A stretch of 64,000 nt of DNA from Volutella citrinella (taxonomy: Eukaryota; Ascomycota; Sordariomycetes; Hypocreales; Nectriaceae): assembly GCA_034401135.1 (NCBI GenBank), contig JAWZSP010000005.1:1116001-1180000 (forward strand), given 5' to 3'. Shown here piece by piece: positions 1 through 64,000 of the stretch (its first letter is position 1; the number at the start of each line of letters is the position of its first letter). Both the position numbers and the translations under genes were made by a program. The notes under the pieces are model-generated. The model worked only from the letters and a program-made list of their open reading frames with translations, was not told the origin of the DNA and made no database searches.

Positions 1-373
1 CTCGAATGCGTTTTCTTGATGCCAATCACCATGACCTTGCTGTGCCCTGAGATCGTTGACTAATACGCCCATCAAAGTGATAGTCTGCCAGGCCGTGACG
101 GCCAAGCTCAACGGCTGTAGATGAAGTGCCATTTGCAGATATGTATGATTCATGCTATCTGCGTGCTTCTGAACAGGTGTGAGAAAAAGAAAATAAGGAA
201 GCCACACGCTTGTCAACTCCGTGGTCTTGAGCCAGCATCTATGGACTATATGAGCCAGACTGCAGTGCTGCTCGAGTTTCAGTCAATCTGTCCCCCCTCT
301 AAGCTGGCTACCATTTTTTGTTTTTTTTTACCTTTCGCCAAGTTCACCAGCCACTCATCTTCCCACCACCTCC
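1..373. other. 3' flank of the AAA ATPase gene, no gene seen
   Basis: No ORF with credible composition or family resemblance is visible. The stretch is AT-richer than the coding DNA to its right and probably carries the 3' UTR and terminator of the leftward AAA ATPase gene. Confidence 0.5.
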
Positions 374-2667
374 CTACTCGTACAGCGACTTGTCGACGTC
401 GCCGTCCTTGCTCGCGTGCGGGCTCGTCACGCGGATGCCGTTCTCGAGGCGCGACAGCGTCATGGCGTAGTCCTTGTGGTCGCACCAGCTGCGCACCATC
501 TTGACCGCGTTCTTGATCTCGCGGCCGTTGAGCTGCCAGAGCGACAGCTCGGCCAGGTCCTCGTCGTCGATGGGCTTGGCCGCGGGCTCGATGTCCTCCT
601 CCACAGCAACGGGTTGCCGCTGCTGGTCCTTGTCGCCGTCCTCGGGCACCGCCGCCGTCTTCTTCTCCGGCGCCGCCGTGATGGCCGGCCGCTGCGGGAG
701 GCGCTGCAAGAACTTGCGCCAGACCGTCTCGCGGGCCTCGCGGCTCAGCGCCTGGAACAGCAGGTGCAGGCTGACACGGCTGCGGAAGGCCGTGTCGATG
801 GTGTGGTACAGGTTGGTGGTGAGGAAGATGATGCCGCGAAAGTACTCGAGCTCGCGCAGGAAGATACTGACGAGCTCGTTGCGGTGGATGTCGTTGGGGT
901 TGCGCTCGGCCATGAAGACGTCGGCCTCGTCGAGCAGGATGACCGCGTTCCACTCCGTTGCCATCTCGAAGACGCGCTTGATGTTGGCGCCCAGTGTTGC
1001 CGCGTTGATGCCCAGGTCCTCGGCCTGTAGGTAGAAGAGCGGCCGGTGCGTCCGGTCTGCGACCGCCTCGGCTGTGAGCGTCTTGCCGGTGCCGGGAGGC
1101 CCCGAGAGCAGGATGATGAGGCCCTGGCCCTTGCCTACGATGACGTCCTCCATGTGCGCAGAGGCGCCGCCCGTGTGGTTCTCGACAAAGGACAGGACCA
1201 GGTCCTTTTGCTGGTCGTCGTACACGAGGTGGTCGAACGCCTGGTCGTTCCACACCATGGGCTCAATGTCTTCGACGTAGAAGAGCACTATCACACAAAA
1301 ATCAGTAAACGGGTCGTCACCATCGTCTGGTCAGATCGGCAGTCCTCACCCCATAGCTTGTTCTTCAGCGCATAGCCACCAATCAGCTCCGACATGAAGG
1401 CCAGCTCATCCGGGCTCTCCAGCATCTCCGCCTTGTTCTTCGCCTGCTTCTTTTCGCTGAGGCGCTTCACCTGGGACTTGATGCGGCTCTCCTCGCCATC
1501 CTCGTCCTCGTCGTCTTCCTCCTTCCGTCGCCGCCGACGAGTGACGCGCTTCCGCGCCGTGTCGGGGTCCTTGTTTTCGCGCTTGCCCTGCGCCAGGTGG
1601 TACTTGTTATATCCCACCACGTCAATGAGCACGCGGCTGTCAACGTTGTGCCTCTCAACACAGCCCTTCTCGCCCTCGTGCATGGCAATGCCACTGTAGC
1701 AGGAATATCGAAGGCCCTGCAGGTCGAGGACCTTCTTGCCTCGCGCGGTCAGGCGCTTCAGAAGTTCTTCCTTGTCGGGATGGAACTCCAGCGGGTAGTG
1801 GCGCAGCTCACGCACCGGTTTGTTGCCGGCGTACATCTGAATCGGCAGCGGCTTCTCCTCCCAGACAAACTCTTCCCCGTTGAATACCATGGTTTTGCCC
1901 TTGATAAGCAGGAATGTGCCCTCGTTCTTGATCACGTACTCGGTACCCTCGACCTTGCAGATGAACTCGGCATTGAGTCCGTAGCTGTAGATTGTGGATC
2001 CACGAGGGAACAGGGTCCAGGCAGTCTTGAAGTCGATGAGGTGGCTCGCCAGCATCTTCCGTCGCTTGGCACGGGTCTCGCCAAAGACATCGTCGAGCAG
2101 CCTCAAGAAGAGCTCCAGGTACCCCTTGAGGGCGCTCCCGTCCTCAGTGGCACGGTAAAGGTCTTTGATGTCATCCTGGCAGAACCAGAGGGCCCGGAAG
2201 GGGTACGAGAAGTTGGCAACGTCGTTAACGTCGAGCAAGACATTCTCCTTCTTCAGGATGGGCTCGAGGGCCGCCACCAGCACGGGGTTCTGGACCTCGA
2301 TCTCGTGGTACTTGAGCGGGAACTTTCCTCCCACGCAGGGCTTGTCGCGGTCATTGGCCTTGTACACCTTGATGGCAACTCGGTCCTGGGCTCGCGCCGC
2401 CGACTTTGAGATCTGCTTGGGCGGGTAATCAACCCAATCGCGGCAGGTAGGGGTCGAGTTGCGACTCTCGTAAAAGGTCTTAATAGTAGCATCAGCACCA
2501 AAAGTTGGGTCCTTGGGAGGAGCCTTGGCATCGTCGTCTGAAGTCGAGTCGAGGTCGAGGGGCTTGGTAAGAGGCTGGTCCTTGTGGTGAAACACCTTGC
2601 ACCGCCACTTCCAGAGGAAGTCGGAGACGTCGTCGCGATCAATGTCGCGGATATCGCTGAGACCCAT
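374..2667 (-). CDS. AAA-type ATPase with N-terminal DUF7025-like region
   Basis: Two exons, 2667-1350 and 1287-374, give 743 aa. The 62-bp intron (1349-1288) starts GTGAGG and ends TAG, and the frame is kept across it. The N-terminal half (about residues 1-430) resembles the DUF7025 region that fungal AAA proteins of this type carry, followed by a basic/acidic linker. The C-terminal half holds the AAA module: Walker A GPPGTGKT near residues 502-509, Walker B LLDEAD near 557-562, and a sensor-like FLTTN segment. Proteins of this architecture are common in filamentous fungi, but their cellular role is not defined; remodelling of a protein substrate is the family expectation. I chose the Met at 2667 because the sequence after it looks like the family N-terminus. 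An in-frame Met at 2739 is also open, so the start is uncertain by 24 residues. Confidence 0.85.
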
Positions 2668-4462
2668 GGTAGCGACGACTGTGTTGGCCCGAAAGAGGCC
2701 GGAATGTAGGCAATGGAGTGGTGCTGTACCTGGTAGCAACGCTTCAGCTTCTGTAAGTGAAGCTTCTGGTGACGAGAGCTCAGGTGAGAGTCAGTCGGAA
2801 AAGACGGGGAGCGTCAAGCAAACAGGAGGGCGCCACGGCCGCTTCAAATAGCAAACGCTCGCCCATGCGGCTCTGGGGCCTGGTATGGGGTACATGGCAC
2901 ATCAAGGCAACATCAGGGTCAGGCTTGGCTGAGGGCCATGCGCGGCAGCCTAGGGCGCCAGCTGTGGCATCTCGCCAAGAGGGTGGCTAGGACGAGCTTA
3001 GGACTGGGCGTGCCTATGTTGGAAGCACGGCCTACAGCTGGAGGCGCATATCGATCGACCGGGGTGAGTCAGAGCCTGCCCATGGTCTCTAGCCCGTTGG
3101 CCTTGATGGAGAGCCTGGCGGCGTGGTGCGCTGCGGCGGCAAGGCAGCCTTTGGGTTGTGCAGCCACCATTGCGACTCTCTGCCAACTCTCCCCACAGCG
3201 CTGATATGAGATATGAGACGCTCTCTGCAAACGATTGGGCGACGGGCTCCCATGCAAGGATGCAATCACTGCAGCAAGCGCTGGTGGAACTGGATGTGCA
3301 ATGGCACAGGCCGCTGCTGTCTGGCCGTGGCCATTCTTCATCCCGTCTGCAACCGTCATGTCTTGGGCACAGCGCAGATCCAAGAGATTGGGTGGGCCAA
3401 ACCAATGCTGTGGTGGGGCGCCAGCGTCGCAGCAAACAGTGGAAGGAGCACCTGAGGCACGGCACTCGCGCCCGTAGGACTTTGGGCCTTAGGCCTACGC
3501 TACAGAGTACAGACCCTTGGTGGGCCCTGTCAGTCAGCCCCGGCTCTAATTATCAAGACGGCCTCCATTGGTAGCAAGCTAGTCCGCCACATTGGCGGGC
3601 TATTGTCCCTACCTTGTGGCCGGCACATGAAGATGGGCTGGCCGGGCTGGGCTGGGCTGGTGCGACGACAGTGTCATGATGCAAGGGGCCCTAAAATACG
3701 GGGGAACAGGCCAGTCGCAGTTCGATAGTGTCGCCGTGAATACGAGGCCTCCCGGTGGCGCCCATTCGCCCATGCGCTGTTGCCTTGCCTAGGATGATGG
3801 CGGCGGCGCGATAGGCGCAACTGCATCTTTCCGACACCCTATTCCCGCGAAATAGATCAGGCTCATGGTCGACCTTGTCGCTATGTCCTCAAGTTCTCTG
3901 CTATGATTTACTGGCAGGTATCATGATGGGTGGTGGGGCGTGCACCTCCCCTCCTCCTGGCTGGTACGCTAACACGGAAGTGGATGGCACGATTGCCAGA
4001 TGAGTTGCACATACTTTGCTGGCGATACCTGCACTCACCAACTTACTCAGACCATCGAGACTTATCAATAGAAGGAACCCTCCATAAATGCCCTCCTGTT
4101 TCTCCCTTCCTGATCACGATTAGTATCGGGGCTCTCACCGACATTTCCGTGGTCATTCCGTTGCAGCCACCACTGCTGTTGGCCTCTGACATGACTTGCC
4201 TTGCAGGTCTGCTGGTTGCCTAATGATGCATTCCTATCACAGGAGCGCAGATCGCTTCCAAAGCTTAGCACGGACCCAATGATGACTGCCCAATCTCTCC
4301 AGCCGCCTAGAAAAGTGATTGACGGCTTTTATCTGACCATGAATGAGCCCACTGGTCAATACTGGACAAGTGTAGGGTACTCTACGGCGCATCCGCCGCT
4401 CCACCGGCTAGGGCCAGCCGAGTGGCCTCCATAGGGCAAATTAGGGCAGCCGTTTCCAACAA
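2668..4462. other. Intergenic, promoter side of the AAA gene; no gene seen
   Basis: Many short overlapping ORFs on both strands, none with family resemblance, plausible splice structure or biased codon use. It probably holds the AAA gene promoter and the upstream flank of the tRNA genes. Confidence 0.5.
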
Positions 4463-4592
4463 GCGGGTTTAGCTCAGTTGGGGTAAGAGAATCTTCTCAT
4501 CAAAACTCCGGCCCATCCAAGTCTAACAATCTTTCACAGAGAGCGTCAGACTGAAGATCTGAAGGTCGTGTGTTCGATCCACACAAACCGCA
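4463..4592 (+). tRNA. tRNA-Phe(GAA), copy 1, with a D-loop intron
   Basis: Exons 4463-4482 and 4540-4592 join into a 73-nt tRNA. Acceptor stem GCGGGTT pairs with AAACCGC apart from one G5-A68 mismatch. D stem is GCTC/GAGC with loop AGTTGGGA, anticodon stem TCAGA/TCTGA with loop CTGAAGA (anticodon GAA), and T stem GTGTG/CACAC with loop TTCGATC. The A box (TAGCTCAGTTGG) lies wholly before the insertion and the B box (GTTCGATCC) after it, so internal Pol III promoter elements are intact, about 100 bp apart. The insertion 4483-4539 sits between nucleotides 20 and 21 in the D-loop. The usual 37/38 intron position is empty. A T6 run at 4622-4627 is the likely terminator. The copy is identical in its exons to the one at 4727-4853. 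Confidence 0.93.
4483..4539 (+). other. Spliceosomal-type intron inside tRNA-Phe copy 1
   Basis: A 57-bp insertion starting GTAAGA, with TCTAAC at 4522-4527 as a branch site and ending TTTCACAG at 4539. Donor, branch and acceptor match those of protein-coding introns in this window. Its removal restores a canonical D-loop exactly. The cut is ambiguous by one nucleotide because both the exon 1 end and the intron end are G. Confidence 0.8.
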
Positions 4593-4601
4593 CAAGCCAG
4601 T

Positions 4602-4616
4602 GTTCTCCTCGAGAAC
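4602..4616 (+). other. Trailer hairpin after tRNA-Phe copy 1
   Basis: Perfect 6-bp stem GTTCTC/GAGAAC with a CTC loop, nine bases after the tRNA 3' end and before the T6 run. The second tRNA copy has a hairpin in the equivalent position with a different stem sequence. Confidence 0.55.
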
Positions 4617-4621
4617 CTCCA

Positions 4622-4627
4622 TTTTTT
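4622..4627 (+). terminator. Pol III T-run after tRNA-Phe copy 1
   Basis: Six consecutive T on the transcribed strand, 30 bases beyond the tRNA end. A T7 run at about 4651-4657 could act as a back-up. Confidence 0.65.
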
Positions 4628-4726
4628 GCATCCCATTGGTGATTCTGAGACCATTTTTTTCGACTTTTCGTGGGGGCTCCACACCACAGCACAAGAGCCG
4701 GTTGAGCATCTCAGATTTGCATCAAA

Positions 4727-4853
4727 GCGGGTTTAGCTCAGTTGGGGTAAGTTGCAAAACTACAAAACTCCAGCACCACAAAAGTCTAACAATCTCTTAG
4801 AGAGCGTCAGACTGAAGATCTGAAGGTCGTGTGTTCGATCCACACAAACCGCA
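4727..4853 (+). tRNA. tRNA-Phe(GAA), copy 2, with a D-loop intron
   Basis: Exons 4727-4746 and 4801-4853 give the same 73-nt tRNA as copy 1, base for base, including the GAA anticodon, intact A and B boxes and the single G5-A68 mismatch. The insertion 4747-4800 is at the same D-loop position but differs in sequence and length from copy 1 over much of its 5' half. Perfect conservation of the exons with diverged introns suggests that both genes are under selection and that the insert is removed from the transcript. T5 at 4883-4887 and T7 at 4902-4908 are the likely terminators. Confidence 0.93.
4747..4800 (+). other. Spliceosomal-type intron inside tRNA-Phe copy 2
   Basis: A 54-bp insertion with perfect donor GTAAGT, branch TCTAAC at 4785-4790 and acceptor CTTAG at 4800. 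The part from the central CAAAACTCC motif to the branch site aligns with the copy 1 intron, so the two are paralogous. The 5' parts have diverged. Confidence 0.8.
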
Positions 4854-4860
4854 CAGCAGA

Positions 4861-4877
4861 GATCCTCCACGAGGATC
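4861..4877 (+). other. Trailer hairpin after tRNA-Phe copy 2
   Basis: Perfect 7-bp stem GATCCTC/GAGGATC with a CAC loop, between the tRNA 3' end and the T5 run. Compared with copy 1 the stem bases differ but pairing is kept. Confidence 0.55.
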
Positions 4878-4882
4878 ACATC

Positions 4883-4887
4883 TTTTT
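4883..4887 (+). terminator. Pol III T-run after tRNA-Phe copy 2
   Basis: Five consecutive T directly after the trailer hairpin, followed by T7 at 4902-4908. Confidence 0.6.
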
Positions 4888-4909
4888 GGCTTTTATGTCA
4901 ATTTTTTTG

Positions 4910-5866
4910 TGTGTTTGTTCTTGCTCGTTCGCGGCTATGGTCATTGTCTCTGTTCGCTCTCGTGCGACCCGCGGAAACAAGAGCGACGCCCCTTTTTCTT
5001 TCGCATCCAGGTGTCAACCAAGCAAGCCCATGCGCATCATTTGTCGACTGTTGTCGGTTACACTGTGTGCCATACCGACACTCTACATGTATCTCCAACC
5101 ATCGGGGTTGGGTGAATCGCTTTCTTCAGCCGTTTGCCGTCATCGACATGACGCAATGTCTGTCTACGGGATCTTGCATACCCCACAGCAATTGTGCTGT
5201 CAAACAAAGCGGGAACCGCCTGAGAAGACCGGTGTTCTCGGCCGTGGGGATTGATGCCAATGCCATGTGGCAACCCGCTTCACAAACTGCTTCACAAACC
5301 CATTGTCAGTGATGTTCTGTACACCGGGCCGCATTCGCCCAATCAAGGTATACATGCAGCACGGCCGTCTGGTGAGTGGAATCTCACCAAGGCATCACGG
5401 CGATATTTGCCCTCGCAGCTTCAATACCCACCGGGAGCCAGGTTTGGTGGGCCGCCGTGCCTGCTGCCGGCGGAACAGCGCATCTGGAGACATCGTGTTT
5501 GGCGGATTCATCAATTGCTGTTCTGTTCATGGGGAAACAATGCTTCGCGCCCTCTTATATCTTTCCGATCATCCAGCCAAAAACCCCCCCCTGGGTCTGC
5601 AGCCATGCACGTAGCCTCAGGACGGCCTTGCCGCTGCTTCACGGCCCGGTCACATTGATCAATTCACGTCTCTTCGTTGTATTGCTGCAAACCTTGGCGG
5701 CTTCACTGCTCATATATAAAAGCGTGACGGAACCTGTGGCAACTATATATCCTGTCCATCTTCTCCAAGGTTGCTACTCGCCGCCAACATCACCTCAAAC
5801 ATCGCCTCAAACCGATCCCTAGAGCATTTCTTCATCATTTGCTGCGACCTTTGCTCAGTGTGAGAG
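4910..5866. other. Intergenic and promoter of the RRM gene
   Basis: No credible ORF. The right end holds the RRM gene promoter: TATATAAA at 5713-5720, about 150 bp before the start codon, then a C/A-rich leader with repeated CCTCAAAC words just before the ATG. Confidence 0.55.
5713..5720 (+). promoter_or_regulatory. TATA box of the RRM gene
   Basis: TATATAAA, 147 bp upstream of the ATG at 5867, in a spacer otherwise poor in such runs. Confidence 0.5.
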
Positions 5867-7348
5867 ATGTCGGAAACCAACTCATCGCCGTCGTCTGGTT
5901 CCGAGGCATCCAAACCCTCGACAATAACACCCTCGACTTCTCCCTCCGAGCCTGGCTCAAAGAGCTCTCACCGCAGCCAGAAGTCGGCTTCTGGCTTGCT
6001 CGATTGCTTGGATCGTGCCATCGGTGGCACCTCGATGCGACACTCCAGCGACTCGGCCCTGATCCAGATCTCGAATCAGTCTATAACGTCTCCATTGCGA
6101 TTATCCCTCGACCCGGAGGGGAAGGTGGTCCGCCGACGAGCCAACACACACGAATTCGGCATTGAAGGCGCTCCTCGGCGCGATGCATTGTCATCCGGGG
6201 ACCCATTCGCACCTGTTGGGGCCGGCCTCCAACACGCTCGACAGACGACACCTCGTGATGATGCCGAAACTATTGACCAGGCTTCTGTATCACGCACCCT
6301 TGGAAAGCAACTTGCATTCCAGCTGGCGCAACTTGGGCTGCCTGCGGATACTCTCTTGGCTCCGAATTCACCCCTTGAAGATTCGCCTGCACAGCAGCGC
6401 GGATACTTGCTTCAGTCTCGACGGCAGGCCCGAAACGACGAATTGGCAAGGGCTACACCGCAGAGGGAAAGCTGGCTCACGAACATCAACACCTCGCCCA
6501 CGGAGAGGCAGCCCCTCATAGAGAAGTCTCCTGCCCCAGCGGTAGGATCGGATCTCTGGAGCCGCCCCGGGTTCCGCCCCGGGTTCCGCCCTATGGCCGC
6601 CGTTCAACGCGACGCTGAACGCCCGCCCCGGAACTTTGCCCCGAGCCCATCATATACCTTCTCCTCCAACTACCGCGGCGAGCACAGCGCGCGCAATGCC
6701 AGCGCAGCGTGGCTCCCGGAGTCCCTGAACTGTGCCTTGTGGCTCACCAACCTACCACCGGACGTCAAGCACAAGGAGCTGCTCTCGAGCATTCGCAACA
6801 TCGGACGTGTCTGGTGCAGCGTCATCAACGAGCCCGACTACGCCAGGCACACCACAGCGGCGGCCAAGGTCGTCTTCTTCGCGCCCAGACCGGCTCAAAA
6901 GCTGCTGTTGCTGTCGGAGACGCAGGGCCTGCACGTGCGCGGCTACCGGGTCAGGGTCACCCGTAACCGCGTTAAGAACCCCGAGGTTGAGAACCCCGGT
7001 GACACCTCACGTGTGCTTGTCATCACGGGACAGAGCGACTTTGTCAATGAGGACTCCCTCGAGGCCTTCTTCCGGGGCCGGTTCGTCTTCGAGACTGACG
7101 AAGTCAAGCCCCTCGTGCAGACGGACGACGGCCGTGTCTCCATCGAGTACCGGTTCGGTAGCTACCGCAACCAGGCGCAGATGGGCAAGATGTCGCTGGA
7201 GCGGGACAAGCCCCCGGGCTTCGAGAAGGTTGACTTTGGGCCGGACCCGTGCGAGGTAGGGGAGACGTATGCCTCCCTGGCCATCGCGGCAGAGCACATC
7301 CAGGCAGCTGTGAAGGAAGCGAACGAGAACAAGTCTATGAGAAGCTGA
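5867..7348 (+). CDS. RRM-domain RNA-binding protein
   Basis: Single-exon gene, 493 aa. The N-terminal 285 residues are Ser/Pro/Arg-rich and probably disordered, and include a short internal duplication (RPGFRPGF) from a repeated 12-bp DNA word near 6565. From about residue 287 there is an RNA recognition motif with an RNP2-like LWLTNL and an RNP1-like AAKVVFF strand. The following segment (about 375-450) may be a second, divergent RRM. Such proteins bind RNA in nucleus or cytoplasm. The sequence does not show which RNA is bound, and I do not recognise a named orthologue. The start follows a TATA box and a short leader. Confidence 0.8.
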   Translation: MSETNSSPSSGSEASKPSTITPSTSPSEPGSKSSHRSQKSASGLLDCLDRAIGGTSMRHSSDSALIQISNQSITSPLRLSLDPEGKVVRRRANTHEFGIEGAPRRDALSSGDPFAPVGAGLQHARQTTPRDDAETIDQASVSRTLGKQLAFQLAQLGLPADTLLAPNSPLEDSPAQQRGYLLQSRRQARNDELARATPQRESWLTNINTSPTERQPLIEKSPAPAVGSDLWSRPGFRPGFRPMAAVQRDAERPPRNFAPSPSYTFSSNYRGEHSARNASAAWLPESLNCALWLTNLPPDVKHKELLSSIRNIGRVWCSVINEPDYARHTTAAAKVVFFAPRPAQKLLLLSETQGLHVRGYRVRVTRNRVKNPEVENPGDTSRVLVITGQSDFVNEDSLEAFFRGRFVFETDEVKPLVQTDDGRVSIEYRFGSYRNQAQMGKMSLERDKPPGFEKVDFGPDPCEVGETYASLAIAAEHIQAAVKEANENKSMRS

Positions 7349-8913
7349 CTAGGTGAATGCAAGCCTCGCGTCTTGGGCAGCTGGCATCATGTACAATAGA
7401 CACCATAATAGACCTAGAATTAGACATGGCCTGGCTGGTACAAGAATAACCATAGGTGTTGGGCTGGCGTTTTGACCTAGCCTCTCTTGTTGGCCTAATG
7501 CATCATTACTGGTCTACACAAAAAGAGGCGCAACCACTTCACAGCAATTTTAGCCTCCCTTGGCTGGGTGACCTCAACCGTTCTTAGACATTGAACTCAT
7601 GAGTTCAGGCATCGCCATAATTGACACAACCTGCCATTCCAAAATGGCCCCCTTTCGTCGCCTAGTATATTTCCTTCTATTGTCCTGGATTCGGCAAGTT
7701 ACCGCGCGTGCCTCCCGATGAGGCAACTGGAGGTACCACTTTGACGGCCGTATCGGCTCAATTGGTTGAATGGTCAAAGCCATTGGTCGCCTTAGAACCT
7801 CTTCACAGCAAATTTAACCTTCTCTGGCAATTACGTCGGCTGGCCATGCATCAAGTCAAGGTGAGGCGTCCTACATAGAGATTCCCTTGACGGCCATTGG
7901 TTGAATGTCTATTCTGATTGGTCGCCCTGGAAGCACTTCACAGCAATTTTAGCCTTCTCTGACAGAACGCATACCGTCGCTTCACAGCAGCCTTGGCCTC
8001 CTTGGCAGCATCAGCCATCAGATGCTCAGACGCGAGGGCGCTGTTTTTTTTCGCACCTGTTCATGCAGCAGAAGGGGCAGACCCCAGCAACGCATCCGAT
8101 AAGGGATGGGAATTATCATTCGTTGGCACCCGTTACGCGTCAAAAAAAGAGCCCAGACTTCGATGCCAAGCCCCCAAACCCACGAGCCCGTGTGCTCGCG
8201 AATCTGTCCGCCGACCGAACAGGGGTGGCCCCTACCCCCCACAGCGCTAGGTGATGCCCGCTGTCTGCAGCGCACGCATTTGTTGTAACAAGGGTCCATC
8301 CATGATCCGGCCGCCTGGTGACTCGTGAGATTTCGTCTCCCATCATGCTGGACCCGCCGCGTCGTTCGGTGTGCCTTCTGAGACCACGCGCACCACCACA
8401 CAGCAAATGGCCCCAGGGACAGCCGGGTCGGCCCAGCCCGTGCCACCTCACATGAGGGATATTCGTGCAATGCAGGAAACGCGCACCCTGGCAGTCAGTG
8501 GCTCACGGCTAGCCAGCCATGTAGAAGTAGGGCGATGCAACGTGATTGATGGCCTGTGGGTTAGGGCGCTTGGGGGGAGGACCCGGCTCGTCGCTCCTCT
8601 ACGCAGGGCGGGCCGCGAAGCTGCATTGTGGCGGCTCATGTGGCTGGTGCCAACTTGTCCGACCCTGCCATTTCAGCTGCCTGTTCACCTGTTCACCTCC
8701 GTTCTCAACACCGAACAAAGCCTCCCATGTTCTCGAATCGCTGGGAGTTCGACGCCCTTGCCTGAACAGTTTCAGCCACGATCCCAGGGTATTTGTAGAG
8801 TTGGCGGCGCTCTCTCGCTCTCTTGCTTCCTCTCTCCATCCTCCCCGTCGACGACTCCGGCTACACACGCTACGATCACCCCCTCCTCGGCATCCTCTAA
8901 CGCGAGCCCTCCT
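7349..8913. other. Intergenic with a degenerate local repeat
   Basis: Contains the diverged repeats listed at 7535-8010. The remaining ORFs overlap on both strands and show no family features. The right end is C/T-rich and probably the leader of the gene starting at 8914. Confidence 0.5.
7535..8010 (+). repeat. Degenerate repeat, about 135-bp period
   Basis: The word CTTCACAGCAATTTTAGCC and variants occur at about 7537, 7801, 7935 and 7980. The 7801 and 7935 copies are preceded by ATTGGTCGCC and by similar GACGGCC..TTGGTTGAATG words. The 7537-7801 distance is about twice the 7801-7935 distance, which fits a tandem array with about a 135-bp unit that has decayed. Confidence 0.55.
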
Positions 8914-9994
8914 ATGGCGCCCCTCCTCACCAGCCTGTCCGTGGAGGAAATCATCCGCCTGCACCCCCGGGAACGCCTGTTCGTGCCGCCCGCCGAGTGG
9001 ACGGGCCGTCACCTCGAGCTCTTGCAATGCTACTTTGGCCAAGATGTCAAGGGCAGAGACCTGGTGTCGAAGCGGGAGCCGCTGGCTGCTAGTAAGGCGG
9101 CGCAGTTCGCTAGCCCAGTGGACCCTCGGCCCTTTGACTTCTGGGCTCACGTAGCCGAGGGACTCATCACGCTCGAGACCAAGAGCGCCGTGATCCGACG
9201 GCTCTTGACGGAGCAGAACGGGCCATTGGCATTTTTGCGGTAAGTCGCGAGCTGGATCAGTTGCATTCCTTTCCCATTCCCCATTCCCACACTCGATTGG
9301 CGCGCGGGGTGTCCTGATTCTCTAAAATAGTCCCTTCGGCTTCTTCCACTACGGCGAGGGCTATGCGTTCCGGCTGCATGGCACCACCTTTGCATATAAC
9401 ACGGGTGAACCCACGTCGCCCTCAAAGTTGGCCACGCCGCAGCCTCCCATCTTGGCGTTCCTGCAGCGAGGCCTGGTCAAGGTCCAGCGCCAGAACCTGT
9501 ATCCCCTGCCCCGCGCCCGCCGCCGGGAGCACCGGAACAACCGGCCGGTGACACAGGTGCAACACCTCCAGCTCAAGCAGATTGAGCCCGAGGACCCCTG
9601 GCGGGACCCCTACGTCGCTGCCGCGCTCATCGGCCTTGCTCAATCCCAGCTTGAGATGCTCGACGACGACGACTTGTCTGGCATCGAGCAGAAATCCTTC
9701 CGGGTCAGCTTCCCTTCGTCCGGAGACTCTATGGTTTCAGCTGCTAACAGCCCGCAGGTGTGCGCGATACTCGTAGACGAGGCCAACGCCGAGTTCATGA
9801 CCCTCTACACGTCTGAGATTTCCTTTGCTTTCCTGGGCAAGTTCGAGTACCCCGGGGAATTTCAAATCAACAAGCAGAGCATCAACCGGGCGGCCATGCC
9901 CATCAAGTGCGAGACGATTCCGTACCGGCCACTCTCGACTCTCCGAGACCGCCTCATCCACGGCATCGTGCCGGACAAGAGCATGAACCCTTGA
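8914..9994 (+). CDS. Conserved fungal protein of unknown function
   Basis: Exons 8914-9239 and 9331-9994 (intron GTAAGT...AAATAG, 91 bp) encode 329 aa. A second candidate intron at 9704-9757 is 54 bp, phase 0 and free of stops. It begins GTCAGC, has GCTAAC 5' of CCGCAG, and joins SFR directly to VCAILVDEAN. If spliced, the protein is 311 aa. The protein has no signal peptide or membrane segment. The C-terminal third (LYTSEISFAFLGKFEYPGEF) looks like an ordered domain, but I cannot name the family. The start was placed at the ATG of MAPLLTSL; the frame stays open upstream without a better Met. Confidence 0.7.
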
Positions 9995-10638
9995 GCTTTT
10001 GGCTGATTGATTTTCCTGCTTCCTTTTTTATTTGCGGTTGTGTTGCACGGCCGACGGCGGGTTCCGGAACTGAACTTTGGGAAACGGAATGGGAGTACAC
10101 TGGCTTTTGGAGTTGCAAAATGATCTGAGATTGGTTTTTGATTCCCCCCTCGAGAGATATCAACGGATTGAGTCCTACGGGGCCGTTCCCTACTATGAGC
10201 AACTTAGCGAGCATCATGAGACACCTGCAGCTCTATTAGCGTTAGGCATGAGACATGTTGAATTAGATAACCTTAATTTGGACTTGCATAAGAACAACCT
10301 CAGTGAGGTGGGCACTCTGTCTATACACATTTTTGTAACATGTAGCAAGCAGTGAAGATGGATATATATGTCCACCCAAGTGAATAGGGGCAGTATTAGA
10401 GCTGCGTAAATACTGAGCCGTTTCCTGCTGTACCAGTACTGAGGGCACATATCCCATTATGCCATCGCTGGCACCCTTTTCACGCCCATCTCTCGCCCAT
10501 CTCTCCAAAACACCCTGTTCCGAATCCCGCTCTTGACTAAAAAAAAGAAACAACGAAATAAAACTCAGCCCGTGATCCCATATCCGTATAATCCGTACAC
10601 AAGTAGAAAAACAGCTCGTCAAAGTCGTGAAACGTAAC
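9995..10638. other. Convergent intergenic region, no gene seen
   Basis: Lies between the ends of a rightward and a leftward gene, AT-rich, with no supported ORF. Probably holds both 3' UTRs. Confidence 0.5.
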
Positions 10639-12786
10639 TCAATCGGCCAGATCGCCCCAAAACTCCTTTAGGTCCTCCTGGCGCCACCTGGTGCCCCAGC
10701 CGCAGTCGCGCTCGATGCGCTCCAGCAAGCCCAGGATGGCCTTGTGCTCGCTCGGGTGGCTCATGCACTGGCCGGCGATCCAGATGGGCTGGACGCCGTT
10801 TGTCCAGGCGGCGTGGTCGTCGTTTGAGATGCCGATACCGCAGATCTGCCTGGCGTGCCACAGGACGCTGCGCGGCTTGGATGGCAGGCGCACGCCGGGG
10901 GGCTGGTTCTGCAGCAGCAGGATGGACGCCGTGTGGTGCAGCTGGTTGCCCGAGATGCCGGCCGGGTTGGAGAAGATGATGGTCGGGAAGGGCGCCGCGC
11001 CGTCGCCGCTGCCGCCCGAGGGGATCGTCATGACGGGCTCGAGGGCGGGCGGGCGCTCGGGGTACCAGCGCGAGACGTAGTGGTAGAGGCTCAGCCAGCG
11101 GGCTCGGTACTTGGGGTCTCTCCGGGCGGCTGTCTGGAAGGAGCCGGGCGGCATGGGCGCCAGCAGGTCCAGCACCTGGGCCAGCAGGTACAGGGCGTAG
11201 TTGGCCCACTGCTCAAAGTCGGTCGACTGGCGGAACATGGCCACGTCGTCGTCGAGGTTGTTACCGCCCTTGGCTACCCAGCGCGACACGGGGATCAGGG
11301 TGCGGACCGATGATATGAGCCCGCCGCAGACGTCCATGCGCGCGAAGCACCAGAAGAGCCCGGCCTCGGGCCCGCCCACGAAGCCGTTGATGCCCACGGC
11401 CTCCATCAGCGACGCGCACCCGTCCAGGTGTCGCTGCCACGCCTTGGGCGAGCAGCTGAGCATCTCGAGCACGCATAGGATGACACACGTGGCGATGACC
11501 GCCGTGGACCGCGTCGGTAGCTCCGGTAGTAGTAGGTGGATGGCCTCCTGGTATAGTGCCAGGCTGCGGTTCGTCGGCAGCGTCATCTCCTTGAGCTCAA
11601 TCTGCCGCGCCGAGAGCGCCAGGCAGCCGTACCGCAGGTGGTTGTGGCCCTTGGCCATGGTGGGGAGCGTGTAGCGGAAGTGCCGGTTGCGGTCGAACTT
11701 GTCGAGCCATGGCGAGATCTCGTCAAAGTAGTTCTTCCAGAGCGCGCACTCTTCGTCGTCGGACAGCAGCGGTGTCCGCCCGCTGGTGGTGATGGTGGTG
11801 GTGTGTGGCACCTCGAAGCTGTGCACCGACGCATCGGGGTCGCCCGGGCAGTCATCGTCGAGCGGAGGTGTTGCGGATCTCGTCGGGCCATCCGACCGCG
11901 TCTCCTGGATGAGGTGGTTGCGCAGCGTCGAGAAGAGGTCGTGATAGGCAGTGCCTGGCAGGAAGATGCCGTCCTCCGAGGTGCCCTCGGGAGTGAGGAT
12001 CTGAACCTTGTCCATGTACGTGTAGCCTGGGATCATGTCCATGTGCACCTGGAGGGCAGCATCTACGTCGACTGTGTCGTCAGACGCCGGCTGGCCCCCC
12101 TGACTGAGGTAAATTAGGTTCTCGACAGCGTTTTCAGTCTGCCCCTGTGTCAACGGCGACCCATCGTCACCAGGTGTTGATATGGTGCCAGCGCGAGACT
12201 CTGTCGGCTGATGCTGCCCAACATCCTTGCGGAGGACGGAGGGAGCAGCGGTGCGTGGATCTGCAGATGACAATCTTGGGTCTACGACATGTGAGTGTTT
12301 GCAACCTTCGAGCGAGTTGCAATGGGATTGGGGAGGAGTACCCAGAGGAAAGGGACCAGTATCGGCCGCCTCGTCATCGGATTCGAACAGAGGCGTGGGC
12401 GCATTGTAGTCGCGGATGACTTCGGATGTGACGTCGAGAATCTCAAACTCCTTTGGCGGGCGGCGACGAGCCATCTTGCGCATCGACGGGTGCCGGCTGT
12501 CGAGGCCCTGGGCATTCTCAGGGCGGAAGGTGATCTTGAGGCCCCATTCGCAGCGCTCGCTTCGGCGGCGACATGTGCCGCATGAGGGCCGGAGCTCGTC
12601 GCACTTGCGCTTCTTGCGCCGGCAGTTGAGGCAGCCCGTCCGAGTCCGGGTCCGCTTGGCAACGGCCGGAGCAGCAGGCAACCCGGGGCCGGGCCCAGGC
12701 CCAGACCCGGAGGCCGACCGGGCGGCGCCGATGCTGTGGTCGTTGCCGTTGCCGTTGCCGTTGGAGGCCCGGATGGCTGCGTCCAT
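10639..12786 (-). CDS. Zn2Cys6 fungal transcription factor
   Basis: Single exon, 715 aa. A Gly/Asn-rich N-terminus leads into a Zn(II)2Cys6 binuclear cluster with cysteines at 52, 55, 62, 69, 72 and 79 in the standard C-x2-C-x6-C-x6-C-x2-C-x6-C spacing, preceded by a basic RTRTR stretch. After an acidic, low-complexity linker the C-terminal half (about 370-710) matches the general pattern of the fungal-specific transcription factor domain of the ARCA-like type. It should bind CCG/CGG-type DNA sites in the nucleus. Its target is unknown; the nearby dihydroxyacetone kinase is one candidate by position only. I placed the start at the Met of MDAAIRAS. The frame is open upstream to 13050, but that part looks like leader sequence. 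Confidence 0.88.
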   Translation of the reverse strand: MDAAIRASNGNGNGNDHSIGAARSASGSGPGPGPGLPAAPAVAKRTRTRTGCLNCRRKKRKCDELRPSCGTCRRRSERCEWGLKITFRPENAQGLDSRHPSMRKMARRRPPKEFEILDVTSEVIRDYNAPTPLFESDDEAADTGPFPLGTPPQSHCNSLEGCKHSHVVDPRLSSADPRTAAPSVLRKDVGQHQPTESRAGTISTPGDDGSPLTQGQTENAVENLIYLSQGGQPASDDTVDVDAALQVHMDMIPGYTYMDKVQILTPEGTSEDGIFLPGTAYHDLFSTLRNHLIQETRSDGPTRSATPPLDDDCPGDPDASVHSFEVPHTTTITTSGRTPLLSDDEECALWKNYFDEISPWLDKFDRNRHFRYTLPTMAKGHNHLRYGCLALSARQIELKEMTLPTNRSLALYQEAIHLLLPELPTRSTAVIATCVILCVLEMLSCSPKAWQRHLDGCASLMEAVGINGFVGGPEAGLFWCFARMDVCGGLISSVRTLIPVSRWVAKGGNNLDDDVAMFRQSTDFEQWANYALYLLAQVLDLLAPMPPGSFQTAARRDPKYRARWLSLYHYVSRWYPERPPALEPVMTIPSGGSGDGAAPFPTIIFSNPAGISGNQLHHTASILLLQNQPPGVRLPSKPRSVLWHARQICGIGISNDDHAAWTNGVQPIWIAGQCMSHPSEHKAILGLLERIERDCGWGTRWRQEDLKEFWGDLAD

Positions 12787-14165
12787 ATGCGTCAGGTGCA
12801 GCCGCGGCGACGACGGCGGTGCCCTGCATGGGCGCGTATAGTTGACAATGGACAACAAGATGCGCGACGGTACGTCGTACGGGGATGTTGTGTTAAGTAT
12901 CGTCTGGGAGGGAGGTTGGATGCGCCAGTTGTGGGGGGGGGGGGCGGTACATTTGCCGGGATAGGCAATATTGGCGTGGGGCGGGGGCAGCCGGAGACGA
13001 GGTCGGCGCACTGGGGATGGACCTCGTCCCGTTAAGAAGCAACGCGGCAACTAGGCGCGGGCATGACACTCCGTGTAGGTGCTACGAGGAGAGAGGGAGG
13101 CGCATCGGCCGAGTCCTCGGGTTTGTTGCGCAGCCACGCACCTGCAGACGCGGGACAGGAACGACGGAGTAGACGGAGTAGACGGACATGGCCAGAGTCG
13201 CAGACGCATGAGCCAGATGTGGCCGATTGTCCCCGGCCCGGTGGATCCAGCGAGGCACGAGACGACTGGCTGGGGCAGTTTCTGACAGTTCACGGGGTCG
13301 AGATCGGGGCCTCTCATGAGCCGCCCCGGAGGAGGACCCCCAGCAATAGCATTGGGTTTAGGGCTCCTCCGGCGGCGCCCCCCGTCTTTGACCTTAACTC
13401 AAGACGTCCTGCCGCGTGTTCTGGGGCCGTCCGAGGGCATGATTCGAGTGTGGGGGGACGGAACTACTGGAAAGGGGATCGACCAGAGCGATGAGACCTG
13501 CGCGCTGGGCCACGCAACCACAGACATGGCACGGCGGGAATGTCAATGGGCGTGGAAGTTTGGAGAGGGACGGCGGGCGACGGGCTAGCTCTTGTAGGGA
13601 TCAAGGTCAGCAGCGGGCAGATGTTTTCTCGCTTAAAGGTGAGCAGCGTGGTGAGAGACCCAGGAGAGAGACAACACATGGGAGTGGGGGGGGGGGGGGG
13701 GGGAGGGACGACGATGCGCTTGGAATTGCCCCCGGGTTGCCGCTTCGGGAATGTGATAGGGGCGGGCAGGCGTGGCCAGCCGGATTGCTGGAAATAGGAA
13801 GCCCGGCCGAGGCGCAACTAGTCACAAAAGAGCGAGGACGCCAGCGTAAGTTTTTCCTCTTTTTTCCTTGCACGAGTCGTTCCCGCTGGACGAGGGGTTC
13901 GTAGCTGATTCATGATGATGATACGACAGCAAGTGGAAGGGCAACAATGAACAACAATGCACAAAGCTCGACCGAACCGTTATTAAGAAAGATGGAAGAA
14001 ACACGACGAATTAAAAATAAAAATAAAACCCACACGCGGCAGCACGCAACGCTCACACAGATCCCAGCGCTCCCCAAACACCAAGGCCTTTATCGCACGA
14101 CATCTATCTTTTGACTGTTTGTTCCCTTCGTTTCTCTTCTCTGGGCGAAAAAAAAAGAGAAAAGG
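12787..14165. other. Intergenic, regulator promoter side; G-tracts
   Basis: No supported gene. Contains a run of 12 G at 12933-12944 and a run of 18 G at 13686-13703. The C-rich strand is the template-side leader of the leftward regulator gene. Confidence 0.5.
13686..13703 (+). repeat. G18 homopolymer tract
   Basis: Eighteen consecutive G in an intergenic purine-rich stretch (GGGA blocks follow). A G-quadruplex is possible, but length may be unreliable in assembly. Confidence 0.7.
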
Positions 14166-16337
14166 CTACTGCTCCAGCACCGCCTGCACACCCCGCAGGA
14201 TGCTCACGACACCCAGGGCACCCGGGTCGGGGATGCCCCCCTCCTCATCGAAGCGGTCCTGGCCGACGTAGCTCGCGCGGCCCAGCGCTGCTACCATCTT
14301 GCGCGTGCCCTCTGCGCCCTTGCGCGCAGCCCCAATGCTCTCGCCGAGCGGTTTGCCGGCCGCAAGCTCGCCCACAAAGGGAATGAGCGCGTCCATGAGG
14401 GTGCGGTGCCCGACGCGCGCGGGCGTGTACCGGCACAGCTCGTCGAGGCCGCCCTGCAGGGCCTGGGGCACGAGTTCGGCCGCCGATGCAGAAGGCGAGG
14501 CCAGCTCCGCGAGACGGTTGGCCACGGCGTTGAGGAAGATGGCGTAGATGGCACCCGACGTGCCGCCCATGTTCCGCTCCGCCGTCGTGGCCGTGCGGCG
14601 GAAAATGTGGCCGATGTCAAGCGTCTCGCCGCTGTCCTTTTGGAACTCCTTGACGAGGCCTGTCACTGGTTAGCCATGGCATCTACGTGATATTTGTTCT
14701 GGTGTCATGTTCATGATGGGGCGAACAACAGCCATAATGGGAAAAGGGGGGCAATTCGTACCGTTGACGCCGTTCAGCAGTGTCTCTCCACAGTCTCCGT
14801 CGCCGGCTAGCGTGTCGTACTCGGTGATCTTGGGCTCGTCCTCGGCCGTCGCCTTTGCGACCGAGTCGATGATGCTCCTGACAAGGGCCGTAGGAACTGT
14901 TGCCGAAGCATACGTCAGTATTTCATGTCATCTCTCACAGCAGCCCGTCGTCATCTCTCGCAGAACGTACCCGTGACTCCCGTCTCCTTTCCGTTGCCGC
15001 CGTCGCTGGCCGGGCTCGCCGTCTCGCGCTGGGCCGTCGACTCAGCGTCCGTAGCCCACCCATGGATCGACCGCGGCCAAGCAGGTGCAGTGGTCGGGGC
15101 ATCGAGCAGCTCCGCCAACTCGTCATCCAGCCGAAGCAGAGTGACGGAGAAGCCAGGCCCGTCGAGCGACGTCACAAAGGTGCCGACCAGGCCCCTGTCA
15201 ATGACAATCTGGCGCTCGCCCAGCTGACGGACGACCTCATCGGCGACGACGCCCTGCTCCAGCACGCTGAGGCCGCCGAGGTTGTTGACCATCAGGGCCA
15301 CCCGCTCGCCAGCCTGGGGCTGCCACATGTTGGCCTTGGGGGCGAAGAGCATCTCGAGCGTCTTGCGCACCGTCTCCTCCAGGACGGGCACCTGCTCGCG
15401 CTTGACACCCGGCTCGTTGTGGATGCCCATGCCGTACTCGAGCTGGTCGTGCGGGAGCGCTTCCTGGTTCGCGCGACCGGGCACGCTGCATCGGTCCAGG
15501 CTGGCGGCAACAGTTGCCATCTGCGCAGCCGCCTTCTTGGCGACGCTGGTGACCTCGGCAAGGGTGGCACTGGAGCATGTTAGTCAATGTGTTCTTCGTT
15601 GATCCCGATGGAAATACATACCCCTTGGCTGCCTTTGCGCCGGCAATCTTGTGAACAAAGACTACGCCTGCAAGACCTCGCTGGCCGACCAGGGAGTTGC
15701 CCTCGACCGACACATCGTCACCCACAATGACCATGTTCACGTCCTGGCCGTCCGCCTTGGCCTTTTCGGCCGCCAGTCCAAAGTTGAGCTTGTCACCCGT
15801 GTAGTTCTTGACAATCATCAAAGTCCTGCCCACACGTTAGCGTCCGTCCCTCAGGCGCTTCCCATTCCCCTTGACTATGCATGGTTCTCGTTCGTCTCGA
15901 CGTACCCCTTGGGCGAGTTAACGGCCTTGAGCCCGCTGAGGATCTGCGACGCCGACGGCGAGGCAAAGATCTCTCCAGCCACCACTGCGTCCAGGGCACC
16001 CTCTCCGATGTATCCCGCATGGGCGGGCTCATGGCCAGAGCCGCCGCCAGAGAGCAGGATGACCTTGTCGGCGCCGACGGCCGGTCGTCGATACAGGACT
16101 GTTGAAGGCGAGTTAGCTTTTGCGAAACTCGATAAAGGGAGCAGGCTGCTCTCGTCAGCGACTCACTCTTCTCCGAGGGAATCAGGCTCAGCGAAGGATC
16201 CTGTAGAATGCAACTCCGTAGAGTGCGCTCGACTGGGTTCGAGACCCCGCTGATGAAGCTCTTTCCTGCATCTCGTCTTAGTCCAAATGCGCCCCTCCAA
16301 GCCGCCGGGTGTCTCTGCTTCGCCTACCGAGAGTCAT
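14166..16337 (-). CDS. Dihydroxyacetone kinase (ATP-dependent, DAK1+DAK2)
   Basis: Seven exons: 16337-16328, 16265-16167, 16098-15906, 15825-15622, 15569-14971, 14896-14762, 14659-14166. All introns are GT-AG with correct phase and lengths 62, 68, 80, 52, 74 and 102 bp. The product is 577 aa, the usual length of fungal DAK. The first exon is only 10 nt (M-T-L and part of G). The N-terminal DAK1 (DhaK) domain has GGGSGHEP, and [10 protein letters not shown], which I take to hold the histidine that binds the substrate carbonyl. The C-terminal DAK2 (DhaL) domain has GDGDCG and the GGTSGAIY loop that binds Mg-ATP. It phosphorylates dihydroxyacetone (and glyceraldehyde) to feed glycolysis. No PTS1 is visible; the C-terminus is VLEQ. 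The dihydroxyacetone synthase-like gene at 21796 would make its substrate. Confidence 0.93.
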
Positions 16338-17422
16338 GATGATGATCTATGCAGTTTTCGTGAGAAAGAGTCGATCCCAGACGGGCCGCAAAAGGGGTAT
16401 TTTCGCAAAGGAAGCTGGGTGAGGGTCTCACTCATCAATAGCCCTCATTGCGCGTGGCATCTTCATCGCCTTATGCGTATTGACTACGGCGTTCCAACAT
16501 TCCTTTTTGGGCCATGAGGGGGTTCGCCATCTCGCCCACGCTCAATACTTTTTTTCTCAATCCACGCCCCTGCGCTTGTACGGTAAAACATCGCTCTACC
16601 CCTCTTCGCCCGACTACAACTGCCCGTTTCGTCCATGCGCCACACGCCTGAGTCAATCTTGCCTGCAGGCCTCGGGGAAATCCCAAGCGAATGTTTTGGT
16701 GATTGTCCCTCCCCCGATTGGAGCGCCTCCAGCTGCCCACAGCTGCATCGCCCTGGGTGCAGTGGTAAATATCCCTGTTCGGCGGGACTCAGTCTCCCGG
16801 ACCTGCCAGTTGGGACGACTCTTCTAGCGTCAGGAACTGGAATGCCTGTCTCGGAAGCCAAGAGGTATTCCGGGAAAGCTTGGCCATGGCCGGTGGGGGT
16901 TCGTATATAATGCCGGGGCTCAATGGCCCGTCCCCGACAAGATGGCTTCTTCAAAGATGCCAGCCTGGGGATATGGCTTGTGGCCTGTCGATATGTTTTC
17001 TCGTGCCATGTCGATAGCCATCTCCGAATTCTGTATCACAGCAACTGCTCTCAAGGCATCGTGCTCACCAATCCCCTGATGCTAGCTGTCAGCTGGACCC
17101 TGGCCTCAAAACCTACTACTTGCTGTAACCATGGACTTGCTGGCTAGGGTAAGGGATGTGCGTGGGGGAGACAATGCATGTCCAATTGCCATCAACCCCA
17201 CAATATATGCCCCGTGACAATCATAAATCTTCTAAAAGCAGCTTCCGAGTCCCATATGACTGGTTTAAAATGAGGCCCGAGCTCTCTGAACCCGGCCTCC
17301 CGTGTGGGACCCGGAGCTGTCTCTGCTTATCGGAAGACACAAGGAAACGTGCAGTGCTATCATGGCTCTTGACTGGTTCATTATTATTTGGCTTGGTATT
17401 CAACTTGCTATCATGTAAATAA
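16338..17422. other. Intergenic, no supported gene
   Basis: Upstream of the kinase gene and downstream of the ADP-ribosylglycohydrolase gene. A TATATAAT word near 16905 precedes a 74-codon ORF at 16923-17147, but that ORF has no family features and is not called. Confidence 0.5.
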
Positions 17423-18757
17423 TTAATCCCATCTCCCAAACCACTTCCCCTTCTTCTTCTCGCTGCTGACTTCGTTCTTCTTCTTCCACTCCTGCTCCTC
17501 CTTGGCCATCCACGCCTGCATCTCCATGCACTTCCGCTCCATCTGGTCGTCCGTCAGGTACCCCCGCCCGCCGTCATGCGCCGTGTCCTTGTCTTCGGAG
17601 CCCTTGTAGTTGCCCACGGTGATGCCGAGGACCACGCAGAGGCCCTCGGCCTTTTTCATCAGCCAGTCGCCGTGCACGAGGCCATCGCGCCAGTGCGGGG
17701 GTAGCGCTTTGAAGCCCAGAAGCGCGCCCACGAGGGAGCCGGCGAAGCAGGCGTTGGTGTCGGCGTCGCCAGCCTCCATGGTCAGGTCCGTGATGAGCTC
17801 CTCGAAAATGGAGAGCTGTGAGCGCAGCCCATTGGATGCCTTTAGCTTCCGCATGGCGAGCCGCAGGAGCAGGATGCCGGACCCAAAGGTCTTGTAGACG
17901 TAGCCGATCTTGTAGCTCTCGTCCAGCTGGAGCTCCTCGAGCGTGTTGACCGAGTAGTAGAACTTGAGCTCGTTGGCGTCCAGGTCGGGCTCGTCTTTTC
18001 GAGCGGGGTCCTTGAGCTCCTCCTTCCGGTACTCGCTGTACCAGGCGATGGCCTTTTCAATCAGCGCATCGAGGTCGCTTTCCGTGCGGACTTCTCCCAG
18101 GACGAGGCCGCGGACCAGCGCGGTTCCAATCACACAGGAGACGACACACCGGGGGTCCACGTGCGTGACATCTGAGAAGTCCACAGCGACCTTGAACGTC
18201 TCCTCCACCGTCTTTTGTAGACACATGAGTCCGAGAGGATGAGTCCTCATGAGGCTTCCATTTGGCGCGGCGTTGTAGCTTCCTTTTGTCCAGTGGTCCA
18301 ACGCCCTGGTCTTGGGATCATCTAGATAGGTCGAGCTTCTGACAATGGCCCCGACGGTCCTGCCCAGACCCAGGGGTAGAGTGTCCAGTGCCCGGAGTCC
18401 CATGCGGACCCACACAGAGAGGCGTGAGGCGAAGTCTTTGGGGTCTAGCTGCTTCCCATCCGTGTGTAGATATGAGAGGAGGATGAGCATGGCGTGGTCT
18501 GTGTCGTCGGTCCATTCCCCGGGCTTGTGGAAGTTCCTGTGGTGGTCGCGACGGAAGGGAGTGGCATTTTCCGGGGGCAGAAACGTGAATGTCCGCAAAG
18601 GATATGCCTTCGCGGACAGCTCCTTGTTGAGGAACTCGGTGTAGAGCCCGACGGCATCTCCAAGGGCAGAGCCAAATAGGGTGCCTACGACGCGGTCGTG
18701 CAGAGCAGCCTGAGACACGGCGGTGGCTGCTTCTGGTGATAGCTGAATGTTGGCCAT
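17423..18757 (-). CDS. ADP-ribosylglycohydrolase-fold (ARH/DraG) protein
   Basis: Single exon, 444 aa. The family motifs are all present: GSALGDAVG near residues 29-37, the metal-binding WTDDT near 82-86, NGSLMRTHPLG in the middle, a VTHVDPRC segment, and GDADTN near 330 that supplies the second pair of Mg ligands. Members remove ADP-ribose from proteins or from related nucleotides using two Mg ions. The acidic metal ligands are intact, so an active enzyme is likely, but the substrate cannot be read from sequence. The C-terminus is a charged Lys/Glu-rich tail. It lies between the kinase and SDR genes on the same strand, without overlap; a functional link to them is not shown. Confidence 0.88.
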   Translation of the reverse strand: MANIQLSPEAATAVSQAALHDRVVGTLFGSALGDAVGLYTEFLNKELSAKAYPLRTFTFLPPENATPFRRDHHRNFHKPGEWTDDTDHAMLILLSYLHTDGKQLDPKDFASRLSVWVRMGLRALDTLPLGLGRTVGAIVRSSTYLDDPKTRALDHWTKGSYNAAPNGSLMRTHPLGLMCLQKTVEETFKVAVDFSDVTHVDPRCVVSCVIGTALVRGLVLGEVRTESDLDALIEKAIAWYSEYRKEELKDPARKDEPDLDANELKFYYSVNTLEELQLDESYKIGYVYKTFGSGILLLRLAMRKLKASNGLRSQLSIFEELITDLTMEAGDADTNACFAGSLVGALLGFKALPPHWRDGLVHGDWLMKKAEGLCVVLGITVGNYKGSEDKDTAHDGGRGYLTDDQMERKCMEMQAWMAKEEQEWKKKNEVSSEKKKGKWFGRWD

Positions 18758-19449
18758 TGTGAATCAATTCGGTTGTAGGCCGACGGGTTACTGAACACAG
18801 ACCTACGAGCAACGTCGTTGTTTTTATCAAGACCACCATCACCACAAGGCAGCCTTGGAGGCATCCGTCAATCGTCGGGGAGGCTGAGGCATGTGCTATA
18901 ATTTGCGGCTGAAAGTGGCGCTATGGTCGGATAGTGGACATGGTGGTGGCAGTGAATCGCAACTAGCACCGCCAGCTTCAGCGTCCCCTCTGCAAGTCTT
19001 GACCCTAGATTTGCTGGATTGGAATACAGGTGCCTGATTGTGAGCCCAGTTGTTTCGAGCTGTGAGGGGCGAATCCAGGCTTCCAGATTAACAGGAGAAT
19101 TAATGTCGATGCCTGCGTCTAGTCTCGGATGCGGGGCACAAGACAAGCTCAGCTATGGATTGCTCTGGTATGCACGAGCACCACCATTGTCAATTGCTTT
19201 CGACTTGATGGGGAGCACCTGGCGAGACGAAAATGGATGGGAATTCCATGGCTGATTGCAAGGACCAATGAAACACCTTGTTCACTCGTGTGCCGCACAA
19301 GGCTGTTGGAATAACATTGTAGATTAAAAGGTATTGTTCTAAGTTGCAACTGATCGCACGCTCATTTCCCTTTTCGTTGACACTACCCGACGCCGCTTTG
19401 CATGCTAGAAAATTCAAATTCGTGGGATACTTCTGCATCAATATCCCCC
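18758..19449. other. Intergenic, no gene seen
   Basis: Promoter of the ARH-fold gene and 3' flank of the SDR gene, both leftward. No supported ORF. Confidence 0.5.
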
Positions 19450-20498
<1,049 letters not shown>

Positions 20499-20820
20499 TG
20501 CTCTGGTATGCGGGTGTCTAAGGCGGAAGAGGGAATGGGGATATCGCAGAGGATGGCAGAGAAGATGCAGATTGAGCTGATGAGCAAGTCTCCATTTCGA
20601 GGATCAACTTGACGATATATCTACTTTTTTCAGAGCAAAGCATTCACAAGGGCAGCGAGTGGTGTTCCAATTCGGCTTCCCGAGAATGGACATCCAGTCC
20701 AACGACGGCTGGATCGAGAACTCTGCAGGATGCACAAGGTCACGATGGCCGTTTTGGTGGCAGGCGCAATGGCATGGCTCGACGGGCGTCGCGGGCGGAA
20801 GTTGCATACGTTTCGGTCTT

Positions 20821-20866
20821 GTCCCGGACGGCAGTCTGATGCGTTCTTGTCTGGACCGTCCGGGAC
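20821..20866. promoter_or_regulatory. Inverted repeat in the divergent promoter
   Basis: GTCCCGGACGG at 20821-20831 and its exact reverse complement CCGTCCGGGAC at 20856-20866, separated by 24 bp. Both arms contain CGG/CCG words of the type bound by Zn2Cys6 dimers. Confidence 0.5.
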
Positions 20867-21071
20867 GACACACTTGACGCTCGGCATCACCCGATCTGGG
20901 CTCGCGTCGTTCGGGAGAGGCCCCCCAGCGGAAACCTTGGGGGGTCCTCGTCGTGTCTCTTTGGACTGCTAGAGTCTCCCTCAGGCCTCTGCGGCCGTAT
21001 GCGGCCCCCCTGTTTTGGTTCCATGTGGGCACTTGAGCATGTGGTCACGGGGCGGGAAGTAGTCGAGCCTA

Positions 21072-21083
21072 CTCCGTACGGAG
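21072..21083. promoter_or_regulatory. Perfect palindrome CTCCGTACGGAG
   Basis: Twelve-bp perfect palindrome with inverted CCG/CGG halves two bases apart, in the shared SDR/synthase promoter; a plausible zinc-cluster regulator site. Confidence 0.45.
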
Positions 21084-21720
21084 TGATGAATCCTGGACGG
21101 ACTCCATCCTCTCGGCCGGGAGATCCGGAACCCGGAGGCAGGTGTAGGCGGATGCGCTTCCAACTGCCGTGCTACACCGAAGCCACAGGGGCGGGAGCAC
21201 AGCCACAAGATCTGAGCCACACTTGGATGAGCCACAGCACTAGCGCCAAAGATGGGCGACGTGAATGATAGCATCACCCCTCTGTCATTCTTCGTCCCCA
21301 TCCCCATCCTGCCTACGGCGTCGAAGTATCGACAGCGCATGCGCTTGCATTTCCTGTTTTGGGCCGACAAATTAGATCCCCCCCTCGTGATCGCTCTCCC
21401 GCGTAATCGCCGGCAGTTGTCACCCTGCAGCCCCGCCACTCAACCACCCCGCGGCGTTCTAAACTTCCTAATGCGGCAATATAGGCGTTGGGGGACTGTC
21501 GCCCGCCATTGTTCCGGTGCATCTTCCGGGCTGTCGCAGCAGCCCCACGTTTTTTGCGCTCACGCGGCTCACAATTCGAGGGGCCTGTCAGCGACCCAAA
21601 GGCCGGGCGTCGGGTCGAGGGGCGTTTGCGTTGCCTTGTTAGGGAAGTTGGAGATTTTATATACCAGCCATGTGGACGTCTGCCTTTCCCTCCCTCTCCT
21701 CTCCTACATCTCCAGCATCA

Positions 21721-21741
21721 GCAGCAGCAGCAGCAGCAGCA
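21721..21741 (+). repeat. (GCA)7 in the leader of the synthase gene
   Basis: Seven tandem GCA units about 55 bp before the start codon, downstream of the TATA-like box, so probably in the 5' UTR. Confidence 0.7.
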
Positions 21742-21795
21742 GATCCTCCCGCTCTCCGTGTTCGAGTGTAAAAGGTCAAGCCAGAGCAGAACAAG

Positions 21796-24169
21796 ATGGC
21801 GCCCATTGCAATCACCCCCGACGCGGCCCCGCTGCCCACCACGCTGGCCGCCGACATCAAGCGCATCCGCAATGAAGACTCCAAGACCATCGACGTGGTG
21901 CTCCGCCAGTTCCGCTCCCTGATTGCCGATCTGTGCCAACAGTTCAACGGTGGCCACCCTGGGTATGCTCGCCCCTGAGAAGAAATCCAGAGAATCCAAA
22001 AGTCTGGAATGCGTCGCTGACCGCCTCATAGATCTGCCATGGGCATGGCCGCCATTGGTGTCGCCCTCTGGAAGTACGTCATGAAGTACTCGCCCACCAA
22101 CCCCGACTACTTCAACCGGGACCGCTTCGTCCTCTCCAACGGCCACACCTGCCTGTTCCAGTACACCTTCTTCCACCTGACGGGCTACAAGCACATGTCG
22201 ATGGAGCAGCTCAAGACGTACCACTCGTCGCGCTACGACTCGTACTGCCCCGGCCACCCCGAGATCGAGCACCCCGGCGTCGAGGTCACCACCGGACCCC
22301 TCGGCCAGGGCATCGCCAACGCCGTCGGCCTGGCCATGGCCACCAAGCACCTGGCTGCCACCTACAACCGCCCCGGCTTTGATGTCGTCAACAACACCAC
22401 CTGGTGCATGATTGGCGACGCCTGTCTGCAGGAGGGCGTCGCCCTCGAGGCCTTCCAGCTGGCCGGCCACTGGAAGCTCAACAACCTCGTCGTCATCTAC
22501 GACAACAACCAGATCACCTGCGACGGCACCGTCGACCTCTGCAACTCCGAGGACGTCAACGAGAAGATGCGCGCCACCGGCTTCAACGTTATTGACGTCG
22601 AGGACGGCTGCTACGACGTCGAGGGCCTCGTCCAGGCGCTCCTCCAGGCCAAGGCCAGCACCGACAAGCCCACCTTCATCAACGTCCGCACCGTCATCGG
22701 CGTCGGCAGCGACGTCGCCGGCGACGCAAAGGCCCACGGCGCTGCCTTTGGCGTCGAGGGCGTCAAGAACGTCAAGCGCGCCTTTGGCTGCGACCCCGAG
22801 CAGAACTTTGTCGTCTCGGACGAGGTCTACGCCTACTTTGCCGACCTCAAGGTCCGCGGCCAGCGCTACGAGGAGGACTGGGACAGCCTCGTCGCCGCCT
22901 ACGCCAAGGAGCACCCGGAGCTCCACGCCGAGTTCAGCAAGCGTGTCCAGGGCGCCTTCACCGAGGACTGGCGCAGCATCATACCCGCCAAGGAGACGTT
23001 CCCTACCGGCCCTACTGCCTCGCGCAAGTCTGCCGGCATCGTCTGTAACCCCCTGGCCGCCAAGCTCAACACCTTCATGGTCGGCACCGCCGATCTGTCC
23101 CCCTCTGTCAACATGATCTGGAAGGACAAGGTTGACTTCCAGAACGTGAGTAGCCCCGGGATTGCGAGCAGATGAGACTCAGGAGATGGATGCTGACTTT
23201 GTGTGAATAGCCTGATCTCAAGACTGCCTGTGGCATCAACGGCAACTATGGCGGCCGATACATTCACTGGGGTATCCGTGAGCACGCCATGGCCTCTGTT
23301 TCCAACGGCCTGGCTGCCTTTAACAAGGGCACAATCCTCCCCGTCACCTCGAGCTTCTTCATGTTCTACATTGTGAGTCTTCTCCCCTATGCCTTTCGTC
23401 TTGTGCATCTTGACTAATATCTCGCTAGTATGCCGCCCCTGGCATCCGAATGGCTGCTCTCCAGCACCTCCAGTCCATCCACATCGCCACCCACGACTCC
23501 ATCGGCACCGGCGAGGACGGCCCTACCCACCAGCCCATCGCCCTCCCGGCGCTCTACCGATCCATGCCCAACATCCTCTACATCCGACCCTGCGACACCG
23601 AGGAGACGGCCGGCGCCTTCATCGCCGCCCTCGAGGCCAAGAACACCCCCTCCATCCTCTCCCTGTCCCGCCAGAACCTCGAGCAGTACCCCCAGTACTC
23701 GAGCCGAGACGGCGTGCTCAAGGGCGCCTACGTCTTCATCGAGGAGGACAAGGCCGACGTGACGCTCATCGGCGTCGGCGCCGAGATGGTCTTCGCCGTC
23801 AAGACGCGCGACGTGCTCAAGGAGAAGTTCGGCATCAAGGCCCGCGTCGTCTCGTTCCCCTGCCAGCGCCTCTTCAACGCCCAGCCCCTCGAGTACAAGC
23901 GCCAGGTGCTGCAGAACCGCTCGGCCGCGCCCCGCGTCGTCATCGAGGCGTACGCCGTCAACGGCTGGGAGCGCTACGCCGACGCCGGCTACTCCATGTC
24001 CACCTTTGGCAAGTCCCTGCCGGGCAAGGACGCCTACAAGTACTTTGGCTTCGACGAGGAGCGCATCGCCCCCGAGGTCGCCAAGCTCGTCGAGGAGGTC
24101 AAGGCCGACGGCATCGAGGCCATCCGCGGCGAGTTCCGTGACCTCAACCCCATTACTGAGCACTACTAG
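21796..24169 (+). CDS. Transketolase family, dihydroxyacetone synthase-like
   Basis: Exons 21796-21962, 22032-23145, 23211-23372 and 23429-24169 give 727 aa. Introns of 69, 65 and 56 bp are GT-AG. Family features: GHPGSAMGMA near the N-terminus, GPLGQGIANAVG, the thiamine diphosphate site GDACLQEG at about 184-191 with DNNQ about 20 residues later, the pyrimidine-domain GINGNYGGRYIHWGIREHAM, and HDSIGTGEDGPTHQP. Several segments (CLFQY, YHSSRYDSYCPGHPEIEHPG, GDACLQEG instead of GDG, EDVNEKMRATGFNVID) match dihydroxyacetone synthases of methylotrophic yeasts, as I remember them, better than ordinary transketolase, and it is longer than the usual 680-690 aa. That enzyme moves a ketol from xylulose-5-P to formaldehyde, giving dihydroxyacetone and glyceraldehyde-3-P. 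The C-terminus TEHY lacks a PTS1, so it is probably cytosolic. A general transketolase role remains possible. Confidence 0.9.
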
Positions 24170-24454
24170 ACATGTTTCTTTTTTTATTAGATACACTACC
24201 CCGAAGGCGCAACTTGTAGATAGAGTAGGGGAGCTTGCGGGATTGACGTAAAAATGATTCTCATGACATGGCATTTGGTTTATATATAGGCAATTCAGCA
24301 TTTTAATATTGCATAGCAAAGCATTAAGATCCGCCCTCGTGCTCCTAGCACAGCGACGAGAAGAAAAATCGTGGCAAAGTCCATGTTCCTGCTCACGAAG
24401 GCTGTTCTTTTCAATCGTCAGGCACTTCTGGGAGCACAACTTTGATGATCTCTC

Positions 24455-26719
24455 CTAGACCCGCTCCCCCTTGACGTGAATACTCTTTATAAGCGGGTAC
24501 CACACCCAATCCGACTCGGACGTGTACTGCGCCTGATTCCACAGATCCCAGGCCGTCTTCCCCTGGGGGTTCCGGAGGGTGATGTCGGCGCCGGCGTCGA
24601 CCAGGAGCTCCAGCATCTTGGCCATCTCCTCGCGCATCGAGATCCTGTCGTGGTACGCCACCACAGCCAGCATGAGCGGCGTCATGCCCGCGCGGCTCGG
24701 CGAGTTAATGTCGCTCGCCGCGCCCTTTTCCAGGAGGAGCTGCACGGCGCCCGTGTCCCAGTGGCTGCAGGCGAAATGGAGGGCCGTACCGCCGGCGGCG
24801 AGGCCGATGCCACCTTGCCTCGCGTTGACGTTGGCGCCCTTTCTTAGGAGCGCCGTCATGACGCGGTTCCGGATGTCGATGGACGTCCAGTCCGATCGGT
24901 ATAGCCACAGGAGCCGCCCGTGGGTCTGAAGGGGCTGCCGGATCCGCGATATCGTCGTCAACCGGCCGAGGAGCGTCATACCGTCCCCGTCCAGCGCGTC
25001 CAGGTTCAAGTCCTCCGAGTTCCAGGCGAGCACACGCAACCTGTCGGCAATCTCCTCGCTCATCGAGTCCTTCCCGAAGAGCACCTTGTGCACCAGCGGC
25101 AACGAGAACCGCTCCTCCCTGCCAAGGGGCATCACCTGCGCCATCGAGTTGACCTCGGCGCCGTTGCGCAGCGCCACCTTGATCAGCTCCCGCGCCCAGG
25201 CGGTCTCTGGCAGGTCGCAGATCTTTGCAAGCAGCGAGTTTCCCTCGCGGTCCGTCTCGTTGATGTCGGCTCCCGCATCGACCAGGAGCTGGATGGCCGC
25301 TGGCCCGGTCTTGCTGCAGTATTCGCGGAGCGACATGGGTGTAAAGCTGCCAGGGAGGCCCTCGACGACGGCATGAATGGGTTTACAGGTACGTCCGTTT
25401 ATTTCAAGCTCCACGTCGGTGTCGGCACCGTGCTTTATCAAGAACCGAAGCGTGTCCACCCAGACATGGTCTCTGTAATATGACCCGGGAAGCATGAGCA
25501 CATGGCTGAGCAGCGTCGACGTCCCAAACTCATGGTTCAGTTCCGCTCCCATCTCGATCAGCATCTCCGCAGCTTCCAGGTTTCCCGATGCCCCGGGCCT
25601 GTTTGGCCTCTCGGGGGGCTCAAAGGCCCTGAGTACCAGCCTCGTGAGGGCCGTCTCGGGCTTGGCTGTGTTGCCCGGATCGAACAGCCGGTACAGCTGG
25701 TCGCCATGCGCCCTCATCCCCGACTTGGCGGCTAGATCCGCGCCGTTGAGGGCCAGAAGCCTGACAAGCTCATTCGAGTAGGGTTTAGTTGCCGCCAGAT
25801 ACAGGTTCGTTTCTCTGACGCTCTCTCGCTTGGAGTTGATTCTGCCGCCGTTGGCCGGAGCTCCACGATCCAGCAGCGTCTGGACAATGTTCAAGCATGT
25901 CAAATGCGAATGGTCCCAGACGAGGTCGATGGCAAAGTAGATGAAAGACCCCTCCGCCGATTCGGCCTCGGAGACATCCAAGCCAGCGTCCAGGAGCAGC
26001 AACAGAGCTGGCAGGTTCCTCGCGCGGACCGCCTCATTTCCAGCTGTTTCTCCTCGCGGAAGCGGCACATTCGGGTCAGCACCCAGTCGCAGCAGCTCCT
26101 CGACTGCATCCAGCTGCGGGTCTGTCGATATCACCAAAGCCAGTGGAGTCTTGACCTTTCCCGAGAGAGGGTGTATTGATGCGCCGTGGCCAACGAGGGT
26201 GCGGACCACGTCGGCATTGTTGGCGAAATGGATAGGGCGCAGACGGTGTGAGGCGGCGGCATCGGCGTCTGCTCCATGTTCAACGAGGAAGTTGATGATG
26301 TGAGAGTGTCCTTTGCTGGAAGCGCGGTGTATCAGCGGGAGCCCTCGACTAGGAGAATCCGTCCCCAGGCCATCGTCCAAAAGCGACACTTTGACCCAGT
26401 CGCCTATTCCCTCGGCCCCGGCCACTCGTTCAATGGCGCGGAGTTGGCCTTTCTCAACGGCCCAGATCAGCACCAGGCCTCTTGACACCCTTTGCGGATC
26501 TGATTCCGGCGGGGACGACTCCCCATGCTGCTCCTCCTGTGGCCCTGATTGCGGCCGCGGCCTCTCTTCGTAAGTAAAGGGAGTGAGTTTGTGGTAGAGT
26601 GCCGTTCCAATGATGTCGGAATGGCGCCTGTCAGCAAGGGCCCATGAGGCCACTGAGCTGAAGGGCAAATAGTTTGCGATTTCGAGAAGAATCTCCAAGG
26701 GTAGGTTGCACGCGCTCAT
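24455..26719 (-). CDS. F-box-like and ankyrin-repeat protein
   Basis: Single exon, 754 aa. The N-terminal 45 residues (LPLEILLEIANYLPF..) fit an F-box-like helix bundle. From about residue 80 to the end there are many ankyrin repeats, recognised by recurring TPL/HxA and LLxxGADxN patterns, for example VEHGADADA, LLRLGADPN, LVDAGADIN, LRKGANVN and LVDAGADIT. F-box/ankyrin proteins usually act as substrate receptors of SCF ubiquitin ligases or as scaffolds. No catalytic domain is present. It is convergent with the synthase gene, 285 bp away. The target is unknown. Confidence 0.85.
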   Translation of the reverse strand: MSACNLPLEILLEIANYLPFSSVASWALADRRHSDIIGTALYHKLTPFTYEERPRPQSGPQEEQHGESSPPESDPQRVSRGLVLIWAVEKGQLRAIERVAGAEGIGDWVKVSLLDDGLGTDSPSRGLPLIHRASSKGHSHIINFLVEHGADADAAASHRLRPIHFANNADVVRTLVGHGASIHPLSGKVKTPLALVISTDPQLDAVEELLRLGADPNVPLPRGETAGNEAVRARNLPALLLLLDAGLDVSEAESAEGSFIYFAIDLVWDHSHLTCLNIVQTLLDRGAPANGGRINSKRESVRETNLYLAATKPYSNELVRLLALNGADLAAKSGMRAHGDQLYRLFDPGNTAKPETALTRLVLRAFEPPERPNRPGASGNLEAAEMLIEMGAELNHEFGTSTLLSHVLMLPGSYYRDHVWVDTLRFLIKHGADTDVELEINGRTCKPIHAVVEGLPGSFTPMSLREYCSKTGPAAIQLLVDAGADINETDREGNSLLAKICDLPETAWARELIKVALRNGAEVNSMAQVMPLGREERFSLPLVHKVLFGKDSMSEEIADRLRVLAWNSEDLNLDALDGDGMTLLGRLTTISRIRQPLQTHGRLLWLYRSDWTSIDIRNRVMTALLRKGANVNARQGGIGLAAGGTALHFACSHWDTGAVQLLLEKGAASDINSPSRAGMTPLMLAVVAYHDRISMREEMAKMLELLVDAGADITLRNPQGKTAWDLWNQAQYTSESDWVWYPLIKSIHVKGERV

Positions 26720-27222
26720 GATTAGAGTCTGTGGATATTACGTTGAGAGACCATTGCCCATCTACTTGTATATAACATGGTTGAGCGGTTGAGCAGCGTC
26801 CTCACTATGCAACTGTATCCGCCCATTACCTTAGGCATCCGGCAGCCTTACAGGGCGGGGTTCTCGGACTACCGACACAGCGAGCGGGCCAACGACAATG
26901 CACAAACACTGGGGTTCAGTTGGGTCGCATAAGCAAGAAATTGGGATCCCAGTCACCAATGAGTCAACCTCAGGAATGAGGTGGCCATTAGCCAATGCCG
27001 TTGCGTCTTGTGGTCTGGCTGATTTGTCACTCCTGCTAGAGGATAGCGACAGCCCAGCACTTAGTTGAGCCAGAGAGCAGTCAATGGCAATAGATTGCAA
27101 CACCTTGGGCGACTATCCCACCCCATTCACCGAAACCCGAGAGTTGAGCCTCTCATCTTGCGCACAACCATGTGAGAAACAGCTCCGCCCTTGAATTACT
27201 CATTATGATTCATTATGTCGTT
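26720..27222. other. Intergenic, no gene seen
   Basis: Promoter of the ankyrin gene and 3' flank of the next leftward gene; no supported ORF. Confidence 0.5.
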
Positions 27223-28187
27223 TCAAAGAAACAGCAACCCCGCCCCAAGCACCATACTAGTCAACACCACGGCTACTGACAAGACACCGCCCGAAACCCT
27301 CGTCGACGATGCCGCGCTTCCGCCACCCGCGCCCAACTTGCCGTCGCCGGATTTCTCGCCCTCGGACTTATTACCGCCTGCCGCCTCCAGATCCTTCTCC
27401 TGGTGCACAAGGGCCACCGCGGGGACAAACGTGGCCATGCCGAGATATCGCCAGATGCCAATCGTGCTATCTGGCAGCGGGTGCCTCGTCGTCCTCCAGC
27501 CCGTGGTGACAGGTATCATGGACTGGACGTTCTTGGTCAGGGTCAACGTGCCAATCTCCGATATGTACGTGTTGGCGCCGGCGGGTATGTAGACGAGGCA
27601 GTTCTCCGAATACTCTGCCGTGTTGATGGGGCCGAGGGCCGACCAGCAGCCGCCCCATGCGTCGACGGTGTAGCTCCTACAGAGATTTGTTAGTCGGGAC
27701 TGGGTCCGCTGTCTCTGGGCGTGACTTGCGTCGGGCAGCAGTAGGCCATCGACTCCTTCTCGTCAATGATGGCTTGCCAGGCGCCCACGAGAGGCACCCG
27801 TTGTTGGACAATATCGTCGTCCCCGGGCGGCCAGTCGTACGCCGTCATGATGCCCTCCCGCGACTGCGTTCCCGGACCCATCTTTCCGGCCGTCGTCCAC
27901 CCAGCAGGGCAGTGCAACCCCGGAGAGAAGTATGGGATGAAGCCCAGAGTGGCCGTCTCGGTGCCCTTCTTCTTCAGGGCGTCGTAGGCGGCGCCCGAGG
28001 GAAAGCAGTCGCCATAGGGCTTTATGCCGCAGGTCGGTGCGCCGTAGACCCGGCCGTCGAGGGAGCTGGTGTTTGCATAGTAGTAGTGCTCCGTGTTGGG
28101 CACGCAGGACGATGCGGTGGTGTAGGTCGTGGTGAGGGGGCCGAGGTTGGTCACCGTCCCCCCGATGAACTCGGTCGCGGTAGGCAT
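27223..28187 (-). CDS. Unknown fungal protein with hydrophobic C-terminal tail
   Basis: Exons 28187-27730 and 27676-27223 give 303 aa. The intron (53 bp) has a GC donor: GCAAGT...CTGTAG. The frame is kept (phase 2) and the joined protein reads YCCP-T-SYTVDAWGG, so the non-canonical donor is well supported. The N-terminal half is rich in Thr, Pro, Gly, Tyr and Cys (LGPLTTTYTTASSC), the look of fungal surface proteins, but no signal peptide begins the chain. The last 22 residues (GGVLSVAVVLTSMVLGAGLLFL) are a strongly hydrophobic tail preceded by a Gly/Ser/Lys-rich linker, which suggests a tail-anchored or GPI-type end. An unseen 5' exon carrying a signal peptide is possible. Function unknown. 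Confidence 0.75.
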
Positions 28188-28735
28188 CGTTGCAGGATCG
28201 TCGCAGGATCGTCGCAGCAGTCGCCGTGGCCAGCTGCCATCGAGTGCGCATCGTCCTGCTCATAAAGGCGTCCTCATCCTCCCTCCCTGGCAACCCCAGA
28301 CCTTGGCGACCCAGGTTGCCCTCACACGTGAGGCTTTCAGGCGCTCAATTCCACGTCGCAGCAGGGTTGCATTCACACGAGCCAGGGCAGATCCAACGCT
28401 AGCCTTCCGAATATGCCCTCCCCATTGCAGGGAGAAGAGCCGGGGTCATGGTGCGCACTCCCACTGAACTGCCTTATTCTTGTCCAGCATCGCCATGTAG
28501 GGAAATCGCCGAATAGGTTGCGCATCTCTCCACAAATCACTCTTGGACAACTAGTACCATAATTGAAACAAGTTAATGTAATCTCGTACTCTCGCATGAC
28601 CTCTATGTGCTAAAAGCTTCCAATTGGATGCGCACGCTCGCTCGCTTGCTCAAATGCCAAGATATCGTCCAAAATGCCCATTCAAAGAAACAAAGATCGC
28701 CCCTCTCTTTCCCCTCCAAACCCAGGCAATGGCGC
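28188..28735. other. Intergenic, no gene seen
   Basis: Promoter and 5' leader of the tail-anchored unknown gene, and 3' flank of the tubby-like gene; no supported ORF. Confidence 0.45.
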
Positions 28736-29455
28736 CTAAGTGGAAGCTGCGCGCATAGTGTTCCTCGTCTCGTGCTGCCAGATGCTCAGGGCCGACATGG
28801 CCGCCACGAGGTGCCACATCTGGCCCAGCTCGCCCGTCGCGCCGCTGCCCCGGAGCTGGAACTCGCCGATCTTGGAGAGGCTGATCTTGGCCTCGGCCCA
28901 GACGGCGACCACCTCCTTGCCGTCGCTCGAGAAGCCCTCGCCGGTGCCCACGACCGAAGACTCGCCGCCCATAGCCGGGCCCAGGCGCACCAGCTTCCAA
29001 CCCCATTTCGAGGCGCCGACGCTCTTGATCTCCTCGCCGTGGGAGCGCCGCCACTCAAACTTCTCGGCCCTCTTCTTCTCGCCCTCGCCGACCACCATGC
29101 CGAACCAGAAGGTCTCGGCCTTGAGGGTGAACTTGTTCCGCAGCACCTCGGAGCTGGCGACGATGCCCTGCTCGGGCACCGCGGGCAGATGGATCTCAAA
29201 GTCGGTCTGCCACTTGCCGGCGGGGGCGACGACGCACAAGGGGGACGACTCGACTTCGGGGCCCGAGTGCAGCACCATGGGGCCCTCGTAGCCCTTGGGC
29301 AGGTTGAGGGCCATGACCTTGTCGCCCGCGGGCGAGAGGATGTTGAGCGTCGCCTTGGTCAGCGACTTCTTCTGCTCGACGCGAAAGGTCGGGAGAATGG
29401 CAGCCGCCTGCGAGGCCGACATTTCGAGGACGGGGATGGACATGCTAGTACCCAT
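28736..29455 (-). CDS. Hypothetical protein, possibly tubby-C/LURP-like fold
   Basis: Single exon, 239 aa. No signal peptide or membrane segment. The chain alternates predicted beta strands with a central helix-like C-terminus (ELGQMWHLVAAMSALSIWQHETRN). The FEWRRSHGEEI motif followed by WKLVRL is reminiscent of the tubby C-terminal-like/LURP-one fold found in many fungal orphans, but I hold that only as a guess. A second Met at 29443 could be the start. No functional statement is possible from the neighbours. Confidence 0.6.
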   Translation of the reverse strand: MGTSMSIPVLEMSASQAAAILPTFRVEQKKSLTKATLNILSPAGDKVMALNLPKGYEGPMVLHSGPEVESSPLCVVAPAGKWQTDFEIHLPAVPEQGIVASSEVLRNKFTLKAETFWFGMVVGEGEKKRAEKFEWRRSHGEEIKSVGASKWGWKLVRLGPAMGGESSVVGTGEGFSSDGKEVVAVWAEAKISLSKIGEFQLRGSGATGELGQMWHLVAAMSALSIWQHETRNTMRAAST

Positions 29456-30577
29456 GATGAATAAAGTGATGGTTTGAAGATGTGGTGTGAGGTAGTCTTG
29501 GTGAATGACTGCTGTCTGATTGACTGCTGTCTGTGTTGCTTATGACGCAGTAGATTGAAGACTGATGAATGCTGTGATGATGAATGCCCTTACGAAAAAG
29601 AGGAGGGTCAATGACTTTATATCTCCTCACGATGCGAACCTCGAGCCAACTCGATCAAAACCTCCCCATGTCATCGTCTCAGCCTTAAGACGAGCACCCG
29701 CAACCATGATTCGCCTGCTGGGCACGTTTCCTGTTGCACGGAGCACGGCGACTCCACAGCCGTTGCGGATACGCGTAATTACGGATGCTGGGTTCCTTGG
29801 GCTATCATGGATCGGCACAGCCCCATCCGCAGAACACGCGGATCGCCATTGCCCTGGCCCACTGTTGCATTCCGGCGTCTGAGCCACGGCCGCAGGGTCG
29901 ATACGGCCAGATACGGGATCTACTATGTAGGATAATGAAACAGGATTGGATAAAAATACAATTCGAAACTGGTGAGGCTGGCCATCACATCTTCAGTACG
30001 ATTTCTTTAGCACATCGTCATGGGCTGTACCTCAACGGCCCACTGTGCACTCGGGATCGCCGTTTTTGAGATTGGCACTGTTGCCGACTGTCGGAAAAAA
30101 GACGGCGACCGAGGCATTGTTGTTGAGAACCACGGTGTGCCCTCTTCGAGCATCCTTTATTCACATGCATTCAATTTACATGCTAGCTTTGTATTATTTG
30201 CTTGCACCACAGATTGCGCCGCGAAATAACGGAACAAGAAAAAGGCAAAAGACAAACTTATGTTTCGGAGCGCACTGAACCGCGGCGTCTCATGTGCTGA
30301 TATACAGGAGTCAAAATGAAAGGTATAAGAAGAGGGTCTTGACTGCGAATAATAGTCGCTGACATTTGCGAGACCTACTTCATCAACAAGATGCACCTGT
30401 GTTGGAGACCCAATAGAGTGGTTCGGAATTCGTTTCTTGTGGAAAGTCGTATATTTACATCGTCATATAGATACCTCATTACCTCAGTGCCGTAAATCCT
30501 GCGTCAAGGTGTAAGTGTTGACCAGAATGCACCTCATTGCAGACTTGGAAGACTCGTTGACATTACACCACCGCCAA
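29456..30577. other. Intergenic, no gene seen
   Basis: Fairly AT-rich spacer between two leftward genes. No ORF above about 105 codons and none with family features. Confidence 0.5.
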
Positions 30578-31657
30578 CTAGAACAGGTACTGCAAAACTC
30601 CGAGAGCAGCCGGGAACACGACGGCGAGCGTTGCGCTAGGCGACAGTACGGCGCCAGCATTGCGCGGAGCAGCCGTGGTCGCAGCCGGCCCGCCAGACGC
30701 AGTTGGCGTCTGAGGCGAGCTCTGCGTGGGAGTCGATACCGCAGATGTCGTCTTCGAATCCGAGCCTGAGCCTGAGCCCGCCTTCTCATACCGGTCCACA
30801 ATGAACTCGACAACCTCGTCACCGTATGACTCCACGTAGGAGCCGTGCACCAGCCTGTCGTTGCCGCTGTCGCAATATACATCACCGACATCGCAGTAAG
30901 AGCGGAGGATGTCGCCATACGTCTTCTCGCAATAGGAGATGTCTTTGCGTGTAAAGTACTGTTTCCCCCGATGATTCGTTAGCCGCACACGCGCTCTCTC
31001 TCTCTCTCTCGCTCAGGTAACACCGCAGTCTTCACTCACCCCGTCCTTTTTGCTTGTGCCTTTGTTGTACGACGCGTTGGCCACGTGGCTGGGATCTCCG
31101 AATAGGACGATCGCAACAACTGCTAGAATCAGCAACGGCGCATGCAGGTATGATGTTGGAATCCCATCCGGCACTCACCGCTATCGCCCAGGTCGCTCGT
31201 GAGCAGTGCCTTGGCATCCGAGAAGGCACCTCCCTCACCTCCACAGAAAGCATCGGTCGTGACTTGCCCGCCCTGTTTTCAATGAGCCGAGTCCTAGATA
31301 CAGATTGATTCGGGCAAGAGGACTTGCCTGAGAGTATCCCATGACGGCAATCTTGCCATTGGGACAGGTTTGACGATAGGCCTTGATGATCTCCTGCATG
31401 GTATCAACGCCCACCTTCTCCGAATCGGTGTAGAGGGGGTCCGTGAATGTTGCCGGGTAGTCGAGAGGCTCGATTTCGGTGCCCTGGACGCGCGCCGCAA
31501 CCTTTTCGGCCAGGCTGCCCATATCTCCGGCTCCCTTTGGCTCACCGGTGCCTCTGGCGACCACGAGGTAGAGACCCTTGGCGCAGCTCGAGGTAGAGTT
31601 CTGGGCGGCTGCGCCGGCGGCGAGCAATGCCCATGCAGCGGTGGTGAATGCGCGCAT
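30578..31657 (-). CDS. Cutinase/acetylxylan esterase family (CE5), secreted
   Basis: Exons 31657-31328, 31272-31179, 31119-31040 and 30958-30578 give 294 aa. The first intron has a GC donor (GCAAGT, 55 bp); the other two are GT-AG (59 and 81 bp), and intron 3 contains a (GA)n tract. A signal peptide (MRAFTTAAWALLAAGAAAQ) starts the chain. The catalytic nucleophile is Ser109 in GYSQGG, which is completed only when the GC-AG intron is spliced. Asp194 in CDVGDVYC and His206 in VHGSY complete the triad. The last 70 residues are Ser/Thr/Pro-rich and end in a hydrophobic stretch (SATLAVVFPAALGVLQYLF), which suggests GPI anchoring to the wall or membrane. It hydrolyses ester bonds in cutin or acetylated polysaccharides. 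Confidence 0.9.
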
Positions 31658-33029
31658 CTCGACAACTCGAGCCGCAGTCCGACCTTTCTTGCAAAAAAAC
31701 GACGAAGAAGACGGTGGGAGGGTGGAAGAAGCAGGGCTCGCAATGAGCTTCCCTCGGAGACCTCGGGTTCTTTTAAGAGCTTCCTGCCCAGCATAAGCTG
31801 TGCTCCACGGCCCTGCCATGGGTCGGTCGATAATGCGCCGGGGTATCCGGTGTTGGTTGCCCGGGGTAGTCTAGCACAGGTGCTCTGATGCGCACCCCGC
31901 AAACCCAGCCAAGCCGTAGAGGGGCGGGTCCGCGATCGAAGAGGGTTGATGCGCGCATCCAGATCCAGAATAAGGCATGGCGGTGCCTACCCATGTCCCA
32001 TCACATGGGGCTATGAGCAAGAGGTCGTGGTTACCGAAGGGCTGTTGGTCGAGGCTGGCGTGGAGGCTGGCCCTTTTGGTGGCTGCATAGACGCGATAAA
32101 TCTCAAGTGTCCCTGCAACACGTCATGTCGCCTTCCCGAATAGATCCAGAAGCCGATCTGCCCCCCCCTTCCTGGGCATGGCGTCGCAGCAAGGTCGATT
32201 CTTGGCGTGGAGAGCCGAGCTTGCAAAGTTATTATTTGGCACCAACTATTAGATGGCATTTCGTCCTTCTGGAAGTGGTGTACTGCAACAGCTTAGCTCA
32301 ATCCTGTTTCCTTCGACAGGTTGTGCCACTCACCTTGGAGTCAGCATTGGCAAAGACTGGCAGGGATCAGCGGTCGCGGTGCCTGGCCGCTGAACAGTGG
32401 CTTTCCGTTGCACGCATCAAGCATAAGAAAGATGCATCGGGTTTGAATGGCCATTCGATGCCAGAGGATTTCTGTCTGTGTTCAAGCCATTGCTTGGTCG
32501 ACAACTGGTGGTTTGTTTGGACCGATGCCAGGACAATGGCTCGTGGTGCTCTGTTTCCTCACGGCGTAGCTCATTTGTTTGGCGAATACCCACATGCAAG
32601 ACTTTGCTGAAGCTTCTCCACGCTCTTCAATTGCCCGCTCTTGTTTGTTGCAGAATTTAGTGGTGGTGATGAGGATGGAAGGTCAGCGCCGGAGGCCCCC
32701 AGCCAGTAGATGACCGAACTAGACTAACGTGCGTAGGCCAAGCCATGGTGGCTTGACTCACCACCTCGTGAGCCTTCCCTTTCCACTCAGTCATACCGAA
32801 CAACAATTCAATGCTAATCAAGTATAAAATGGCGGGTTCCTTTTCCATGCCTAATGCTATTCCAGCCGTTTAGATTATTCCCTTTGTTTGAGAACTCATG
32901 GCATGCTGGAACCTGCAGCTTACTTTCATACTCAAATAATCTCCTCATCAAGGGCTTTCTCCCAGTCCGTCCTCACCCCTGTTTCAGTCTCTTCCAACAA
33001 CACTTCACCTCCTTCAATACACCTTTACA
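31658..33029. other. Divergent intergenic region
   Basis: Separates the leftward cutinase from the rightward nucleotidyltransferase-like gene. TATAAA at 32823-32828 lies about 200 bp before the latter's start codon. No supported ORF. Confidence 0.5.
32823..32828 (+). promoter_or_regulatory. TATA box for the gene at 33030
   Basis: TATAAA about 200 bp upstream of the ATG, followed by a pyrimidine-rich leader (CTTTCTCCCAGTCC, CTCTTCC) typical of fungal transcription start regions. Confidence 0.45.
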
Positions 33030-34361
33030 ATGGGTGGCTCTGTTTTTACGCTTGGCGATTCACCGCTCTTCACTCCACGGATGCCAAAGGCTATCTATCT
33101 AGCGGTTAAAGCTCGATGCCACGCGGCGCTCAGGAAGCACTACCTCTGCGTCGCCTCTCCGATTGACGGACCAGGGAAGACGGACTTTGGGGACATCGAC
33201 ATCCTAGTGGCATGGCCGAAGGGGACTCTTTCCGACGGAAGGGAAATATTGGATATGATTGGCGAATCTCTTCAGGCAACGCGCTTCATTAATGACAAGG
33301 GAAAGGATGTTTCGGGCCATTTCGCCATTCCTTGGCCATCGCCGAATGATGCCAATGGGGAATCAGAACTTCAGGACGGCAAGTTTAAAACTTGATATTC
33401 GTCCAGCCACATCTCTAACCATTTCTCAGAAGCTCTTGATTCGACAGGTAAGGTCCGTCATATCCAAGTGGACGTGCGAGTGTGCGGCACCCTTGAGTAC
33501 TTCCAGTGGATGCTGTTCAAGCACGCACACGGAGACATCTGGAACCTCCTGGGATCAACCATCCGTCCCTTCGGTCTGAGTGTTGACGAAACCGCCCTGT
33601 GGCTGCGAGTGCCAGAGATTGAAAGCAAAAACCGCAAGCTCGCCAAGATCTGGCTCTCCGACGAGCCGGCCGACATCCTTCGCTTTCTGGGCCTCGACAT
33701 CACCGGTTACTGGTCGGAGCCGTTTGAGAGCCTGGAAGCCATGTATGAATACGTCGCCCACTGCAGACTGTTCCACGTCGAGCCACACACCAAGGAGGAC
33801 GACCCGGCGCTGACGGAGAACGAGCGAGACCGCCTCAGGCTCAAGGCCAACGACAGGAAGCGGATGGCCCAGCGCCCCGGGTACCGCAAGTGGGTTGACG
33901 AGTTCAAGCCACGGTGTCGCGCGCAGGGCCGCTTCTCGACCAAGCCGACGACGCGGGAGCAGGTGAGGGAGGAGGCCTTCGCGTGGTTCCACGTCAGGGG
34001 CCAGTACGAGGCCCGCCGCGACGAGTTCCTGCGCCAGGAGCAGCGGAACAACATCGTCACCAACTCCATCAAGGGTGCCATCCCCGCTGCCGACCCCCAC
34101 GACGACCGGGCCATCATGCACCGGTCCTGCCTCATCAAGGCCTTGAAGGGCATCATCCTTGACGGCGCCACGCGGTACGGTGAGTTCGTGGTAGAGGGGC
34201 TCCGCGACGAGAATGACTTCTTCGTGGAGGAGGAGGTGGACAAGTTTGTCGACAAGCACAAGCACGAGGTTGGCAGGATTGCGATAGCTATGCACGATGC
34301 GAACTACATGGAAATCAAGCAGCGAAAGGTGGCCAAGTCGGACGTAGCGGCCACGAGCTGA
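33030..34361 (+). CDS. Nucleotidyltransferase-like fungal protein
   Basis: Exons 33030-33378 and 33430-34361 give 426 aa. The 51-bp intron has a GC donor (GCAAGT) with TCTAAC and TTTCTCAG. Splicing joins ELQD-E-ALDSTGKVRHIQVDVRV in frame, whereas reading through hits a stop four codons later. Near residue 50 the segment DFGDIDILVAW has the strand with paired acidic residues (D-x-D) typical of the nucleotidyltransferase palm, and VRHIQVDVRV near 125-135 could supply the third carboxylate strand. The C-terminal half is helical and very rich in Arg, Lys and Glu. Substrate unknown; RNA or nucleotide transfer is only an inference from the palm-like motifs. The start ATG is in a good context (ACAATGGG). 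Confidence 0.75.
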
Positions 34362-34594
34362 GAGCGCTTTCTGGGTTTGGAGTGGCGGCGTAAATGATAC
34401 CAAATTGAATTGACCAGATTCTTTCTTCCGCCCTTTGACACGGTGAGGATGCGTAGCTAAACCGGCTGCAGTACACCATCGGGTCATGATCACACACCGC
34501 AATGTCACAGAATCACTCTGGCACATACTATCCAAACTTGATGCCACGATCATTCATAATGTACCCGAACGCTAATATGCACATAAACCCAAAA

Positions 34595-35274
34595 TTAATC
34601 CGTGTTCAAGTTCCATAGGCCGTCTCCCAGGAAGTGTGCGTCCTCAATGACGGGGCCCTTGCCAAGCTTCTTCACATCAGCAGTGCCGGCCACCAGGGTG
34701 CCGACAGCACACGCCTCCTGCTTGCCCTCGGCCATGACAACGACCGGCTCGCCCTTTTCCAGCTCACGGCTCCAGTGCCCGTCCTCGTTGACGCTCTGCT
34801 CCATCTCCTTGCCCTCCACCAGCCCCGGGGCGGCGCCCTCGGCGGGCAGACGGCCGCCCTTTGACGTGAGGCCAGGGGCCATGAGGGTGGCGCCGGAGAG
34901 GACGAACCGGATGGCGCCGCGGTCTATGCGGATGGTCGGGAACGCTTGCGGGAACCTGTGCACGAGGCGCAGGTGGGGGATGATGGTGTTGGTGTCCTGC
35001 TGGTAGAAGAGCGGCACCGAGTCGAGGACGTAGAGGGTGTTGCGGTCGGGGAGCTTCATGCTCTCGAGGGATGCCTTCTTGGGCAGGATCTCGTCGATGA
35101 AGGGCGTCAGGAGGGGGTACGTGGTGAGCAGGCCCTGTCGCAGGGAGCGCTGCACCGACGACTTGAGCTTCTGCTTGGGCGCGGTTGAGAGACTATTCGA
35201 GGGGGGCACGCGAGGTTAGCAAGCGAGGTCGGTCATGAGCAACAGAGCACGGAGACGCACTCCTTCTTGAACAT
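34595..35274 (-). CDS. TMA20: Tma20/MCT-1 family, PUA-domain translation factor
   Basis: Exons 35274-35261 (14 nt) and 35192-34595 give 203 aa. The 68-bp intron is GTGCGT...AATAG, and the junction makes MFKKD-LSTAPKQK, the usual family start (MFKK). The N-terminal part (KLKSSVQRSLRQ, then IDEILPKK) is the MCT-1 N-domain, and the C-terminal half (about 95-185) is a PUA RNA-binding domain with GATLMAPGLTSKGG and GEPVVVMAEGKQEACAVG. It associates with ribosomes and, with Tma22, acts in recycling of 40S subunits and re-initiation in the cytoplasm. An insertion (AEGAAPGLVEGKEMEQSVNE) makes it a little longer than the 180-residue family norm. Confidence 0.92.
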
Positions 35275-35707
35275 GGTGGCGGTTCTGTGAGTCCAGTAAC
35301 GTATATGATCTCAAAGACCGGAGGGGTGGTGACGGGGTTGAAAGACGTCTTCTATAGTGACCAGACCAAGACGCAGCTTTGAACCACGAGATGCGAGCTC
35401 TTCTTCTCCTGGTGGGGTTGGCGTCGACCTGCTTGGAAAAGTCGATGCCCCGCAACGCCAGGCGTGGAGGGGTAAGTCGCGACATGCAATACTGCGGGGT
35501 TCACATCACGATGGGCAGTGATTAATCATGACTTGGCAGCGGGTAGCATTTTATCTTGGTGCTGTCATGCTTGATCTGGGCTAGTGATAGTGTCATTCAG
35601 GTGCATCCTGTGTTTGATTCGTGTTCCTCGTCCATCTATCTCCCTTTGTGGCTCGTAATCATACAAAAACGTCATCCAGTGCGCTCCATGTAGCCGCACC
35701 AGCCAGC
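35275..35707. other. Intergenic, no gene seen
   Basis: Promoter of TMA20 and 3' flank of the small inhibitor gene. No supported ORF. Confidence 0.45.
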
Positions 35708-36010
35708 TCAACCATGAACGACGTGCGAAACAGTGCCGTCCTCCTTCAAGTGGACGTTGAGGCGGTCCTCCTTGAAATCCTTGGTGACCATCGTGCCGGG
35801 CTCGATGATGCGAGTCTCCTGCGGCAGATCACGCTTGCAAAATGTCTACTCGCCAGTGAGCCGACGCACCGTTGCGATGCGTAAAAGCGCAGGATAGGGA
35901 CATACCGTGGCAGACGAGGCTTCATCGCCTAGTGTCTTTCCGACCAGCTTGTTCTGCCATTCTTCCGTCTTGCTGGGGACGGAGTTGATTCCTGGGACCA
36001 CGAGAGGCAT
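35708..36010 (-). CDS. Small protease inhibitor, I78 family
   Basis: Exons 36010-35906 and 35845-35708 give 80 aa. The 60-bp intron is GTATGT...GAGTAG, phase 0. The joined product reads MPLVVPGINS..., then KLVGKTLGDE, then KRDLPQETRIIEPGTMVTKDF and DRLNVHLKEDGTVSHVVHG. The tail matches the I78 peptidase inhibitor signature (PGxMVT..DxRPDRLNV). Bacterial and fungal members inhibit serine proteases such as proteinase B-type subtilisins. There is no signal peptide, so it should act inside the cell, perhaps guarding against vacuolar protease. Neither exon stands out alone, so it is easily missed. Confidence 0.85.
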
Positions 36011-38387
36011 GATGAGGTAGATGTCAAGCAATGAAGATTCAGCGGTGAGAAGGTCGTCAGTGCAGATGTATCGAGGATCAGGGTTATTACGCACAGGTGC
36101 AACTACGATGTGGAAGCGTGCAAAGCCCAGCCTGGTGATTTATACTTCAAGGCAAGAGGGTCATGATTTCCACGGCTGCCCTTTCGAGGACGATGACGTA
36201 GACTTTGTCTCATGGAAGGGCGGGATTGGCTGCTGCCGACGCGGAACAATGCGTGTGCTAGCTGGTGGAAACATGCTGCTGCTACAGGAATCAAATGCGG
36301 AGGAGACCTTGGTTAACTCGATGGGCGCGGATGCCACGGAATCCGGTTCACTGCTTCGAAATTTCACTGGAAGGCTTCGTTTGTGGACAAATCGATACGA
36401 AGCTCGCTCCCCCAACGAAAATTAGAAGCACTGACCAGCTCAGGCCAGAGGCGGCTTGTCAGCGGTTCGATGGACGAGGCAAGGATCTGGTCGGGGTCGG
36501 ATAAATGTGGCCCGCCTGGCCTGGGAGCAGTCGGGGACCTCATGGCAATGGTGAGCAACATCCTTGAGTGTTCAAGCCAAGGAAGATGCACCTGGACCGA
36601 ACTGCGAATGCCTGTCACACCAATCGAAGCCGGTGTCCTTCAGACTTGCCATTCCCAGCCCCTCAGCTTGCTCAGGTTGTGCGACTATTGGACGGGTGGC
36701 GGTGTCTCGCTCTGGGCGGATGCGCATGTCGGTGTGTGGCTGTGGAAGCGACACCCGCCACTCCAGCTGGAGAACACTGTGTGTGTGTGGCCTCAGGCTG
36801 CTGCTCGGAGTCGCAAGAGCGAAGCGGTCCACCTGCCAGCCGCCTTGCTGCACATCCTGCCAGTAGTTTTTATTTATTTTGCTGATTCTCCCCCTACAAT
36901 TCCGGTGGTGCAGGCAATTCGAGTCTCATGTCAGCACCAGTCCCCTTTCGCGGTTCTGTCATCGGCGACCGGCCACTCCGTCAGCATAAAACGCAGGCAG
37001 GGTGGGGCGCCTGGACGTGCGCCGCAGTGACGCGGTCCCCAGCTGAAGAGCTGCGCAGCCACTGAGGAAGCGCGGGCTTATGCACGAGTGGAGGGCCGTT
37101 TGCCGCAGCGACCCTTGGATTATAGTGCAGAGTCAAATTGCTGTCCAGAGGATCAGCGGCCCCCTGGGTTCCGTGTCCCAGGTTGAGTTACTAAAGTTGG
37201 GCCCCCCTGACAGGACGGGGCGACGAGGAAGAGACGGGTGGCTGAAGAAGCTGCAGAGTGCAGACCGACCAGTCGACGACGACCAAGGGACCCGAAACAA
37301 GAATCAGAGCCCGCCTTGTCCCCTGGTGATGAATACCCTCCTCCCGCGCGTCTGGAGCCCAGAGAAACAGGAGACTCGCTGCACAGTGGACAAACACTGG
37401 AGCCATGGGCAGAGCCACTGCCGGGAGGGCTTAGCGGTTGTTATTCCTGTCGCCATCGTCATGCCCCTGGCAGTGAGCTGCCTAGCCGGCTGTCGTTAGC
37501 GGGTTTCCAAGGCCCCCATCGCTGAGGCCCGGCGCCATGTTCCCCAGCTGGGCAGACAATAGCAGCCGCAGCGACAGCCATGATTCAGCCAGCGCCAGTT
37601 GTTACAGTCAGCCGCAGAGCGAGTTGGCCAGTGTCGAGATCCAATGGCACTGGCATCTGGGTATTCTGCACGGATTGACAGTGCGGTTGCCAACTGGGAA
37701 GAGGATGGATCCCCTCACTGCTATGCTGTTGACGGCTGCTGTCAGGAGTGCCGTTGCAGTGAAAGGTACCTTACCCAGAGTACCTTGACTGAGGTGTCCC
37801 GTAGCACAGTAGCACAGCCCAGCCTTACCAGCCCAGACAACCCCGGTCAGCTCTATCCCCGTCCTATTCGTGTCCTGTCCTGTCCTGTCCCGACCTCACA
37901 GCTTCGCAGTCCCGCCCTGGCTGACTCTAGCCCCAGGCCTTGCACTGTATGTACAGTACAAACCAGCGTAGCCCAGGGTGCCGAGACGCCCCCCATCAAT
38001 CTCCTTTTTTTTTTATGACCGCCGTGGCTCCCACATTTCTCGCCAGGACCACCTCACTTCCTGCCACGCGGAACACGAATCCTTCTAGCTCTGCTTTTCG
38101 TTGTTCATTCTTCTCCCTCCTCTCCCTCATCATCAGCCCTCCGCCTGCATCTCACCCGGCGCTTAGTAACCTCGACCCTCACTTTCGATTCCCACAACAA
38201 CAACATCCTCCACCGGAGCTTGAACTTGAGCCTGTGATTTCCGCCATAATAGCCCAGCGCCAACGCAACCTCCATCGACCCGCTCAGCCAGTCCATCTTC
38301 TCTCGTCACCCTCCTATCCGCGAATCGACCTGTCGCGTCAATATCCATCGGCTTCAACTCAACCCGACATCTTCACACCTGCCCACG
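36011..38387. other. Long spacer and leader before the 38388 gene
   Basis: ORFs of up to 215 codons overlap in several frames but have no family features. A (TGTCC)4 repeat lies at 37871-37890. The last 350 bp are C/T-rich and look like a long 5' UTR. Confidence 0.5.
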
Positions 38388-39173
38388 ATGCGTTTCACCT
38401 ACACCTCCGCCCTCCTGTTCGCCGGCAAGGCCCTGGCTCTCGCCCGTGAGGAGTGCCTCCTCAACAACAGCGAAGACCTCGCTGCCTTTGCCGACTGCGG
38501 AAGCCGTGCCAACCTGGCCGGGTGCCTGGCCCAGCTCAAGGCCTTCGAGGAGAGCGACGTGAAGAAGTGCTACACCAGCGTCGGCTGCAAGGCCTCCGAG
38601 GCTGAGATCGAGACCAAGTGGACGCTGAACCGATGCGAGGAGCTTGGCAAGACCGGCGAGCTCAGGAAACGATTTGCCTCCGTCCCTGAGATCACCGCCA
38701 ACCCCCTCCTCCCGCGTGCCGCGCCCACAGCTGGCGAGGATTGCTACACCCAGTACACCACCACGGTCAAGGACTGCAAGTCCGAGGAGAACAATGGAAA
38801 GAAGACCACCAAGTGCGAATACCCCACCGTGACCAGGAGCAGGTGCCACGACGACTACGTCTGCAGCACCGACATCAACGAGCAGAAGATCTGCATGGAG
38901 AGGGCGGGCATCGACACCGCTGGCATCGTCGTTGCCATCATCTTCGCCGTCCTCATCGCCCTCGGATTCGGCAGCCTGACCTTCATGTGCTGCAAGGACA
39001 AGAAGGAGCAGAAGCGAATCGCCGCGAAGACCGAGGCCATCGCCCTGGCCCGCGCCGCCACCAAGAAGAAGAACGCCGCCGACCGAGCCAAGCTGGCCCG
39101 CAAGCACTCTGGCCAGAACGTCGCCGGCGGCGCCAGCGAGCCGAACCCCTTCCAGGACCAGAACCGCATCTAG
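38388..39173 (+). CDS. Secreted-type Cys-rich single-pass membrane protein
   Basis: Single exon, 261 aa. A signal peptide (MRFTYTSALLFAGKALALA) is followed by a Cys-rich lumenal/extracellular region with at least eight cysteines (CLLNN, ADCGS, GCLAQ, KCYTS, GCKA, RCEEL) and a second Cys group (DCYTQYTTTVKDC, CEYPTVTRSRCHDDYVC). A transmembrane helix lies at about 177-199 (GIVVAIIFAVLIALGFGSLTF) and a strongly basic, Lys/Arg/Ala-rich cytoplasmic tail follows. Fungal proteins of this layout are common and uncharacterised; a surface or sensor role is a guess. The long pyrimidine-rich leader suggests a well-transcribed gene. Confidence 0.8.
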   Translation: MRFTYTSALLFAGKALALAREECLLNNSEDLAAFADCGSRANLAGCLAQLKAFEESDVKKCYTSVGCKASEAEIETKWTLNRCEELGKTGELRKRFASVPEITANPLLPRAAPTAGEDCYTQYTTTVKDCKSEENNGKKTTKCEYPTVTRSRCHDDYVCSTDINEQKICMERAGIDTAGIVVAIIFAVLIALGFGSLTFMCCKDKKEQKRIAAKTEAIALARAATKKKNAADRAKLARKHSGQNVAGGASEPNPFQDQNRI

Positions 39174-40210
39174 AGGGAGCGCAACGGTCAGCAAGCAACA
39201 AGCTTGGCGCCGCAGCACTTGCCTGCGGCCGGAGGGGTCCTGTACTCGAGCGCTCGTGGCTGAGAATCCACGAGGGCTATTGGGACAACTGGGCGAGAGA
39301 AGGGAGCTCCCTTTTGATACCTTTATGTCGGGGGCCTGGGACTTGTATTTGATTCGGTATGGGAGCAATCGGTACTGCATGTGGCTAGACGACGTCTACA
39401 AAACTGTGAATTTATCACGAAACGGTTACTTAGTAAGGTGTTCATTGGAAGACGGGTATCGCGTCTTCCCTGGTCCGTCCTTTTCAGCCACGACATTGCG
39501 ACATCGTGGTCGTCGATGACTGGGGGGACAAACTCGAGAAGGCGCTGCTTTCATGTGTGATGTAGTAGTTGGTAGTAAGGAAATAATGTACTAGCCTCTG
39601 GCACATCAAATCCTAGCCGATACCCACTGTGCCAACTGCTTTGCTTTCCTCAAGAAGGTTCATCTTCAAGATTTCGTTATTGGGAAAAGAAAGCACTGCG
39701 TCACAATGAGACAAGGCTTCATTTCATGTCACATTACCATCTAGAGCGAGGGGTTTGTACAACGTGCATCATTTCAACAGCGCCACCCGATCTTCATGAG
39801 TCGTGAGTAGACGCCGTGCAGTTTATTATCCGATACTCAAACATATCCCTGTGATAGCAGCAGTCCCATGTTGGCCCGCTTCCACCGTCCTCGCCTCCAT
39901 GTGCACAAGTTTGAGAGGGTATCCGCGAATCGTCATACCTCGGGTCCAACACCTTCCTTGCACCGTACCAACTCCACAGCCTGTCGCTATCCCGTCACAT
40001 ATCGGCCGTCTTGGAGACACTGTCATCGCGCGAGTCGATGCTGGACGCGTCCGACCGATGTATGGAGCACGGTCCGCTGGATGGCGTGTTCGGCATAAAT
40101 GGCGTTCGTCGTTCAGGCGTCATGGCCTGAATGCCCGATGAAACGAGCAGCGAGTGCTGGTCAAATACCGCATTGCCGTCACCTTGGTTCCGATTTCGAC
40201 CTGGAGTTTT
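39174..40210. other. Convergent intergenic region
   Basis: 3' flanks of the membrane protein gene and of NST1. No supported ORF. Confidence 0.5.
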
Positions 40211-43200
40211 CTATATTCCTCGCAGCGACGCATGTCCGATCAAGGGGCTGCCGATCTCGCCTGGAGCGCCGACAGTCCGGTACTGGGCAGGGAACCCGTC
40301 GTTGGGGTCCGGCATCCACTTCACGGTGTGATTGCCGACACCGCCGGCATCACGCTGAACATCAAATGTGCCACCTCCGTTGGACGGGCTGCCCTCGGTA
40401 TCACACAGGTCAAGTAGATCCTGTTCCGTCACGCTCTGTTCGCCGGCAAGGGTATCAATTTGCGATTTGATGGTCGACATGTCGATGTATCCATCGTTGT
40501 CGCCAGAGCTCGCCAGCTCTTTGCACGACTGACAAAGCATGAGACGGAGTGCTACATGGCGCGGCTGTGTCGCAGGGCGAATGGTGCTCAGGGCTGGCGA
40601 AGGAGATCCCAACCCAAATCCAGGAGGAACACTGGGCGCGCCCCAACCTGGGTTTCCAAATCCTGGAGGCGGGAATGGGTGCGCGGCACCTGCGGGTGGT
40701 CCCCATGGATTATGGGGAATAGGGAAACCTGCATCCATGAAGGGGCTGCCGGGAAAGCCTGGGCGTGGTCCTGGTGGCTGGTTTCGCAAGCTGCCCGGGT
40801 TAACATCCGCCGCGAGCGGTTCGTCGTCGTCTAACAACGCGCGGCTTCCGAGGTGCGTGGTTTCGTCTTCCTTCTCGTCAAAGGACCGTCCGAGACTCAG
40901 ACTTCCAGGGCGACCAATCGGTGCAGGCCGTCCGATGGGCTGTGTCGAGAGTCCATCGAAGCCTCCGGAGCTCTGGCGGGTATGTGACGGCAGAGGTGCA
41001 TCCTTGGGCAGCGGGAAGCTGCCCCCGAGTCCGAAGTGGTCGCCTCCGGGTTGCGCAAACCCGGGAGGCGGTATCGGGCCTGGTGGGAATCCGCGGGCGG
41101 CGTTGGGCCCGTTGATGCCTGGCGGAGGCATCATGACATTTGGACCAGGCCGGAAGCCAGGAGGGAACATTGCGTCATGGTGAAGGCGGCCAGGGAAACC
41201 TGGAGGTGGTGGGTGAGCCAGACCTGGCGGTGGTTGCATGCCAATGGGTGGCATCTGGAAAGCCCCGGCTAGGCCAGGCAGCTTCGACTGTCCCATCGGA
41301 GGCGAAACGGAGTGCGACTGCTGTGAAGTTGCGGCCGTCATGCTGATACTATCCTTCCTCGGTAGGCCAATCGGTCCAGGGCTCATATGAGCTGGAGTTG
41401 CAGAGTGAGGTGAAGGGTTCTGGCTTGTGGCGGAGGCTGATTGCGACGTCGATGCGCTGGCCAGGTTGGGATCCTGCTGTTGCGAAGTCGTCCTTGGTCG
41501 AATCGGTGTGGGTGCCTTGGGGATCACAGGTGTAGCCACGGGAATCTTGGGAGATGCGTAGTTGGCAGGGTTCGGAGGGTGTTGCGGCAGGACGGTGGGG
41601 ATCGAAACAGGGTGTTGTTGGCCGCGTTTCGCAGGTTGCTGAGGCAGAGGCTGAGCTGATAAGGTTGCTGCTTTTTGGGCGGCCTTCTCCTCCTTGGCTC
41701 GATCCTTGGCCTCTTTGGCAGCCTGAGCATCCTTTTGGGCCTTTGCAGCTCGGGCTTCCTTCTCCCGTTTGTCACGATCCTGCTTATCCTTGCGTTCTTG
41801 GGCCTCACGCTCCTTTTGTTCGCGAGCCTCCTTCTCCTTCTGCCTTTGCTCCTCCTTGGCCTTCTTCTCCTTCTCTCGGGCTTCGCGTGCCTTGCGCTCT
41901 TGCTCGGCTTGCTTCTCCCGCTGTTCATGTGCTCGCCGTTGCCGGTCAGCTTCCCTCCGTAGGCGGTTTTCCTCATCGGCCTTCTTCTGGGCTTCCTTCT
42001 GCTTCCGTTTCTCTTCAGCTTTCTGCTTCTGCTCCGCAGCCCTTTGCTTCTCAGCCTCGATCCGGGCAGCGTCTTCGGCAGCTTTCTCGGCATCTTTTCG
42101 GGCACGCTCTTCGGCTAACGCCTGCTTCTTCTGCGCGGCCTTATCCTTCTTCTTCTGCGCGTTCTTGGCCTTCTTGGCCTTCTGTTGGTCGACTTGTCGA
42201 CTTTCTTCCTCCAATTCTTCGAGCAGCTTCTGTTGACGTTCCTTGGCTACTTTCTCCTTGTATGCCGACAGAACCCTTTGCTCAAACATTCGTGCGGCGA
42301 AGATTTGGAACATGCGGCGACCTTCCTCCATTCGTTGCTCCTCCGTCATTTGGTCCTGGCAGCAACACTCAGTATAGGACGGCATCAAAGAGGGGTTAGA
42401 GTATACCTCTTCATCCTCGTACTCCTCGTCTTGACTATCATCGTAGTCTTCTTCCTCGTCCTCCTCATCATCGTAGTCATCTTCTTCAGCAGGAGGGTGA
42501 CTATGAGGATTGGAGTACGAGCCGTTGGGATGACCATAGCCACGCGCGAAGTGCTCTCGAGCATCTTCCTCACGGGCCATTCGACGTTCTGCAAGCTGTT
42601 CCATCATTTCGATAAACCGCTTGCCATCGTTTTTGAGCAGGTCATCCGCCACGGTGAGAATGCCGCCTAAGTCCATGTTACCATATCTGTGGAGTAATGA
42701 TTGAAGAAGTTGCGTACCCTTGACCTGTAGGCTGTTGCCAAATGTCAAGAAATCGGCCACATCTCGGTCGTGGGAGCCGGGGAATTCTTCGGGGGGTTCG
42801 TCGTCGCTGTACTCGTCGTCGTCCACTTCTTCATCGCTGTACCCTTCCTCCAGCTCGTCCTCTTCATCGTCGCCCACATGTTCCACTATTCGTCCGCGAG
42901 AGGGTGGTGGGTTGGTGTAGCTTGCAGGTAGGGTCCGAGGTGGTCGGATGGTGAAGTCTCGAGGTGGCGGTAGCATCGGTGGTCCCTCGCCTTGGTTCGC
43001 GAATTGTTCGAGTTCCAGATAGTAGGCATCGTACAGGCCCTCCAGCTCTTCCTCGATTGCCGTCCGCTTGCGTCCGCACACGGTGCAGCTGCAGGTGTGC
43101 TTCTGCTGTTCCTTCATCTTCTTGAGGACGGCGTCCTTCTCCACCTTGACCAAGGACTTGCGTTCATCCTCGCCTAGGCCGAGCCAGAACTCCTTGATAC

Positions 43201-43801
43201 GTTCCCGTTCTTCGTGGTTGCTCGTACTCCAAATTTTGTCGCGGGACATGCCAGAGGTATGTCCCACAGCATGTCCCACAGGTTGGGGTTGAGTATTCGT
43301 CGAAACGGCGTTCAGTGAGGAAGTGTCGTCGCTATTGGCGTTCTTCTTCTTTTTCTTCTTCTTCTTTGACTTCGGCTCCGTACTCGGGTGACCATTCGTC
43401 GTTGGCAAAAGTTGCTCGCTCCCCAGAACATATTCTACGTCATCCTCGTCGCTTGCCACAATCTCGTAGTCGGCGGGCGGGGTCCGTTTGTTGGCAGTTG
43501 TCGTGGAGTGCGGGGAAGCGGCATGGCCGTTCGCAGATTTCTCAGCGGCTGCTTTTGCGGCCGCCTTCTGTCGGCGCTTTTGCTTCTTGCGATTCACAGC
43601 GGGGGCAGGGTCATTGCTGACGTTGGGCTCTGGCGAGGCTGCGCGAGGGTTGGTGATAGTGGGGGTAGATGGTTGAGAAGACTCGGAGGGGGTGTTCTTG
43701 GGGACGGTGATGAACTTTGAGCCATCCTTGTTCTTGTACTTTGCCGTATTCCGAGGAGATGCCGGCAGTTGGGAAGCCGCTTTCTGATTGTTGGCCGGCA
43801 T
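40211..43801 (-). CDS. NST1: Stress response protein Nst1
   Basis: Single exon, 1196 aa, the usual length of fungal Nst1. The N-terminus is basic and low-complexity with a poly-Lys block (near residues 144-151) and RKKQKRRQK. Acidic stretches (EEDDYDDEEDEEEDYDDSQDEE) precede the family core MTEEQRMEEGRRMFQIFAARMFEQRVL (near residues 480-510). A very long charged coiled coil of Lys/Glu/Arg/Ala repeats runs to about 730. The rest is Pro/Gly-rich with FPPGPIPPPGF-type repeats and a conserved C-terminal segment of about 110 residues. Yeast NST1 is a negative regulator of salt tolerance that contacts the splicing factor Msl1 and P-body components. Long antisense ORFs over this gene are composition artefacts. 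Confidence 0.93.
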   Translation of the reverse strand: MPANNQKAASQLPASPRNTAKYKNKDGSKFITVPKNTPSESSQPSTPTITNPRAASPEPNVSNDPAPAVNRKKQKRRQKAAAKAAAEKSANGHAASPHSTTTANKRTPPADYEIVASDEDDVEYVLGSEQLLPTTNGHPSTEPKSKKKKKKKKNANSDDTSSLNAVSTNTQPQPVGHAVGHTSGMSRDKIWSTSNHEERERIKEFWLGLGEDERKSLVKVEKDAVLKKMKEQQKHTCSCTVCGRKRTAIEEELEGLYDAYYLELEQFANQGEGPPMLPPPRDFTIRPPRTLPASYTNPPPSRGRIVEHVGDDEEDELEEGYSDEEVDDDEYSDDEPPEEFPGSHDRDVADFLTFGNSLQVKGTQLLQSLLHRYGNMDLGGILTVADDLLKNDGKRFIEMMEQLAERRMAREEDAREHFARGYGHPNGSYSNPHSHPPAEEDDYDDEEDEEEDYDDSQDEEYEDEEVYSNPSLMPSYTECCCQDQMTEEQRMEEGRRMFQIFAARMFEQRVLSAYKEKVAKERQQKLLEELEEESRQVDQQKAKKAKNAQKKKDKAAQKKQALAEERARKDAEKAAEDAARIEAEKQRAAEQKQKAEEKRKQKEAQKKADEENRLRREADRQRRAHEQREKQAEQERKAREAREKEKKAKEEQRQKEKEAREQKEREAQERKDKQDRDKREKEARAAKAQKDAQAAKEAKDRAKEEKAAQKAATLSAQPLPQQPAKRGQQHPVSIPTVLPQHPPNPANYASPKIPVATPVIPKAPTPIRPRTTSQQQDPNLASASTSQSASATSQNPSPHSATPAHMSPGPIGLPRKDSISMTAATSQQSHSVSPPMGQSKLPGLAGAFQMPPIGMQPPPGLAHPPPPGFPGRLHHDAMFPPGFRPGPNVMMPPPGINGPNAARGFPPGPIPPPGFAQPGGDHFGLGGSFPLPKDAPLPSHTRQSSGGFDGLSTQPIGRPAPIGRPGSLSLGRSFDEKEDETTHLGSRALLDDDEPLAADVNPGSLRNQPPGPRPGFPGSPFMDAGFPIPHNPWGPPAGAAHPFPPPGFGNPGWGAPSVPPGFGLGSPSPALSTIRPATQPRHVALRLMLCQSCKELASSGDNDGYIDMSTIKSQIDTLAGEQSVTEQDLLDLCDTEGSPSNGGGTFDVQRDAGGVGNHTVKWMPDPNDGFPAQYRTVGAPGEIGSPLIGHASLRGI

Positions 43802-46167
43802 CGTAGGTTACGGGAAGAGGACAGGCGATTTCATGAAGATGTCGCGCGCAACACGTGTCTACCGAGCCGACAAGGTCTGTGGGCCAGCCGCGAGCAGCTG
43901 GGTAGTGTCAGCAGAATCTCCCGCGTGTCTGAGCAGCGCAGATGGTGGGTGTCGAGAATGAGGGGCGGCGGCGGTGTCGGGATCGAGGAGGAGGCTGATT
44001 GAAGGTGGAGGTTCCAAGGCGGCTCAAAATGAGGTACTCACTATCCGCTGCAGTTCAGGGTTAGGTCAGCGATGACGCCTGCGGGGGGACCGGGCCCAGG
44101 TCAATAAGAGGGTCCAACGAGCGTGCGCGTGCGGGTAACCAGGCGGGAGGGATATCGGCGAGAGGAGGTTCGACTGCTGGGGTCCAGTTGTCTACGTTGT
44201 GAGGTTTGGGATATGATTCAAGACTCAAGGCAAGAGAATAGAAGTCACTCTGTAGTGGAGTTACATGGCACCTGTACTTTGGCATGCAGCCGAACGACAG
44301 CATACACTGTGAGGCCGGGAAAAAACTGGGGCCGCTCCGTCAATAAGATTTCGCACCTGGTTGGAAGGCTCGTGTGACATGTCACGTGGCCAATCCCACA
44401 ATGTGCCTAACGCCGTTGGTGCCCTAGCGGAGAAGAACCATGACAGCTTGCTACCCTTACCCTGCAGCCAAAAATGTGCGACATACCCAAATGCCGTTGT
44501 CAAGTCATGACAATGTTTCCACTACTATTATTGCTAGGTAGCTACGATGTATCGTCGCAATTGTCTTATCCGAGCTGGTTGTTGGTATCCACAATATGAA
44601 ACATCAAATTTTTGACATCTACGCGGCACCCAATGAGAGTTGTTGTGACACCCATAGCAATTGCGTTGGGATAGCGAATAGGGAACATGAAGATTGCCTA
44701 TACATTAAACTTATCGAGGCAATTCAACGAATCGATGGTGAGATTTGTTTGGTTAGTAGAGGCGGACACAACCAACTTCCCCCTCGGCAGTCTCGATCAT
44801 CAAGAAAGGTACCTTTCTGTCAACCAGCAATGGGGAATAATCCTCTGCTGTTGCTAACCTATTCTCGCCATCCCCTATCAACCCCGCTCGGACAGGCGTT
44901 GCTACGCTTTCCTAGCCCTATTGGTCGATTCCGGCTCGCTGAATAGTAACCCGCAGCTTTCTTCCAGATTGCCCTCCAATGTGGTGATGTGCGGAGAAAT
45001 GAGAGCCTAGGAGCAGCGATATGGTGTTCTGGCGACCCATGTTAAGATATCTGTATTTGTTATATACATGGTGTAGCATTGATTTATTTCGTAGAAAGTT
45101 TCGGGGCCGTGTCAGCGAACTCACAATACTGGCGCAAAAAAAAAGCCACCACCGGCAGATCTTTCCTCTACTAAACATGAACTCCCAGCACGTGAATGGC
45201 ATTTCATTTCATATTGATCCCTCCACGAGACCAAAGCTTTACTGGTGTTCAACTCCCGCGAGGACTCCAATCGCTACATCACTGGCCACTTAACGATTGC
45301 ATGGCTACATGTACATTACTTACCCAAGCTGTGCTAAGCTGGGCTCCACGGAACCTACATGCGCAAGGCCCATTCAATCAAGAAAATGGTACTTCTGTCT
45401 GGTAGACTTCGGATCCTGTTTTTGGGGAACTGAGCCCGGATATATCCTTGACTGGCATGACGCTACGGCTGCGGCGGACACCGTTACGCGCTCCCCGGTG
45501 ATCTAGGCCGCGGCAGTGTTATGCCTCATATGACCTGCGATAGTTGACCGATAAAGTTTGATATGCGGATTGGATCCTCGTATAGCACACCAGCATACAA
45601 CGGACGGTGGAGGGGTTGATACAGCTACACTTTTCAGCTGGCTTGTCCGCCTTGTGAATACGAGGCCCTCTTGGCATTACTCCTGGCTTCTCCTGAAGCT
45701 ACACCGAGCCGCAACTGGCAGAAAAAGGTTCCCAAGTGGTCCGAATCTGACATGCTTAGAACCTTGGAGATATTGAGAACGGAATAAAGTGGCTGGCTGA
45801 ATGATAAATGAACCTGGACTGGTGTGTATGCCGACTCTGCCGGCCGGTTCCTTGGGTGCATGACACGAGATGCTGGCGAATGGAGCCCATGCCCAGGCGC
45901 GTATTGAGCTCTACTTACGAGGACCTTAACCTAGTCTGATATCATATACGAGTATGTGACTGTCGATAAGATCACATTGTAGAATCCCGGTGGCATGAGC
46001 AGCTCTCAGAATAACAGCACTTGGCCGAATTTCTGGAGTGAAGAAAGTGGGCAACACCACCCATGAATGGGTCATTCGAGTAGATCGACATGGGGAGATT
46101 TGGGGCTCCTTTGGCTGCAAAAACCTTGACGATTGGCAAGACCTAGGTGCGCAACAAATTGCATGGT

Positions 46168-46257
46168 CTCCATGACGGCCTCCATGACAGCCTCCGTCAA
46201 AGAGCTGTTGGATTTGCTATGGTTGCCTGGCCAAGACAGTTTGCCTGGCCAAGACAG
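46168..46257 (+). repeat. Two small tandem duplications
   Basis: A 13-bp unit CTCCATGACGGC(C)-like occurs twice at 46168-46195, and TTGCCTGGCCAAGACAG occurs twice at 46223-46257 with an 18-bp period. Replication slippage in non-coding DNA is the likely origin. Confidence 0.6.
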
Positions 46258-47450
46258 CTTCATCATAGTTTGCAACCAGGGCTCTGCCACGATTTTATGA
46301 CAAGCTTCATGCTACCGAAGCCCCAAAAGAGCTGACGAAAATAGCCTCCGGTGTGATTCCCATATGCCTCCAAGGTGCCTCTGCTACTTTGTGCAGTCTG
46401 TCCGCTTGTTAGTATCGGCTCGGTGGTGTCGGAGGCGGTATTTCCATGAATTTCCGGGTGAAGAACCCCTGATGCCGCGCCGACGAGCTGCGACCTGGCG
46501 AGCCACGCGAGCACTCAGTTGAAACCCCCCTTCGTATACCGAATTTGAAGCTTCTGCCAATGAGGGCTCAGAACTCCGAATTCAGCATTGGTACGTAATA
46601 AATGGCCGCCCAGGATGGTGGTCGATGTTCTATTTTAGCTCGATGGGTCGGGCCTCTTTTTTTTCGTCACTCCCCGGCCCCGGTGCTAGGTGCACAGCCT
46701 CACAGGGGATCCCCATCTGCATTGGTGATATGACATGGCATGAGCCGATGACTGAGTAGTGTCAACTTAGCCTGCAAAAACAGACGCATAATGGTGACAG
46801 ACATGCCGCGTGGGCCTTTTGCCGCCATCTACGAGTGTGGTAGTCGGCGATGTCGGCTAATAACATCGTCAGCACGGGTTTACTGTGTACAACCAACTAA
46901 GCGGCGAGCTTTGCACCGGGAACGGGCAATAGTCGGCAAGCCGAGGTAAGGTCCCTGGGAGCTCCCTGTGTGCTCATCTCTTCGGAGGCGAGAGTCCTTA
47001 TTTTTGTAGCCTCATGGCTAAAAGGAGGGAGTACGGTGATTCATTGCGGTAGTAGGATGTATGGTATTAGTCAAGTCAGCTGCGTTGTCAGCCAGGCGGC
47101 CTGCTTGTTGGCATCTCACGTTAATGCTGTGCACTGGCACAGGCACAGTCGGGTGAGCTGGCCAAGTGTTTTGAATGACTTACGTACAGTCCTCTGCAAT
47201 TGGGTAGTAGACGGCCCAACCAACCAGCGGCCAGCATCCGTGACGAGCGCTGCAGGGTGCTGGTGCCAACGTTCGCAGAGCCTGTCAGCGCTGTTATGCG
47301 AAATGCAGAATCGCGGGACAACCCAACGGCCATCAGTGGGTGCGTGCGGGCTGCCAACGTCGGCAACGACAAGCTTGCCCCGTCCAGATCATGCACGGAA
47401 AAGGTACCTAGGTAGACGGGCTTGACAGGGCAAGCATGACACAGTGGAAG

Positions 47451-47470
47451 CGGCACGGCACGGCACGGCA
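47451..47470 (+). repeat. (CGGCA)4 pentanucleotide repeat
   Basis: Four perfect CGGCA units in the gene-poor region. Confidence 0.75.
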
Positions 47471-48282
47471 GAGTGATTCCTGCCAGCCCTGATACTCAAT
47501 GCGAATCGCAATGGATGGCGAAGATAATGGCAAATAATGGTAATTGGCGTTGCTGGCGCACTCTGCTGTTGTTGGGCAACCTGCCTGGACTAGTTAAGCG
47601 ACGGCGCTGATGTCGGGAACTTTGGCCTGGCTGGGCTGAGTTGCTCATACATATTAGCACATGCATATGGTTTTGGGGGTCTTTTTATGCGAGCCAATTG
47701 CGGGCATTGAGATGCCAACGGCGGTCATCATTGGAGTGATTTGCGATCAACTCAAAAGAATGGAATAAGCGGCGCATACTGCCTGCCTCCCTCGTTGTTC
47801 CTCCGATGGGCTCCATCGTACTTTTTTAGCCGGCGCTGCTGTAACGACGACCTAATTAGTGCGTTGACATGCGAAGATGGGCACAGGGGAAAGGGCGCCC
47901 CAGCAGTGGACGACTGGGCTCGGTACCGCAAAGTGCTACGTAGGAGGACGTATGGTGGGGAGAAGTCAGCGCCATTCCGCCACGCGATTACCCGATTGGG
48001 CCGTCGCCTAGCGCCAGGGCCCTTGAGAGGCGAACTGGTGGCCGGCCAGTCCGTCGAGTATGCCTTACTTGCCCTGTTGGCTTGCTCGTTTTGGTCCATA
48101 AGGCATCAGGGTTCTTTGGTACCCAAGTTACGATGGGTTGTTGTTTACGGCCTGCGATTGCCGTCTGATGCGACGTTGGACAAAGCACAGCAGACGGAGC
48201 GTGTACGTGGCTTTCGGGTTTGTTTCTCCTTCTTGCCAACTTGTATCCGCATCATCTCATCGCATCTTGGGTGGGCAGGACA

Positions 48283-48309
48283 TGTAGGACGGGTAGGACA
48301 GGTAGGACG
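48283..48309 (+). repeat. Three 9-bp GTAGGAC repeats
   Basis: Three copies of a GTAGGAC-centred 9-bp word (TGTAGGACG/GGTAGGACA/GGTAGGACG) in tandem. Confidence 0.65.
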
Positions 48310-49812
48310 AGGAGAGCGAGCAGTGCGGTTGATGATAAGGATGTTCAGGACGAATGCGGCACAGTCTTGAATGTCAGGGTGGTCTGGAACAGGGTACCTG
48401 CCTCTTCAGTGACATCTGTGACCAGTCGCAACAGCATCCCATGTTGGGGGTCGTCCAGTGTAGTGCAAGGCCGTGCGGGTTGTGTGGCAGTCTTGTTAGT
48501 GTTGTGTAGTGCATAAGGGAAAGAGCTTGTGGTGGTGTGGGTGTGGTGGCGCGCGAACAGTGGGATGGAGTTCAGGCTCGCAACTGCCCCTGGACCTGGA
48601 TACTGGAGTCAAGGACTGCCCGAGGACTGGCGATCGCACTGAACCTGGGCCTCCCATGAATGCCAACAAAACTCTATTCCAGCCTGGCAACCCGCGTACG
48701 CCTTGAGTCCACTGCTCTGTTGGTAACCACATGGGCGGGCGTGAGATCGAATCATCGAAACACCCCAGTTGGGGATTAGCATCTGCTAGCACCTCCATTC
48801 CACGCCGCTGTGCTCACCCATTCGAATGCTACTACCAGCATCGGCTCTTGGGCTTGCGCAATAATATGCGCAACAAGTCTGGGCGCCCACCAATTGCGTC
48901 AGCCGCCATTCTCTCATCGTCGTTTGTGATCTAATTCAGCAACTGAGCCCTTGGCTGCTCCCGCTTCTCTAAGACCATCAAACGACACAGATACGCTCAG
49001 CTCGCATATGACGCCTCAGGTACGGCCCGTCATTCTGACTGCACAGCACAACACAACACTGCGTTGGGCGACGCCACGACCCCATCCTAGACCTGTCGTC
49101 CGCCTATCCGCGTGCTGGACCGCCGTGTCCGCTCGCTACGCCTCAGCTGTAGTGCTAGGGGGATAAGGGCTCCTCCGTTCCCACCACTGCTCCTCCACGC
49201 GTGCTCCACCACCCACCGCACCGCAACGCAGACGTTCCCCGGCTTACCGGCCCCGTACGTTTGGCTAGGACGCCCAGCACCAACCAAGCCCAGCACCATC
49301 TAGCAGGTACTGTCCTGCTCTCCTGTCTTCAGCCCACCAGCCCGCCCGCCAACCTGGCCCAGACCATATTATTACAACTCCTCCGCTCCAGCTCGTATTC
49401 CTCCCATCACAGGCCTCCGTCCCACCGCCTCGGCTTCAAAACACGCTCTCTGCACCCTCGAATCCTCTTCTCGAAACCGGCCTCTATCGTCCTCTCTTGC
49501 ATTTCCCCGCCGACCGCCCATCGAACGAATCGATCGCAAAAAGGGGATAGAACCAACAAGCCGGAGTACCCAACTTGTTGCGCATCAGTCGACCAGGCCG
49601 GACGCACTGCCCCCTCGGTTCCAATCAGACCAGGCGGCCGCTCTAGATTCCTTCGCCAAAGGATCAACATTCAGCGTCACCCTCGAGGCTCCTCGATTGT
49701 GCTGTCTCTACCAGTTGGTGTTCGAACGCGGCGCCCGGAACATCGCTCACACCATCCGCCACCCACAACCACATTTTCTCGCGACTCTTGGTCTCGGAAC
49801 ATCTTATCTACA

Positions 49813-50697
49813 ATGAGTGCAAATCCGCAAAATGTTATCCGCAGGTACGAGACCCTCGCCCTGTCATTGCCGTCCATCTCCAGTGTGCAACGCGCATCCG
49901 AAGAAGAAAGAATCTGGATGATGGTTGGATGGGTGAAGTCATTTGGTGCTGACCAGATGCTTAGGAAGCTCGTCATTATTGGCGATGGTGCCTGTGGCAA
50001 GACCAGTTTGCTTAGTGTTTTCACTCTTGGCTATTTCCCTACAGTAAGACCATCTCCCCCCCCTTTTAGAATTCCGCTGACTCTTTATAATAGCACTACG
50101 TGAGCTTGCGCAAGTCGGTCTTCTGTCCGGACAATTGAATACTAATGTGCACCTCCAGATCCCGACTGTATTCGAAAACTACGTGACCGATTGCAGAGTT
50201 GACGGGAAATCTGTGCAGCTCGCTCTGTGGGATACTGCTGGTCAAGAAGATTACGAGCGACTACGACCCTTGGCTTACTCCAAAGCCCATGTTATTCTGA
50301 TAGGCTTCTCGATCGACAGCCGTGATTCTCTAGAAAACGTCCAGACAAAGGTAAATTCATTTGCATCACCGATGCCCTGACATTTCGCTGACCCTTCAAC
50401 CAGTGGGTTGAGGAAGCTTCGCGTCTATGCCCCGGTGTTCCGATTATACTCGTCGGCCTTAAGAAGGACCTGAGAGACGACCCAGTCGCAATCGAGGAGA
50501 TGCGCCGGCGATCGCAGCGATTCGTCACTGACGATGAAGGCAAAAATATGGCCAACAAGATTTCTCCCATTAAGAAATATCTCGAATGCTCCAGCTTGAG
50601 CGGAGAGGGCGTTGACGACGTTTTCGAGGCTGCCACCCGAGCTGCTCTTCTGACATTTGAGAAGGGAGAAGGTAGCGGATGCTGCGTTGTGCTATGA
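49813..50697 (+). CDS. RHO2: Rho-type small GTPase, Rho2 subfamily
   Basis: Exons 49813-49844, 49965-50043, 50094-50099, 50159-50350 and 50404-50697 give 200 aa. The third exon is 6 nt (CACTAC, His-Tyr) and restores the conserved [13 protein letters not shown] effector loop; introns on both sides (50 and 59 bp) are GT-AG. Exon 1 uses GTACGA with acceptor GCTTAG, giving [18 protein letters not shown] boxes: GDGACGKT (17-24), the effector Thr in [13 protein letters not shown], a GLKKD-type guanine-specificity motif, and CSS near the C-terminus. The [10 protein letters not shown] segment separates Rho2 from Rho1/Cdc42. The tail GCCVVL is a CaaX box for geranylgeranylation with an adjacent palmitoylatable Cys. 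It acts at the plasma membrane in cell-wall and polarity signalling. Confidence 0.93.
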
Positions 50698-51627
50698 CGC
50701 TTCATGCCTCGCCCTCTGTGTCTATCTTTGCCAGCGGCCAATTCATGCGCGACACTTGCATTCGAAACCAGCCCGGGACAGTTGCCCACTTGTATTCAAG
50801 AGGCTCTTTCAAAGAGCCGTTCAGTCCATCCAGCAGCTATTGGGCCAGCCGGTGGACTACGTCCAAATCGGAACTGTCGATGTAACAGCCTTGCCCTGAC
50901 TTCATCTCCTAGAATTGGGCTTTCGACCATACGTACGATCTCCTGACCAATCGAATGGTACTGGCGCCGCGAAGCGAGTCTTGAAACAGAAGTGGCAGCC
51001 ACAAACCCTTTTTGTTCAAGCAGCCCGTTTATATCAATTTGGACCGCTGTTGTAAAAAAGGAGTACCTCGGTCAACCATTTGGTCTTTGGACGCTTGGGG
51101 GAGAACCCAATGTTGTTCAGTACACAAGCCGCGACATCTGCGTGTTCACTACTCCCGGATCGGATCTTTATTGCTTTTTAATACTTGCTTTTATTTTATT
51201 TTTGGAAATCTCTGCAAGCGAGTCTAGCGGATAAAAGTATTTGGAGAAAGAATTGTCTTCACTCTTTATGTATCAACGCAGGGGGCAGCTAGGGCTGCTG
51301 GAGTTGGGCAAACTGTTGAGTAATGTTATCCTTGATGCTTGAATACAATCTGTGAGAGTACGTCAGATATAGAGGATGCAAACACTGGCCAACTTGCTGG
51401 TAGGGTGTGGTCTCTAATAAACAAGTGGATTAACCACATCCCGCCCAAGGCAAATATCGTTACGCATCTCCGCATGTTTTGTACAAGATTAACCATTTGA
51501 TTTTGAGCTCCAATGTTTTACATAGCGTGGGCAGATGAGCGTTTGTCAAAGGAAAACAAAGCATCGCCATATAATACAACTGCTAAAATAGCCACGTCAC
51601 CACTTCTTATAATAATGCCAAGCCATT
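50698..51627. other. Convergent intergenic region, no gene seen
   Basis: 3' flanks of rho2 and of the mL40 gene. AT-rich, no supported ORF. Confidence 0.5.
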
Positions 51628-52164
51628 TTACCTCTTCCAATCGTGGTTCCACGCATTCTTGGCCGGATAGTCCGTCTGAAACCGGGCGTACTCGATCGGT
51701 ACGGTGTCCGCAGCCCACACGCCCTTCTTCTCCATAGCCACACGGTACAGGTAACCCTCGCCGTGAGATCCGGGTCCCACAGTCTTGCGCAGCTCCTCGC
51801 ATGCGTTGTACATGCCACTGTGCATGCGGTGGCGCTCGTGGTCGATGGCCTGGTGCTGCTGTCGGCGGAAGAGTTGCCAGGCGCGGTGGATCGTCCAGTG
51901 TCGTAGGTATCGCTGGCGAGCCATGCGGAGAGGCGGAGGAGCGGGAGAGAACATGTTCTTCCTGAGGGTTCGGATGCGGTAGAAGTTCTCAGACTTTTGC
52001 TGCGCGTGCTTGCGACGCGGAGTAGGTTTGCCGGCGGGCTTGGCGGCAGGCTTTGGGGGTGTGCGGGCGAGGACGGCCGAGGTCGTAGAGAAGAGACGAG
52101 TGGTGGGCGCGGCCAAAGGAGCCTGGCGGGCGAAGAGCCCGCGGAGAGAGGCGAGAGACAACAT
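51628..52164 (-). CDS. MRPL28: Mitochondrial large-subunit ribosomal protein mL40 (Mrpl28)
   Basis: Single exon, 178 aa. The N-terminus (MLSLASLRGLFARQAPLAAPTTRLFSTT) is rich in Arg, Ser and Ala without acids, a typical mitochondrial presequence. The body (RIRTLRKNMFSPAPPPLRMARQRYLRHWTIHRAWQLF, then KTVGPGSHGEGYLYRVAMEKKGVW) matches the fungal L28/mL40 mitoribosomal family. It belongs to the 54S subunit in the matrix and is needed for translation of mitochondrial genes. I used the ATG at 52164. Confidence 0.88.
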   Translation of the reverse strand: MLSLASLRGLFARQAPLAAPTTRLFSTTSAVLARTPPKPAAKPAGKPTPRRKHAQQKSENFYRIRTLRKNMFSPAPPPLRMARQRYLRHWTIHRAWQLFRRQQHQAIDHERHRMHSGMYNACEELRKTVGPGSHGEGYLYRVAMEKKGVWAADTVPIEYARFQTDYPAKNAWNHDWKR

Positions 52165-52417
52165 TGTCAAGAACGCTTGAGGTAGGAAATAGGAGCAGCG
52201 ACAGTCGGAGGAGTTGATCTGCTTTGAGGACGGTCGAGGGCGTCCAATGGCGCAGGATAAGAGGCAGAATATTTCGAATTCCCTCTATAAACAGGAAGCG
52301 ACAAGCCAGGTCTGTTCAAATGCTGTCGTTGGCAAGGTCGTGTGAGGAGCCAAGTCTAGGTCGCTGTCTTTCGAATTCTGATTCGAAAGGACTTGGGAGG
52401 AGTGTGGTGCCGTTGGC

Positions 52418-53763
52418 TCAATCGTCGTACCAATCGGGGTCTCTGAGGTTGCGAGCAATGACAAGTTCGTCGGAGACGTCGACCCGCGCGTATTTCTGGG
52501 ACGGATGGTGAGGATCGTTGTGGTAGGCGCTCTGCTCGTAGAAAGCGTGGACATCCTGAAGGGAAAATGTTAGCTGGAAGTCGCGCGGCTCACGGATTAA
52601 GGTATCTCCGGCCGACACCACAACCCCGGATCATGACAACTCCTGAATGGGAAGGAACTTACATGAACATTTGGATCGCCAATAATCATGACGCAATCGT
52701 CACCTCTGCCGCTTGCCAAAGCTTGGAAAGCAGACTCCTCGAGCCTCTTGTGAAAGGCCACGGCGAAATCTTCAAGCGACCAGGCAGTTGCCCTGGTCAA
52801 GCAGTGAAACAAGGGACTGTGTTCCCTCACCAACGCATCCCTGACCGCGGCTCCCCTTATCTGCCGCTGGATTATGTAGGCAAGCTCCATCAAGAAGACA
52901 TTCCGGCGCATGTTGCTCTTAAGTCTCGCCGAAATTGTCAGCCTGTCGAAAATTGTATGGAGGCGAGCCAAATCACCATGCGTTGGCCGCCCGGAGCTCC
53001 CCTGGCACCTACGGTGAAGCCATTGGTGGACCGTCTTATTGTCTGGAAGATGGAATCCAATGGCACTGGCGACGATTTGGCTGGCCTTTCCTATCAGGAG
53101 CTCGATGCGGGCGAGCGACTCCTCCTGGGGACGAGGAACCTGTCCACAGAAAATGAAGTTGTCCCGGCTCCCCGCTGAAGAATATCCCATGAATACGCAT
53201 CCCCCAAATGTCTGGGAGGCGTTTGATGGGTCGTGGTGCCGGAAGACGAAGCTGCCAGGTCGATGGCCCAAATAGTATTGGGTGCCTTGTAAGGATGTGA
53301 TGACCTGCACATCCCTGCCGCACCCAGCCCAGTATTCGTCCAAGCTGATCTGCTTGGAGTTGGAGAATGAGGGACTCGATAACTCAAGCCCGGGCTCATT
53401 TGTGTGCAAGCTCTTAGGAATAAACCTTGATAGCGAGCTTGCAAAGATCATGGTGGCAGCATCACTCAGTTGCTTCATGCCGTCCAGCTGTTTCTGGGGC
53501 GCGTTCTGCAAACGGGCCCGGGGATACTGCTTCCAAAAAAGGTTCTGTACGAGGATAGTGTCCTCGTCCCGCCGCCTGATTCGATCCGCCGCCTTTAGAT
53601 TTGTGATCAAGGGGCCGTATCTTTTCTTCTCTGTCTCGAGCGTGTGGGACCAGACGTGACGCAGCCCGTGGTGCCGGAGGAAGGTCACCCAATCCACGTG
53701 AGCAGGGCGTCGTCCCTCGGATTGGGGGGGTAGGACTCGTGCCATCGCGCTTACAGCTTCCAT
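52418..53763 (-). CDS. Conserved fungal protein of unknown function
   Basis: Exons 53763-52663 and 52555-52418 give 412 aa. The 107-bp intron is GTAAGT...CCTTCAG in phase 0, joining GDPNVH to DVHAFYEQ. The protein has no signal peptide or membrane segment. Its C-terminal half is well-ordered in appearance (LHTIFDRLTISARLKSNMRRNVFLMELAYIIQRQIRGAAVRDALVREHSPLF), and it ends in an acidic DPDWYDD. I do not recognise a family and cannot name a reaction. The clean codon use and the splice signal argue that it is a real gene. Confidence 0.75.
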
Positions 53764-54538
53764 TGGGTTTTGATGCTGTGTATACTAGTAGGCTCTGGGT
53801 CTGGAGTGTATGTGCCGGTGCGCATGTAAGTCTGTAGTGCTGAATGTGATGGCAGCAAATGGTCTGCAATGGCTCGCGAATTGTACTCTGAAGAGGATTG
53901 GAAAAGAATGAGGAAGGGATGGACGTCGGGGCATCAGGTCAATATTTAAGCAAGTAATGCTGGAAAACTTTGCCATCGGAGAATGCTTGGATTCCCAGGC
54001 AAAATCTTGATATCGGAGAAAGACTAGACGCCCAGTGCAAATCTTGACGTCGGAGAAAGCTAGGAAACCTATAAAGGTGTTGAATAATACCTTTGTAGAC
54101 GGGCATGGCTGCGGACTGAAACTATGCACCACCTCTCTGGCCTAGAAGGCGCGAATGCACCGTGATGGCGACTGCCATCTGACCCAGTACGCAAAGCATC
54201 ATTGAGCACTCTCAGCCGTAATTGCATTTCCAATGTTGATTCCTAATAGCTATCGATGTGACTATTGAGGTACATCTAAAATATTTAAAACTCTGTACTA
54301 GATGATGTTGGATACTTGAGCAAAGTGTCGGTGATCCGTCTCCTACTCCTTGCACTTCCAACCCTGGGGTCCTCGTGATACTCATCACCCACAGTATGCA
54401 CATCAATGGATGTAAGATAGAAATTAGAAATTTAAAAAACAAAAAGGATGATTCTTCCGAGACGGGCCTTGTTCACAACTTCCACCAATCCACTAATGGC
54501 GAATTACAGCTCGTAGTTGGCGAGCTTAGGTTTCCCAT
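53764..54538. other. Intergenic, no gene seen
   Basis: Promoter of the unknown gene and 3' flank of the NACHT-ankyrin gene. No supported ORF. Confidence 0.5.
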
Positions 54539-57500
54539 CTAGATGACTGGCACGGGCTGGGCGTTGCCAGCTCCAACGCTCAAGGGTTGAGCACGCTGGC
54601 TATTGCGGTCCTCCTCATTTCTGGTCGGGAAAAAGGTGCTTAGAAAATTACTCATCTTCACCGCTGTAATCGTTCTCTGTGTCGTGAAATTTTGCCCCAA
54701 CATCAGTCCCAGCTTGCCGGAGATGGATGGCGAAGCCACTTGGCCTTGGATCATGTCATATGCCGTCTTCCCAGTGCAGTCTTGTATTTTGGGGTCTGCT
54801 CCACAGTCGAGAAGCAATTTGAGATTATCTTCAATCTCCGTCTCCAAGTCCAACATGCGGAATGTCGCAAGGATATAGTCATGGAGCAGAGTTCTTCCGG
54901 ACTCGTCCTGCTTGTTGATGTCGACTCTGTCGTCCTTTAGGAGGATTTCTAGGAGAGGGGCCTTGTTGGTGTCGACAAAATACTTTCCCTGCTTAAACAT
55001 GGCTTGCAATGGCGTCAGTCCATTGCGGTTTCTCTTGGCCAAATCGGCTCCCATGGAGACAAGAGTCAAGGCGACCCGGGCGATAGGGCGGGTCATCAGC
55101 ACCTTGTGAAGATAGGTGTTGCCTTCCTCGTCAGTTCCATTAATATCAACGCGGCAATCGTTGATCAGAACGGACAGGATGTCTTCGAAAGCCTTGGTAT
55201 TGTCCGTCGAGGCAGCGGCTTTCAGAAGTGGGATTGCGCAGCTGGTGTCAGCCCGCCACTGCTGAACAAGCCGTCGAGCGAAGTCGATGTACCCGAAGCT
55301 GACGGCAATTACAATTGATGGCCGCCCGAATTCATCCTTGGCGTTGACATCAAACCGGTACTTCTCGATCAGAAGCTGGCAAACATCCCAATTTTGAGCG
55401 CTGAGTGCAGTGTGTAGTATATTGGGATGATGCCCAGGCGAGTTAGATGCGTCCTTCATCAGCACCTGGCGACCTTTCTTTGTTGCCGCCAACATGTTGA
55501 ACATGGTAGGATTGTGATCTTTCACGGTAAGGTGTAGCAGGGTCTCTCCGGAAGGGACGCGACATGCTGGGTCTGCACCATATTGCAGCAGGAGGTCGAT
55601 CAGTGCGAAGTACCCGGACCTATATGCAAGAAGTAGCGGTGTTAGAGGCACTACCGCCCACTGACTATTGATATCTGTGTCTGTGCTAGATCGAATCCGA
55701 AAGCGCTTCTTGGACGTGGACGATAGCAGGTGGTCGACGACGTGATACAATCCTAGGTGGCAGGATATGTGGAGAAGCGAGCCCACCAGTCCTTCAGAAT
55801 GGGGTAGACGATATGCAGTAGCCCACATGGTTCTAGCATGTGATGACTTTGCGAAGAAGTCTTTGTCGAGAACACCTCTAAGGGACTCTGGATCGAGTTG
55901 ACGCACATGGAAGTGCCAACTGTTGAAGGAGTAGGAAGCTAGGACCTGATCTGGGGCCCAGTTCTTTCCGTTTTCCAAGCATCCGCTTTCAAGATAGTCC
56001 AAGAGACGAATGGAGATCTCCTTATGGCCAGCCATTCTGTCAATGAAGTAGGTGTTTATGCGAAGATCACTTGGCGAAGCCAACAGAAAGTCCTTGGCGC
56101 TCTGGTGAACAAGATTGATCGTGGGACGGCCCGTTTGGGGATTTAAGACGTATAGGAGATGCCCACAAGCCTTAACATAGGTCCTACAGACCTCCTGGCG
56201 GTCCACATACTGCGTTGATCGAATGCCAAGCGCCTCACAAACTTCGGCAATCTCCAGAGGTCTCTCGGCCAACACTATCCAGCGGAGCATCTGTGAAACA
56301 ACACCCTTCTTGTCTGGGCCAATTCGGGAGAGGATTCGCTCGTAGATGGCGTCCAAGCCCTTGGGAAGCTGTTGCAGCGCGGCTTCAATCTCAGACGCCG
56401 GTCGTTTCTCGAGATCCTGGGACATGAAGCTGACCCAGAGGAATGTACCCTCAGACCGCTCCCGAAACACTGACTCTATGTGGCTTCGCAGTTCCGGGTT
56501 CTGAATGCCGCTCCTCTGCGCGATCCGAGCCACCTGGTGCGATATGTAGAGTTCGATATCGCGCCTGGCCTCGTCTAGTTTGATGTGAGGAAATGCCGAG
56601 AATGCCCTGGCGATGCAGGCGGGATATCGCCTGCTGAGGACGATGGCTTTGCATGAATGGATGCTGCGCATGCTGGGCTGGAACAGGGCTTCAAGCTTCT
56701 GCGAAAGAAGACCCAGAGACTCTTCCCGGCACTCATCGAGGGCGTCAATGACACAGTAGACAGGCTTGCCCTTCAGGCTGGCCAGCATCTCCTCGAATAT
56801 TCTCCAGAGGGTTTCGAAGGCACTCTCCTTGAAGAATTCGGTTGGCTGTGCCTTCCAGTGGGGGAGCAGCAGTGACATGAGGTTACTGTGCTGCTGGACC
56901 AAGCTGTAGATGAGGCCTCGGAGGATATTGACGGCAGTGTTTCGGGTTTCCATTTTGTTGTCGCAGAAGAAGTAGATGACAGTAGAGCCCGCATGATGCG
57001 GCCAGGAATTCAGGAGCTTGGAGAGGTAGATGGAAATGAACGTCTTCCCCTTGCCAGGAGGCCCGGAAATCCAGAGCAGGCCATTCCTGGAGCCTTCCCA
57101 AGCCTGATACTCCTCTGTGCGGGTGATCCACTCGCAAGTTCCGGGTGTTCTGTCTCCTTTGGCGCTGATTATGCTTTGGCGATCACTGATGGGGTCGGTG
57201 ATGTACAAGGCCCGAAGACATTGTTCCTCACTCGTCCCTGGTGTCGTTGTGCGCCTGAGGTCGCGCACCCCCTCTGCGACCTCTTGGATGGCCGCGCTTT
57301 GGTTGATGGAATAATTGCTAATTCGGAGTCAGTTTCGATGAACCGTCAAAAGGAAGCTGGCTGCCCAATCATACGACAATATGGTGACAATGCTGGTGTT
57401 GAGCGTATTCTTGAAGCGCTCGAGTTGGGCAAACATGTCAAAAATCTCCTGTTCCTTGATGACGCCTCCAATGGCCTTCCATGTCTTGACTCTTCGCGGG

Positions 57501-57781
57501 TCATCCACCCTGAAGGAGAGCTCATCGAAAATGGCACATAAGTTGGCCGCGATGGCGGTGCACTGGCCGAGGATGGTCTCGATCTCGGTGCTTTGAAGAG
57601 CGGGTGCGTCGCTCACCCTTGCCACCAGTGTGGAGAGTGCCTCGAGCTCACCCCTCCAGAGCTGGATTTCCGCAGGGGCGCCTTCGACTTTGCTGAGAAT
57701 CTTTTTGCCAAGCTTAATGAGCTTGGCCGTGTGGCCGGCGAATTGGGCTGAAGCAGCGACGATGCCAAATACTTCGGCCAT
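54539..57781 (-). CDS. NACHT and ankyrin STAND (NLR-like) protein
   Basis: Exons 57781-57375 and 57317-54539 give 1061 aa. The 57-bp intron is GTATGA...ATTAG; the junction reads VTILS-NYSINQSAA. The N-terminal domain (about 1-150; MAEVFGIVAASAQFAGHTAKLIKLG) is the helical N-terminal domain common before fungal NACHT modules. The NACHT NTPase has Walker A GPPGKGKT at about 221-228 and Walker B YCVIDALDEC near 325. From about 660 to 1020 there are ankyrin repeats (SLLHISCHLGL, LLLQYGADPACRVPSGETLLHL, LLLDCGADPKIQDCTGKTAYDM). This is the tripartite NOD-like receptor plan of fungi: an N-terminal effector or adaptor, a switch, and a ligand-sensing repeat region. Members act in non-self recognition and programmed cell death; what this one senses is unknown. 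Confidence 0.9.
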
Positions 57782-59296
57782 GGCTGCAATATGTACAAGG
57801 GCCTGGGCCTAGATTTGTGTGTATAGATTAAACAGAATAAAAATATTTTGAGATGCTTAATATGAAAGCCTAAACTTGTGAAGCGGAAATGGACGTTTAT
57901 ATGGATTCTAATTGTGCATAGATGGTCGATGGACTGGACGCATGCCTGATCGCTGACCAGCAAGCGCCATGTGCCTCCCAGCGCAGGCGGCTACCATGAT
58001 GCTATTTGAGGACGCTTCACGCCGTAGCACAAGATCGATTCGACAACAGTTCTCTGCTCGGTTTTGCGTGATGCCTTGCTGAAACGTTCGCTTCCTCATA
58101 GGTTGGGCGCTTAGATGCAGGGAGGCGGCGCTTGGCCCAGATGCTCCATATATATGGCAAATCCCACCAGTGCAGAGTTGTCATGATGCGAGGAGGAACC
58201 AACAGCATAAAAAAGCTTCTAATAAAGGTAAAATTGGATTGAAGAGATGGTGCTAATCAGGGCATTATGCAGGAGCATCAGCGACACTCATAAGCCGGTG
58301 GCATGTCAATACGGGTGCGCCGTACATATGGTCATGGGCATGCGAGCGCTTCGTCAGACATAAGGACGCTACTACACAAAGAGAAATGCGAGAAAATTGC
58401 CGAATCGGGCAAGTGGAGGAGACCGGAGATGGATTGGAGCTAGGAGGACGTCGAGACACGGGGTGAAGCATCAACTATGCTCGATAGGGCTGGATTCGTG
58501 ACAGCTCAACCAGAAGACATTCAACTCCAGACGGACGGCCATCAAGATGCAGACTAGACTGGGGAACGCTGCTGGATCTTGTCCGGGGCACACCAGGTGC
58601 AATGCCGGTGTGGTGGGGAAGACGAGGCGGACCGGGAGGGGAAAGGGAGGGTCTGGAGCACCCAGCCGGCCGGTTGATTTGGACAGGCCATACCGGATAG
58701 GGTTGGGATTGGGGCAAGACGCTGAGTCGGACCTGGCAGATGCAATCGGCATGCCCACACCGGACAGAGACAGCGGGCAAGGGGGTATTATTTGTAATGA
58801 CAACTCGGGGCGTTACGGAGAGACGTCGAGCGGAGGCGGGTGAGAGGGTCCCAGAGGCCATTGGGGAATTCTTTGGCGGTAAAGTTCCCCATCCCGGCAA
58901 GGTTTCCGCAGTTTGTTAGCCTCGAGAAGGGTCCCCGTCCCGATTAGGAAGTTTTTCAGTCCAGATGGCCGGCGCCATGACAGGCTGCCAATGGCACTAC
59001 GCTGCTGGGCAGCTTTCTCGCCCATACCACGTAGTAGGCACCCCCTCCCCGCCCGTATGACATGGAATCGCAGGTGACTGGCTATTGACTGGCTGCATGT
59101 CTATCTCGATACTGTGGCACCGGGACCTAAGCGTGGAGACATGCTACATGTATGCTTCCCCCGCACACGCCCCCCGAGATAGTGACGGAATGGCCCGTCG
59201 GCGTTGATGGATAAAAACCATATCGTCGCCCTCTCTCGCAGTCCTCTCTCCATCCATCCCATCTCTCCTCTTTTTTCACACACAGCATCTCTCACA
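57782..59296. promoter_or_regulatory. Divergent promoter region, NLR-like and ALDH genes
   Basis: No supported ORF. A CCATATATATGG-like stretch lies near 58145. ATAAAAA at 59211-59217 sits 80 bp before the aldehyde dehydrogenase ATG as a TATA element and is followed by a C/T-rich leader. Confidence 0.5.
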
Positions 59297-61291
59297 ATGG
59301 CGTCAACTGTGCAACTCACGCTGCCCAACGGCACCAAGTACGAGCAGCCCACGGGCGTCTTCATCGACAACAAGTTTGTCCCCGCCTCAGGCGACAAGTT
59401 TACCGTCTACAACCCCTCGTACGTCATGCCCAGGATTTCATGGCACATTACTCTCAGGACGCAACTGACCCCCCGCACTACAGCACCGACGAGGAAATCA
59501 TCACCCTGACGGGCGCCTCCGAAAAGGACGTCGACGCCGCCGTGGCCGCCGCGCGCAAGGCCTTCAATGGAGAGTGGTCGGAGCTCGCGGCCGTCGAGCG
59601 CGGCGCATTCCTGTACAAGCTGGCGCAGCTGATTGACCGCGACCGCGCGCTGATTGCCGCCATTGACTCGTTTGACAATGGCAAGGTATGTTTCGGCGAT
59701 GGCCTCACTTCTTCTCGTCTTTGTCCAGTGCTGACGTCGCCCAGACATACGCCGAGGCCCTCGAGGGCGACCTGGACGAGTCCTACAACGTCTTCAAGTA
59801 CTACGCCGGCGCCGCCGACAAGATCACGGGCAAGACGATTGAGACGTCGCCCGCCAAGCTGGCCTACGTGCTGCAGGAGCCTCTCGGCGTGTGCGGCCAG
59901 ATCATTCCCTGGTATGTCCATGATGCATCCGCCTCACCTCCGCACAGGATCGTGTGTGAGATGAACATCTACTCACGTCTGCAGGAACTTCCCCTTCATG
60001 ATGCTCGCGTGGAAGATCGCCCCCGCGCTCGCCTGCGGCAACACCGTCGTGCTCAAGCCCGCCGAGCAGACCCCCCTGTCGGCCCTCTACTTTGGCGTGC
60101 TCGTCGCCGAGGCCGGCCTCCCCGCCGGCGTCGTCAACATCGTGCCCGGCCTGGGCAACCCGGCCGGCAAGGCGCTGGCCGAGCACCTCGACGTCGACAA
60201 GATCGCCTTCACCGGCAGCACAAACACCGGCCGCGCCATCATGCGCGCCGCCGCCACGAACCTCAAGAACATCACCCTCGAGTGCGGCGGCAAGAGCCCC
60301 AGCATCGTCTTTGAGGACGCCGACCTGGACCAGGCCGCCAAGTGGTGCCACACCGGCATCATGTACAACTCTGGCGAGGTGAGTTTCATTGCTCCTGTCA
60401 TTTTCCTGCGGGCCTCTTCTTTGATCCCCCTTCATTTGCCCCTCCATCTCTCGCCTGTTTCGTCAGCAGGGCGCAGTAGGTGGCGCATCACCACACCATG
60501 ATCCCACCAAAGTGCTGCGCAAAAGATTATCGCATGCCCCTCTCTTGCCCCCTCCCCTCCTACCCCCCGCACCGCAGCAATTGCATCTAGATGCGACATG
60601 CAATCATCCCTTTGCTGACACACCTCGTCAATCACAGGTCTGCACCTCCACCTCCCGCATCTACGTCCAGGACACCGTCTACGAGGAGTTCCTCAAGCGC
60701 TTCGTCGAGGTCACCAAGAACAACGCAAAGGTCGGCGACCCCTTCAACGAGAACACCTCCCAGGGCCCCCAGGTCTCCCGCGCCCAGTACGACAAGGTCC
60801 TGTCCTACATCGAGGAGGGCAAGACTGGCGGCGCCCGCCTTCTCCACGGCGGCGCCAAGGAGGGCGATAAGGGCTACTTTATCCAGCCCACCGTCTTTGC
60901 CGATGTGAGTACCGTCCCTCCTGATTCTCAATATACTCGCTGACGCCATATCCAGGCCACCGAGGACATGAAGATTGTCCGCGAGGAAATCTTCGGCCCC
61001 GTCGTCGCCATCGGCAAGTTCTCCACCGTCGAGGAGGCCATCCACAAGGCAAACGACACCTCGTACGGTCTCGCCGCCGCCCTCTTCACCGAGAAGATCG
61101 CAAAGGCCCACCAGGTCGCCCGCAAGCTGCAGGCCGGCATGGTCTGGATCAACTCCTCCAACGACTCCCACTTTGGCATCCCCTTTGGCGGCTACAAGTC
61201 GTCCGGCATCGGCCGCGAGCTCGGCCAGTACGCCCTCGACGCCTACACCCAGCCCAAGGCCATCCACGTGAACCTGGGTTCCAAGCTGTAA
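59297..61291 (+). CDS. Aldehyde dehydrogenase (NAD(P)+), C-terminal SKL
   Basis: Exons 59297-59418, 59484-59685, 59745-59911, 59985-60378, 60638-60904 and 60956-61291 give 495 aa, the family norm. All introns are GT-AG; the fourth (259 bp) is much longer than the others (51-73 bp). Motifs: PWNFPFMM, KPAEQTP, the cofactor loop GFTGST-like (FTGSTNTGR), general base Glu263 in LECGGKSP, catalytic Cys297 in GEVCTSTSR, and EEIFGPVV. The enzyme oxidises aldehydes such as acetaldehyde to acids. The chain ends NLGSKL, a perfect type 1 peroxisomal targeting signal, whereas the absence of an N-terminal presequence argues against mitochondria. TATA-like ATAAAAA at 59211 drives it. Confidence 0.93.
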
Positions 61292-61825
61292 GGGGCCAAC
61301 CAAGATGAAACGTGTAAAATGAGAATTATGCCACGGGACGGGAATGAGCGATGAGATGGACGAGCTTTGCTCACATATATGTATGTCTACATATATACTT
61401 ATACATACCCCTAGGTTTGGATGGAGCATCATCATGCCGGATGCTTGGATGATTTCCCAGGCAAAGCCATACAAGGAGCCCTACGGGGGAAATTGAATGA
61501 AGAATTTTGAATTTTAAATTTTTTTTGCAACGTATTTGACATTCTTGTCACTTATTACCTGCCGTCGTGACTCCCTTGGGTGCTCGTAAATCCCAGCACG
61601 AAACCCAGTGCCCCCAAACCCATGAATTAAAATACAGACAAACGCCAACCTTAGCTGGACTTGGTCAAGTCCTTTTCAACGTTAGCGGAAAGGATGGCTC
61701 CCCCCCTCCCCTGACGAGCAAGCCATCACATTGGATATATTGCGGTATACTGCACATGTACCGTCCCCGTCCCATTCGTTCCATTTCACCACGACTTCGC
61801 TCTCGACACCTCAGACTGCCCCCAT
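61292..61825. other. Convergent intergenic region, no gene seen
   Basis: 3' flanks of the ALDH and Cys-rich membrane protein genes, AT-rich, no supported ORF. Confidence 0.5.
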
Positions 61826-62852
61826 CTACCTCTCGTGGTGCGAGAACCTGGTAGCGGGCATCTCGTAGGCCACCAACGGCCGCGAGTCCGACTCGGCCAG
61901 CACGCTGCCGGGCCCAGCATCGACCTCGGATGATGGGCTGGTCACGGCTGTTTCCGTCTTGGTCACGGCCGACTGGGGCGTGGAAGTGACCGGCGGCGGC
62001 GTTGTCGTCGAGGCGATGGTCGCGGCTGGGGGAGGGGTGGTAGCGGCCGTGGAGGGAGCCGACTTGGTCGCTGTCTCGTCGTCCGCCGGGGCGATAGGCT
62101 GGCGGTTCCTCCGGAAGAGGAAGAAGGCGAGCACGCCGACGAGGGCCAGCCCGACAACGCCGCCCACGACACCGCCGGCGATGGCACCCGCGTTGATGCT
62201 GTTGTCGCTGTTGCTGTTGCTGGCGCTGGTCGAGCTGGCGCTGCTGGCGCTGGTCGAACTCGAGCTTTGGGCGTTGGCCTTGTCAGCCGAGGCCGTTCCT
62301 GAGGCCGGGGGGGCGGCAACCGTCACCGTGTACGCCGAGGGCCGCACCGGGATTTGCGAGACCGGCTTATCCCCAGTCGGGCCGGTGTTGTTGAGGATGA
62401 AGCGGGCCGACTTGTTGTCACCGTCGCAGCAGTTGACGCGGTTGTCCGGGTCACAGCAGTATTCATCGCCGGCGCATCGCCGGACCTGGACCCAAGCGTT
62501 TTCCTTGTCTGGTGGGGGGTTTAGGTCAGTATTGTGATCCTTGAACTGAGATTCTCGACAACGGAGAGGGAGCAAGCTCACCACCAGGGCACATGTTCAA
62601 GCAGCCCTTCCAGTCTTTGTCGGTGCACCCGGCGCGGTAATCGTAGTTGCCGGGCCATGCGCAGAGGCCGTTGGGCTGGCAGATGTCGCCCTCCTGGAAG
62701 ACACAACAAGTGCTCCATGTTGTGTTGACGCCGCCGCAAGGCTCATACTTGTACTTTGTCGTGCTCGTCTTGGTGCCGTCGGGGAAGTAACACTCTTGTG
62801 TTGAGACGACGGCCACCAGCGTCGCCACCAGCCATAGCGAATGCTTCATCAT
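61826..62852 (-). CDS. Cys-rich single-pass surface protein, Ser/Thr-rich stalk
   Basis: Exons 62852-62582 and 62508-61826 give 317 aa. The 73-bp intron is GTGAGC...CACCAG. A signal peptide (MMKHSLWLVATLVAVVST) precedes a Cys-rich ectodomain of about 125 residues (CYFPDGTK, CCVFQEGDIC, GCLNMCPGG, EYCCDPDNRVNCCDGD). Then comes a Ser-rich stalk (SSSSTSASSASS) likely to be O-mannosylated, one transmembrane helix near 197-222 (GAIAGGVVGGVVGLALVGVLAFFLF) with Arg just inside, and a Pro/Thr-rich cytoplasmic tail. The plan resembles fungal wall-stress sensors of the Wsc/Mid2 type, but the Cys pattern is not a WSC domain that I can assign. Ligand unknown. Confidence 0.85.
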
Positions 62853-64000
62853 GTTGAGTCGTGTGCAGTTTTCTGGCTAGCAGTCGTTTCTTTTTCTCGT
62901 TGTTCCGGCAAGCAAGAGACCGATGCCCTCGAGGCTCTCTGTATCCACTTAGACCGGAGAGGCCAAGAGGTGAATTGTATCGCCGCAGAAGATTGGCTAG
63001 TCCCGGCAAGCGTCAGTGCGAAGGAGCGGGAAGAATCGAGCGGCAGACGTCAAAAGAGGGATCGGAGCCTGGATCTGCGAAAAACGGCTGTGCTACTCCA
63101 TACATATAACAACCCACAGACGATGGCCAGACAGGACGAGGGCTGGGTGTGTGGAACCCTCGTCGCAACAGGCACTACTGGGCGCACCCGGTCAAGGATC
63201 TCCATGCTCCCCATGTCATGATTGTCATCCCGCGGCCGGGGCTCATAGACGCAGGCCGCTGCCCAGCTGCAGGTGAAACAAGGAAACCCTACCAGGGACC
63301 GGCCACCAAGTAAAACATGGCTCCTTCGCCGCACCACCCTATGGTGTCACTGGTCGGGGTGAGTGGGACAGGGGTCGCGCAGAGGCGAGGCAACGTCGGT
63401 TGGCTGATGGCCTTGGGGGCCGTTGATCGACACTATGGTATCGTGAGCAGGTTGTGGCCGTCACATTATGGGAAGGCTGTGCCGCATGGCATGGCATGGC
63501 ACCGTCATCGCATGGCCAGATCATGTTTCTGAGCATCGTCTCTTGATTGTGCTGGCCTCCCCTGCCGTAGCACCCTGACACTGGTTGCCCATGATCCCGT
63601 CCAAGCCTCCAGGGGAAAAGTGTCCGCGGCTCGGCCCAGCCCAGGTGTGTATTTGATTCGTCCAGCGTGCTCCCCTCCTTGGCGGGGGCCAATTAAGCTC
63701 ACCAACTGGGCGCGATAATCAGTCAGCCCGGTTTCCTTATTTTTCGCCAACTGGCCTCCAAAGCCTAGTCGTGGCCACTTGAGCCGCCCTCTCTTTCGAC
63801 TAATACTGCAAAGGCTGATAGGATGGCGGATATGGACTTGAAAAGTCGGCGGGCTCAGACGAGGTAGAATAGAGGGGGGCTCGGTGACGGCCCTGTCATT
63901 CCCCGCTGTTTCAACGTTTGGCAACCGATGGCTCCTCAGTTATCGCCGAGAGGATGCGGGAAGGCCAGGGGGCGCACGGGAGGAAGAAGAGGGCGATGAT
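62853..64000. other. Intergenic to window edge, no gene seen
   Basis: Promoter of the Cys-rich membrane protein gene and further spacer. Several ORFs of up to 139 codons overlap in several frames; none has family features. Confidence 0.45.

Follow-up and report, generated by a model that had tools for sequence, protein, structure and literature searches.

How can a nuclear tRNA gene supply its product when its D-loop is split by what looks like an mRNA intron? The question is raised by two neighbouring tRNA-Phe genes on the forward strand of the window, the 64,000-nucleotide stretch of DNA analysed here (G000:C5:1116001-1180000, from an assembly, G000, of 45.1 Mb in 26 contigs).

Two split tRNA-Phe genes and their junctions

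A sequence-only reading of the window had described inserts of 57 and 54 nt after nucleotide 20 of the two genes, starting GTAAGA and GTAAGT, containing TCTAAC followed by 12 and 10 bases, and ending in CACAG and TTAG. Direct reading confirms all of these signals, and places the inserts, to the base, at 4483-4539 and 4747-4800. Joining the flanks leaves two identical 73-mers, as had also been stated, and ARAGORN names the product tRNA-Phe(gaa). The parts of the two genes are as follows.

4463-4592, + strand: tRNA-Phe gene 1, whole (direct read)
4463..4482, + strand: gene 1 5' exon, nt 1-20 (exon scan, ARAGORN)
4470..4481, + strand: gene 1 box A, TAGCTCAGTTGG, entirely within the 5' exon
4483..4539, + strand: gene 1 D-loop insert, 57 nt, GTAAGA...CACAG, a spliceosomal-type intron (read, intron scoring)
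4501..4509, + strand: gene 1 intron block CAAAACTCC, kept in four of four introns
4522..4527, + strand: gene 1 branch-site-like TCTAAC, branch A to intron end 13 nt
4540..4592, + strand: gene 1 3' exon, nt 21-73 (exon scan, ARAGORN)
4572..4580, + strand: gene 1 box B core, GTTCGATCC, 90 nt past box A
4622..4627, + strand: gene 1 T6 run, Pol III terminator-like
4727-4853, + strand: tRNA-Phe gene 2, whole (direct read)
4727..4746, + strand: gene 2 5' exon, nt 1-20 (exon scan, ARAGORN)
4734..4745, + strand: gene 2 box A
4747..4800, + strand: gene 2 D-loop insert, 54 nt, GTAAGT...TTAG (read, intron scoring)
4763..4771, + strand: gene 2 intron block CAAAACTCC (four-intron comparison)
4785..4790, + strand: gene 2 branch-site-like TCTAAC, branch A to intron end 11 nt
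4801..4853, + strand: gene 2 3' exon, nt 21-73 (exon scan, ARAGORN)
4833..4841, + strand: gene 2 box B core, 87 nt past box A
4883..4887, + strand: gene 2 T5 run, Pol III terminator-like

Two statements about the product and its junctions needed qualification. The spliced tRNA had been called fully folded; ARAGORN does fold it as tRNA-Phe(gaa), but the acceptor pair 5-68 is a G.A mismatch. We take the spliced 73-nt molecule to equal the cytoplasmic tRNA-Phe of Neurospora. Removal of exactly GT..AG leaves the 73-mer, as proposed, but so does the same cut made one base to the left (GG..CA). The 3' junction carries three AGs in tandem (AG|AG|AG), and use of the second or third would give bodies 2 or 4 nt shorter that ARAGORN still accepts as tRNA-Phe. 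Thus, the exact 3' end of the insert hinges on the first AG being used.

By its protein matches, the host is placed near Nectriaceae (Hypocreales). Among the best 120 of many matches for each protein, lists that did not include this genome's own proteins, the transketolase of the window shows 84% identity to Dactylonectria and 82-83% to Neonectria, Ilyonectria, Mariannaea, Cosmosporella, Cylindrodendrum and Fusarium, and an ADP-ribosylglycohydrolase (17423-18760) has its best match, at 74% identity, in Cylindrodendrum. Genes for a dihydroxyacetone kinase, a short-chain dehydrogenase and the transketolase, whose relatives are named dihydroxyacetone synthase, lie close together at 14000-24300, which suggests a formaldehyde or one-carbon cluster. 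A 929-aa open frame on the minus strand (54539-57328) appears NACHT/ankyrin-repeat-like by eye.

Four tRNA-Phe loci in the assembly

The assembly contains four nuclear-type tRNA-Phe(GAA) loci: genes 1 and 2 in the window, and genes 3 and 4 on another contig, G000:C2 (L006 and L007). An exact-exon scan found identical exons at all four and, in every case, a D-loop insert at 20/21, with lengths of 57, 54, 57 and 57 nt for genes 1-4. Each insert reads GTAAG...TCTAAC...AG, and the four loci yield one identical spliced product. The tRNA-Phe gene of Neurospora has a 16-bp intron at 37/38; an intron at this usual position is absent from all four genes. Outside the genes, similarity between the loci extends no further than 32 nt upstream and about 21 nt downstream, so they are four separate loci and not one locus assembled four times. 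Directly before the first base stands CCAACAA in three genes and CATCAAA in gene 2.

We searched the assembly for a tRNA-Phe gene lacking the insert, the finding that would have undercut a need for splicing. A genome search with the spliced 73-mer, which scored only the best candidates and skipped very common words, returned four matches over nucleotides 20-73 and one 16-base piece that is part of the gene 2 5' exon. The 21-base anticodon-arm pattern, allowing up to two mismatches, occurs in the whole genome at the four known places only (its reversed control gave 0 matches), and a pattern with room for an intron at 37/38, up to about 30 nt long, found the same four places and one that is not a tRNA. 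No further nuclear-type tRNA-Phe(GAA) gene was thus found in the 45.1 Mb assembly with these three patterns, and every tRNA-Phe gene in the set carries the D-loop insert. An Rfam tRNA search of the genome scored 63 of 1061 first-look candidates, giving a partial tRNA set. ARAGORN, run on nine loci, reported one additional tRNA-Phe, at L022 (G+C 0.387); its contig is AT-rich, has clustered tRNAs and is mitochondrial in appearance. Three contigs with clustered tRNAs (G000:C16, C26 and C10; G+C 0.28-0.39 at the tested loci) look mitochondrial; the tRNA matches on G000:C16 recur at an offset of 37,643 bases, so this contig may consist of two joined copies of a mitochondrial genome.

The four genes have the parts expected of a functional Pol III tRNA gene. 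In each, the 5' exon contains the whole of box A, box B follows 87-90 nt further on, the spliced product is foldable, and the first run of at least four Ts past each gene is T5-T7, starting at +30, +30, +8 and +31 for genes 1-4, with no TTTT inside any of the genes. A T5 run occurs in 76 of 3458 random 40-nt stretches of the window, compared with four of four tRNA-Phe genes. We had considered the TTTT-free introns as a mark of Pol III transcription and dropped this point, as 13 of 14 mRNA introns (described below) also lack TTTT. On these sequence features, Pol III would transcribe all four genes.

One might still suppose that the four are silent genes or pseudogenes and that the working tRNA-Phe comes from a gene absent from the assembly. 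An assembly in 26 contigs may have gaps, and the 73-mer search had the limits given above. Silent genes would, however, tend to lose what all four have retained, with exons the same throughout, both promoter boxes intact and a terminator-like T run; in addition, the anticodon-arm pattern finds these four alone, the 37/38-intron pattern adds only a non-tRNA place, and the one other tRNA-Phe is on the AT-rich, mitochondrial-looking contig. We consider this explanation distinctly improbable. These four loci, with their common anatomy and identical spliced product, are the sole nuclear-type source of tRNA-Phe found in the assembly. Since tRNA-Phe is essential and all four genes found are interrupted, the insert must be removed or tolerated, barring a gene absent from the assembly.

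The expectation that ordinary tRNA finders would miss or misjudge such genes was borne out. Neither Rfam, at its own threshold, nor ARAGORN run without introns found anything in the window (the Rfam tRNA scores of its two genes are 22.2 and 27.1 bits against a threshold of 29), and ARAGORN with introns called genes 1, 3 and 4 tRNA-Glu(ttc) and gene 2 tRNA-Ser(aga), with introns of 33 and 41 nt. Given these miscalls and sub-threshold scores, genes of this kind will be missed or misnamed in annotations, which would explain how they stay hidden.

Other tRNAs and other genomes were searched for the same arrangement. Box A followed by GTAAG occurs at 14 places in the genome (58 for the reversed control pattern), four of which are the tRNA-Phe genes. 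When GT..AG stretches of 40-150 nt were excised from GTAAG donors at the box A place, the only donors considered, ARAGORN recovered tRNA-Phe at all four tRNA-Phe places and no tRNA among 77 products from the 10 others. The junction pattern has no locus in a viral contig collection and two in a genome contig collection, both bacterial; neither contains a tRNA unspliced or in any of 12 spliced products. A 34-base pattern from the tRNA-Phe 3' exon had no match in the viral contig collection, and a protein search for relatives with translated tRNA frames found nothing.

Insert signals and routes of removal

We compared the inserts with mRNA introns of the same genome. The control set comprised 14 introns taken from four window gene models, each with Pfam domains that span its junctions (transketolase, dihydroxyacetone kinase, aldehyde dehydrogenase in two pieces, and short-chain dehydrogenase). 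It is a biased sample, as only candidates already showing a credible donor and branch motif were eligible. A fifth, Ras-like gene model, which had no clean frame, and one unplaceable aldehyde dehydrogenase intron were left out, and ab initio intron sets were discarded as too noisy.

The 14 mRNA introns are 51-102 nt long, with GTRNGN donors, CTAAC, CTGAC, CTAAT or CTCAC branch motifs, CAG or TAG ends and 9-18 nt from the branch A to the intron end. The inserts fall inside these ranges in both length (54-57 nt) and branch spacing (11-13 nt). With a model built on the control set, inserts 1-4 score 18.7, 20.8, 18.7 and 18.7, against 14.3-24.1 for the mRNA introns themselves (leave-one-out). Among same-length segments on both strands of the window, the insert included, only 1 of 127,852 (54 nt) and 2 of 127,846 (57 nt) reach the insert score, making a chance origin of the signals unlikely. 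The inserts also have features of their own. The base before CTAAC is T in all four, against G or A in all 14 mRNA introns, and for this reason the branch part of the insert score, 5.8, is below that of 12 of the 14. Furthermore, GTAAG opens four of four inserts but only one of 14 mRNA introns, and the G+C content is 0.37-0.42 for the inserts versus 0.42-0.59.

Every insert combines a 5' GT that can pair with U1 and a 3' AG. Three U1 candidates, each under the Rfam cut-off, all begin ATACTTACCTT, which is complementary to GTAAGT and includes the complement of AGGTAAGTAT; the GTAAGA donor of three copies mispairs at +6. Two U6 genes above the Rfam cut-off are full length and uninterrupted, so introns are not a general habit of Pol III genes here. 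A 60-nt U6-like match at G000:C4:4224003-4224062 (L061; 43.2 bits against a threshold of 44), followed by a T7 run, may represent a shortened U6 copy.

Comparison of the four introns shows which parts have been kept. Introns 1, 3 and 4 differ solely inside nine central bases, and intron 2 has diverged. Common to all four are GTAAG, CAAAACTCC, AAGTCTAACAATCT, the final AG and a few single columns, so that the conserved blocks, kept despite the divergence of intron 2, include all three splice signals. CAAAACTCC lies mid-intron and is retained in four of four while neighbouring bases have changed in gene 2. Through ACTCC it can base-pair with GGG|GT, spanning the 5' splice site, and in all four precursors the predicted helix buries that site; part of the branch motif is paired as well. 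Such pairing, if it forms, should hinder the spliceosome.

The predicted precursor structure bears on the possibility that the insert is retained and that the tRNA works with a giant D-loop. Ordinary tRNAs tolerate extra bases at 20a/20b, G18 and G19 remain 5' of the insert, and the folding prediction keeps the acceptor and T stems in the precursor. The D- and anticodon stems, on the other hand, are predicted to be lost with the insert in place, although the folding of long insertions is uncertain, and retention gives no reason for the exact splice signals; we regard it as very improbable. RNA structure was also weighed as the reason for the insert and set aside, since other sequences disrupt the D-stem as well: its probability falls below 0.01 in 100-178 of 400 signal-keeping shuffles and with six of 12 window mRNA introns placed there. 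Compared with such shuffles, the precursors are only somewhat more stable (z of -0.7, -2.4, -1.4 and -1.8 for genes 1-4).

AAGTCTAACAATCT (4519-4532) matches the reverse complement of exon nucleotides 21-34 (4540-4553) at 10 of 14 places, and within this first part of the 3' exon is CTGAC, which resembles a branch motif. The likeness could possibly be a trace of the intron's origin; it was noticed post hoc, is reached by 33-61 of 5000 shuffles and is not counted as evidence.

In the predicted precursor, the 3' splice site sits inside a hairpin. This placement and the presence of a Trl1-type ligase speak for a route in which an Ire1-type endonuclease would cut the insert and Trl1 would join the ends, as for HAC1/hacA mRNA. 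Ire1 sites are CNG|C-type loops at both junctions; the junctions here, GGG|GTA at the 5' side and CAG|AGA or TAG|AGA at the 3' side, have no common loop of this type by eye, and we give this route almost no credence.

A more serious alternative treats the insert as an ectopic tRNA intron of the kind found in archaea and Cyanidioschyzon: the tRNA splicing endonuclease (SEN) would cut it out, Trl1 would seal the exons, and the GT-AG look would be a coincidence or a relic. Two SEN-domain loci and a gene for a Trl1-type ligase occur in the genome. When ARAGORN is allowed introns, the option that misnames the tRNA-Phe genes, it calls anticodon-loop introns in tRNA-Arg(TCG) (20 nt), tRNA-Lys(TTT) (24 nt) and a tRNA-Thr (22 nt). 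From these genes and introns, the ordinary tRNA splicing pathway seems to be in use. According to passages of PMC3978253, bulge-helix-bulge (BHB) junctions at 20/21 occur in type I permuted tRNAs, C. merolae has D-loop introns, and ectopic introns of the Guillardia nucleomorph often have no defined BHB. The same source notes that yeast Sen54 probably contacts the D-arm, and that only an altered enzyme could handle introns at sites other than 37/38. The inserts here are at 20/21 in all four genes and not at the canonical position.

We scanned 400 BHB geometries over both possible boundaries and both topologies, and none gives four of four central-helix pairs in all four genes. At GT..AG, the canonical geometry has 0 pairs in one topology and 3, 2, 3 and 3 of 4 in the other, so the 4-bp central helix is not found at the splice sites. 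Sixteen geometries, of three kinds, reach at least three of four pairs in every gene; all need non-canonical cuts, one kind giving 4, 3, 4 and 4 pairs and two kinds 3, 4, 3 and 3 (genes 1-4). Shuffled inserts do as well or better: of 1000 trials, 947 reach three of four pairs in both intron types and 140 reach all four, so these near fits carry no meaning. Moreover, the 5' splice site is predicted in a helix and not in a bulge, and cleavage by SEN would leave GTAAG, TCTAAC and AG at mRNA-like spacing unexplained. The Guillardia introns make the absence of a BHB weak evidence against SEN processing; on the whole of the evidence we judge this route unlikely.

The sequence-only reading had left the choice between mRNA-type splicing and an endonuclease substrate that only resembles an intron. 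The former is strongly favoured by the sequence, as the inserts match mRNA introns in four of four genes and share no complete BHB. We therefore propose that these are working Pol III tRNA-Phe(GAA) genes whose D-loop is split by a U2-type (GT-AG) intron removed by the spliceosome, and put the probability of this reading at about 0.86. Pol III would transcribe through the intron and stop at the T run; U1 would bind GG|GUAAG, the A of UCUAAC would serve as the branch point, and the spliceosome would join G20 to A21, after which the tRNA could fold. The endonuclease and ligase route would handle other tRNAs and not tRNA-Phe. We infer the transcription, the spliceosomal removal and the order of processing from the gene sequences. 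The precursor, as a Pol III product, would presumably have no cap, and its 5' exon is only 20 nt plus a short leader. A single intron gain in an ancestral tRNA-Phe gene, followed by spread through the family by duplication or gene conversion, is the likely history. It is probable, too, that the whole nuclear tRNA-Phe family, and hence all cytosolic decoding of phenylalanine codons, depends on the spliceosome.

Comparison with known introns in tRNA and other non-coding RNA genes

If spliceosomal removal is correct, the spliceosome has taken over an essential tRNA entirely, acting on a Pol III transcript whose first exon is 20 nt long and which presumably lacks a cap, and natural tRNA splicing can dispense with cap, poly(A) tail and Pol II. 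The supply of tRNA-Phe would then respond to spliceosome activity and be tied to mRNA-splicing capacity. These genes would form a natural class of spliceosomal tRNA introns, replacing the endonuclease-type intron, and intron gain of this kind in tRNA genes becomes searchable across fungi.

Nuclear tRNA introns are credited to the tRNA endonuclease in passages of PMC4090602, PMC13149111, PMC8450103, PMC11782384, PMC10484740, PMC2586383, PMC3978253 and PMC6461891, and the main text of the tRNA intron review PMC4090602 does not contain 'spliceosom'. Searches of the open-licence literature listed, by title and abstract, no natural nuclear tRNA gene with a spliceosomal intron; an earlier account may exist elsewhere. 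Non-coding genes, Pol III ones among them, are known to carry spliceosomal introns; we found none described as interrupting the sole source of a tRNA family.

The nearest natural relative is the fission yeast U6 gene, made by Pol III and carrying an mRNA-type intron (Tani and Ohshima, as described in PMC10484740). Like the present genes, it gives a nuclear fungal Pol III non-coding transcript with an mRNA-type intron. Its product, however, belongs to the spliceosome itself, and the origin proposed for its intron is reverse splicing near the catalytic bases (same source), whereas the genes described here encode a tRNA essential in translation, with a box A/B promoter and short exons. Spliceosomal introns of ascomycete rDNA and of a Rhodotorula U2 gene, known from titles cited in PMC2586383, likewise interrupt fungal non-coding RNAs; these titles concern other RNA classes and no tRNA.

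The non-canonical tRNA introns of C. merolae and archaea share the D-loop interruption, even the 20/21 junction, but are described as BHB-processed by the tRNA endonuclease (PMC3978253), while the inserts here have no complete shared BHB and instead have GT-AG ends, a branch site and a U1 match. Ordinary nuclear 37/38 introns also lie within tRNA genes and differ from these in position, length and boundary signals. An artificial yeast tRNA carrying a pre-mRNA intron was reportedly spliced by the mRNA pathway (Koehrer, Vogel and Domdey, EMBO J, 1990). That construct, too, placed an mRNA intron in a tRNA body; it was made in the laboratory, whereas here the arrangement is natural and present in all copies found.
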